Shown here: piece by piece, positions 1-64,000 of the stretch
Numbering within the stretch: the first letter of the stretch is position 1
Layout of the letters: each line of letters opens with the position of its first letter
Assembly (NCBI GenBank): GCA_027972325.1
Contig: JAPMOS010000002.1
Location: 1,152,001-1,216,000, forward strand
From: Paratrimastix pyriformis
Taxonomy: Eukaryota > Preaxostyla > Paratrimastigidae
Direction of reading: 5' to 3'
DNA: 64,000 nt
Made by a program: the position numbers and the translations under genes
Notes under the pieces: generated by a model
Database searches by the model: none
What the model saw: only the letters and a program-made list of their open reading frames with translations
Told to the model about the DNA's origin: nothing

Positions 1-1019
1 CAAAAAATGGGATGGAAAGGTCTGCCCATCACCTCCACAGCCAAGGTTGAAGTTTCCGCTAGAGGGGACTGGCCTCGGAAAGACTCACACTGGTATGACC
101 ACACATATTTTCGTGCCGGTGAAGCAAGATGCTTTGGGGTTGGGCGCCGCCCAATCCACAACCAACTGGCTGACCCCAGGTCGTCCCTCCCTGTGAAAAA
201 AGGGCACTCTCTGATTTAGTTGAAATAGCTGCCCAGTTTTCTTCTATTTTGGCCAGTCTTTCATCAAAGTTCGCTGATAATGCCACTCCTCCCCCGCCCG
301 CTTCGCCTGCCGTGCCCTCCGATCCTGATCATCCCGAGGAGCTCGCATCACCACCTCCATGCTCGGCATCACCCTCCCCGATCCCACCAACGGGATCTCC
401 CGCTCCGGGAAAGAAAGTGATGGCGCGCATTCGGTCTGCCATTTTTCCCGATCACGTTTGATCACTGTCGGTCCTTAGGCATCACCGTATCGTTAAGGCC
501 ATGGACACGACTCGTTTCGACGCGAACGATATGGCACATATTTTCGTGACAAACACTCTCCCCACCGATGATGATCGCTTCACCCCTTCCCCTTCCCCTT
601 CCCCTTCACCGCCCCCGCAACCGGAGCCAGAGGTCGTTGTTCCTTCTCCAGTGGAAGGTCCAGAGGCCTCGATGCCCCCGGTTGGCGAGCAGGCCCCTCG
701 CAAATCCAAGAAGAAGCGTTCCGCTCCACCCCCTGACGATGACTCGACGGCCCCTTCTCCCAGCCCCAGCCCCAGCCCCAGCCCCAGCCCCAGCCCCAGC
801 CCCAGCCCCAGCCCCAGCCCCAGCCCGTCGTCTGATACTCCTGTGCATACGCACCGACGCGCTCGACACCAGAAGAGCGAGGAGGAACCAACGCCAGCTG
901 AGGCAGACCCAGTGGCCGACTGTCAGGTGGTATCTTCAGACCAGCCCGCAACGGAAATCTCTGGAGAAGCCACAAAGAAGAAGAAGAAGCATCACAAGAA
1001 GGATCCCGAACCAGAATAA
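1..1019 (+). CDS. PINX1-like G-patch protein (5' truncated)
   Basis: Nucleolar G-patch protein of the PINX1/Pxr1 family, which acts in rRNA maturation and, in animals and yeast, telomerase control. I resolve exons 1-19, 63-179, 220-433 and 479-1019. Introns are 40-45 nt and start gtctgc, gtcgtc and gtctgc. Joined, the start reads QKMGWKEGTGLGKTHTGM and later DALGLGAA, matching the family G-patch signature (KMGW..GKGLG, then LGLGA). A conserved helix-like stretch containing VEIAAQFSSIL follows. The C-terminal half is low complexity: a Ser-Pro hexanucleotide repeat, then Lys-rich KKKKKHHKK typical of nucleolar tails. The gene enters from the left edge, so the first residues are missing. The next gene lies 151 bp downstream in the same direction. 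The family call is firm; the telomerase role is only inferred from family. Confidence 0.85.
754..828 (+). repeat. (CCCAGC)n coding microsatellite
   Basis: Hexanucleotide array inside the last exon of the PINX1-like gene. It is in frame and encodes alternating Ser-Pro. A second short (CCCCTT) array sits at about 585-607. Confidence 0.9.
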
Positions 1020-1170
1020 TCGCATCTGGCCGCCTCTACACGCCAAACGCATTTAATTATTCGACCACGCCCTGATTTCCCGAGGTCCAGTTCGCAAACA
1101 CGAGATCGGGAAACTCTTACGGCCAAATAGCCGTTCTCGCCCCTTCGGTTGAATACACCCTACAAATAAA

Positions 1171-2167
1171 ATGAGCCGCGCCCAAAAAGACGTTCTTTGC
1201 CTTTTCGATGTCGACGGCACGCTCACCCCTGCCCGAAAGTCCGCCTCTGATCTTTTTTTGCCCCTGTCAACTCTTCTTAGATCAATCACTCCCGAAATGA
1301 AAAATTTCATGGCTCGTGTGAGTGAGCATGTCGACATTGCCACCGTCGGTGGGAGTGATATGGGGAAGCAGGTTGAACAAATGGGTCCCACACGTCTGTT
1401 TTCTCTTCTCTCGAACTCCTCACACTCTCTGTAGTTCTTCAAGAATACAAATTCTGTTTCAGCGAAAATGGCCTTGTTGGCTATAAGGATGGGATTAAGT
1501 TCCACGAAAACGTCAGTGCGATATGTCCCTTTTACGATCCGCCTCTTTTTCATCCTTCAGTCCCTCAAGGCCCGTATTGGCGAGGAACGGCTTGCCCTCT
1601 TTGTTTCGGAGGCCATGAAGTTGATTAACGAGTTCCAATATCCCGTGAAAACGAGCAACTTTGTGGAAGTGCGCATGGGCATGATCAATGTCGCCCCGAT
1701 CGGGCGCGACTGTACCTACGAACAACGCCTCGAGTTCTTTGAGTATGATAAGGTCTGTGCTACGGACCCTCTCACCCCCAAGACGTATCCTTTCCTCGGC
1801 TTGGACAGATCCACCACGTCCGGGACACCATGATCGCCCGCCTGAAGGCCCAGTTCCCCGAGTTCGCCATGGTGGTCGGGGGCCAGATCAGCTTCGACGT
1901 CTTCCCGCCCGAGTGGAGCAAGGCCTATTGCCTGCAATTCTGCGCGGGCTACCAGACCATCCACTTCTTCGGGGATAAGACGGCACCGGTCTGCTTGCCC
2001 TCGGGGGTGATGCCGCCGCACCCTCACGCGCTGCTCACTGTGGGGGGACCTAGGGGGGCAACGACTACGACATCTTCACCGACCCGCGTGTCGTCGGCCA
2101 CACCGTCACCGGGCCCGACAATACCATGGCCCTCCTCGCCGAGCTCTTCGATGTCCCCATCGCCTAG
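1171..2167 (+). CDS. PMM: Phosphomannomutase (PMM)
   Basis: HAD-family phosphomannomutase, interconverting mannose-6-P and mannose-1-P for GDP-mannose and glycan synthesis in the cytosol. Exons 1171-1238, 1281-1384, 1435-1511, 1561-1752, 1809-1988 and 2054-2167 join to 244 codons plus stop, close to the usual 245-250 residues of eukaryotic PMM. Hallmarks are present: FDVDGTLTPAR (nucleophile and acid-base Asp), VGGSDMGKQ, FSENGLVGYKDG, NVAPIGRDC, GGQISFDVFP, and the metal-site region FFGDKTAPGGNDYDIF. ATG at 1171 is the natural start and aligns with family N-termini. The five introns are 42-65 nt, start gtccgc/gtccca/gtcagt/gtctgt/gtctgc and end in TAG or CAG. The gene appears intact. GC rises steeply toward its 3' end. 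Confidence 0.97.
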
Positions 2168-2405
2168 GCCGGGGGACGGAGGGGGCTGATTTATTGGGCG
2201 GCCGCGACATCCTCGGTGAGGACGATGGTGCCGAGGGGAGGGGGGATGGGAAGATGGATTATTCTTCTGGCGGGCGCCCCCGGGGCCAGGAATAAGAGCA
2301 CTCGCTCGCCCACACGGCGCCCGATGCGATCGAGGGCCATGCCCAACCGGAAGGCCCGCCAGGGGGAAGAGAGGCGCAGGGGGGAAGAGAGGGGATGGCC
2401 GGTCC

Positions 2406-5783
<3,378 letters not shown>

Positions 5784-5822
5784 TGTTTCGAGAACACCGG
5801 GGCTCGGTTGGCAGATTTTCCG

Positions 5823-6610
5823 ATGAATCACAAAGCACGTGCCTTTCTCGCTCTGGCCATATGCGTCGTCCCTGCATTCCTTTGGTTTTTGATGTTTGAT
5901 CCACGTTGCAAGGCTTGGGTGCCGAACTTTTGGGCTGTGATGAGTACGGCCGCAGCTTCATTGATCCTGATTTCTTTCCTCATGTCGAAACGCGAGGATC
6001 GCTCGATTTACCTTTTCAACTGGAGGCACATCCCTATGGGCCTTCTTTTGGCCCTCTTTTTGTATGGGGTGACATGGGGATCTGGCAAGACCCTCGCCTA
6101 CTTCTTCCCCCAGAAGGCACCACAGCAGGTGGAGTCCGTTTATGAACTCAAATTCGGAACATCCCAGTTTATTATTGCTGGGCTTCTCCTCTTTTTGATT
6201 GGGCCTGCCGAAGGTCGGCTGTTGAGTGTGTCCTCTCGTTGTCCTCAATCCAGGATTAGAGATCTTCTGGCGCGGCTACCTGCAAACTACTCTCGTGAAA
6301 GGCTTTGGAGCCTCGATTGGATTTCTGCTCACTACTGCGATTTATACATTGATTCACATCTGGTCTGTTTTTCGCATCTTCAAGGCAGTCTTCATTTCTT
6401 TTGAAGGTCGCATAATCCGACACTTCTTGCCGCCGCCGCCGTCCTTGGAGCAATTTGGGGCCTTTGTTTCCAGCGCTGGTCTGCTGGCGGTGGGTGCCTT
6501 TCATCATCCGCTCGCTTTTTGATCGATCTAGGGGTCGTCTCTGGCCCGTTCTCATCAGCCATGCTCTTTGGGACTGCGTTGTCTTTGTTGTTGCTCCAGT
6601 TCATCCGTAA
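5823..6610 (+). CDS. CPBP-family intramembrane metalloprotease
   Basis: CAAX protease/bacteriocin-processing (CPBP, Rce1-like) integral membrane protein. Exons 5823-6213, 6260-6362, 6407-6478 and 6532-6610 give 214 residues. The introns are 44-53 nt and start gtcggc, gtctgt and gtctgc. Several hydrophobic helices are visible, starting with ARAFLALAICVVPAFLWFLM. Family motifs are motif 1 AEEIFWRGYLQ (two Glu and Arg), motif 2 HIWSHNPTLLAAAA, and the C-terminal SHALWDCVVFVVAP with His and Asp. Motif 1 is intact only if the acceptor is GATTAG at 6254-6259; the upstream CAG would replace the first Glu by Leu. The resemblance is to bacterial CPBP proteins more than to eukaryotic Rce1, but the substrate is unknown. 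The transposon at 6670 begins 59 bp after the stop. Confidence 0.9.
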
Positions 6611-6669
6611 CAGGACCTAATTTCAGTTTTGGCACAGAGAGATAGATTACCGTACCCGTTCGTGTGTTA

Positions 6670-8743
6670 ACGTGGGGGTGAAAAACCCGGAAACGGGTTA
6701 AAAACCCGGACATGGAAGAACCGCCTCCCAGCCCAAGCAAGCTTCTTCTCACTGCTGAGTACCGTCAGCTTAAGCCAATTTCGCGTGCAGTTAAGCTCGT
6801 AAAGGACGGGAAGTGTTCCGTCCCAGATGCGGCATCTCTTGTCCGAAAAACCCCCCAGGCCGTTTACAGAGCTCTGGACGCCAGGGCGAACGGCCACGAG
6901 GAAGGGGTGAACGGAAGGCAACCTCTGGTGACTCCCGAAATGTGCGCACGCTTGCACGACAAGGTGGAAGCGGAAAATCAGGCAGGTTTGACCCTTTTGC
7001 GCCCCCTCGCGTCGCCCTGACCCCCACCACCACAGGAAAGTGCGTCACCAAGAAGAACTTCAAGGACATGGTCTGCCTCACGTTGCCAACCATAATCAAC
7101 GTCCCCCAGATCCTCGCCGAGGTGCTGACGGGCCCTTCCGGGGACGTATCCCGAGTCCCGGCCCTCGCCAAACGCACCGTCAAGGCCGTTGCGGCCAAGT
7201 GCGAGGTCGTCTTCCAGAAGCCCAGATACGTGGAAAAGGTCGGCTCGTCCTGTCTCCTGACGTCCCTTGTCCGATCTCCAGGCAGAGCCACCGCCTGCCC
7301 TTCTCCGTGGTCCAAGAATGGATGAACACGAACAGGGCCACCATCGAGAGCGCCGCCGCTCCGGAGCTACTGTTCAACGTCGACGAGACTTCACTTCAAC
7401 CGGGCAAGGCCGGCGATGAGAAGGTTGCTGTGACCATCGGAGGGACGAAACCGTCCGCGACTCGACCCCCAAAGGTCTGGACGTCACCGGTCCTCGACCC
7501 CATCCCTTCGGCTCCCCCCCGGTAGCTCCACCACTGCACCTTGATCCTCGGCTGCAGTGCCGCGGGAGAGAAGGTCCCCCCGGCTCTCATCCTCGCCAAT
7601 CTTCAGAAGGAGCCCGCACTCCCTAAAGCGGCCCAGGGCGCCTTCCTGGGCAGCTCCGAGTCGGGGTGGATCAACAGCGTCCTGTTCGCGGAATACCTCA
7701 CGAAGGTCTTCATCCCCCACGTCAAAGAGGTTCGGGCCACGCTTGGCATCGACGCCAACGCGACTGCCGTCCTCCTCATGGACAACTACGCGGCCCACAC
7801 CGAGGCGGTCGAGAGACTGACCCCCCTTCTGGAAAGCGAGCACGTGGTCATCCTCTTCCTTCTGCCCAACAGCACCGCGTTCTTGCAGCCCCTCGATCGG
7901 ACGGTGAATCGAGGTCGGCCACCCCCAACCGAATGCAGTGTATGCTCACGTTCTTCCAGACTTTAAGAGCTTGTTCTACCGCCGCTACGAAGTGATCGAA
8001 GAGGAGATGGAGAAAGCCCGCAAGAAGGAAGATGCCCGCGAGAAGGTAGATGCCCGGGTCATTGTCTGTGCCCTGCTCCTGCATGTGCAACCGTCCAACC
8101 ACTCGCCCATGGCCCGGCTCGCTTCCATCAGGTGCTGGAGGCCGCCTTCGATGCACTCGGAGGCACTGCCACGCCCGTTATGGTCCGGAGGGGGTGGTCC
8201 CAGTGCGGCCTCTGCCCCTTCGACGTCGACGCGGCCACGACCCACGAATGCGTCATTCCCGCTCCCCGGGTCACCCGTCCGACTCACCCGAGGCCCATCA
8301 TGAACACGCTTGTTCCCCCACAAAACAAGGTCAGGCGGATCGTGCTGGATGACGACACTTCCGAGGAGTCATGGGACGAGATGGAGAAACTGGCTGCCAT
8401 GCCGGCTCGTGTCCCTCCGGCCCCAGAGGCCACTCCCGCCACCCCAGAGGCCACTCCTGCCGGGCGTCGCGCGCCCCGCAAGCGGGCCGGACAAGCGCGG
8501 CCAGCGCCAGTCACTCCTGGTCCCCCCGCCGACGTTCCCGGGGTCAAGGAGGCCACCCCTGCTGAAAAATAATTCAAGTCGACCCTTCTCGTTTTTTTTT
8601 TGCTCTTCGCTCCCCCCTCAAACTGCAACTCGTTTGCGTCTGAGTGCACTGTAAATATGAGGGATATCGAAGAAAAAATTTGAAAATTTGAATTCTCCGC
8701 TTTCCGGCTTTGCCGCCCGTTTCCGGGTTTTTCACCCCCACGT
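6670..8743 (+). mobile_element. pogo/Jerky-type DNA transposon, apparently intact
   Basis: A 2,074-bp element with perfect 28-bp terminal inverted repeats (6670-6697 and 8716-8743) starting ACGTGGGGGTG. It is flanked by a TA dinucleotide on both sides (6668-6669, 8744-8745), the target duplication expected of the Tc1/mariner-pogo superfamily. Between the ends lies one spliced DDE transposase gene with all three acidic residues. Perfect ends plus an open transposase suggest recent activity. The element occupies the space between the CPBP gene stop (6610) and the NC2-alpha start (8760). Confidence 0.95.
6712..8572 (+). CDS. DDE transposase, pogo/Jerky (DDE_1) type
   Basis: Transposase of the element at 6670-8743, with six exons: 6712-6985, 7036-7238, 7286-7474, 7526-7913, 7960-8045 and 8132-8572. 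All junctions keep frame and give 526 residues. The N-terminus resembles a helix-turn-helix DNA-binding domain (VPDAASLVRKTPQAVYRAL). The catalytic DDE_1 domain shows the three acidic positions in LFNVDETSLQPG, LLMDNYAAH and TAFLQPLDRTV, with LILGCSAAGEKVPPALI between the first and second. The C-terminal tail is Pro/Ala-rich with basic RRAPRKRAG, possibly nuclear targeting. Intron starts are mostly GTC as in host genes, so the element depends on the host splicing signal. ATG 6712 lies 14 bp inside the left inverted repeat. Confidence 0.93.
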
Positions 8744-8759
8744 TATTTCAGCTAATTGG

Positions 8760-9138
8760 ATGTCTACTCCAAAAAAACCACGTATTTCCGCTGCCAAAGT
8801 GAAAAAGATTGTACAAGCTGACGAAGACATAGGTAAAATGGCCGCTGTGGTTCCAACTTTAATCTGTCCGCTTCTGCTCCTGCCCGCTTTCGTCATCTTT
8901 ATGTTATTTAGCGAATGTCATCGAAGCATTTGCAGCGGATCTCGTATCCAAATCATCACATTATGTTTCACCTAAAACAAAATTGTTGACGTTGGAAGTC
9001 CTGTCGGTTATTTTCATCCTGAAAACAGAGATTACATACACTTCTAGGCAAGAATGTGTTTCTCATTCACCAGAATTCGAATTCCTTCGCCCGGTTTTGG
9101 CGAAGGCTCTGTTGAAAAGACCGCAAACTCCCCAATAA
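8760..9138 (+). CDS. NC2-alpha / DRAP1 histone-fold transcription corepressor
   Basis: Alpha subunit of negative cofactor 2, a histone-fold partner of Dr1/NC2-beta that binds TBP-promoter complexes and blocks TFIIA/TFIIB. Exons 8760-8865, 8912-9002 and 9048-9138 give 95 residues, the size of the bare histone fold. The sequence ISAAKVKKIVQADEDIGKMA, then NVIEAFAADLV, TLEVLQECV and FEFLRPVLAKAL match the family helices in order. Introns are 45-46 nt, starting gtccgc and gtcggt. The acidic/Pro-rich C-tail seen in animals is absent. The start codon is only 16 bp from the end of the transposon, so the original promoter has been displaced or replaced. Confidence 0.93.
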
Positions 9139-9180
9139 CAACGGAGGGGCGACCAGGCAGCACGCGGGGTGCGGTGGTTC

Positions 9181-10021
9181 TCACTTCGTCCGGTCCAGAA
9201 GGGCATCCCACTCGGCGCGTACCTGGGACTCGAGCAAAGCCATGGCGGCCTCAACGGTGGGCAAATTTGCGTCGTTGTGGATGACGACCTGTTGTGAATA
9301 CTGCGGTGACATGTTCGTCCAGGGTAAACAGGACAGACCCGCGCATATTTGGCCTTTTCTTCGTTGCTCATCTGTGCTCCGATGCGTCGAAGTGCCTCGT
9401 CGCGACTGAGAGAGTTTCGCGCCATCAAGCGCTGGCAGGCCACCTCCGGGTCGGTGACGACCACCCACACTTCGTCCACTCCACCCACCCACCCTGCTTC
9501 AATGAGGATCGCTGCTTCCATCACCACAAAAAGAGGGTTCTTACGCTAAGGTGTCAGCGGAATGTGACTGGGTTGTCGGCAGACGGGGTTCTCGGGGTCT
9601 TCGGCAACGAGACGATCGATGCGCTGCTGGAATAACTCCATAATTCGGGGCCAGGAAATGTCGCAGAGGCGTCTACAAAAAAATGTTAGATTGTGACACA
9701 AAAAATCAATCCCTCCTGAACTTCATCAGTGTCGGATCTCTGAAAACTTTCGTGCCGAGGATTCGGCGATCCACCTTTCCGTTTGTTCCGAGGACCTCTG
9801 GGGAAAAAACTTGGAGTACTTGTTGAAACTGCTGTGGCGAAATTTGTGGGTCGTAGCTTTCCCATCCGAGGGCGTCAGTATCGACACGCACTGCACCTAT
9901 CTTCTCAAGGAGTCGTGACACAGTGCTCTTTCCCGTCGCAATGCCGCCCGTTAACCCTATTTTGACGACCTTTCTCTGTCTTGATTGAGCCGCGGGAAAC
10001 ACATGAACTGGAACAAACCAT
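9181..10021 (-). CDS. Dephospho-CoA kinase (CoaE-type)
   Basis: Last step of coenzyme A synthesis: ATP-dependent phosphorylation of the 3'-OH of dephospho-CoA. The P-loop GLTGGIATGKST is followed by the substrate motif VDTDALGWESYDP. Later parts are the LID and helical regions: VMEAAILIEAGW, DEVWVVVTDPEVACQRLMAR, SRDEALRRIGAQMSNEEKA and VIHNDANLPTVEAAM, in family order. The stop is at 9181. The start is uncertain. The P-loop frame has no nearby ATG; the neatest solution is ATG at 10019-10021 followed at once by an intron (GTTTGT...GACAG) that joins to RKVVKIGLTGG. The alternative is an uninterrupted frame from 10146. Divergent from the kinase gene. Confidence 0.88.
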
Positions 10022-10103
10022 TGCAATTGGAAGAACAGCGATCCCCCAAGCGTAGGAGCCGCTCTCCTTCCTCTCGCGACCGTTCGGTTTCCGAATCTCT
10101 TGT

Positions 10104-11619
10104 ATGGAGGCCCTCGCGAAATTAAAGATTGGAACAACCGAAACAAATCGAGCGGTTATTGAAAAGTCAGAAGACCAGAAAAAAGTCTGTTTTCTATTCG
10201 CACTCGTCTTTTTCTGATCCTCACAACAAACCCAGGTCAATCAATATGTATTCCTCAAAAAACTGGGACAAGGATCGTATGGTAAAGTCAAACTCGTTGT
10301 GGACGAAAACACGCAACAGCAATATGCCATGAAAATCATCAACAAAAAGATGCTTTCTCGAAAGAGGCTCCCTGGTGGAGTAAGCGCTCTGGACGATGTG
10401 AAACGCGAGGTGGCTATCATGAAAAAGCTGGATCATCCGAATGTCGTTCATGTCCGTTCTTGCTAATCTCCTGCAATTCACCTGCCCCAAGTTGTACGAA
10501 GTGATCGATTCTCCTGACCACCCGAAGCTTTACATGGCGATGGAGCTCCTCTCTGGTGGTTCTGTGGAGATTCCCGTCGCCCCGGAGCGGGTGCGGGGGT
10601 TCATGAGGGACGTGATATCGGGCCTCGAGTATCTGCACCACCAGCACATCATCCACAGGGACCTCAAACCCGACAACCTGCTCCTGTCCGCCGATGGCCA
10701 CATCAAAATTAGGTCTGGTCGAACCAGCCCCAACCTCTTCTCACCGCCGGGTATTCTGCCTCGTGCCCTGGTGGTAGCGATTTCGGGGTGTCTTTCCTGT
10801 TTTCCGGGGACGACGACGCCACGCAGAAGCTTCGTGGGACTCCGGGCTTCCTGGCCCCCGAGGTGGTCGAGGGCGCAGGCTCCTTTTCCGGCCGGCCCGT
10901 CGACATTTGGGCCCTGGGGATCACCCTGTTTGCCTTCGTGTTTGGCGACGTCCCGTTCAAGGGACCAAACCCCCTCCTCACCTATCAAGCCATCCTCACC
11001 CGCGAGTCTGTATCCTCCTCCTCCTCATCATCATCATCTCCGCTCGGGAATCATTGCGCGCTCACAGGTTAAGCTTCCCCCACCCGGTCGAACCCCTTTT
11101 GGAGGATCTCATCCGGGGCATGCTCCGCCGCAACCCCCACGAGCGGCTCACCTTGGACCAAGTCAAGGTCTGGCCGGCCGCCCTCCGGTCGCTGCACTGT
11201 GCTGGGTTCCCTTCTTGCAGGGGCACCCCTGGATGACCGACTCGGGCCAGGACCTGCTCCAGACCTCTCTGGGCGAGGTCATCCAGCCCACCGACCAGGA
11301 AGTGGCCGCAGCCATTTCACCCATTCTGCAGTGGCACCAAGTGGTCTGCCCGCTTCCTCGCGCACCCGCTTATTCCGGTCCATTCGCCCAGGTCCGGCTC
11401 CGGTCACTCATGGGGGCCCGCCTGAAGAAGGCAAAGGCCGCCCTGACGCAGCGTCCCGTGGCCGAGCAGCAGCACCCCATCGCCTCGGCAGAGGACGAAT
11501 CGGCTCCCGCCGCGCCTTCCTCCTCCGTGGCGCCGTCAATCTATAGCGCCACAACGAGTCATGCTTCTTCTGTCACAAGCGATTTCGCTTCTCTCCCCCC
11601 CGAACGCGCAACCTTGTAA
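10104..11619 (+). CDS. CaMKK/LKB1-kinase-kinase-like Ser/Thr protein kinase
   Basis: Protein kinase most like Ca/calmodulin-dependent kinase kinase and yeast Sak1/Elm1, which activate AMPK-type kinases. In order: NQYVFLKKLGQGSYGKVKL (Gly loop), YAMKII (Lys), a short CaMKK-like insert SRKRLPGG, REVAIMKKLDHPNV (Glu), IIHRDLKPDNLLL (catalytic loop), a split SDFGV, activation segment LRGTPGFLAPEVVEG, DIWALGITLFAFVFGDVPF, and LLRRNPHERL. After the kinase domain comes HPWMTDSGQDLL and a Ser/Ala-rich tail. No clear calmodulin-binding helix is seen. Several 40-70 nt introns start GTC. ATG 10104 gives MEALAKLKIG in frame with the kinase. An alternative start at 10003 (MNWNKPLQLEEQ, RS-rich) needs one more intron. 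Intact as read. Confidence 0.9.
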
Positions 11620-11827
11620 ATCCACTGGCGCCGAGATGGGATCTTCAGTGCCTTGCGCTTTCCTTTTGGGCGATTCGGTGCTGAATTCACTCGGTTGGCA
11701 ACATCATTCGGAATTCAATTGGTCAGTTAAATTGGACACCACGACGTGGCAAGGTGTTTCTGGACTGGACTGGACACCTGCTCTTCCCCGGGGGCGTGCG
11801 CGTTTTCTCTCGAGATTTTTTTTTTTG

Positions 11828-13042
11828 ATGCAACAGAACAGTGCCCCTTCTCTGACGCAGCCTGCCAGTGTCGACATTTACAGAGTGCTTGCTGGAGTTC
11901 TGACGAAACTTGTGATGCGCAATGATGCCATGGCCCAAGGAAGATCGGCTCCAATCGAGCCGTCCCCATTCAATGCTCTGACGCCTCCCGAGATTTCCAT
12001 TGAAGAATATCTTGGTCGTCTTCTGAAGTACATGGCATGTTCGGAGGCATGCACAATTCTTGCTCTTATTTACATTGACCGTGTGATTCAGTTCAATAAC
12101 CAGAGCTTTGTGCTGACTTCTTTGAATATTCACCGCCTCCTCATCACCAGGTCTGCTCGTTTTTGAGCTTCCTGCCGATTTATTCGCCGCCGTTTTCAGC
12201 ATGGTTGTGGCCGCGAAGTTTTTTGGTCTGAACCTCGAGTCCTTTTTTCTCGTTCCATATTCCGTCCCTCCGCCCCCACAGATGATCGGTATTACACCAA
12301 CTTGTACTATGTCTGTTTTTTTCTTGAAGACTCAACCACGATTCCGATATCTCGTAGGCGCAAGTGGGTGGAATCAGTGTGGCCGAACTCAACACCATGG
12401 AACTGGATTTCCTCTTTCTGATCAACTTCAGCCTTCATGTGAGCGAGGATCACTACCGGCGTTACTTTTCCGAGTTGAAGAAGCATGCTGCCTCTCGGCA
12501 CGCGGCGATTCCCGGTCGGTGTCCCTTCCCCGCCCTCTTCGGGTCCTCATTTGCAATTTGGACGTTGCCCAGCTCCTGTTCCCCAGTGGGCTGTTGTCCC
12601 AACAAGCGCCCGGCGTCCGTCCTCGGCTCGCCACCCCATGGAGATCGAGGCCGCCCCGGCCGGCTCGGGCTTTGCGCAGCCCCAGCAAGCCGGCCCACTC
12701 GGCGGCACCCCGCAGGCGACGGGGCAGTCTTCGCCCATTTCGGTCCAGCAGCAGACGCCCCCCGTCTCGGCCACGGGCCCCGTGGGGACTCTGGTCTATG
12801 CCCATGCCCCGGCGGGCGCACCCGTGTACGCGGCCCCTCTGCTGACGGCCCCGACGGGCTACCCGGTCAACGTGATGCTCGGCTACCCCATGGGGGGGGC
12901 CCCCCTGGCCAAGGCACAGGCACAGGCACAGGCACCCGCCCCCTATGGGGCCAAGCCGTATGCCTCGTACCCGGTGCCGTACATGGGGATGCCCATGTCG
13001 GTCGCTCCCATGCAGCCCCAGAGCCCACAGCAGTCCCAATGA
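11828..13042 (+). CDS. PHO80/PCL-type cyclin
   Basis: Cyclin of the PHO80/CYCP class, regulatory subunit for a Pho85/CDK5-like kinase. The cyclin box reads VDIYRVLAGVLTKLVMRND, ISIEEYLGRLLKYMACSEA, ILALIYIDRVIQ, LNIHRLLITSMVVAAKFFD, DRYYTNLYYAQVGGISVAEL and LDFLFLINFSLHVSEDHY, assembled over three introns of about 45-60 nt that start gtctgc/gtctga/gtctgt. This matches the family core throughout. After the box is a long Pro/Ala/Gln-rich tail with MGMPMSVAPMQPQSPQQ before the stop. The start was chosen as the ATG at 11828 just before the conserved region. An upstream open frame with no similarity is treated as leader. Confidence 0.9.
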
Positions 13043-14107
13043 GCCGCCCACTCCCCGCCAGGCCGTCGTGTCTCCCGGCTCGAAAAGACAGCGGGGTGTC
13101 CGGTGGAGCCTTTCCGGCCCCATCCGCCTCGCCGCGCCCGCCCCCGATGGGATGGGCCCGTGTTGTCCATAACCACTCATTTTGCGGCAGTGATCGCCTT
13201 CGTTTTTCCCTCAGCATCCCTCCCCGCCTCTGTTGAGTTCTGTTCTGTTGCACATTGCGTACGCACTCCTTCCCCTGCCACACCGCGCGAAGCGGCGGGG
13301 CCTTTGTTCCCCGTCAGGCCCTTTGCGCCCTTTCCCCTTTTGTATGCTCCCGCCCGACCGCCCCCCCCCCCCCCCCCCCCCTTGCTCACTCCCCCGGTCG
13401 GTTGGCGTGGCTCGTCGTCTTTGGCGCCTTCCCCTCCCGTTGCTCTCTTTCGCATGCGTTCCTCTTCCTCCCCGCGCCTCTGGTTCTTCGTCGCCGCCGT
13501 TGCCTCCCTCCCCCTCCCGCCGCTCTCTTCCCCCGTTTCTGGCGTTGCGTCGTCTGTACCGTCTTCGTCTTTTTTTCATCTGAACCTCCTTGTACGCGCC
13601 TGCCCTTCTGTATCCATCCGTCAGGCCGCCTGCCCTGCCCGCTCCCCTTTTCCGCACGCGGCTGCTGCCTTTGTTTGTTCCCCTTCCCCGCCTCCCGCCT
13701 TCCCCGCCTGGCACTCCCGGACAAGGCCCGTCTCTGACTTCCCCTCATCAGGCTTGATGAGGATGCGCCCCCGGCCTCCGGACCCGGTTGGAGCCGCCAA
13801 GGAAAAACGAAAAAAGGGCCCTCCTCTCTCGCCCCTCTTCCTCGACATATTCACCCCTTCCTCTCACTTCCTCTTCGGGCATTTCTCTTCTTGAATCAAT
13901 CACTCACCCCTCCTATCAACTGCATGGATGATTGGCTGACTTTTATTTGGGTTGCCATTGATTGCTTAGCTTTTTTTTCCTTCGTTTTTTTCCGTTTCTG
14001 TCGTTCGGGTTTTTTGTTATCTATTCGGTGCTATCATCATCACAGGGTCGCCAACTAACAACGTGTCGACTTCTCGTCTTGAAGCCAACCAGTTTGAAAG
14101 GCTTGTG
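13043..14107. other. Intergenic, pyrimidine-rich on + strand
   Basis: Between cyclin and SF3A1. About 13,190-13,900 is strongly C/T-biased on the plus strand (with a 24-nt poly-C near 13,360). It yields long low-complexity frames on both strands that resemble no protein family, and I see no gene. From about 13,900 the sequence becomes T-rich and probably holds the SF3A1 promoter and possibly a short first exon. Confidence 0.6.
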
Positions 14108-14805
14108 ATGCGAGGAATCCCCGGGAACAGCGGCGCTGCTATGGAACCTCCTCCCTATCTCGTGGAAATCATTGTCAAGACTGCCCGGTTTGTGGCTTCG
14201 AAGGGCGGTTCCACATTTGAACAGAGAATTGCCGATCGCGAAAAGGAGAACCCGAATTTCGCCTTCCTGAAACCCGATTCCCCATTTAACCTCTACTACA
14301 AGCAAAAGCTTCACGAAGAAGTCGTTTTGAACGGTTTGTTTTAATGGCCTCCCCCCATCGTACACAATTAGCCCGTGATGATAGCTACGAAATCTGCTGG
14401 CCTGGCGCCACCGCCAACCATCACTGAGTCGAAGCCAGCCCCGAAACCATCAGCTGTCGTCGAGAAGGCGGCCTCTGTCAGGCAAGCTCCCAAAGAAATC
14501 CCTCCCCCATTCATTTACGCCATTGATCCCCCGCCCGGTATCACCGGCCCTGAGCTGTCTGTCGCTCCGTCCCAATCTCTCATTTAGCCACTTTCGCGCA
14601 CCCTAGCGATACTATGAAGCTGACTGCTCAGTTTGTGGCACGAAACGGACGGCTCTTCTTGACCAATCTCACCCAGCGCGAACACCGGAACCCGATGTTC
14701 GACTTCCTCTCGCCTTCCAGCACCCGGTTTGCCCATTTCCAGGCGCTCGTCGAAAATTATAAGGTCTGCAGCAGAACCGGGCCCGGACCCACAACCCCCC
14801 CCCCC

Positions 14806-14838
<33 letters not shown>

Positions 14839-17094
14839 CACACAGAGGATCCTGAACCCACCCGAGGAACTGCTGAAGCGACTTCAGATCGAAAGCGGCA
14901 ACAGGTCTGGTCCCCCAACTGCCCTCTGCCCTCCCCGCCAGCACCCCTGCCCCCAGCACCCCTGCCCAGCCAGCCCCCTGCCCTCCCGGCTGGTTCCCGG
15001 TGGGCTCATCGGCCCCGGTGGTGCAGACTGGAGATCCACAACCGGGCCCTGAAGCGGGTCGAATGGGAGCGCTACCAGGAGGACAAGAAGAAGCGCGAGC
15101 AGGCCGAGGCTGACCGCGAGCGCGGTCCGTCCTTCTGCCCTCCTCTCGCGTCCCCGTCCCTCTGGGCCCTCTGGCCCCTCCTGTCCTTCACCTCTCCACC
15201 TGGCGGGCCGGGGGGACGCATGGGCGGGGGTGCAGACATCAACGCGGCCATCGACTGGCACGACTTTGTGGTCATCGAGACGCTGGACTTCCCCGAGGAG
15301 GACATCGACGAGGACCTGCCCACCCCAGGCCCCCCTCGCGGCCCCGCCCCGCCCCGCCGCCCCCGCCGACCAGGCCGCACCTGCAGTCCCTGCCACCGCG
15401 GCCGCACCTGCCCCCGCGGCGGCCCAAGAAGACATGGAGGTCGAGATGGAGGTCGAGGCCCCCCGCGCCGGTCCGCCCTGCCCCCCCTGCCCCGGGCCGG
15501 ACGTTCGTTGACGCCCCGCCGGGTGGCTGGCCTGTTGCGGGTTGCGGGTTGCGGGTTGGGCACGCAGCCAAGACGCGGGTCGAGCGGAGCCTGCGGTACC
15601 AGGTGTGCCCCAAGTGCCACCGGGAGATCCCCATCGAGGAGATGGAGGAGCACTGGAAGGCCGAGATGATGTCCGCCGCCCCGCACCCGCACAGACACAC
15701 CCCACATACCCCACATACCCCACATACCCCACATACCCCACATACCCGCCCTCGCGTGGCTCCCCTCGCCTCGCACCGCCCGCACCACACCGCACCACAC
15801 CGCACCCATCGCCTGTGGCTGTGGCTGTGGCTGTGGCTGTGGCTGTGGCTGTGGCTGTGGCTGTGGCTGTGGCTGTGGCTGTGGCTGTGGCTGTGGCTGT
15901 GGCTGTGGCTGTGGCTGTGGCTGTGGCTGTGGCTGTGGCTGTGGCTGTGGCTGTGGCTGCAGGGACACGAAGGCCCGCGAGGAGCGCCTCCGCCAGCTGG
16001 AGCAGCGCCAGCGGGGCGCGGCCCAGGCCGAGGACGAGGAGATCGTGCGCAACCTGCAGCGGGTCCGCCCCCCGCCCCGCATCCCCTGCCCGCCCGGCAC
16101 GGGTCCCGCCTCCCCTCCCGCCCGGGCGGGCCCTCACGGCCGCGCTTGGGGTCATCTGGTCGGGTGGCGGGCGTCTGTGGCGGGCTGACAGTTCGCCACC
16201 AAGCGGCCGGACATCTTCGAGGGGCCCGACGAGGACCAGCCCAAGGCGCCCCCCGCGCCCCCCATGGCCGACTTCGGCGCCCCGCCCGACTCGCCCCCGA
16301 GCCCGCCGTCCCCCAAGGGCCCCCAGCCGCCCATCCTGCAGACCGCCCCCCGGTTCCCTTCCCCCCGCATCCCGCCCATTCCCATCCGTCCCCTCCCTTC
16401 CCTTCCTCCCCCCCCCCTCATTCCTCGGCGTTCCTCCTCCCTCCTCCTCCCTCCTCCTCCCTCCTCCTCCCTTCCCCCCCCTTCCCCTCCCTTTGCTGTG
16501 GTGGGGCCCCTTTCCAGAGCGCCCCGTGCTGCACCGCCCGGGCCCACCCGCCGGCCATGGGGCCCCAGCGGGCCCATGGGGCCCACTTGCCCATGATGGG
16601 GATGCCGCCATGCCCATGATGGGATGCCCCCATGGGATGGGGCCCCATGGGTCCGTGCCGCCCGCCCCTGAGGACCGGCCTGTCCATGCCCATGCCCATG
16701 CCATGCCCATGCCCATGCCCATGCCATGCCATCCTCCGTCGATCGTCGTCTCCTCCCTCCCCTCCCTCCCTCCTCCCTCCCTCCCCTTCATGGCATTTCC
16801 CCCCTCCCCTCCCTTCACCCTTCCCCGTCCCTTCCCGGCCAGGCTTCATGCCCTTCCCACCGGGCGCCCCCGCCCCGTCCGCCGGCGCCCCGCCCCCACC
16901 GCCCACCGCCCCGGCCCCGCCAGCCCCGGCGGGTGTCCTGGGGGCTGCGCACCCGCTGGAGATGGGCGCCCCCGACCCCGCCAAGAAGGCCCGCACCGAC
17001 GAGGAGGCCGGCCTCGTGCCCGAGCACATCTGGATCCAGGGCCACCCCGTCCGCGCCCCCGCCCACCCCACGCACCCGCTCGGCTTCGGTGTGC

Positions 17095-17141
<47 letters not shown>

Positions 17142-17546
17142 CCCGCTCTGTCACTTCCCTCCGGATGGCTCACGTCGCGCGTCGCCTTTTTGCACGCTCG
17201 GTGGGTGGCCCGCCCTGCCCCCGTGGGTGGCCCTGCGGGTGCCTGTCTGCAGGGCCCGGTGACGGTGCAGGTGCGCCTGCCGAGCGACCTGCCGGCCGAG
17301 TGCGCGGCGGCTGTGCAGAGCCAGCCCGTGGTGAGCCTGGCCAACTGCGCGCCCACGGACAGCATCCAGACGGTCAAGGAGCGCCTCCGGGACCTGCTCG
17401 GGGGCGGGCTGGCCCCCTCCAAGCAGAAGCTGCGCGGCCCCACGGGGGTCTTCTTCCGCGAGGCCATGTCGCTGGCCTTCTACAACTTGCCCTCGGGCGC
17501 CGAGCTGCAGCTGGTCCTCAAGGAGCGCGGCGGCCGCAAGAAGTGA
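14108..17546 (+). CDS. SF3A1: Splicing factor 3A subunit 1 (SF3a120/Prp21)
   Basis: Core U2 snRNP/SF3a subunit needed for branch-site recognition. First SURP module: YLVEIIVKTARFVASKGG, FEQRIADREKENPNFAFL, FNLYYKQKL. Second SURP: MKLTAQFVARNGRLFL, REHRNPMFDFL. Then RVEWERYQEDKKKREQAE and IDWHDFVVIETLDF, both hallmarks. A zinc-free CPKCHREIPIEEMEEHWK segment aligns with the family's central repeat, then TKRPDIFEG. A Pro-rich linker follows, and the C-terminal ubiquitin-like domain contains KQKLRGPTGVFFREAMSLAF and ends LKERGGRKK, identical in style to other SF3A1 C-termini. ATG 14108 is the first in-frame Met in the exon. The exon begins after an acceptor near 14046, so an unrecognised upstream exon may supply the true start. 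Introns carry CA, 10-bp, TGTGGC and GCATGG repeats. Confidence 0.95.
14808..14836. repeat. Short (CA)n in SF3A1 intron
   Basis: About 13 CA units following a poly-C run, in an intron of SF3A1. Confidence 0.85.
15696..15745. repeat. (CCCCACATAC)n 10-bp array
   Basis: About five copies at the start of the SF3A1 intron that also holds the TGTGGC array. Confidence 0.9.
15813..15959. repeat. (TGTGGC)n hexanucleotide array, SF3A1 intron
   Basis: About 24 perfect copies ending one base before the intron acceptor (CTGCAG). The same unit forms the array at the right end of the window. Confidence 0.97.
17095..17141. repeat. (GCATGG)n array
   Basis: About eight copies in the last intron of SF3A1. Confidence 0.9.
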
Positions 17547-17629
17547 GCCGCCCCGTGAGGGCTCGTTAGGCCGCCGGCAGGGCCTTCCTCTTCCCTCCCC
17601 TCCCCTGCCGCCCTCCTCCCTCTTCCCCC

Positions 17630-17708
17630 ACCCTGTCCCTGTCCCTGTCCCGTCCCGTCCCCGTCCCCGTCCCCGTCCCCGTCCCCGTCCCCGTCCCCGT
17701 CCCCGTCC
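17630..17708. repeat. (CGTCCC)n array at a convergent gene end
   Basis: Lies between the SF3A1 stop (17546) and the MetRS stop (17872), in the 3'-3' spacer. Confidence 0.9.
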
Positions 17709-17871
17709 TTGGTCGGCCCTGCCGCCCTGCTTTTCAAGATCGTGCAGGCCTCGCCTTGGCCAAACCAAAACCACCAGCGAGCGGAGGGAGGGAGGGGGAG
17801 GGGGAGGGCGAGCGAGGGAGAGGCACCATCCAAGCTGGGCGGCGGGGGACGCGGGTTGTGTGGGCGGGGCG

Positions 17872-22580
<4,709 letters not shown>

Positions 22581-22904
22581 GGCGCAGGAGACGAGCAGTA
22601 AAGCCCGGGGTGAAAACAGCTGCCGCGCCTGGCCAAATTGGCCCAAACTCCTGTTTGGGAATCGATGACTCGAATAGGAATGATCCAGACGACCACAAGA
22701 GAATGTTCGGCAGGTCTCCGTGTGTTGTGCGAGTGATACAGAGAAGAGAGCGAGGAAAAAGAGTACAGGAACAGAAATCAAAACACTCGGGCACAACCCT
22801 ACGCAAATGAACAAGGAGAAACGAAACAAGCCCGGCAAAAAAGAAAAACAATAAACAAAACCAACCGAGCCTGGGAGGGAGTGGTGGAGTATTATTAATT
22901 CGGA
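22581..22904. other. Intergenic spacer upstream of MetRS
   Basis: A 324-bp moderate-GC stretch between the Ser/Pro-rich gene stop and the MetRS start. It presumably holds the MetRS promoter. I see no gene or RNA in it. Confidence 0.6.
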
Positions 22905-23486
22905 CTAGCGAGGTGCCCCGGTTGGCTTTGTGGGGAAGGAACGTAACCGATTAGAGCAAGCCCAGTCAGAAGGGGAAGGACAGACCGAACCAACACCCTT
23001 ACTTGCCCTGAGAGGGCCACGGCCCCGGGTGGGGGAGGGCGATCGGAACTGCTCCGTGGAGGTGGCCATCGGTTGGTGGCGAGCGCTTGGCTGGGGTGAA
23101 CCCGGGAGCATGGACGCAAGAGGAGCCATCGAAGAACGCATCGGGGAGCCCCGCGTCCGCGACAAGGATCCCGTCGTGGGCGGGGGCGATGGGGAGCGCA
23201 TTGACATGCGATGGGGAGAGAGACTACGCAAGGGCGCAATCTCAGCTTGCTGGTCAATGTAGGACTTCCGCAGGGACAGGGGGGAGTAGTCCGTCATATG
23301 AGTGGTGACGAACTGGCTTGGAGGACAAGCCGGAGCCGGAGGCGAGGGCACCGGGGCGATCGAACTTCCGAACGAAGGCGGCGGGGAGAGAGAGCGTTGG
23401 GCCGCATGCGGTGGGTTCGAGTCCAGAGAACTCATCGATCGACGACAAGGCGGTGAGAGGGCGCTGAGAAGGAGGTTCGTGCGCAT
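22905..23486 (-). CDS. Uncharacterised Ser/Pro-rich protein
   Basis: I do not recognise this protein. The single open exon encodes about 193 residues from ATG 23486 (MRTNLLLSALSPPC); a second Met (MSSLDSNPPHAAQ) lies at 23435. It is dominated by SP dipeptides in the form RSLSPP, RSLSPH, RSPSPP and RSPSPTRGRG, a pattern of proline-directed kinase sites in disordered regulatory proteins. There is no transmembrane segment or known domain. Codon use resembles neighbouring genes and both ends lie in moderate GC, so it looks like a real gene rather than a repeat frame. Upstream exons cannot be excluded. Confidence 0.55.
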   Translation of the reverse strand: MRTNLLLSALSPPCRRSMSSLDSNPPHAAQRSLSPPPSFGSSIAPVPSPPAPACPPSQFVTTHMTDYSPLSLRKSYIDQQAEIAPLRSLSPHRMSMRSPSPPPTTGSLSRTRGSPMRSSMAPLASMLPGSPQPSARHQPMATSTEQFRSPSPTRGRGPLRASKGVGSVCPSPSDWACSNRLRSFPTKPTGAPR

Positions 23487-24023
23487 GTGACACACTTCAA
23501 ACAGACCGCTTTAGCTCGGCGCCACTGGCATGCGAAACTTCCCCAACAAAAGTTCCTTTGGGAGACGAAGCCCGAAGCGTCCGAAAATAAAGGCTCACAT
23601 TTTCGGCCGCGGCATGCTGCTGCTGCTTGGCTAAGAAGAAAAAAACGAGGTTTAGAATATGGCTGCAGATGGTGACAAACCGTTCCAGTTCCGGTACCAG
23701 TTTTGCTTAATGCGATCAGCTTTTGCCCAGTGCTCCGTCACAATTCTGGGAAGCAATAATCGTTAAGATTCGGCAAAATTTCAGACGTCTGCTTCAAGAG
23801 GGTGACCCCCGTCCGCGGGAGCGCAGTACTCATTGAGGACTTGAGAACTCTGTGGTGAAAACCCCGGTCCTGCGGAAATTTCACGATCAGTCAGTCTCGA
23901 TCAAGTTGGACTGGGGTCGAGGGGACAAGAGTGAGGTCGCAATGTTTTGTCCTTGATGATGTTCGAAAGGCCAGAGAGGGGAGGAGAGAGCGAGAAAAAA
24001 AAATCGAACGAACGCACATAGAT
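23487..24023. other. Intergenic spacer
   Basis: Between the Ser/Pro-rich gene start and the RRM gene stop; moderate GC. It contains a 36-codon ATG frame (about 23,659-23,769) with no similarity. No tRNA or snRNA fold is evident by eye. Confidence 0.55.
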
Positions 24024-25988
24024 CTATTGCCCGGGGCGCGCGGTCGACTTCGAGTATTCGATGCGGAGGCCACCGTCCCGGGTGACTCCCGGCAAGTGAA
24101 GGGCCTGCATGTTCGTCATAGCGGCCGAGGCTTGCTCGAGTTCGTTAAATTCGACGAAGCAGAGCCGCTCGGTACCCTTGCTGTGCATACGCATCTTCCT
24201 GAAGCCAGGGAACTGCTCGAACAGAGGCCGCAGCTGGACCTCCATCGCGGTCGGCTCCAGGTTGGCCACAAAGAGCGTCGGAGCGGAGGCTGCACCGGGC
24301 GGGGGGGCGACAAAGGAAACAGATGGGTGAGTCCACACACAACAGGCAGAGGGCAAACAAGCGGTGCCTCAAAGGCAAACGGACTCCTGTTCCCGCCAGC
24401 CACGGCGGTCACCTGGCCGCCGCCGCCGCCGCCGCCCAGGGGGATGCTGTTGGCGGCCGTGCCGTAGCCACCGTAGCCACCCATGGGGCCCATGCCCATG
24501 CCCATGCCGCCCATGGCAGCTGGTGGGACGGTCTTGGGGGCGCCCGGGTTGCGGCTGAATTCGATGCGGAGGCCGCCCCCGCGCCGGCGGCTGCAGAGCT
24601 CCTGGCTGCCCTGCATGGCCTGCATGGCCATGTTCGCATACTGCACATTGTAGAACTCGACGAAGCCCAGCACCTGCACCCAGGGGAAACGAGCCCAACA
24701 ACGGGAACGGAAGACGACGGGGTGAGCAAACGGGAATGGGAACAAGGGCCGAGCCGGACCTGGTCGCCCTTGGACAGGGTGCGGGTCTGGGTCAGGCCGG
24801 GGCACCGCGAGAAGAGAGCCCGCAGATCTTGGTCGGTGGTGCCCACCTCGAGGTTCGCAATGAAGAGGGTCGCGCAGGGCTGGGCGGACGAGCCGCTGCT
24901 GGACTGGGGCGTGGCCGACACGCTGGGCATGGACATGCTGGGCATGGACATGCCGGGGAGCTGCGGCTGGATGGCCATCGCGGACTGGGCCGAGGCCCCG
25001 TCGGCCGACTGACCGGCCTGGGGAGTCTCGGCGGGGATGTTCTGCCCGAAGTCGGCCGACGGGTAGCCGTACTGCTGGTACTGCTGCATCATCATCTGCT
25101 GGTAGTACATCTGCTGCTGCTGGGGCGTCATCCCCGCGTACATCGCGGCGTAGTTTGCCGGGTAGCCGTAGCCGGGGTAGCCCATGTATCCACTCATGGC
25201 CATCGGATTGGCAGAGGCAGAGGCAGAGCTCGGGGGTTGGTCGACCCGGGAGGTGAGGTGGGTGGGCGGGCGCTTGGAGTACTCGATGCGGCAGTGGCGA
25301 CCCGACGAACGGATGGCCCCGCCATGGCCGCCAGCCTCGGAGAGAAGCGAACAGCCTTGATAAATTCGGGAGGCCTCCGCAGCTTGCTCGGCTGACCCGA
25401 ACTCGACAAACGCCATGTGGCTGTTGTTTTTGGTGTGCAGGCGGTGGCCAACGTAGCCTGGGCACTGTCCGAACGTGGCCCGGAGGATTTCGTCGGTGCA
25501 CTCCTCGGCCGTAAGGTTGGCAACAAAAAGAGTGTTCGTGGGTTCTTCGGACTTACCGCTCCTAGACACCGATTCCATGATGGATATCCCAGAGAAAAAC
25601 ATGTGCAGACTCTTGCTGGGAATCCGTGGATTTCGACTCAGATTGAGGAGGGTTGGACCCGGACTCGGGCTGGGTCGTTGGTTGAGCTGATTGGGGTTGA
25701 GGTGCCGCATCAGGGCGACTTTCCCCTTCTGGTTGGGGCGGTTCAGAGTGTTCAGTGCTCTCTTGCACTTCAGAGGCAGTGGCCTGAGGTTGGGCAGGTT
25801 CGGCTGCGGTAAGGCCAGGAGAAATGCCGCAGAAGGAAGGGAAAAATGAGATGGGGGCAATGCGCACAACAATAGGGCAGACGTGCGGCTTCTGAAGGAA
25901 CCTCAGTGGTGGGCTGAGCAGGCGGTGGGGGAGGGGATTGGGAATCAGGCTGCGGAGCAGACTGCTGGGCTTGCTCGCTCTCGCTCAT
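24024..25988 (-). CDS. Three-RRM RNA-binding protein (RBPMS/Whi3/couch-potato type)
   Basis: RNA-binding protein with three RNA-recognition motifs, each opening with an RNP2 (LFVANL, LFIANL, LFVANL) and an RNP1-like strand (MAFVEF, LGFVEF, LCFVEF). The spacing and phrases such as CPGYVGHRLHTKNN and FPGFRKMRMHSKG resemble the RBPMS/Whi3/Mec-8 family, which binds mRNA to control localisation or translation. The N-terminus MSESEQAQQSAP is Gln/Ser/Pro-rich. RRM1 and RRM2 are separated by a Gln/Tyr/Met-rich prion-like linker (MTPQQQQMYYQQMMMQQYQQ), RRM2 and RRM3 by a Gly/Met-rich linker. The protein ends ARPGQ shortly after RRM3. Introns are short. Divergent from the Pro-rich gene at 26516. Confidence 0.9.
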
Positions 25989-26515
25989 TTTTCAAATAGC
26001 GTGTCGAATGCCAGGGAGGGCAAGGCTAAGTCCGAGCGGCCGCGGCGAGTTGTGTTCGAGATTGCAAACCTGACTGCCAAAGGAGTTGACGGATGCAAAA
26101 TTCCAGAATTGAAGCGATCCCAAATGACGCATTATTTAAGAGCGCTCAAACAATTCAGCATGTCTTTTTAGAAAGTCTCGATTCCGACCACCACCACCAC
26201 CACCACCACCACCACCACAACCACAACCACCACCACCACCACCACAACCACCACCACAACCACCCGAGTGCAAAAATCTCCAAAATCAAGGAAACGAAAT
26301 CAATCGGGGAGGAAAGATTGCAAATATCGTGTTATCCAGCCGTCTTGAAAGCGATTCATCCCTCGAAACGAAAATGGGGTGAGAGCCCCCTCGGGAATGC
26401 ATGGTCCAATTCAGCAAAGGTTGCCACACGTACAAACCTGCCAGCTGAGGGCATCCCCGCGGTCAACCAGTCTCTCGCAGTTTTTTAGCTCTCGGTCCCG
26501 TTGCTGTAATATTGA
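25989..26515. other. Divergent intergenic region with (CAC)n
   Basis: Shared promoter region between the RRM gene and the Pro-rich gene. It includes an ATG frame at 26093-26488 (132 codons) whose only notable feature is a His/Asn run encoded by the CAC array. I cannot assign it a family and do not call it a gene. Confidence 0.5.
26188..26261. repeat. (CAC)n / (CAACCAC) array
   Basis: About 24 triplets with scattered CAA interruptions, in the divergent spacer. Confidence 0.93.
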
Positions 26516-27523
26516 ATGGTCACTCGAGTCATTCTTTTGCCAAACTCTGTTTTTCTGATTCATGACGAATCTTTCCTCGGACTTTGCAGGAGCCATCTGC
26601 AGATGCTTTTGAGAGCGCAGCGGGGCTCGAGGAAAAACCTCCAACGGCCGAGTTTGAAACTGCACCGCCGTTTCTTCCACTCTCACGCGAGGACCTCGAC
26701 CAAACGTTGAAACAGCGCGCAGACCCACAAAATCCTCCGCCAACCAATGTTAAGCACACTGACGCTCTGATTCCCAATGAATATGGTCAAATTGAATATG
26801 CTCCAGCAGATTGGATGCCTCCACAGGAGCCGTATATTCCTGACCAGCAGATCTCGTCATGGAATCGATCTCTTGCCGTGACACTTCTCTCAACCTTCCG
26901 CGGTCTGAATTTGAGAGTTTCTCTCACGTGTGATGCCTCATTTCGTTTCTTCTTCCCCCACAGATTACAAGCCACCTCAACCCACTGTTTCCCCTCCGCC
27001 TCCTCCCCCCGTCGCTCCGGTCCGGCCACCACAGCCCCAAACTCAAAAGATGCGCGCCCAAGCCGCGCATCCGTCTCCAATGCGACCCTACCCCGGATAT
27101 CCAATGTATCCCCACCCGGGCTATCCTGCACCGACCGCCTACTCCGCTTCTGCCTACACTGCTCCGACTGGGTATCCTGCCACTGCCGCTGGGTATCCTA
27201 CCGGCTACCCCACTCCCGTGAGTTCACCGCCTCCAGCCGCCCACCGAGCCATGGCTCCCTACTACCCCATGTCCCCGGCTGGGGTGCAATACCCTTACCC
27301 AATGGCCATGCAGACCCCAAACCAGGCTGTAAGGACGCCTGTCACTCCTTACATGTATCCTCCGTATCCTATGCAGCAGGTTGGCCGTCCCATGACAGGT
27401 ACGCCAGCAACTGGGTATCCTCAAGCCGCCATGTATCCCACCACCGCCCCCATGCCTGACCCACGTCATTCCCCTGCCCCCCAACAGGCTCCCGCCACAG
27501 GCGCCTACCCCACCTCTTCTTGA
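26516..27523 (+). CDS. Uncharacterised Pro/Tyr-rich protein
   Basis: No family recognised. The likely start is ATG 26516-26518 followed directly by an intron (GTCACT...TTTGCAG, to 26589), giving MEPSADAFESAAGLEEKPPT. A moderately conserved-looking segment NEYGQIEYAPADWMPPQEP follows. After a 62-nt intron (GTCTGA...CACAG) comes a Pro-rich run, then many PGYP/TGYP/YPM repeats that resemble the disordered tails of annexin XI or other condensate-forming proteins. It ends GAYPTSS. No transmembrane segment. The first exon is an inference; the rest is one clear frame. Confidence 0.6.
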
Positions 27524-27702
27524 GAGCGGATTTCTCACCCTCCTCATCAACGCCGCTGGTCGTCTTTGTTGTGTTTATCTCCCAATCTGATCTCTTTGAA
27601 AAAAAATCCCGTCTTCTCGGTCGTGGTTTCCCTATTTTCTCACCGCAACAAACCATAAAAACGCGTTTGATACCGGTGGTCCCTGAAATTCAGATTCAAA
27701 TA

Positions 27703-28986
27703 ACGTGGGTGCCCCAAACCCGGAAATAGGCCCCAAACCCGTTATGCTTTGAGGGAGCCGCCGCGAACGCCCGAGGCGGCCCCGGAGGATCCCAATCCAC
27801 CCGCCAACCGGACGGGTCCCCAAGTTTTACCCACTGTTGCGGCGGCGGCAGCAGCCCAACCAGGCGATCAGGCGATCGACCGCAACCACTTGCTGAATTT
27901 CCGCGACCAAGAAGAACATTTCACATCCCAAACCACTGTGGAGCTTCCACAACTTGACGGTGTGTCTTTTTCAAGAGGAACCTTTCCCAACTGAACATCT
28001 GACCCGGCATTAAATGTCGACTGATGATCTTCGACGACCCCGTCTGTCTTCCTTCCGTCACAAATCCTCTTAATCCCAAATGTCCACGCACAGTATCTCC
28101 ACGAGCCGGGGTTGACGCTGGCGCAGCCATGCATCCTGCGAGCGCACAACGGTTTTCCTGGTCCCGTGGGTCCCTCACCCGGCTCGGCGAGGTGTGGCAG
28201 AGGGAGGAGGTCCGCACAAGTTGGGTGGGTGGCTTCAATTGATGGTCCCCAACAGTTCCCTGGACATTGTGGGCGCCCCGGAGGAGAACCCAGTGCACAC
28301 TGGGCAGAATTTCTGCGGCCCCCCCGGATCGGGGACCCCGTCCCCGCCCCGGACAAGGCGACGAGTTCTGCGGGCGGGATGCCAGTCCTTGCCCCCACCT
28401 CGGACTCTGGTGCTCCTGTCGATTCATGGTGGGAGGGATCCCCCCTGGGGGCGCCTGCCCCTCCGCGGCGCTTTCACTTCGCGTTTTGCTGCCCCGACAT
28501 GCCCCCACTGCCCACCCCGCTCCGCTGACAGTGTCCCGCCCCACCTCGCCATGGGGCGTCACACAATGCCTCCCCTTGGTTGCGGGCCACCTGTTGCCCT
28601 GTTCCAGGCGCCATGCCCGCCTCCATGCCGCGGGGGTTGCCTTTCTCCGACCCTGCTTCCCTGCCGTTTCCTCCCCGACCTTGACGTCGCGTCGTGATTT
28701 TTGGATGTTTCGACTGAACTCGTCGAGTTACAAGAGATCCGCCTGCCAATTGTTGCGTTCCGCTGTCACTTGGGCAAGTTGGGTCCGACATGAGGTCGAC
28801 ATCTGATCGATGTCTCGGGTCCAACCATTCCTTTCCGGGCTGTTTTGCCCCTCTGTTGGTCTTCTTGGGGGTTGGGGTTTTCCGTATTTCCTGACGCCGG
28901 CAGGACTGCGCCCCTGGAACCATCCCAAATTCATCTTTGACATGTAACGGGTTTGGGGCCTATTTCCGGGTTTGGGGCACCCACGT
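27703..28986. mobile_element. TIR transposon of the same clan, no recognisable transposase
   Basis: A 1,284-bp element bounded by perfect 42-bp inverted repeats (27703-27744 and 28945-28986) beginning ACGTGGGTGCCCC, with TA on both sides (27701-27702, 28987-28988). The terminal layout parallels the 6670-8743 element: ACGTGGG, then a run before ACCCGGAAA, then a second ACCCG block. No DDE motifs are visible inside, so it may be a non-autonomous relative or carry an unfamiliar gene. It sits between the Pro-rich gene and the 2H phosphoesterase gene, ending 31 bp before the latter's start. Confidence 0.93.
28728..28943 (-). CDS. Candidate first exon inside the second transposon
   Basis: A 71-codon frame from an ATG directly internal to the right inverted repeat (MSKMNLGWFQGRSP), the same position the transposase ATG has in the other element. 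It ends with a heptad-like stretch, RTQLAQVTAERNNWQADLL. I cannot follow it into further exons. The left repeat also has an internal ATG but it stops after two codons. Confidence 0.3.
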   Translation of the reverse strand: MSKMNLGWFQGRSPAGVRKYGKPQPPRRPTEGQNSPERNGWTRDIDQMSTSCRTQLAQVTAERNNWQADLL

Positions 28987-29017
28987 TACTGCGCGACTTG
29001 GGGTCTGCGCCGGGTGC

Positions 29018-30046
29018 ATGAATTCTATGATCCGCCTGCTGCTACTGGGGCTCGTCTGTCTGTGTGAGGCTCGCTACTTAAATATCCACATCAAATGCTC
29101 CTCGTTTGTGGAGTATGGCGTGACCCGCATCAATACCCAAATCACCGGTCTGGGAAAGTCAATGATTAATATTGGGCGACATATTTCGCAGCTGCTGACC
29201 CCAACAACGACATCGACCTTACTTACAAGGAACAGCCGCATATTACTCTTTATCTGACCCAGTTTCAGGACGAGCACATTGACGATATTAAATTGGTCCG
29301 TTTTGGTTTATTTACGGCTGTTTCCCACAAGCGGAAATTCTAGGCCGCGCAGAATCTTGCACCGTCATTTCAAAGTTGTCAGGTCATCCTTCAAAATGCT
29401 ACTGCCCAAGGTTCGTTCCTGGGCAGCCTGCCGATCTCACATCCACTTTCTTGTCAGGCGCCTATGGGATGTGGAACGCTTTGGTGGATGAGTGTCTTCA
29501 ACAGATGGCCAATGCCACTGTTGATGCTCTTTATCAGTCTGTTCCTTCGAACGTTCCGAAGAATGTGGTGGGAGGTGGGAGGTGGGGGTGAGAGGAGGTG
29601 TGGGGAGAAGGATTGTGTGGCGGCAAGTAACACCGTACGTTCGTGCGCATGTTCTTTGGTGTCAGATTTTGAATTTGGTGATGCATCACCCCCCCCCCCC
29701 AGATACATTACCCCCAATCAGCCAGTTCCCAGCTGGGTCTACGACCTTCCCGAACCAATGCGTTCCAAAAAGATTGAGATGGTCACCAAGTACGGGTCTC
29801 CCAACGTCTATGACCAATTCCAGCCCCAGTCCGTGATGCTTCAACCGTTCTTCTTGTTAACTCTGTTTGTCAAGTGTCACTCTAGCATACGACGACCGCA
29901 CTCCAGCTCGCCTCGCAGAGGTATTCCCCTCTCTTCCTCTCTCGGCAACAGGGATGCGCCCGCCAGCATTCGCCATTGGCTCAGTCGGTCCCCATGGGAC
30001 CGTTGTTCGCGGATCCGATCTCATCAGTATCCCCCTCCCTCAGTAA
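29018..30046 (+). CDS. Secreted 2H phosphoesterase (LigT / 2'-5' RNA ligase-like)
   Basis: 2H-superfamily phosphoesterase, members of which open 2',3'-cyclic phosphates or 2'-5' bonds in RNA or nucleotides. The N-terminus MNSMIRLLLLGLVCLCEA is a signal peptide, unusual for the family. The first catalytic motif is HITLYL (in YKEQPHITLYLTQF). The second, HVTLAYDD, is completed across an intron (CCCCA joined to TGTCACTC). Early exons 29018-29147, 29192-29295 and 29344-29410 are resolved, with introns starting gtctgg, gtccgt and gttcgt. The middle contains AYGMWNALVDECLQQM and PSWVYDLPEPMRSKK. The C-terminus includes GPHGTVVRGSDLI. One internal splice (about 29,580-29,702) is uncertain. A transposon lies 31 bp upstream. 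Confidence 0.8.
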
Positions 30047-30368
30047 TTGCGCATGTTTCAGCCGAATTCCCTCTTTGTTTTGGGACCTGCAGTTCCAACC
30101 AACACGTTTTGTATGCTCGTTGTTGCCATATTTGAAAGGGGGAAATGTGGCCCCTTTCTTTCCCCATCGTCCGCGTTTTCTGCGCCAAGTTTCTTTCCGG
30201 ATTGTTTCTCAACCCCGGGACTTCTCGCTTCACGCGGAGCAAGGTCGTGTTTCATCCCTGCTATTTTGCTGATGGCTCTTTGGTTCACCAAACCACTTGT
30301 TTCCTTTGTGTTTCGTGTTTTCATTGATTTATCATGATGGGTTTCGTATGGCAGTTACCTGCAAGAAA
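30047..30368. other. Intergenic spacer upstream of BuGZ
   Basis: A 322-bp T-rich, moderate-GC spacer between two genes in the same orientation. It likely holds the BuGZ promoter and leader. No other feature seen. Confidence 0.55.
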
Positions 30369-31379
30369 ATGGGGCGGAAGAAGAAGAAGCCGATGAAGCC
30401 GTTCTGCTGGTACTGCGAGCGCACGTTTGACGATGAGAAAGTATTGATTCAGCACCAAAAGGCGAAGCATTTGAAGTGTCTGACCTGTCACAAGAAGCTT
30501 GGCACAGCGTCTGGTCTTGTGATTCATGCCCAACAAGTTCACAAAGAAACGATCACAAAGTCTGACCGCGCTTCTTCGCTTTTTTCATCTGATCATCATC
30601 TCGTGTTTTTGTCTTGTTTGTTTAAGGATCCCTGGAGCGATTCCTGGCAGAGAATCCCCTGAGTTGGATATTTATGGGATGGAGGGCGTTCCAGAGGAAG
30701 ATATTGCCCGCCATCGGGGTCTGCTGCTCGAGTTGCCCCTTTCGCCTCTTATCCCCCGCTAGAGGCTGAGGCCAACGGCAAGAAGAAGCCCCGCACAGAG
30801 GACGGTGGCGAATCTGGCGATGACTCAGACCGGGACGCACCGGCTGGCCCAGCCACCGCACCACCACAGAACGTCCCACCCCCCATGGGAGGGATGCCCC
30901 CCATGTCCATGCCTCCCGGGGCCCCCGGATACCGGCCTCCGTCTGTCGCTTTTTTTCTCCTCGCCCACTGAAACTGAGCGCGGCAATTCCTTGCTAGGAT
31001 GCCCCCATACTACGGCATGCCGGGTCAGCCGCCGGCTCCGTGGGGCGCCCCGGGCGGGATGGGCTACCCGGGGATGCCCCCCATGCCCCCCGGCGGCCGC
31101 CCGGGGATGGGGCTTCCACAGGGCGCAATGCCTCCAGGGCCCCCCGGCGTGCCCCAGGCCCCGGGCGGCGCTCCGAGCAGTGCCGGCCCTGCGGGGGCAG
31201 CAGGCACGGGCCAGATCATACTGGTCTTCAACGACGAGGCCGCCCAGATGGAGGAGAAGCGCGCCGAGATGCCCCGGTACCGGTTCGACGAGGAGCGCCT
31301 CCGCATGGAGGCCCGCCAGCTCGAGGGGTCCATCGAGTCCCGTCTGCTGGCCCTCCAGAGGGCTCAGGCATCCGCATGA
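30369..31379 (+). CDS. BuGZ / ZNF207-like zinc-finger protein
   Basis: BuGZ family: binds and stabilises Bub3 and microtubules in mitosis and interacts with spliceosomal factors. The N-terminus [20 protein letters not shown] and two C2H2 fingers ([22 protein letters not shown]) are near-diagnostic. Then [22 protein letters not shown] matches the conserved family segment. An acidic/Lys-rich linker and a Gly/Pro/Met-rich low-complexity region follow. Near the C-terminus [17 protein letters not shown] is a GLEBS-like Bub3-binding motif. Introns start gtctga and similar. ATG 30369 is chosen because family proteins begin MGRKKKK; an in-frame ATG lies 18 bp upstream. Converges with the fusion gene at 31600. 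Confidence 0.93.
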
Positions 31380-31599
31380 GCCCCGGCGGTGGCGGTGAGC
31401 GCGGGGCGTCCTTCCATCTGCTCCTCGCCTGTCGCCCCCTTGTTGATAACCGGAACCCCCCTGTACCCTTCGAGTCGTTGTGTGGGCCTCCCTCCCTCTC
31501 TTCCCCCGACTCCGAAAACGAGTGGGGTCGATCTCCACGGACAGCTCCCCCTCTGCCTGTTCCCGGATCCTGGATGGGCGCCCGGGCCCGCCGGTCGCC

Positions 31600-31614
31600 T
31601 CACTCGGGTTGGGT

Positions 31615-31648
<34 letters not shown>

Positions 31649-34600
31649 TCCTGGGCCACCTCGACCATATCGGCCACCAGGCTGCGCAGCCCCTCCGCCC
31701 GGCGGACCCAGGCCTCCTGCCGGCGCGCCTCGTGGCCGGCGTCTCCATCTCCCAATGGCCCTGGGGCCGGGGCGGCCCGGGTGAGGTGCGCGCAGGCCCG
31801 GGCTAGAGTCACCAGGGGTTGGGTGGAGGCCGTGGTCGAGACGACCAGGCCCACCCCCGGCCCGGCCGCCCGGCCCGGATCCCGCCCCCCCAAGACAGGC
31901 AGTGGCTGGTACGAAATCTGCACCGACATCCCACAGTGGAAGCCCCGAGTGCCGAGTGATGGGACGGCAGCAGGGCAGGGCGGGACATCCCACAGTGGAA
32001 GCCCCGAGTGATGGGACGGCAGCAGGGCAGGGCGGGACGGCAGCAGGGCAGGGCGGGACGGCAGCAGGGCAGGGCGGGACGGCAGCAGGGCAGGGCGGGA
32101 CGGCAGCAGACAGACGGAGCACTTGAAGCCGGTGCTGAGCCAGGAGACGAACTGGATGTCGCGGCGGCACTTGAGCGCCCCGCAGGCCGCCATGACGTCC
32201 TTGGGGACGACGTCTGCAAAGCCCAACCCGTTCGGTGGGATGGTGGCCATAGGGGCGGGGTGGTGACACAGAATGGGATGATGATGCTGGCCATGGGCGG
32301 GGGGTGACGATGGCATTGGCTGGGCGGCGGACCGCCGAAGAAGTCCGCCTGGAGGGCCAGGAAGCGGGCCCCGGGGCCGGTCGGGTCGATGGCCGCGCTG
32401 AAGCTGCGCCCCTCGAAGGCCGCCATCACCCGCTCGACCACCGTCCGCCCGGCCGCCGGGGCCCCGGCCGCCGCCGGGGAGGGCAGGTAGGGCTGGTAGA
32501 CAGGCAGCGAGGTGACCAGGGTGCAAAGGCTCGGGTAGGGCACCAGACTCTGGTAGCGCCACTGGACGGGCTCCTCGCCGAGGCTGTTGGCCCCGTAGAG
32601 GAGCACTGCCCCACCCAGCCATATCCACCCACCCACCCACCCACCCACCCACCCACCCACCCACAGACACCCACAGACACCCACAGACACCCACAGACAC
32701 CCACAGACACCCACCCACCCACCCACAGACACCCACAGACACCCACAGACACCCACAGACACCCACAGACACCCACAGACACCCACAGACACCCACAGAC
32801 ACCCACAGACACCCACAGACACCCACAGACACCCACCCACCCACCCACAGACACCCACAGACACCCACAGACACCCACAGACACCCACAGACACCCACAG
32901 ACACCCACAGACACCCACAGACACACACAGACACCCACAGACACCCACCCACCCACCCACAGACACCCACAGACACCCACAGACACCCACAGACACACAC
33001 AGACACACACAGACACCCACAGACACACACAGACACCCACAGACACCCACAGACACCCAGGCCCGCAGCCGCCTGAGATCCCATTGCTGGCTGCCGGAGG
33101 GGCGTCCCTCATCAGGCCGCAGGTGGCGGACTCGCGAGACGAGGGCGGCGGTGGCGGGGCGGGTGGCGGACTTATGTGGGCTGCCGCGAGGCCGTTGACG
33201 TGGGCCATCGAGGGGAGCCCGGGCCCGGCCAGGTGGCGGGCGGCGGCGGGGTAGAGGGCCCGGTTGTCGAGCATGTGCACCAGCGGCTCCACCTCGCCCG
33301 CCTGGGCGGCCAGCTGGCCCGCCAGGCTCAGCGCGTTCAGGGCGGCAGTGCCCCAGGGGGCCGCCCGGCCGCCCGAGGGCCCGTCGAGGTCCAGGAGCGG
33401 GTGCAGGGCGGGCAGGATGGGGTGCACCAGGTGGCGGGCGGCCGGCCGGGGGTACGCCTCGCCCAGGGCCTCCAGCAGGGCGCAGGTCAGGCTGCTCCCG
33501 ATGGTGCCCCCCGCCCCCGCCAGCAGGCTCACCCCGCCCAGCGGGCCCGGCATCCCCTCCGCCAGCCGGCGGATCTTGGGTCGCGGCGAGGCGAGCCGAG
33601 CCGAGCCGAGGAGGCGAGGCGAAGAGGGAGCGAGCCAACGGGCAGGGACGATCGGTGCCGGCCGGGGCGAACGGTTATGGGAGAGGAATGGGTGAGGAAT
33701 GGGTGAGGAATGGGTGAGGAAGGTTGGGCACTGGGGGCTGGGCTGGGGGGCTGACAGGGCACGCGGCCGCCGAGCGGACCTGCTCCTCGGCCTCCCGGAC
33801 GGCCCCGACCAGGACGGGTGAGCTCTCCCCCTCCAGGGCGGGGCATGGGGGCGTCCCCCAGGGAGCCGCAGCCTCGGGGGGCGGGTCGCCCTCGGCGGAC
33901 GGGTGGCCCTGCCCGGCGGCGGCGAGCAGGGCCTCCAGCAGCCCCCCGGCACCCGGCCCGTCGGGGCGCGGGGAGTGGGGGCCGGGCCAGGGCCAGGGCC
34001 GGGCCGGCAGAGAGCCCCGGAAGGCGGCCCGGGAGAGGAGGACGGCCGGGGGGCAGGCCGCATCGAGGGCCGGGCACCGGTCGGCCAGCGGGTCGGACCA
34101 CAGGGCCTCGCAGCTCGCCCAGTCCTCTGCGCCGCCCCGAGGAGCAGGAAGCGACGACCGAGGTGCGGTGGTGAATGCCCGTGACGATGCTGGGCGGTGG
34201 TGGGGCGTCCCCGAAGCCGGGGAGCGAGGAGCCAGAGGCGGTGCGGACCCTGGGCGCCGACCCAGAGGGCCTGCGGGCGCCACAGCCCCCTCGGGGTGGG
34301 CCTGAACAGGGAGGCCATCGAGGGCTCCTCCAGCAGGCGGGTGTCGGCCCAGCGGCGGCCCAGCAGGTCCCACAGGGGGCCTGCGCACCGCATGCCCGCC
34401 CCGCCCAGGTGTAGGAAGACCCGGGTCCCCTCGTGCGACCGGGCCGGCGCCGCCTCATCGGCCGATACGCTGCTGCTGCTGCTGTCGGCGGGGGCTGCAG
34501 GGGCGGTGGTGGCGGCTTCTGGGGCCGGGGGGACGAGGGCGACCACCGAGGGCGGAGGGGGCGCGGGGGGCCGAAACAGGGCCTGCCGCATGGCCTCGAC

Positions 34601-36390
34601 GGCCTCCCGCCGGAAGGCCGAGCAGACGCAGCTGCGGCCGCCACGCCCCGCCGCCAGCCCCACCCCATCGCACCGCCAGCCCCTCACGGGGATCAGCACA
34701 GCCGCAGGGCAGCCTCCGGACGCAGGGGCAACCGTCGTCATCACCACCGGCAGCCGCACCGCACCAGCAGCAACCACACCAATGGGACCGGCGGCGCAGG
34801 GGCGGACCTGATGGCGTGCATGGCCTCGAGCGGGAGGTGCCCCCAGACGATGCGCCGGATCTCGGGGGGCATGGTGGCCAGGCTGTGGGGCTGACCCCAG
34901 GCCGGCTCCGAGGGCCGCCGGGCCGCCGGGTCCGTGGCGGCCGCCAGGTGGCCCGGGGGGAGCTCCAGGGCCCCGCATGACTCCTGCCCGCGACAGCCCC
35001 GCCCGCCCAGGGCCGGGGATGAGCGACGACAGGGTAATGGGAATGCGGCAAGGGCCCAGGATGAGGGGATTGGATTGCGGGGGCGCCCGTGGGAGCATGC
35101 CATTTGCGGGGTGGCGGAGCCGCGGCGGACCGGTGCGGGGGGCGGCGCGCCCAGGCGCGACTGTGACTGGGCCCCGCCTGCCCCGAGGAGCAGCGCCACT
35201 GGGGCGGGGAGCCGCGGCACGGCCAAGCTGCCCGCTGCCGGTCGTGCGGCGGTCGGGTCCTCTGCAGGGGCGCCTCGAGGCCCTGCCGGTGCTGCCGCGG
35301 GGCTCATCATCAGGGCCCGGGGGGCCGGCCGCATGCTCGGGGCCCCAGCAGCGGCGTGCCTGAGGTACTCGGTCACGGTGGGGTAGAAGGGGACCTGCCC
35401 CCAGCCCGTCGCACCGCCACCGCCCAAAAAGACGGTTCGCGCCCTGGGCAGAAGACGACCAGCCGGGGCAGCGGCAAAGGGGGTGGGACATCGACCTGGC
35501 TGGGGCAGAGCCTGGGCACCATCCACACCACGAAGCTGACCCGCTCCTGGCCGGGGCCGGTGGTCTCGACGTGGTGCATCAGGTCGCCCACGTGGAGCGT
35601 GGCCCAGCCGGTGGGGGGGTTCAGGTACCACTGGTTGAGCACCCGCTGGCCGGCCAGGGGGTGCTCGCTCCGCAGGGTGCAGCAGGGCGGCTGCTCGGGG
35701 GGCGCGCCGACCGGCCCCTGGGCGGGGTCGCCCAACACGAAGTGCATCATGCCCGGGGCGGCCTCGGCGGGCAGGGGCAGCCGGGCCGGGGCCAGCTGGG
35801 CGGGCTGAAGCACCACAGTCAGGGTCAGAAAGCTGTCATCCGTGTGCAGGTCTTCGACGGGCATTTTGGGCGGGTCGCCCCGGGGCTGGGGGGACAGCCC
35901 CACCAGATAATCGTCGGGGCGCAGGGCCATCTCGTGTCGAGGGAACAGTTGGGGAAAAAGTTGACGAGAAAGAGGAGATATATACTCCCGAATGAGGGTC
36001 GGGAAGAGGGAGCCAGGCGCCGGTGTCATCTCGCCTCCGCCGAAAAGATGATGGAGCATGCTGCCATGATGATACTTTCCTGTGTGGTCAGTAGTTGTCC
36101 AAGCGCGGAACGCGACGATCTCTTCGAGCAGTTGTTTACAGAAGGGCTCCGCAAAGAGCGGGAAAGCGGCGAAAAGTCCCCGATGAGTACAATCATCGTG
36201 AAGGCATCCCGAACATGGGCACGGCGTATGAACCCGGAAGTTCGGATGGATCCAGCCGTGAGAAAACGGTCCTCTGAGCTCTGGGTGGCGGAGGGTATAT
36301 CCCGCTTCTGTGGGTTGGTCCAGCCTGCTGCGTCTCTCTTGCCAGGGTGTCCTCCCCCCCCCCCCCCCCCCCCCCCCCCCCCGCGCGCAC
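31600..36390 (-). CDS. 2OG-Fe(II) oxygenase / F-box / divergent alpha-tubulin-like fusion
   Basis: Three domains in order. (1) 2-oxoglutarate/Fe(II) dioxygenase: FPLFAEPFCKQLLEEIVAF, metal motif DLHTDDSFLTLTVVLQ (HxD), distal GDLMHHVETTGPGQERVSF. (2) F-box: LATMPPEIRRIVWGHLPLEA joined by an intron to SCVCSAFRREAVEAM. (3) Divergent alpha-tubulin: RVFLHLGGAGMRCAGPLWDL (tubulin start), QIRRLAEGMPGPLGGVSLLA, the T4-loop equivalent GAGGTIGSS for GGGTGSG, MLDNRALYPAAARHL, SLVPYP, ADVVPKDV, FVSWLSTGFKCSISYQP. The F-box second half and the tubulin start share one exon. The oxygenase-to-F-box join needs one 64-nt intron (GTCGTC...GGGCAG), otherwise the oxygenase frame stops at 35373. The tubulin lacks the catalytic Glu. 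The tail is Asp-Pro repeats. The 5' end is approximate. Confidence 0.75.
32018..32105. repeat. 21-bp CGGCAGCAGGGCAGGGCGGGA array
   Basis: About four copies in an intron between tubulin-like exons, preceded by a duplicated ~50-bp block (31,930-32,010). Confidence 0.9.
32618..33060. repeat. (CCCACAGACA)n / (CCCA)n compound array
   Basis: About 440 bp of a 10-bp unit interspersed with ACCC tetramers in an intron of the tubulin-like part. It is responsible for very long GVCGCLWVS and PTDTHRHPQ pseudo-frames. Confidence 0.97.
36353..36382. repeat. Poly-C tract (30 nt)
   Basis: Near the 5' limit of the oxygenase fusion gene, poly-G on its coding strand. Confidence 0.85.
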
Positions 36391-36431
36391 ACACAGTTGG
36401 GTCTGCAGGAGGCCCGAGCAGCCCCGCCGGG

Positions 36432-39400
36432 CTAGCAGATGCAGCAGCAGCAGCAGCAGCCCCTCTTGGGCGGCTGGGGGGCCGGGTCGGTCTGGGTGGC
36501 CGCCTCAGCACAGGGCCAGGGCAGCCGCGGGACGGGGGTCGCGGCCGCAGCGACGGGGGCCGTCTGGGGTGGGGGACCGGCCGCTTTGAGGGCCCGCAGC
36601 TCGGCCCCCTGCGCCCGCAACTCGACTCCTTGCGCCCGCAGCTCGCCCGCCTGCGGGTGGCGCGGGTGGGGGATATGGAAGGTGGTGGAAGGTGGAAGGT
36701 GGAAGGTGGAAGGTGGAAGGTTGGAAGGGTGGAAGGTTGGAAGGTGGAAGGCGGAAGGCGGGTGAAGGCGATGGCGCGAGCCGCTCATGACGACGGCGGC
36801 AGTGGGACGGACTATGGCGGTCAAAAGGTCGGCGCTCTGGCGTGCGGCGGCCTCGCTCTTGGCCATGTGCCCGGCCAGCAGCTCCCGCACATCCTGGGCC
36901 GAGCCGCCAGTGGTCAGGTGGTGGTGGTGGTGGTGGTGGTGGTCAGATTCTCAGCCAACAGGCGAGGGGCGAGTGGGAGGAGTCAGTGCGGGTCCTGGCG
37001 GACCTGGGCGCTCAGCTGCTCAGCCAGCCGCTCGGCGACAGCCCTGGCCAGCCCGCCCGGCGAGAGGGGCGGCGGGGGCGTCGGCACGCGGTCCTGGGGG
37101 TGGGCGCATCGAATGTGTGGGCGGCTGTTGGCGGGGGGCGGGGCGCAGACCGCGAGCGGCGGCTCGGCCTTCGGAGGCGAGGGGAGGGGCGCTGGGGCGG
37201 CCCCGGTGGATGGCAGCTCAAGCTCCACAAGGGGCACGTCCTCCTCATCATCTGGCTCCCCGTCCTGGTGCTGCCCCGGCGGCCGGTGTTGCTGCTGCCG
37301 GTCGATGGACGGGGCTGCGCTTTGGCTCTGGGCATGGGCGGGGAGCATGGGACGCGGGGCGGGGTCGCCGCGTGCGGCCATGCGGACCCGGTCGCTGAGG
37401 GCCAGGGAGGAGGCCTCGCTCCGCTGGCTGGCGGCCTCCTCGGCCTGGCCGGGCACCCGCGGCGACCCCAACCGGTCCAAGGGCAGCGCCGGCAGCGAGG
37501 GCCTCTGGCCCGGGGAGAGCGGCGGCGAGGTCGCCGCTGGGGCGGGCCGGGCCGAGACGGGCGGGGGCGGGGAGCCCAGGTAGCTGCTGGGGGCCGCGCT
37601 CAGGTCGAGGTCGGCCGGGGCGGCCCCCTGACCCTCGCGGCCCGTGCCCTCGTCGCGGTCGGGGCCCGGCGGCTGGGCGATGTCACCGCTCGGTGTGGGT
37701 CGGCCCCCGGGGGCGCTTGGGGGCTCGGGGGCGGCGGTACCGGGGGCGGGGGCGAGGGGGTCGCGGGGGCGCCCGGCGGGATGGTCGCTCACCACCGAGG
37801 CCGCGTCCTCGTCGTCCGACATGGGCGCCAACGGATCCGCCGGCTGTGGCTGTGGCTGCGGCTGCGGCTGCGGCTCGGGCAGGCAGGGAGCCTCGGGCTC
37901 GGGGGGCGGGGAGGGCGGGCTGGCCGCCAGGGCACGCCGGGTGTCCATCAGGGCCTGCAGCGGCCCCGAGCGGAGGGCGGGGGCAGGCGGGGTGGCGGTG
38001 CTGTTGCCGGGGGGGAGCGGAGTGGCGCCCAGCGCGCCCGACGATGCCGAGAGCAGGCCGGCCGGGGGCAGCGGCTCTGGGGTGGCGAGGGGCGAGGCAA
38101 CGGGCCAGCCGCCCGGCGGGGGGTGCGGCGTGCCCAGCAGCTGCTGGGTCAGGGCCGCCCAGGTGGTGCCCGCTGGCGGCCCGGGTAGCCAGGGGGCCAC
38201 GGGGCGGCCGGGGCGGGGCGGGGCGGGGGAGGGCACCTCCGGCGGCCGACTGGATGATGGCCGCGGCCAGGCTCGAGGGGGGGGCCGCACCCGCCCGGGG
38301 CGCCCGCCCGTACCCGGAGCGCCGGGGCGCCAGGACCGCGGCCCCGCTGCCAGCCGGGGAGGGCTGCTGGGGGAGGTAGGGGGCCGCCTCGCTGCGGGGC
38401 GTCGGCTCGGCGAGGGCGCCGCCGTTATCCGGGCCGCCCGAGGAGCTGGCGGCGTACTTAAAGAGGAGCGCGGCCCCCTTGAGGGACGGCCGGGCGAGGC
38501 CGGGCGGGGGCAAGGCGAAGCCCCCGTGAGGCGTGATGAAGAGGGCGGCCGGGGCCGGGGCCGGGGCCGGGGCAGTGATGGGGGCCGGGTGTGCCGCCGA
38601 CTGGGGGACGGCGGGCCCTGGGGGGCCGAGGTCCATCGAAACCGTCACGGCGGGCGGCTCCCCCGCCGGCCCTCGAGGGGCCCGCGGCTGGTGGGAATAC
38701 CCCAGGGGCCGCTCCGCCTGGGGGCTGGGCAGCCGCTTGGCAGGGGTGGCGGTGACGGTGGTGGCGGTGATGGCGGAGGCGTGGGGATGCACCTGCAGCT
38801 GCGGGTGGGCGGGTCCGCCCAAGGGGCGGGGGCTGGGCTGGGCGCTCCGTGTGCGACCGGTGCGGCTGCTGCTCTCGGAGCGAGCCGACTTGCCCGAGCG
38901 CGCGCTGGGCGGGGGCTCTTCGTCCTCCTGGGCCAAACCGCCCAGGCCCAAAGCAGGCGCGCCCCGGGACGGTTGGGGCGGCGCCGGCATGGCCGCTGGG
39001 ACCGGCGGGATGACGGGGGCTGGGACCGGCGGGGGTGGCGGTTCCTTGGCGGGGAGCGTGGAATCTGGGGGGAGAGATGGAGGGAGAGCGGGAAAAGGGG
39101 AGGCCGCAGCGACGGCGTGCGGGAGTTGGGGTTGGGGAATGGGAGCCGGGTTTGCTGCAGCTGGTGGTGGTGGTGGTGGTGGTGGTGGTGATGATGGTGG
39201 TGGTGGTGGGAGGGCTGTGGTCTGCCGGGGCGATCTGCTCGAGGCGGCGGACGCGAGCAGCCGAGTCAGAGAGGGGGAGGCAATCAGCGAGCTGGAGCTG
39301 GCGGGGAGCTGAGCGGGTGCGCCAGAGGGGGGGGATGGGGAAGGGGCGGGCGAGGGTGAGCGAGACTGGCCCGGGAGGGCGGGGGCAGGCGTCCCCACCG

Positions 39401-39995
39401 GGGTCGGGCGGTCGGGGTGTTCCGTTTGCACCTCATCCTCCCCGAATGAGCCCGCGTCCTCTTCCCACTGGCCGCTCTGGCTCTGGTCCGACTCGCTGGG
39501 CAGGGGCGGCGGGGCGGCGGGCGGCCGGAAGAGCGGGCCCGCCTGTTGGACGACCGGGGGCGGGGCGCCGGCCGCGCTTTGTTGCTGCCCACGGGGCGGG
39601 ATCGCAGTGGAATGCTCGCGGGGCTCAGGCATGGGCGGGGGCGTCGACTGGGGGGCCGGCGCGTCCCCGGACGTGGCAGGCCGCGGTGGCGCGGGAGCCT
39701 CGAAGGAAATCGAAAAATCATCCGGTTCAAGAGCTACGGTTGCGGGCTTGCTGGCTGGCTTCGTCTGTGGCGCAGCTGTTTTTGCTTGAGGAGATTGTTG
39801 TGATGCGGCCCCTCGTGGAGAAGGAGGCAGAGAAAACGATATCGAAATATCATCGAAATCAGGCTCCGGCGGCCGCGTCGCTGGGGCTACAGTTCCTCGT
39901 TCCATTTTTTGTGTTGACCCCTTTCCTCCGCCCTTCGGGGCATCCGGTAAGAGGTCATCGAAAGAGATATCAATGTCATTTTGAATACGTGACAT
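36432..39995 (-). CDS. Large Pro/Ser/Ala-rich protein with coiled-coil C-terminus
   Basis: Not recognised as a known family. A very long nearly uninterrupted frame starts at ATG 39995 (MSRIQNDIDISFDDLLPDAP). Three short acidic-aromatic repeats near the start (DIDISFDDL, FDDISISFSL, DDFSISFEA) look like docking motifs. Then about 800 residues of Pro/Ser/Ala-rich disorder. The C-terminal part has helical, coiled-coil-like segments GGLARAVAERLAEQLSAQV, VRELLAGHMAKSEAAARQ, and ELRAQGVELRAQGAELRAL. The very end is a Cys cluster, KRGCCCCCCIC, suggesting palmitoylation or other membrane attachment. The Cys run comes from a GCA/TGC triplet repeat at 36434-36455. Two introns near the 3' end hold GGT and AAGGTGG arrays. 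Confidence 0.6.
36919..36942. repeat. (GGT)n array
   Basis: Eight triplets in an intron of the large Pro-rich gene. A second GGT array (39,163-39,212) encodes the Pro run of its main exon, and a degenerate AAGGTGG array lies at 36,675-36,750. Confidence 0.85.
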
Positions 39996-40106
39996 TAGCA
40001 CCCTCCGCCCCGGCGCTTGGCACCGGTTCGGCATGTTGAATTCATGGACCACAGCAGCGAGTAGCTTGCGGAGGTGTGGCACGAGGTTCGCCGCACCAAA
40101 ACACCA

Positions 40107-42965
40107 TCAACAATCGATTTTTTTTTTTTGCGTGCATTGAGCCAAAACACTGGCGTATTGCCACCGGTCTTCGACATCAAACGCTGTAGGTTGAGCTAAC
40201 GATTTGATAGCTCGTTCTCCTAAGTCATGCTTGAGAGGGATCGGAAAATTTTGTCGTCCAGACCGCTTGCAGAACACAATAACGGGATATACTCCGCGCG
40301 TGATGGCTAATTCCTTCAGATGTGTGCAGTGAACATCGTTCACCCAGAAGTCCAGCTCGCCCCGGTCGACGTCGACTCGCATTCGGACCTGGAGCAAAAG
40401 TCAAGGTCGTAATCGCTTCAAATACTGTCGGACCATGTCACCCGATCCGAATCCACGAGAGCTGACGGCGGTGCGATGCCCCTGGCTGAAGAGGCCCATG
40501 TTGCGCTCGCTGTCGTGGAGACCCCTGCACTCAAAGACATTCGGTCTGTCGGAGCGAGTTGATTGTTGGGCGACAGACCACCCAGGGGCCTTGTCGAGGG
40601 AGCCAAAGGGCAGGCCTAGCTGCTCGGGGGTGGGCGGCTCGCAGAGGACCCCGATGTAGTTCCCCTCGCGGCCCATCAGGGCTGCGGACCTCAAAACATC
40701 AGCAGAGCGGAGCACATCCTGGACGGACCCAGGACATGGATGGCGACTTCGGTTCTCCCGTGGGTGAGCTTCTCGTCTGAAAGGAGGCAGTTGATACCTG
40801 CATGCGCCGCCCATCAACCGGGTGAGCCTTGGCGTCCTCTCTCCTCTCTCCCACCCTCCTCCCCCCTCCCCCCTCCCCAAACAGACATCCGTAGCGGTCG
40901 TGCTGCAGGGTGGCCACCGTCCCCCCAGCGGTGATCTCGATCCCATCCGGGTGGAAGCCGTTCTGGAAGGACATCAGGGGACCCCGAGTGGGTCGGGAGC
41001 GGAGGGGTGTCGAGCTGCGGTTGCCCCGGGCAGGCGAGCAGGACCGCTGCAGCTCGAGGCGCTCCCCCAGGGGCAGGGGCGACTCCGCCCGGCGGCAGGT
41101 GGGACCCGGCGAGCCCGAGTGGGGCAGGCAGGGGCTCCTCGAGCGGCAGGGGCTGCACGAGCGCCCCATGTCGGTGCGACTGCCACCACAACGGACGACA
41201 CAAATCACCGTGGATGGGAATCGTGGGTGCGGGTGGCGGAGAGGGCTGAGATTCCGGCGGGCGCTGGCCAGGCGACGGACCGGCTGGGCGAGTCGACCCA
41301 GATGGGCTTCGGCGTGGGCAGCAGGGCGACCGAGCGCGGGCTCGCGGTTGCGGGAGTGGTGGGCGCGGGCGCGGGAGCGGGCGCGGGCGCGGGAGCGGGA
41401 GCGGGAGCGGGAGCGGGAGCGGGAGCCGACGTGCACAGAGGGGTCGTCGGACGCGGGGCAGAGAGAGGGGTGGCATTGGATGCCGAGAGGCACCGAGGGG
41501 GCGGGGAGTCCGTGCGGGCACGGCGGCGCGGCGGCGACGGCGAGCGGGGCGCCGGGGAGGATCGGGACCCTCCAGAGAACGTGGTGCCGCAGCTTCCGCA
41601 CGCAGGGCCACAAGATTTTGCACTGTCGCTGAAGCACGGCGTTGGCGCGACAGTGGCGTCATCGCAGGTGGGCGACGGGGTGGTGGCAACGGGTCCCGCA
41701 GCACACGCGGCGCAGGAGGTCTTGGCAAATGGGTTGGGGGGAGCGCAGGTGGCAGTGGCTTCTGCGAACGGGTTGGCAGAAGTCGCCGTCTTGGCGGGTG
41801 CGGCGAAGGGGTTCCCGCCGGGCAGGGCGCGCCGCATGACCTCCAGACTGCGGGTGTTCTCGGCCAGAGCGGCCGACAACTCGGCCACCTGGTGGCGGGT
41901 CTGGGCCAGGTCGGCCTGCGAGGCCAGCAGCAGCTTGCTCAGGAAGAGGATATGGTCCACGGCCTTCGCGGTTAGGTGCTCGCCCAACACCGAGCGGGCC
42001 ATCTGTCCGTCGAAAACCAGAGCCACACAGGTCAGTGGTTAAGGGGGGTGCGGGTCGGGCGGCGGACCTGTTCGCCACAGCCGGCCACGGGGCAGGGCAG
42101 CACCGTCCGGGGGCACTGGTCGCTCTGGTGGGCCCGGATCGTCTCGCGTGGCACCATCGAGCCACAGCCCTGGGGGCAGGCCACGGGCAAGCGAGGGCAC
42201 TCTGCGACGTGGGCCTGCAAGGGGAAGGACAGAGGAGTGGCGTGGATGCGGCATGAAGAAACGCCCAGCTCGCGCGTGGTGATGGGATGGACGGGCGCCG
42301 TGGAAGAGGGCGAGCACATAGGGCGCGCCGATGCGACGGACGTCCTTCTCGGAGAGAGGCAGCATTTGCTGGCAGTGGGCGCACCGTTCGAGCCGGTGGG
42401 GGCACGTCCGGACGTGCTGCTCCATCAACCGGGCCGGGATCTCCTTCTGCGCGCAGCCCAGGTTGGGGCACCGCAGGAGCCGGTAGCTACAGTCGCATCG
42501 CTGGTGGTGTGCGAGCGACTCTAAGGTGCCCACCCATTCGCACCCCTCGGCCTTTCGGTTGCAGTACGTCTTCATCCGCGAAATCATGGCGTCGATCGAG
42601 AGGTCGCGGCATGGCTGGGCAACATTTTGCCGGCAGATGCTGGGAAAACAATGAGGATCTCGAAGTCATATGTGAACAGACGGGCACCTCCGAGCTTCCA
42701 GCGAAGGCGACTTGCTGAACCAAGACTAGCTCAAGGAAGTGAAGCATGAGTGTGCGATGGTTTTTCGGTCAGACCTCACAACACGAGCTGCAAGCTTTGT
42801 GACTAGCCTCCTTGCATCCAAATATGGTCGCTTGTCGCTGGGGGACAGCAGCCCAGATGAGGACAGAGGTGGCTTGAGACAGACCATCACACATTGGCAG
42901 ATGGTGCAGATGAACTCGGGGGGGACGGAGTCAACAAAAATCTCGACAGGGTACCCTTCGATCAT
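40107..42965 (-). CDS. RING / TRAF-type zinc finger / SPRY protein, putative E3 ubiquitin ligase
   Basis: The start is ATG 42965 (MIEGYPVEIFVDSVPPEF) with the first RING ligands FICTICQCVM. The remaining RING ligands are split over small exons (ICRQNVAQPCRD near the end). TRAF-type fingers follow: YCNRKAEGCEWVG..LAHHQRCDC, CPNLGC..HVRTCPHRLERCAHC, HVAECPRLPVACPQGCG, CPVAGCGEQ. Next is a helical region (HILFLSKLLLASQADL) and NPF motifs (GGNPFAAP, SANPFAEA, PPNPFAKT). A Pro/Ser-rich linker with an AP repeat leads to a C-terminal SPRY-like domain ending in VRMRVDVDRGELDFWVNDV and GVYPVIVFC. The architecture suggests a ubiquitin ligase; three NPF motifs suggest EH-domain (endocytic) binding. Exon boundaries in the RING are unsure. 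Confidence 0.75.
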
Positions 42966-43101
42966 GGCGGAAGATTTTGATATGTCGGGGAAATCACTCG
43001 AGGAAGTTGAAATTTTGAAGGGAAATCACAGTAACTACGACCCGAGCCGCACTTGCTTTGACAGGACAAGAGCGATCTCTTCTTGCAAGAAGCTATTTAC
43101 C

Positions 43102-46100
43102 TTAATAATCATCAAAATCGTCGGCCTTCTTCTTCTTCTTACCAGAGGCTGGGGTTGCATTGAGCGCATTAACCTGTGATCGGAACATCTCTGCAATCTA
43201 GAGCAGATGTGGAAGAAAGTCAGAATGCGGAGACAGAGCAGCCAACCTGCTCTGCTGATGTAGCCTGGTCGGGCCGCTTATCATCGCGGATTCGTAAGAA
43301 GCGCGGGAATCTCATCCCAATGCCCTTGTTGCTGTCCATCTAATCATCATGCATTTGATTTGGGCGGGTCGGGTCGTGGACAACAACAGACCATGCCCTG
43401 GGCGGCTGTGTGGGCTGTGGAAAGGGTCAGATCGGCGCCCTTGACCTCCCACACGGCGCAGGGCTCGAACCAGTGGTCTGGTCGGATCTTCGGGTCTGTG
43501 GGCACCAATCCGCACCCACACCAGGCGGGGCGGGGGTGATATCGGGCGGGGTGATGCGATGTGGGGATGTGGGGATGTGGGGATGTGGGGATGTGGGGAT
43601 GGGCGGGGGGGTGTCGGAGACCATCGCACGCGGGATAGTTTGCGGGCGGCTTGGGGAGGATGTGCTCGCGCCAGAAGGCCGACTGGGTCTCGAGGAACTC
43701 GTCCGAGAAGCCCGTGCCGATCTGTCCCGACACCCGACACCCGACACCCGACACCCGACACCCGACACCCGACACCCGACACCCGACACCCGACACCCGA
43801 CACCCGACACCCGACACCCGACACCCGACACCCGACACCCGATACCCGACACCCGATACCCGACACCCGACACCCGACACCCGACACCCGACACCCGATA
43901 CCCGACACCCGATACCCGACACCCGACACCCGACACAGAGTAGCGCTGGGTCTGGGGGCCCCCAAGCGGGCACCGCCAACCAAGCCAGAGGCGGGTGGCG
44001 CAGGGCCGACAGAGGGGCAGAGGCGCGGACCTTGCACAGGGACTGGTACGTTTCGGTGTGGGGGTCGTAGCAGGCCATCAGCCAGCCCCCGTAGCGGCCA
44101 GTCCGCTTGCCTGCGGTGGGGTGTCGGCACGACCGAAGCCCGAGTCGGTCAAGCGGAAGAGAGGACCCGCGGGGATGGTATCCGGGGGGCGGGCGGGCGG
44201 GCGGGCGGGCGGGCGGACCGTGGCCCAGGTAGCCGGCGATGGGGACCAGGTCGACCGAGTCGCCGAGGCCCTCGAGGTAGTCCTTCTTGATCTTCAGCCA
44301 GAGCATCGACCGGCCCGGGCGGTACTCCGCCTGCAGCGACTTGGCCATCAGCCCCTCACACCTGCGGCACCCCCGCCATGGGCCCCCGGGCGTGTGGGTG
44401 CCATCAGCGGGAAGCACCCGGCCCCAGGAAGGCGAGGGCGGCAAGGGGGTGTGGAGAGGGGGATCGAGGAATGTCTGTGAACCATTTTCCTCAAGGGGAT
44501 CTTTTGCGCCCCAATTCGTGGTTGATTCGCCGAAAGGGGGTGATGCCAGAAAACGAAGCTTTGCTTGCCGGGCGTCCACAAATCCGTTTTGACCATTCCG
44601 TGGGGTGGGTGGGGTGGGGCGCGGGGTCGAGGGGGCGGGGCGGACCGGGCGTCGATGGACTCCTTCATGAGATCCTCGATCTCCTCGGCCCCGTTCACGT
44701 CGTGGCCCCGGGCGTAGACAAAGTACCCTGTGCCCCACAGCCGAAGAGGGGAGGAGGAGGAGGGGGGTGAGCCGAACCGTGTTGTGGGTGGCCGGTGGGC
44801 ATGCGGGTGGGCGTGCGGGCGGCCCTGGCGGAGCCCGGGGGGCGGACCTGGGCGCTCGGTGAAGTGGGACCGGAGCAGGTCGCGTCGCTCGCGGAGGGTC
44901 TTCCTCAGCAGCGGCTGCGCCCCGGGGCACCCGCGGGATATGAGAAACCGAAAATGGGGCGGCATTGACGATGGCGAAGCGCGGGAAGGACCCCAAGGCC
45001 CGGGGGGGGGGGGGGGGGGGGGGTGTCCAGGGATGTCCGGGGGGATGTCCGGGGGGATGTCCGGGGGGATGTCCGGGGGTGTGTCCGGGGTGTGTCCGGG
45101 GTGTGTCCGGGGGATGTCCGGGGGGATGTCCGGGGGGATGTCCGGGGGGATGTCCGGGGATGTCCGGGGGGATGTCCGGGGGGATGTCCGGGGATGTCCG
45201 GGGATGTCCGGGGGGATGTCCGGGGGATGTCCGGGGGGATGTCCGGGGGGATGTCCGGGGGGGGGGGGGGGGGGCGGAGGACCTGGTCGTTGAGGTAGAG
45301 CACGTCGAAGACGTAGAGGCACACCGGCTGGGTGATCTCCAGCTTGACCCCCTGTTGTGCGGCGGCCCCAGCCCCCCATCCCCAGGGCGCCGGCAGACAA
45401 CAAGGGTCCGGGTCAGCCAACGAGACCTCTGGGCAGCGGCGGGCAGCAGAGGAGGGCAAGGGCAAGGGCAAGGGCGCGCGCGCGCGGGCGCGCGCGCGCG
45501 GGGCAAGGGCAAGGGGCGGGCAAGGGCAAGGGCGGCAAGGGGCGCAAGGGCAAGGGACGATGTGGCGCGGGCGACCTTGCGGGGCCGCTGGGTGAGGGCC
45601 TGGAAGGTCATGATGGTGTTGGTGGGCCGGTCGATGGCCACGATCTCGCAGTCGATGATGAAGACCCCGTCGGGCACTCGGCCAGCGGGGTCACCGCCTG
45701 CGGGGCCCATCAAGGGCACGGTTGAGGGCAGGAGGAAGGGCAGGCAGGTGTGAGAGAGGCGGAGGCGGGGCAGGGGAGCAGTGGAGCGGGGGGCGGGGGC
45801 GGGGGCGGGGGGGGGGGGGTCGACCTGGACGGCGTAGAGGGCCGCGTCGGGGTATCGGTCGGTGATGTCCTCCGAGTTGCGCGAGAAGATCCGCACCTTG
45901 CCGTCCGCCAGCCGGTGGATCTGCAGCCGCACACATCCCCCAGGGTCGCAGGGTCGCACCCACACCGTGGTTCAGGGCAGCAACAGCGGTGCCGTGCGGG
46001 GGGGGGGGGGGGGGGGCGAGGGGTGGGGGGTGGGTGGGAGGGTGGGGAGGGAGGTCGACCTGGGCCCGCTGGCCGTCGTACTTGTACTCGCATGTGAATG

Positions 46101-47201
46101 GGGTGTCCTTGAAGCGGGTCATGACGTCGGCGATGCCGTGGGTGGTGGGCAAGCATCGCCTCCATGGGCACCCTGCGCCCGGCACCCCATCACCCGATGG
46201 CCGTGAGCAGCCGAGGGGCCTGCAAGGGGGCAAGGGGCCTGCAAGGGGGCAAGGGGGCAAGGGGGCAAGGGGCAAGGGGCAAGGGGGCAAGGGGGCAAGG
46301 GGCAAGGGGCAAGGGGGCAAGGGGGCAAGGGGGCAAGGGGGCAAGGGGGCAAGGGGGCGGACCGGGCAGCATGTGACAGTCGCGCTCGACGGCCGCCAGG
46401 CCGCCTTGAGGATGGCCCGCACCACCTCGTCGAAGCTGTTGCACTCGCTGTACGCACCCATGACCGCCTTCTGGGCGGCCCCAAGGTCCAGGGCCGGGGG
46501 CGCCGTCCGGGCTGTGCCCGCTGCGATGCACCCCCCATGGGAAGGCGGCGGTGGATGGTTGTGATGAGCGGGCGGCCGAGGGGCGCTGCGATCGCCGTGG
46601 CGGTATCCCCGGGGGGCGCGGAAGCGGACCGGTGTCAGTGGCGGCGGCGGCGGCGGCGGCGGTTGCGTCCTGGATTGCGGCCGCGTGAGCGAGGGCGGCC
46701 ATGAGGGTCTTGATGCCCAGCCCGGCGCGCAGCTTGCCCTGCAGCCGCCCAGCCAGGGTGTCCACCCCACCCCACCCCACCAGGCGCCACATCAACCGCC
46801 ATATCAGCCGCCCAGCCAGGGTGTCCACCCCACCCCACCCCACCAGGCGCCACATCAACCGCCTGCCCGCCATCCCACCGCAGACCCAACCGCCCCAGCG
46901 GAAGGGGGGGCAGCCCCGGACAGGCGATGGCGGGGGGCGGGGTGGGGTGGGGCTGGGCAGGGCGCGGGCCTGGAGGGTGCGGATGAGGAACTGGGCCTCG
47001 TCCTCGCGGCAGGCGGTGAGCAGGCTCTTGATGCGGTCCTTCTTGCGTTGGGTGGACTGCTTCTCCTTCATCCGGGCGATCTCCTGGAACTCACGGAACA
47101 CCCCGCGGGCCGTCAGCGGGCGCGGCTTGTCCAAGGTGCGCTGCCGGGTGCGGCACGACTGTCCCGCCGCCCCAGCAGACGCCCCGCCGCCACGTCGCCA
47201 C

Positions 47202-47247
<46 letters not shown>

Positions 47248-50200
47248 CCGGGGTGATCCTCAGGGGCGCGGGACGCGGGGACGGGACGCACCGGTGCAAG
47301 GGCCAGGGAGCCGGGCCGATGGAGGGCGACGCCGGGGAGGGAGCGGACCTTGGCGACGATGCCCAGGTCGCCCAGGACGCCCAGCTGCTGCTTGATGGCC
47401 TCCGTCGTCGAGCCCGTCGACTGGCCGCCACCCACCCACCCGCCGCCCCGCGCCAACCCACCGAACCCACCGGCATGGTCAACCGTGAGCCCTTCTGGCG
47501 GGCACAGCCCGGGAAAGGCAGGGGACGGCATGGGGCAGAGGGGCGGGGGCGGGGGCGGGGGCGGGGGCGGGGGCGGGGGCGGACCTCGGCGATGGCGGCG
47601 ATGAGCATGGCGTCGCCCACGCCCAGCTCGATGCCCGTGTAGGGGGGCGCGATCTGCAGGCCGCCCGGGAGCCCCGGCGGTGAGCCGAGCGGACGGAAGG
47701 CGAATCTCCGTGCGGGTGCGGCGGGGGGGCTAAGAGCGATGGCGGGGGGGTGCGGACCCTGTTGGAGCAGAGGTAGACGACGGGCAGCAGGTCGAGGGGC
47801 GTCAGTTTGATGACGGCCCGGAAGAGGGTGCACAGCAGCTCGATCGAGGCCAGCCTGGCCCCGCGGAACCCGCCCCACACGATGATCGATCGATCGATCA
47901 TGCAGCCCACATCAGGCGGCAGGCCACCCGCCAGGCCACCCGCTGGCACGGGGTCGGGGCCACCGCACAGGGTATCTCGAGGAGGGCGGGGGAGATTCGG
48001 ACCTGCCGGACTCCTGCTGGACCTTGGCCAGGGTGCGCGACAGGGTCAGGTAAGGCACCCTGGTGAGAGAGGAGCCCATCGATGGGGGGGTCGATGAGGT
48101 TTGGCGGCGGGAGGGGGGATGGGCAGGGCAGCAGCAACAGCAACAGCCACACCATCGTCATCACCACCACCCCTGATGATGATGATCTGTCGATGGCGGC
48201 GGCAAGGGCGCTGACGGACGGCTCGCCTGCCGGCCAGGGGCCCACAGCGGTAACTGGATCGGAGCAATGCCTGCGTCCGGCACCCCAGACCCGCAGGAAC
48301 CGCGGCGAGGGCTTTCATGAAGCGTGGGCGGGCGGGCGGGCGGGTGCGGGCACGAGAGCCCATGCCCGGAGGCATCCCGGCCGGCCCTGGGTGGGCGGGG
48401 CGACCTGACGATGCGCGGGGGCTTCTTGGTCTTCTTCTTGGGCTCGCCGGGGCCGGCCGCCGGGACGCCCTCAAGGGTGAGCTGCCTCTTGGCGGGGGCG
48501 TGGGCGCGGGCCTTCATGGGCCCCCCGCGGGCGGAGGCCTTGGCGGGGGCGGGGGCAGGCCCGTCGTCCCCCTCGGTGCCGCTGGGCCGGTCGGAGTCAT
48601 CCGCGTCCCCGTCCTCGACCTCGTCCTCGGCCCCCGAGGGGCCGCCCGCCTCGGGCTCAAGGGCCTCGTCGCCATCGGAGCCGCCCCCGCTCTGCAGGCG
48701 CCACCCCGCATCCAGGGCCGTCAGGGCACAACCACCAATAGTCACGGCCACCACGAGCGCCCCTCAGCGAAGCAGCGCGGCCCGGTTGGGGAGGGGCGGC
48801 GGGGGTGGAGTGACTGACCAGGGCGTCGTCTTCGTCGAGGTCGTCGTCCAGTAGCACCGCCAGGCAGCCGGCCTCCTCATGCGCCACCCCCGCACCCACC
48901 GGGGCAGCCGGGCTCGAAGTGGCAGTGGCAGTGGCAGTGGCAGCGGCAGTGGCAGCGGCAGCGGGAGGGACGGCGACTTCACGGGGAGCCATCTGGTGAA
49001 AGTGTGTGGGATGGGATGGGAAGGCGTGGTGGCCGAAGAGGGGCGCGAAGCGGCAGAGAGCGACGGGTCTCGGGAGCGTGGGCCCTGCGGACCTGCGGGG
49101 CGTCCTCTTGGGTGGGGCACTCGTGCAGGACGGTGGTCCCGGTCCGCTCCAGGGCCCCCCGATGGGCCGGGTCCGCCTCGGCGGTCATGGCAGCGTCCTG
49201 ATCCTCGTCGTCGGCAACCCGCCGGCGGGCCGAGGGCTGAGCGGGGGCGGGCGGGGCGCGGGCTGCAGTTGAGGGGACCGGCGCTGAGGGCGCGGACACC
49301 TCCCGGTCGGGGCGGCCTCGGTCCTCGCTCCCATCCTCGTCCTGCCCGACGGCAGCCCGACGGAGCCGGCGGCCCCTCGGCCCGGGAGACCCGGGGCCCG
49401 GCTGTCCCGCGGGGGCACTCGGATTGGGCGGGGGCGGGGAGGCGGTCCGAGCCATGAGGGGGGCGCCGCCCTCTGGCTGCTCTTTGTCCATGGGGGCAGC
49501 GGGCCTCGCGTCGGCCTCCTCCGAAAGGCCCTCCGTCTCGGAGCCCTCGCCCGCGGACTGTGCCTTCTCCACCCGGGCGGCCTTGCGGGGCGCTGCATGG
49601 AAGGCGGCAGTCTCCTCCTCTGGAAGCTCCTCCGTCTCGGAGCCCGAGCCGGCGTCGCCCCCGCTGGGCGCCTTGGCGGACCCGGCCGGGACGGGAGGAG
49701 TGGCCGGAGGGGTCGACCCAGCAGCCACGGCGGAGGCCGAGTTGCGCGGGGCCCCGCGGCCCGGGCGGGACGACCGGAAGGCGTCCATGGGGCTGCCCAG
49801 GCCGTGTTTCGTGCCCGCGTGCAGGCCAGCCGAGGCCCCCGCAGCAGGATGGGGCGGTGGGGAACGGAGCGGGGAGCCCGGCGGGTGGGCCGGGGAAGCG
49901 GGCGTCTGCGCATGGCCGGCGTCGTCGCCATCGTCGTCGTCCACGATGCGGGGCGACCCGGGCCCCGACGAGAGGTGAGCCCCGGCCCCGGCCCTGGGCT
50001 CCTCGGGCCCGCGCTCGTCATCCCCGTCGTCATCGTCCTACAGAGGTCCCGTCGGGCCGGGGCCAGGGGCAGAACAGAAATCCGAGGATGGTCCAGCAAG
50101 GCGGATGGGGAGGGCAGACTTCGATCAGCATCCGCTTGAGCGGCAGCCGAACGCCATCGGCGGGCGCATCAGGGGCCCCCGAGGTGGTAGTGGCCAAGGT

Positions 50201-51100
50201 GGAGGTGGATGATGCTGCAGCGGTGGACGCGGTTGTCGCAGCGTCGGGATGGCGAGCGGGCGGGGCAGCCGCGGCGGGCTTCTTCTTGGGGGCCGCGGGC
50301 TTCTTCTTTGGCGCAGCGCGCCGCTTGGGCGAGGCTGGCGTGGTGGCAGGGGCGGCGGCTCCCGCTGCGGGTTGGGCCGGCAGGTGCATGCGAACTTTGG
50401 CCGCGTGCATGGGCTTCGGCGGGGCAACCCGTGCGGGACTCTGTAGAGGAAAACGCGCCCGGTGGGGGCGGGATGGAGGACGGTGAGCCGAGGGCGAGGA
50501 CCGACCTTGACGTCCGCCAGGCGGATGATCAGCTCGGGGTTGATGTTCGGCGGGCGCCGTGGCGGAGAGACAGTGTTCGGCATCGGTGGCGGCGGAGGGT
50601 TGGCCGCCGGGGCAGGAGCAGAACCCGGCGCTGATGCGGCGGGGACGTTTGCTCCGGAAGCAACGGCCATTGTGGTGGTCGAGGCGGGATCCGTGGGGAT
50701 AGCCGTGGGGGCAGCCGTGGGGGCAGCCGTGGGGGCAGCCGTGGGGGCAGCCGCGGGGGCAGCCGCGGGGGCAGCCGCGGGGGCAGCCGCGGGGGCAGCC
50801 GTGGGGGCAGCCGTGGGGGCAGCCGCGGGGGCAGCCGCGGGAGTGGCTGCGGTCGTGGCGGCACTGGGTGTGGGGGGAACGGTAGCACTGTCCGGTGCCG
50901 CAGGGGGAGTGGGCTCGGGTGCCAGCCCTGCGGCTGTGGTGGCTGAAGGGCTCGCTCCAGACGAGGCCGGTGTGATTGCTGTGGATTGGTTGCTTGACGA
51001 CACAGCAGGGGCTTGTTCCTTTTTTGCCTAATTTGGGGAACAAGATGTCGGAGAAAACGATGGCGAATATGCAGACTGATTTAACAGTTTTACAGCTCAT
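43102..51100 (-). CDS. LIG1: DNA ligase I (ATP-dependent, replicative)
   Basis: Joins Okazaki fragments and repair nicks. The start is ATG 51100: MSCKTVKS, then a 49-nt GTCTGC intron. A long disordered N-terminus (about 51.0-48.4 kb) follows, rich in AAP repeats, [12 protein letters not shown]-type acidic blocks and Lys clusters, including [13 protein letters not shown], a possible PCNA-interaction motif. A GTCGCC intron joins it to [19 protein letters not shown], the DNA-binding domain. Catalytic core: [13 protein letters not shown] (motif I Lys), [133 protein letters not shown]. It ends [11 protein letters not shown]. At least 15 introns with many arrays spread the gene over 8 kb. Confidence 0.95.
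43725..43937. repeat. (CCCGACA)n heptanucleotide array
   Basis: About 30 copies with occasional CCCGATA variants in a DNA ligase intron. A (GATGTGGG)n array precedes it at 43,557-43,602. Confidence 0.97.
45002..45275. repeat. Poly-G plus (GGGGGGATGTCC)n array
   Basis: A 22-nt poly-G, then about 20 copies of a 12-bp unit with GTGTCC variants, then a second poly-G of about 18 nt. All lie in one DNA ligase intron. Confidence 0.95.
46218..46359. repeat. (AAGGGGGC)n array
   Basis: About 18 copies of an 8-bp unit with 7-bp variants, in a DNA ligase intron. Other ligase introns carry CATGCC (47,202-47,249) and GGGGGC (47,544-47,581) arrays and a duplicated ~55-bp block (46,745-46,865). Confidence 0.92.
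50698..50835. repeat. 12-bp coding minisatellite in ligase N-terminus
   Basis: About eleven copies of a unit reading AAPT/AAPA on the minus strand, inside the disordered N-terminal region of DNA ligase I. Confidence 0.9.
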
Positions 51101-51255
51101 AAAATGAAGGATAGACGCTGCCCCTGTTTTGGGAACGGTCTCTCTTTTCTCCTTTTTGTCCTGTCCCATCAGGCCAAGCTGTCGGATTTTGAAAAAAACT
51201 TTGAAAAACGCGAGGAGCAGGAAGTCCCAAGTGGGAATCAGGCAAATTCGCGAGA

Positions 51256-54243
51256 ATGCTGCGCCGCTTTACTCACGCGGAGAATGGAACTCCGTATATT
51301 TCCATGCGGGCGCACACGGTCACTGCCCTAATTATTGGGCTTGCTCTGCTTTTTTGGTGGGCAATGACAGCCACAACGACATCCACATTGACCAATGTGA
51401 AGACTGGCCTTGGTGCGTGTGTCCTTGCTTTCTTGGGATTTTTCATGATCCAGGTTCGCTTATCGACGAATTTAACGAAATTTCACTGTTTCCTCCAGAA
51501 TCCCTTCAAGGCGAAACTTTTCGTTCGCCCGCACCCCGCTTTCTGGCGGGTTGTTCTTGGAGTCGCCATGATTTATATGCTCATTTTGACATTCTTCCTC
51601 TTTCAGGTCTTTTTGGTTTGACCATGACTTTGACCTGTTCTCTCTCTCCGTTAGTCGAAGGATGACGCCCGCGCCATTATGAAGTTCATCGACCCTGAGC
51701 TTGGGGTCTGGCCCATTGCTGTGGTTCTTTCCCCTGACTGGGTTTTGCGTGCGTCGAGGTTCCCCTCCCCGAGCGGAACTATGCGGTCGACTGCCGCCTG
51801 TACACCCCCGAGAACAACGTCTCCCACTGGATCAACATCCGCGTCCGTCGCCTGCCCCCCAGACACCCCTGGCACCCCTGGCACCCCTGGCACCTGGCAC
51901 CTGGCACCCCTGGCACCCCTGGCACCTGGCACCCCTGGCACCCCAGACATCCACCCACCCCTGGCTCATTGCGGCGGACGTTGCGGTGGCCCATCTGGGG
52001 CGGGGCGGGGTCGTGCTTCTGGGCACGGCGGCCGGGGGGGCAGAACAACATCCAGGACGAGTTCTTCCTGGCCCACTTGGTGGGCTGGTGGGCAAAGGCG
52101 GTCCTCTTCCGCGACTACACCCTGACTTGGTCTGCTCTGCCTCCCCCCCCCCCCCCCCGCCAGCCAGCGTCTTCCGGGAAGCGGAGGGTCACAGGAGACC
52201 CGCCCACGCACGCACGCACACGCGCGCCCATCCTCCCTCACACACCCGTCTTGTCTTGGAACCGATTCGCGGGCGGGCCCTGGGGGGTCTGGGCCCGGGG
52301 CAGGACGAGCAGCATCCTCTTCGAGTTCGTCGAGCTGGCCTTCGAGTACATGCTGCCCAACTTCGCCGAGTGCTGGTGGGACAAGGTCCGCCCTCTCCGC
52401 ACCCCCGGCCCGTTTGGCTCTGTTCCCCCTTCGGCGCATCCCTTCGGCGCATCCCCTTCGAATCTCGCGGAGCCTCACAGGTCGGGTGGCCGGGCGGGTG
52501 GGCGCGTGGCGGGTGGGCAGCTTCTGCTGGACGTCCTGGGCTGCAACGCCATCGGCATCTCCCTCGGTCGGCCCTCCCTCTGCCTCCCCCCCACCCTGCC
52601 TGCTCGGGTCACCCACCGCTCGCTCGTTCCTTTGGGCACGGCTCACGCTCCTTCCCATTGCGCTTGGCGGGGGCGGGGTTCCGTGGTTGTGGGCGGGGCT
52701 GTGGGGCTGGACGGGCAGGGATGATCACCTGCCGGCTGCTGGAGATCGACCACTGCGACTGGACGGGCGAGGAGAACGACATCGCCGACGAGGACGACCA
52801 GACGCCCGCCCCGCAGTACCACCACCACCACCACCACCATCACCACCACCACCACCTCTGCGCCCGCCACCAGGCGGCCGCCCTGGCAGCCACCCTGGGC
52901 CCGGTCTGCGCCTGGATCCCCGCCCCGCCGCCCCCTTCTCTGCTCCCCGAGAATGGGGTCTCACCGCCAGCCCGCCGTGCGTGCGTGCGTGCGTGCGTGC
53001 GTGCGTGTGTGCGCGTGCGTGTGTGTGTGCGCGTGCGTGCGTGGGGGGGGACAGTGCACCTCGCGGACACCCTCCCCGGTGCCCACGCCCTCGGCCACCC
53101 CGGTGCCCTCGCCCTCGCCCGCGCCCCTGCCGGGCAGCTTCCTGCACCACTCGAACGGCTTCTTCGAGTGGGTCTCGCCCTGGTCCTTCCGCACCTTCCG
53201 CTGGAGCCCCACCCTGACGGCCGGCCGGTTCTTCGCGGCCTGGCTGCTGGCCATGGTGACCCTGGTCATCGACGCGACGGCCTTCTTCCTGAAGACCCTC
53301 CTCTGGGTTCCCCCCCTCCACCCCCTGTCCGCGCCCCGCCATCCCCGCCATCCCCGCCATCCCCGCCATCCCCGCCATCCCCGCCATCCCCGCCATCCCC
53401 GCCATCCCCGCCATCCCCGCCATCCCCGCCATCCCCGCCATCCCCGCCATCCCCGCCATCCCCGCCATCCCCGCCATCCCCTCGTCGTGTCTTCATCCGG
53501 CACCTGTCTGTCCCTGGGCTCGCCAACCGTGTATCGGGCGGATTCTCCCCGTGCGGGGGGCCGGCAGGAACACATACCGGCTGCTCTTCTGGTTCTCGCT
53601 GGGGCTGCCGGCCTTCCGCGAGTACTACGAGTACATCACCAACCCGTCCGCCGCCCGCCCTCCGCCGCCCGCCCTCCGCCGCCCTCCGGCCTCCGCCGCC
53701 CTCCGGCCTCCCGCCCTCCGGCCTCGCAACCCCCGCCCTCCCCTCCCGCCTGCCCACTCGGGCCGATGGCTCACCGGTGGTCTGCCCCCGCCCCTCGGCC
53801 AGCCGTGTGCGCCGGATGGGCCCCTACTGCTGGCTGGCCATCGCCAACGTCTGCCTGGAGCTGCTGCTGTGCATCAAGCTGGGCCGGGGCGAGTTCCCCA
53901 ACCGCATGCCCCTCCCCGTCAAGGTCCCTTGCCCCGGCCCCGCCTTGGGACGCTGCCCCTTGGGACGCTGCCCCCGCCCCACCGTGGGCAGCCTCTCACT
54001 CTCCGTCCATCCCCTCCTGCCGTGCCGTGCCGTGCCGTGCCGGACCATGCCATGCCATGCCATGCCGTGCCATGTCGTGCCCCGCAGGCCGGCTGGGCGA
54101 GCTTCAGCATGCTGAGCCTGGGGGCCCTCGTCTGGATCGGGGTCCGCAACTACCGCCGCCGTGCCCAACGCCGCGCCGCCAAGGCCGCCGCCACGGCAGA
54201 GGCACAGGCTCTCCAGGCCCCGGTGGCCATCCCCGCCCAGTAA
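51256..54243 (+). CDS. Phosphatidylserine synthase (PTDSS base-exchange type)
   Basis: ER membrane enzyme exchanging serine for the head group of PE or PC. The start is ATG 51256 (MLRRFTHAENGTPYISMRAH). TM1 is TVTALIIGLALLFWWAM, then ACVLAFLGFFMI, PHPAFWRVVLGVAMIYML and DPELGVWP. Family signatures: HLVGWWAKAVLFRDY, SSILFEFVELAFEYMLPNFAECWWD, DVLGCNAIGI, TCRLLEIDHCDWTG, PWSFRTFRWSPTLTAGRFF, LVIDATAFFLKTLLWVP and CWLAIANVCLELLLCIKLG, in family order. The C-tail is basic, RNYRRRAQRRAAKAAA. Introns start GTC and carry GGCACCCCT (51.87 kb), CAC, GTGC (53.0 kb), CCATCCCCG and CCGTG repeats. Divergent from DNA ligase with 155 bp between starts. Looks intact. Confidence 0.92.
53335..53480. repeat. 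(CCATCCCCG)n nonanucleotide array
   Basis: About 16 perfect copies in a phosphatidylserine synthase intron. Confidence 0.97.
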
Positions 54244-54326
54244 ACGCCGTTCCGTTCGCTCTCTCCTGCTCCTCTCCCCCTCTTCTCCTCTCCCCTCTCC
54301 CGTCCACCATCCAAACACAGCGAACG

Positions 54327-55760
54327 ATGATTGGCTTTACATTTTGGTCGGGACGATGGGTAAAAACTTCCACCGGCGGGCGAGCTTTCGTTCTTCGTGG
54401 CCCAACCCGTGGCGGACTGCGCCAGCAGGCGATGAGTGGAACCAGCATTCGCGAGTGGGGTCCGTTTTTGCTCGCAAACGAAACCGTCACGTCCGCATCC
54501 CTTCTCCTCGCTATAGCCAAATCATTCCAGGAAGGGAAGGGACTTCTTCCGAGGCATCACATGCCGTCCCCCTCTCAAATATGTCCTGTCTGCTGCAAGC
54601 CAGCCACGTTCCGTTGTTCTGCCTGCCAGACACAGTGGTACTGCAACAGCGCCCATCAGCAGCAACATTGGACCACTCATAAGCTTGAATGTCACCGTTG
54701 CCGCCGGCTGCGGGAAGACCTGAGCACGGGTATATATCCACTTCCATCAGCTCAAGCCGAAAGACTCTTTCAGCGGATTTCTTCGATTGGGGCTTTCGAG
54801 AGGGCCGACAAGATGTTGATTCAGCCTGCTGGCGCCTGGGCCGCCTTCTTCTGCCCTTCCCAGGCAGCCCTGTTGAGCGAAGTCGCCTCGGCTTTCGGTG
54901 ACACCCCGACCACTGTTCCAGCTCAGAAGCCCGTTTCCCCTGACCCCTGGTTCGATCTGGGGCCACTGAGATGTTTGACCGGACTTCTGTCACCCCTCTT
55001 CACGATCTCACTGGCCCTCCGCCGGTTGGGTCTGGGCACTGTGCGGCCCCGCGTAGACCCTCTGGCCCCCATCAGGGTGCAAATCATCGGCTGCGCCGAG
55101 GAGATTGCCCTCGGCCGGATGGGTCTCTTTGCACATCTTGCCTGCTTGCTGCCCCAGTACGGTCGTTTCGAGATCGATCTGGTCGGCCCTCCACAGCCCC
55201 AGCAGTCTGACTTCCCCCAGACGGATCGAGTGGCGGTGCGGCTTGTGCCCAGGGGTCAGTACAGCCCAACTCGGGCGCCAGTACCCGATCTCGTGGTGCT
55301 CCTCGGGGCCTTCCTTCATCTGGGGGATGCCCCCGGCTCGGTGGACCCGGATCCATGGGCGCTGATCCCTGCCGTGGCCGCGCTGCTCGATCAGGACATC
55401 CCGATCCTTTACACCGCGCCCACCCAGTCGGTGGCGGAGCAATCACACGACACGCTGACCAGTGCGGTTGGCATGTGGGCCGGATCACCCTTGATCAAGG
55501 AGCCCCAATGGCGCATGCGGCCCCTGCAAGCGCGGGCTGCCTGTCTGTGGGGTCCTGAACAAGCCCCTTGGCCAAGCATGCATCCGGAGGTGGCTGGCGA
55601 ACCGATTGCCGGTGTTCCAGTTTTGGGATTCGCCAATTCGTGGTGGGGTTGTGTGGCTGGACGCATGAATGAAGAAGCTCCGGTTCGGCCTGCCAATTTC
55701 GCGGACATTTTGGCAGAGCATGCCGGAGATATTAAAATTTGTGAACGCCCTTCCAAATAA
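54327..55760 (+). CDS. MYND zinc-finger protein, MSS51-like
   Basis: MYND finger CPVCCKPATFRCSACQTQWYCNSAHQQQHWTTHKLEC has all Cys/His ligands in order (shown split: CPVCCKPATFRCSACQTQWY, then CNSAHQQQHW and HKLEC). It is followed by a long Leu-rich C-terminal domain with RVQIIGCAEEIALG, FEIDLVGPP, PDLVVLLGAFLHLG, PILYTAPTQSVAEQS and GFANSWWGCVAGRMN. This layout, MYND plus a Rossmann-like MSS51 C-terminal domain, is shared with MSS51 and related eukaryotic proteins. The role here is unknown; yeast MSS51 is a mitochondrial translation factor but animal relatives are not. The start is uncertain: ATG 54327 needs one GTCCGT intron to join ...REW to AKSFQEGKG, while ATG 54561 is nearer the finger. 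Confidence 0.75.
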   Translation: MIGFTFWSGRWVKTSTGGRAFVLRGPTRGGLRQQAMSGTSIREWGPFLLANETVTSASLLLAIAKSFQEGKGLLPRHHMPSPSQICPVCCKPATFRCSACQTQWYCNSAHQQQHWTTHKLECHRCRRLREDLSTGIYPLPSAQAERLFQRISSIGAFERADKMLIQPAGAWAAFFCPSQAALLSEVASAFGDTPTTVPAQKPVSPDPWFDLGPLRCLTGLLSPLFTISLALRRLGLGTVRPRVDPLAPIRVQIIGCAEEIALGRMGLFAHLACLLPQYGRFEIDLVGPPQPQQSDFPQTDRVAVRLVPRGQYSPTRAPVPDLVVLLGAFLHLGDAPGSVDPDPWALIPAVAALLDQDIPILYTAPTQSVAEQSHDTLTSAVGMWAGSPLIKEPQWRMRPLQARAACLWGPEQAPWPSMHPEVAGEPIAGVPVLGFANSWWGCVAGRMNEEAPVRPANFADILAEHAGDIKICERPSK

Positions 55761-55904
55761 TGTGACTTTCCCCAGTCCGAAGTCCGAAATCGATTGCGAA
55801 ACTGTCCGAACTGACCAAAGCCTCGGGTGCTGGCCCAGAGACATGGCTGTATTGCCCAGGGAAAACTCCGTTGTGTTCCCAGAATTGGTTTTGGCCGAAA
55901 ATCG

Positions 55905-58646
<2,742 letters not shown>

Positions 58647-58794
58647 GCGTCCGCCGCCCCGTTCCGCCTGCCCGGCCCCGCCCGGGCCTGCCTGGGTGGC
58701 GGGGTGTTGGCGGGTGTGCCTCGGGCTCGTGCCGCCTGCTGCCCGCTGGTCGGATGTGCGGCTCAATGGTGCTCAAGGGGCGTGGCGGCCGCGT

Positions 58795-61700
58795 ATGGGC
58801 GACCGCAGGGCCGAGCGGCTGGGCAGGAGCAGCCGCCCCTCGGGGTCGGGGGTCGGGCCCGAGGTGCCCGCCGAGTGGGAGGACTTCCGGGCGGCCATCC
58901 GGGGGGGCCACTTCCCCGTCCGGCAGGAGGTCAGCTACGAGCAGGTCCTCACCGAGTACGCCTTCGACTTCGCCCCGCCCCAGGGCCCCACGCCCCCACA
59001 GATCCAGGTCACCACCCCCCCCCGCCCCGCCCCGCCCCGCCTTCCATCCGAGGGTCCCTGGGCCTGCACCGTGACCCTCACCCGACCCGAATCTTTGGCC
59101 CTGCTCGGTGATGGCGGGCGGGCAGGCGCACTCGCCCGGGTCGCCCTCCCTGAAGCCCGCCATCCGGCACCTGGTGGGCCTCCCGCTGGGGGCCGACCAC
59201 CCGGCCGCCAACCCCCCCTCCTCGGGCAGCCTGCGCGAGGATGAGGCCGCGGGGGGCATGGGCGCCCTGCCCCGCTCCCGCCCGGGCACCCCCACGGGCG
59301 ACGGCCCCGCCCTGGTCAGGCCCCAGCCCCACCTCATCGGTCCGCCCCGCCCCGCCCCGCCCCGCCCCGCATGATGCCCCTGCCCCTGCCCTGCCCCTGC
59401 CCTGCCCCTGCCCCTGCCCTGCCCTGCCCCTGCCCCTGCCCCTGCCCCTGCCCCTGCCCCTGCCGCCGCCGCCAGGCGCGCGACCCCATTCGCGGCCCTC
59501 ATGCCCGCATCCTTCCCCATGGCGGCGCGCGCAGGGGTTGCCGGGGGCAGCGTCGCCGAGGTGTCCGAGGCGCTGGGGGCCTCGTCGGCCTTCCTGGTGC
59601 CCGCCTCGCGCACCCTGGCCACGCCCCTCCGCACCCGCAGCAGGCACACCCTCGAGCCCCTCGAGCCCCTCGTGCCCCAGACACAGCCCCAGACACAGCC
59701 CCAGATACAGCCCCAGACACAGCCCCAGACACAGCCCCAGACACAGCAGGTGGCCCCCGCCCCCGGTCGCCGGTCCCCGAGACAGTGCACGTACACCATC
59801 TACGACCACCGGGGGGCCCTCGTCCACCGGAGCGTATCCACCCTCGCCGGTCCGCCCCGCCCCTGAGCGACCCCGGCCATTTTCGCCTCCTGCCTGTGTG
59901 GGTGCGCCGCCCTTGGGGGGATGTCCGGCCCTTGGGCGTGCCTCTTTGGGCCCCGCGGTGGCTCCAACGGTGTTGCCGGTCGGGGGCCGCTAGGCCGCCG
60001 TCCGTGTGTATGGGGGTGGGGGGGGTGCGCAGGGGACCTGTCCAGCTCGCTGACCATCCAGGCCTTCGGGGAGGATGCCCGGGCGCACCTCCTCAAGGCG
60101 GCCCTGGCCGCGGCTGCGGGCAACGCGTCGGCCACCCTGCCGGCCCACCTGACCCAGGCGATGGCCGCCCGGCAGCCCGCCCGCCCCCAGCTGCGGGACA
60201 TCTTCGGGGCCGCCCTGGCCGCCCTGCCCGAGGAGGCCGCCTCGCCCGGCGGCCCGCACCCCGACCCCGAGGGCGGGGCCCCACGCGGCTCGGCCGACTG
60301 GAACCCCGGCGGCAGGGCGGGGTGGCCCATCCGGCCCAGGCCCCGGGCTGGAAGTCAGCCCCCGCTGCCCCTGCCGCGCAGCCAGCCGACGGCCCCCCGG
60401 GAGCAGCCCGCGCAGGCTGAGGGGCGCGGGGTCCCCTCGGCCGTGGCCCCGCCGCCGCCCCCATCCCTCCTGCCGCCCCCCCGCGCGGTCCTGGTGGCTC
60501 CCCAGGGCGGCCCAGGGGCGGGCCGCAGCCGCTCGGCCACGGCCCTCGGGTCGGGGGGTGGCTCCGAGGGGGCCCCGCCCATGGGCCGGCCGGGCCTGCT
60601 GCCGCCCCCACCGGGCCCCCTCTCCCCGACCCGGTCGCCCAGCGTGGGGCCGCCCTGCCCCGAGGAGGCCCGGCCGCCCATCGATGCCGACGCCGACGCC
60701 GAGGTCGAGGCCCTGATGCCCCCCCAGGCAGCTGGGGTGGCCGCAGGCCCGCCCGCCGGCCCGCTGGTGCAGCCCTTCCGCTTCGGCAACGCCAAGGCCG
60801 CCCCGCCCGTGCAGCCCGCCCTCCTCGGCCCCGCCCCCTTGGGCAAGCTCCCGGGCAGCTCCGCCTCGCCCCTGGTGGGCCTTCATGTCCATCCGGGGGC
60901 CCTCGGGGTACCGGCGCTCCTCCAGCGGCCGGTGGTCCTCGTGGGGCAGCCCCAGCAGCCGCAGCCCCAGCAGCAGCAGCCCCAGCAGCCGCGGGTGCCC
61001 AGGGCGCCGCTGTCACCCGTCTGGTCGCCGGCCCCTGGGCGGGCGCGGTCGGTCTCGCAGCCGGCCAGCCCCAAGCTGGACGGGAGCCCCCCCATGCCCG
61101 CCCCGACGCCGACCCTCTTCTTCCCCGGCGGCGGCGGGGCCCCGGGGCGGCCCCAGGGGCATGGGGCCTCCGGCCTGGAGCCGCCCTTCATCCTGTCCCA
61201 GCTGCCCCCCAAGGCCGCCCAGGTGCCGCCCCCCGGCCCCGCCCCCGGCCCCGCCCTGCTGCCGCCCCTCAGCCCCGTGGCCACGGCCCCGGCGCGCTGG
61301 GCCCGCCAGCTGCAGCAGCACATCATCCGATACCGTCCGCCTGGCAGGCCCCCATCCCTCGGCCCTGGGGCGGTCCCCGCGTGCCCTCGATGGAGTGCCG
61401 CCGGTTCACGTGCCCTCCATCCCATCCCCATCCCCATCCCCATCCCCATCCCCATCCCCAGCGGCCCTGTTCGTGCCCCGGTTCACGTGCGGCCTGACGC
61501 CCGAGCCCTTCACGCGTCGCCTGCGGCGGTACATGGCAGTCGGAGTGCAGTCCCGTGTGCGCCCCCAGGAGGCGGCCCGGGTGGACATGAACCTGGTCGT
61601 CCTCGTCGACTGCTCGGCCACCATGTGCTCCCCCTTCGGCATGGTCCGCCCACCCGTCCCCGCGGTCGGGCAGATGGTTGATGTTGGGTTGGCCTCGCCA

Positions 61701-62119
61701 GCAGACAAGGAGACAAGCAGACACAGACAAGCACCATCATCGCCAGCACCACCACCGCCACCACCGCCACCATCGTCATCACCATCACCATCACCACCAC
61801 CATCACCAACCACCACCGCCACCATCGTCAACCACCATCGCCACCCTCGATCGGGGGTGGCCGTGCAGAGCTTCACGGAGTGGTCCCAGCGGGGCCCGGG
61901 CGACCTGAGCGAGCGCCACTCCAAGCTGGCCATCCTCAGGAGGGTCCGCCCCGGCCTCCCCTCCCCCAGGACCGCCACCCCCCAGGGACGGCCACCCCCA
62001 GGGACGGCCACCCCCCAGGGACGGCCACCCCCCAGGGACGGCCACCCCCCAGCTCCCGTCCTTGCAGGGCGGCGGCCCACCGACATTCAATCGCATTTGC
62101 CTCTGCATGTGCCTCTGGC

Positions 62120-62211
<92 letters not shown>

Positions 62212-62509
62212 CAGGGCTTGTGGCCGCTGGGCCAGCTGCGGCCCGGGGACCGGTGGGCCTGGTCGAGTTCGCCGACGCCGTGCGGACGGCGGCCCATGAG
62301 CCCCCAGAACCTGGGCGCCCTCAGGGCCGCAATCGAAAAGCTCAGGCCCCGCGGCGGTCCGTTAGCCCCCCCCCCGAAGGGGGGATGGAGAGGGATGGAG
62401 GGGATGGGGGGGGGCTCTACCCGCCACCACGACCGCTGCTCCTCATCCGCCTTCTCCCCTCCTCCCACCTGGCGGGTGGGCGCAGCAACAACAACAACAA
62501 CAACAACAA

Positions 62510-62540
<31 letters not shown>

Positions 62541-62576
62541 GTCATCGTCATCGTCATCGTCATCATCATCATCATC

Positions 62577-62614
<38 letters not shown>

Positions 62615-64000
62615 TAATCATTATCATCATCCCTTCCTTGGGGTGGGGGGCTCCAGTGAAGGGCAACATCATCAGCGCGGCCCTGGCCCAGGCCCGGGAG
62701 GTGCTGCAGGAAGGCGACCTGGCCGGGGCGGGCCCGGGGCAGGCGCCGTGCCTCGGGGAGCGCCACGACCGGATCCTGCTGATCACCGATCGGATGCCCG
62801 TCCCAGCCGGTCGGCCGCCCCCACGCACCCCGACCCCGACCCCGACCCGACCCCGCCCATCCCTGGCCCTGTCCGCCCGCCCAACCCCGTCCTGACCGCG
62901 CCGGGCGGATGGTGGGGTTGACCCAGTGGACCTGGCGGCGCCCCTGGTGCGGGCCGTGTCGGCCCTGGCGCGCTCCCACCGGGCGCCCACCTACACGACA
63001 TACCTCAACCTCGGTCCGCCGGGCGGTGGGCAGCCCCGCCAGCCGCCAGCCTCGCCCACGCCCTCGCCCACGCCCACGCCCTCGCATTACCCCCATATGG
63101 GCTTCACGTGGCCGGTGGGTGGTGGGGTGCCGTGTGCCTGTGTGTGCCGCTGCCTGGGCGGCCAGGGCCCGAGACGCCCCGGCTGCTGGCCAAGATCGAC
63201 CGCATCGAGGGCTGCAACGCCCTCGCCATCCTCGTCCGCCAGCCACCCCCTGCCGCCCCGTGCGCCGCCCCCCCCCGCCGCCTCCTTCGTCCCCTGTCGC
63301 CGTGGGGTCGCCCCGTCATGAATCTGCCTTGTGCGGGTGGCCGGGTGGCCGGGTGGCCGGGTGGCCGGGTGGCCGGGTGGCCGGGTGGGGGGCTGGGATG
63401 GTCTGGCGGCTGGGGGTGCAGGACGAGGGCCACCTGACACACACGCTGGCCCACCTGGGGGGCCTCCTCTGCCCAGTGGCCTTCCACCTGGAGGTCTTCG
63501 TCAACATGTCCGCTGCACGCTCGCCCGCACGCCCGGCAGCACGCCCGCACGCCCACCCACCCACTCACCTTTTCCGATTCCACACTGGGGGGGCCTCGGG
63601 GGGGTTGGGGGCAGTTCGGGGCCGCTGGCCATCCACCGCATCTTCGGCAACGAATCATGCTCCGAGGAGACCGGTCCGCCCACCGCCCATGCCCCTTCTC
63701 CCGCCCCTCCCCCTCGACCGCATCATGGCACATCATGGCGGGCTGTGGCTGTGGCTGTGGCTGTGGCTGTGGCTGTGGCTGTGGCTGTGGCTGTGGCTGT
63801 GGCTGTGGCTGTGGCTGTGGCTGTGGCTGTGGCTGTGGCTGTGGCTGTGGCTGTGGCTGTGGCTGTGGCTGTGGCTGTGGCTGTGGCTGTGGCTGTGGCT
63901 GTGGCTGTGGCTGTGGCTGTGGCTGTGGCTGTGGCTGTGGCTGTGGCTGTGGCTGTGGCTGTGGCTGTGGCTGTGGCTGTGGCTGTGGCTGTGGCTGTGG
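58795..64000 (+). CDS. YfbK-like von Willebrand factor A protein (3' truncated; possibly fused to the G-alpha domain)
   Basis: The N-terminal segment EVPAEWEDFRAAIRGGHFPV and SYEQVLTEYAFDFAPP match the region that precedes vWA in bacterial YfbK-type proteins. A long Pro/Gln/Ala-rich disordered insert follows (60.2-61.3 kb). Then come FVPRFTCGLTPEPFTRRL, YMAVGVQSRVRPQEA and the vWA strand NLVVLVDCSATM, where the MIDAS D-x-S-x-S reads D-C-S-A-T. KLAILRR, QLRPGDRVGLVEFADAVRT, GNIISAALAQAREVL and HDRILLITDRMP are the expected following vWA strands. VDLAAPLVRAVSALARSH and later frames continue to the right edge. ATG 58795 (MGDRRAERLGRSSRP) is a possible start, but an acceptor CGCAG just after it permits in-frame joining to the upstream GTPase. 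The gene leaves the window inside a TGTGGC array. Confidence 0.7.
59383..59462. repeat. (CCCCTG)n array
   Basis: About 13 units with CCCTG variants in a vWA-gene intron. Confidence 0.9.
59687..59748. repeat. 12-bp CCCCAGACACAG coding array
   Basis: Encodes PQTQ repeats in the vWA protein. Confidence 0.85.
61425..61461. repeat. (CATCCC)n array
   Basis: Six to seven units at the end of a vWA-gene intron, directly before the acceptor of the exon with FVPRFTCGL. A second degenerate array of CCA/TCA triplets lies at 61,735-61,840, and an 18-bp GGGACGGCCACC-type array at 61,970-62,050. Confidence 0.85.
62121..62209. repeat. (GT)n dinucleotide array
   Basis: About 44 units ending at the acceptor GAGCAG of a vWA-gene intron. 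Confidence 0.97.
62486..62620. repeat. (AAC)n-(ATC)n-(AATC)n compound array
   Basis: Three different short repeats run into one another in one vWA-gene intron: AAC to about 62510, ATC/GTC to about 62580, then AATC. Confidence 0.97.
63345..63388. repeat. (GGGTGGCC)n array
   Basis: About five to six copies in a vWA-gene intron. Confidence 0.88.
63743..64000. repeat. (TGTGGC)n array at right edge
   Basis: At least 43 perfect copies continuing past the window, same unit and same orientation as the SF3A1 intron array at 15,813-15,959. Confidence 0.98.

Follow-up and report, generated by a model that had tools for sequence, protein, structure and literature searches.

A predicted F-box-like protein carrying a degenerate alpha-tubulin in Paratrimastix pyriformis, likely preceded by an OGFOD2-like oxygenase domain

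F-box proteins generally carry the F-box ahead of the recognition domain, an order also present in the protein described here, and the recognition domains of F-box proteins are typically of the WD40, LRR, or Kelch type. KDM2 (JmjC-F-box-LRR) pairs a 2OG oxygenase with an F-box within a single polypeptide, as is likely for the present protein; KDM2 is not known to contain a tubulin. In passages of a 2026 review (PMC12868001), the tubulin-directed ubiquitin ligases named are MGRN1 and Parkin for alpha-tubulin, Parkin for beta-tubulin, and BRCA1/BARD1 and CUL1/CUL4A/CUL4B for gamma-tubulin, and no F-box protein for alpha/beta-tubulin is among the ligases named there. Another paper (PMC10083964) describes OGFOD2 itself as a protein of unknown function.

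The window, i.e., the whole stretch of 64,000 nucleotides from P. pyriformis that was analyzed, contains on its minus strand seven exons between 34,983 and 31,600 whose in-frame joins place a degenerate alpha-tubulin directly behind an F-box-like segment. An exon predicted to encode an OGFOD2-like 2OG/Fe(II) oxygenase lies upstream. The features are as follows.

36,431 to 35,376, minus strand: oxygenase open frame, with the stop at 35,375 to 35,373 if unspliced
35,496 to 36,278, minus strand: predicted OGFOD2-like 2-oxoglutarate/Fe(II) oxygenase exon (36,278 is a chosen working boundary)
35,395 to 35,495, minus strand: likeliest joining intron if oxygenase and F-box form one gene, 101 nt, CAG/GTCGATG ... 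GGGCAG
35,131 to 35,394, minus strand: Pro/Ala-rich linker exon, not clearly coding by codon-position GC; its first in-frame ATG, at 35,334, is a candidate start if the F-box gene is separate
34,984 to 35,130, minus strand: intron of 147 nt with a GTCCGC donor, non-coding by codon-position GC
34,808 to 34,983, minus strand: exon carrying the F-box-like segment's first half (MPPEIRRIVWGHLPLEAMHAI), with the codon for MPPEI at 34,872
34,807 to 34,632, minus strand: intron splitting the F-box-like segment
34,249 to 34,631, minus strand: exon carrying the F-box-like segment's second half and, from 34,423 on, the strand and helix of the tubulin N terminus
33,780 to 34,126, minus strand: tubulin exon, diverged T2-T3 region
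33,172 to 33,574, minus strand: tubulin exon, T4 and T5 altered, N206 and N228 retained
32,606 to 33,171, minus strand: intron of 566 nt, mostly a 10-bp minisatellite (32,658 to 33,059)
32,333 to 32,605, minus strand: tubulin exon, T7/H8, LVPYP at 32,546, position 254 without Glu
32,116 to 32,213, minus strand: tubulin exon encoding most of the beta-facing H10-S9 surface (DVVPKDV), which is selectively conserved
31,600 to 31,917, minus strand: last exon, with the end of S9, S10, an H11-H12 remnant, the acidic DPDPDP tail, and the stop

Donors of the form GTCYG and AG acceptors were found at the joins of the seven-exon frame from 34,983, and codon-position GC over 629 codons of the F-box/tubulin gene is 0.78/0.60/0.94, a strong third-position bias. 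The MPPEI codon as the sole start of the F-box gene was rejected, as the coding signature in codon-position GC extends further upstream, to 34,983. The oxygenase/F-box/tubulin locus occurs as a single copy in the one genome. Separately, eight U1 snRNA copies were found with a changed 5' end that matches the unusual donor GTCYG, this donor is present in most introns checked, and the Rfam scan of the whole window gave no match at gathering score.

A single intron interrupts the F-box-like segment, whose second half runs in an unbroken frame within exon 34,631 to 34,249 into the tubulin N terminus RVFLHLGGAGMRCAGPLWDL, both as the earlier note had described. The presence of the F-box second half and the first tubulin strand in one exon means that the fusion is not an annotation artifact. 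The segment had been called a canonical F-box, of which the F-box-like character stands and the canonical status by Pfam does not: scanned alone, it reached 14.2 bits for F-box-like (cut-off 24.3) and 14.1 bits for F-box (cut-off 20.5), with E values of 0.039 and 0.047, and F-box was not listed by Pfam when longer pieces were scanned. Since these scores lie under the thresholds, the segment is named F-box-like and is not filed among F-box proteins.

The low scores, the other weak Pfam families beside the segment (0.14 and 0.26), and a phmmer search of the segment alone against PDB, without a match at E ≤ 10, would fit a chance resemblance, in which the gene encodes a pseudo-tubulin, or simply a diverged tubulin, whose N-terminal helix has nothing to do with F-boxes. 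This is improbable, as the segment ranks first of 790 sequences with a lineage profile built from 40 F-boxes of the same genome (E = 0.003, best domain 0.011, next sequence 0.17), the pattern MPPEI..I..HLPLE.....SCVCSAFR aligns to the F-box profile, and the segment stands ahead of a folded domain. The segment is probably an F-box, judged by its resemblance to the F-boxes of the same genome.

Tubulin landmarks follow in the expected order over 34,423 to 31,600, as had been claimed, and the HMM search of 31.6 to 34.6 kb proposed as a check in the earlier note did return a tubulin match, with Pfam Tubulin_C at 8.2e-8, over its cut-off, and Pfam Tubulin at 0.0015, under its cut-off. The best phmmer match in PDB is an alpha-tubulin (4e-23). 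In a tree of eight sequences, the alphas and the present protein are split from beta, gamma, and delta with a local support of 0.998 (FastTree) and UFBoot of 100 (IQ-TREE), and the branch of the present protein is long and divergent; the predicted tubulin part clearly belongs on the alpha side. Searching its own genome with this part gave nine matches at E ≤ 1, namely, six within the same gene, two alpha-tubulin copies (C35), and one C453. Among viral contigs searched for relatives of this part, 12 stretches fitted a pattern and none was confirmed.

The predicted protein has lost the catalytic Glu along with most residues of the GTP site. The alignment gives the changes Q11>G, D69>G, E71>Q, N101>A, E183>A, and Y224>M, with N206 and N228 kept; loops T1 to T5 do not have the GTP-binding form, T7 is altered, and the T4 loop reads GGTIGSS in place of GGGTGSG, in line with the alteration reported earlier. 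The position of the alpha catalytic Glu, previously given as Trp, is indeed not Glu, while the Trp is obtained only by ungapped counting from LVPYP; when MAFFT aligns the region, it places an insertion of one residue, and Gln occupies the E254 position. That a single predicted protein unites an F-box-like segment with a degenerate alpha-tubulin whose GTP site is lost is well supported by the sequence.

Against this divergence, one face of the predicted tubulin part, H10-S9, by which alpha-tubulin contacts the beta-tubulin of the next dimer, is selectively kept. Within alpha 321-360, 26/40 residues are identical to the canonical alpha of the same genome, compared to 103/370 elsewhere; 0/20,000 shuffles were as high, uncorrected for the choice of segment, and this is also the best 40-residue window. 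No such peak was observed against its own beta (12/40), human beta (11/40), gamma (9/40), or a delta-like tubulin (6/35). The interdimer surface is thus retained, with the contact residues N329 and I332 changed. Alpha S9, H10, and T7 are placed at the interdimer interface with beta in a passage of PMC4982639.

In true alphas, too, alpha 321-360 is somewhat better conserved than the remainder (human alpha, 38/40 versus 345/400; own alpha2, 32/40 versus 279/400), so the excess is in part a general feature. Since some of H10-S9 lies buried in normal tubulin and true alphas likewise conserve it better, the retention could reflect folding, which would suit a pseudo-tubulin that serves as a structural or regulatory lobe, e.g., one binding tubulin chaperones or the oxygenase, rather than a client. 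This role is rather unlikely, since identity to the genome's own alpha is no more than 19 to 34% in the other segments, among them the core strands.

The long branch, the lost GTP site, and minisatellites in two introns of the F-box/tubulin gene could also mark a decaying tubulin pseudogene accidentally fused to flanking sequence. Against decay stand the exons, all open in frame with consensus donors and strong third-position bias, and the single surface kept far above the rest, which together make a pseudogene very improbable.

The upstream exon bears the dioxygenase HxD with distal His and Arg that the earlier note had pointed out, confirmed by eye at codons 35,846 (His), 35,573 (His), and 35,543 (Arg), i.e., an Fe(II)/2OG triad HxD...H with Arg. 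Pfam assigned one family to the oxygenase, OGFOD2-like (1.7e-5), with 25.2 bits against a cut-off of 31, and it stayed under that cut-off with 24.8 bits in another scan and 27.1 in the genome search, where it was the only match of this domain listed at E ≤ 1. The match begins at about 36,179, the matched part precedes the HxD, and no in-frame ATG lies ahead of this start, the first being at 36,059. No Pfam 2OG-FeII oxygenase family was listed for the exon, phmmer against PDB gave no match at E ≤ 10, and the own-genome search matched only the oxygenase itself. Single-sequence AlphaFold modeled the exon with a mean pLDDT of 32.4, and the HxD triad is without structural support in this model.

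The oxygenase had been joined to the F-box by one 64-nt intron and a long open exon, which is not the best option. The nearest such intron, 35,459 to 35,395 (65 nt), was rejected, its donor ranking at the 6th percentile among real ones, and the long exon holds a further consensus intron at 35,130 to 34,984, seen from the donor and codon-position GC. The 101-nt intron 35,495 to 35,395 keeps the whole oxygenase domain and scores better, with a donor still weak, at the 8th percentile.

This weakness would be explained by two tandem genes, an oxygenase ending at the stop at 35,373 and an F-box/pseudo-tubulin adaptor starting at ATG 35,334 or in the next exon. Between the end of the oxygenase domain and the in-frame stop there is no donor of the GTCYG form, and the best one present reaches the 8th percentile; joining donors rank at the 3rd to 8th percentile of 98 real GT donors versus the 28th to 78th for the seven others (35,130 to 32,115), and the C-terminal tails of this oxygenase and of OGFOD2 are similar in length. 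Against separate genes, the stop and ATG 35,334 are only 38 nt apart, and GC in the 200 nt before 35,334 (0.705) and before 34,872 (0.77) is outside the dip observed at the gene starts tested (0.42 to 0.67, except for one kinesin at 0.735, read as an internal motor), into which the oxygenase 5' region falls (0.55). Two genes are on balance unlikely, though with appreciable weight. Because the GC dip is found at the oxygenase and is absent before the F-box, and with the weak donor counting against it, the oxygenase is likely the N-terminal domain of the same protein.

The earlier note had proposed a ubiquitin-ligase adaptor with a GTPase-dead tubulin; the F-box-like segment and lost GTP site are supported, and the adaptor role is a reasonable inference. 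A lost GTP site in a protein that keeps its beta-tubulin-touching face suggests one that grips tubulin to tag it, and the H10-S9 retention sharpens this idea. Tentatively, and at somewhat less than even confidence, we read the locus as a single gene for an F-box-like protein that uses a degenerate alpha-tubulin for substrate recognition, an SCF adaptor that would grip beta-tubulin by alpha mimicry. The F-box would bind Skp1 within the SCF ubiquitin ligase, and the pseudo-alpha-tubulin would use the minus-end face that it has kept (H10-S9) to dock onto the plus-end face that beta-tubulin exposes, mimicking the alpha of the next dimer. It would be unable to bind GTP, trigger GTP hydrolysis, or take a beta partner of its own, and tubulin dimers, or a protein recognizing the same face, would thereby be presented for ubiquitination.

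As for the oxygenase, its role might be to hydroxylate the client held by the tubulin part or, alternatively, to tie the step to oxygen and 2-oxoglutarate. The full version, an oxygen-dependent oxygenase-F-box-pseudo-alpha-tubulin E3 adaptor that recognizes tubulin by mimicry, caps the exposed beta-tubulin plus-end face like a next dimer unable to trigger GTP hydrolysis, and hands the dimer (or a client that it has hydroxylated) over to SCF, is doubtful. If the adaptor reading is true, a ubiquitin-ligase adaptor would recognize the cytoskeleton through a dead copy of its target's own partner, giving a direct route to the control of free tubulin. The protein would also be a naturally occurring mimic of alpha-tubulin that lacks the catalytic Glu and whose beta-binding face has been uncoupled from the GTP site by evolution.

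In comparison to F-box proteins acting as SCF substrate receptors, the present protein likewise has an F-box-like segment ahead of a protein-binding domain, and differs in that the recognition domain is a degenerate alpha-tubulin and the F-box is under the Pfam cut-off. With alpha-tubulin it shares homology along the whole domain, the alpha side of the tree, the H10-S9 surface, and the acidic tail; unlike alpha-tubulin, it is without the GTP loops and catalytic Glu, its H11 region is partly deleted, and it has insertions and an F-box-like segment in front. OGFOD2-like 2OG/Fe(II) oxygenases are similar in the domain match and the HxD...H...R residues, whereas the present domain scores under the curated cut-off and is probably fused to an F-box and tubulin. 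Unlike in KDM2, the oxygenase comes from another family: Pfam scans listed neither JmjC (E ≤ 10) nor LRR families for the present protein, which instead pairs its F-box-like segment with a degenerate alpha-tubulin.

The genome is eukaryotic (56 Mb in 495 contigs) and contains canonical alpha- and beta-tubulins. The alpha-tubulin (L001/L002) and beta-tubulin (L003/L004) genes form inverted pairs with equal Pfam scores, one contig per pair, with spacings of about 75 kb and about 21 kb, respectively. A further, more divergent alpha-tubulin, alpha2 (L005, C453), is identical to the canonical alpha at 311 of 440 positions, and L008 is, by comparison, presumably a delta-tubulin. At E ≤ 1, 149 F-box matches and 135 exon-level kinesin motor matches were found.

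Seven minus-strand exons were joined into one open frame closed by a stop, in which an F-box-like segment precedes a degenerate alpha-tubulin:

34,983-34,808, minus strand, exon 1 of the F-box/tubulin frame
34,631-34,249, minus strand, exon 2 of the F-box/tubulin frame
34,126-33,780, minus strand, exon 3 of the F-box/tubulin frame
33,574-33,172, minus strand, exon 4 of the F-box/tubulin frame
32,605-32,333, minus strand, exon 5 of the F-box/tubulin frame
32,213-32,116, minus strand, exon 6 of the F-box/tubulin frame
31,917-31,600, minus strand, exon 7 of the F-box/tubulin frame, ending at the stop

GC by codon position in these exons is 0.78/0.60/0.94. The same pattern is present in frame at 34,984-34,870 and absent from 35,130-34,986; the exon therefore reaches upstream of MPPEI in the F-box-like segment (codon 34,872), with an intron before it. 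The region 35,372-35,131 (0.85/0.75/0.80) is not clearly coding in this frame. Reference introns came from alignments of tubulin, actin and kinesin proteins with 46 loci of the genome, several of which overlap or are near copies. Of the 177 distinct introns obtained, 106 had at least 5 similar residues out of 10 in both flanks; 98 of these carry GT donors and 8 carry GC donors, the GC cases probably reflecting misalignment. Measured against the 98 GT training donors, the seven GTCYG donors between 35,130 and 32,115 rank at the 28th to 78th percentiles. A minus-strand intron holds a minisatellite (32,658-33,059; 10-bp unit, about 40 copies) whose unit, read on the minus strand, repeats GTCTGT, the local donor motif, so that decoy 5' splice sites follow one another inside the intron. 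Elsewhere in the window, a DDE_1 endonuclease match (7,526-7,963, plus strand, Pfam 1.5e-11) marks a transposon remnant or gene, and a (CA)n run of 1.1 kb, about 560 copies, occupies 57,311-58,430.

The tubulin part matched alpha-tubulins in the PDB at 4e-23 (phmmer), Pfam Tubulin_C at 8.2e-8, above the cut-off, and Pfam Tubulin at 0.0015, below it. It is identical to the genome's own alpha at 129 of 416 positions, compared to 94 of 413 for its own beta. In an eight-sequence tree, in which L008 was spliced only roughly, a long branch places the domain on the alpha side. Separation of beta, gamma and delta from the rest received FastTree local support of 0.998 and IQ-TREE UFBoot of 100; the position outside versus within the alphas was less firm (0.88 and 70-78, respectively). 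By human alpha numbering, Q11, D69, E71, N101, E183 and Y224 are changed, the E254 position is not Glu, and T4 reads GGTIGSS, while N206 and N228 are retained. Nine positions are deleted in H11-H12, and the C-terminal acidic tail is retained.

The segment H10-S9 (alpha 321-360) is identical to the own canonical alpha at 26 of 40 residues, compared to 103 of 370 at the other aligned residues (26/40 and 97/374 in a second alignment). None of 20,000 shuffles reached 26 identities and the segment is also the top 40-residue window, in a test uncorrected for the choice of segment. This conservation is alpha-specific and not kept by every tubulin, because matches to the own alpha are few in own beta (12/40), human beta (11/40), gamma (9/40) and the delta-like protein (6/35). 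True alphas likewise retain H10-S9 somewhat better than the remainder, namely, alpha2 (32/40, elsewhere 279/400) and human alpha (38/40, elsewhere 345/400). At the interdimer interface, S9, H10 and T7 of alpha complete the site formed with beta, as seen in crystal structures (PMC4982639). We infer that the tubulin domain has probably remained able to contact beta-tubulin at its plus-end face; the changed N329 and I332 and the altered T7 count against such contact. Folding is an alternative reason for the retention, since part of the segment is buried.

Scanned alone, the F-box segment stayed below the Pfam cut-offs, with F-box-like at 0.039 and F-box at 0.047, and gave weaker matches to DUF7730 (0.14) and 2EXR (0.26); neither F-box model was among the matches of longer pieces. 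When a profile built from 40 of the 149 own-genome F-box matches was run against the spliced protein and 789 unspliced window ORFs of at least 40 aa, the spliced protein came out on top of these 790 sequences, with E 0.003 (best domain 0.011) compared to 0.17 for the runner-up. The segment is a probable degenerate F-box. An N-myristoylation-like MGQ start was seen in 6 of the 20 F-box proteins with a placed start (L107, L111, L112, L114, L117 and L118).

Upstream, an open stretch spans 36,431-35,376, and its part before HxD matches Pfam OGFOD2-like at 1.7e-5, which is under the cut-off. It is the sole OGFOD2-like match at E ≤ 1 among those listed for the genome, and no further Pfam family was listed for the stretch at E ≤ 10. 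HxD, the distal His and Arg were identified by eye, and single-sequence AlphaFold gave a low-confidence model (pLDDT 32). No in-frame ATG precedes the conserved match, which may reflect an exon missed further upstream, a different type of start or an assembly error. Upstream minus-strand open frames at 36,433-38,644 encode both an extended Pro/Ser-rich tract and a part resembling a coiled coil, and end, by eye, in CCCCCCIC, recalling a lipidated C terminus.

Counted against a fusion of this oxygenase with the F-box/tubulin frame, all donors between its domain and the in-frame stop at 35,373 are weak (best 5.47 bits, 8th percentile); a GTCGG donor at 35,711 scores better (27th percentile) but sits within the domain. 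The best whole-domain join, 35,495-35,395, reaches 10.71 bits including the acceptor, and the top-scoring join (10.87 bits, 13th percentile) would truncate the domain. Counted for a fusion, GC dips at the gene starts tested. A start was found in 12 of 14 tubulin/actin loci, and the 200 nt preceding it had GC of 0.42-0.60 (one with 51 nt only, some near copies). Among 24 kinesin loci, the alignment began close to the motor N terminus in 13, and 9 of these had an ATG, representing six distinct genes; upstream GC was 0.46-0.56 in five and 0.735 in L026, in our judgement an internal motor. Among the four kinesin loci lacking a start, L040 had 0.74 in the sole upstream bin available. All 20 F-box genes had 0.45-0.67, with 0.40-0.60 in the first 300 coding bases; they were chosen from 40 by a nearby ATG and have lower GC3 than the F-box/tubulin gene, a possible bias, although motor GC3 is 0.81-0.85 in four of the five kinesins with low upstream GC. 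The oxygenase 5' region has GC of 0.55 (36,259-36,060), with 100-nt bins of 0.53-0.58 over 36,300-35,901. Were the F-box gene separate, its candidate starts at 35,334 and 34,872 would be preceded by 200 nt of GC 0.705 and 0.77, respectively, and between 33,200 and about 35,840 no 200-nt stretch falls below 0.70, the lowest value there. Because the dip is present at the oxygenase and absent before the candidate F-box starts, a triple fusion of oxygenase, F-box and pseudo-alpha-tubulin is reasonably likely. A 5' dip to about 0.5 occurs at nearly all starts tested, with GC3 up to about 0.95 in gene interiors, and is a useful guide to gene boundaries in this genome.

Domain order, homology, and site loss and retention are directly evident in this protein. 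Its F-box-like segment would bind Skp1 and its pseudo-alpha-tubulin would dock on beta-tubulin, with putative ubiquitination and an oxygen dependence, if any. A search of viral contigs confirmed no relative, and the titles and abstract openings of the open-licence papers listed showed no F-box/tubulin fusion.

The verified introns have +3C in 88/106, +5G in 94/106 and GTAAG or GTGAG in 0/106, giving the donor consensus G/GTC[TCG]G[CT]; variants such as GTTTG occur, with TTG at +3 to +5 in 8 introns. At least eight U1 snRNA matches (L018-L025; 50.8-60.2 bits, E 2e-10 to 4e-13) were found below the Rfam gathering score of 69.5, with 41 of 992 first-look candidates scored, so that more copies may exist, and with sub-threshold matches in 3 of 14 prokaryotic controls. 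All eight start with ATACAGACCTTGC in place of the AUACUUACCUGG of the Rfam consensus, and ATACAGACCTTGC pairs with AAG/GUCUGUAU. Four U6 copies were found, and the one read (L062) retains ACAGAGA. As the changed U1 5' end pairs with the genome's donor and U6 keeps ACAGAGA, U1 and the donor have likely undergone compensatory changes. No comparable switch appeared in the titles and abstract openings of the papers listed, and this one is possibly of wider interest than the fusion gene. The alternative U1 reported for diplonemids (PMC12621601) has a run of C, unlike the U1 change observed here.
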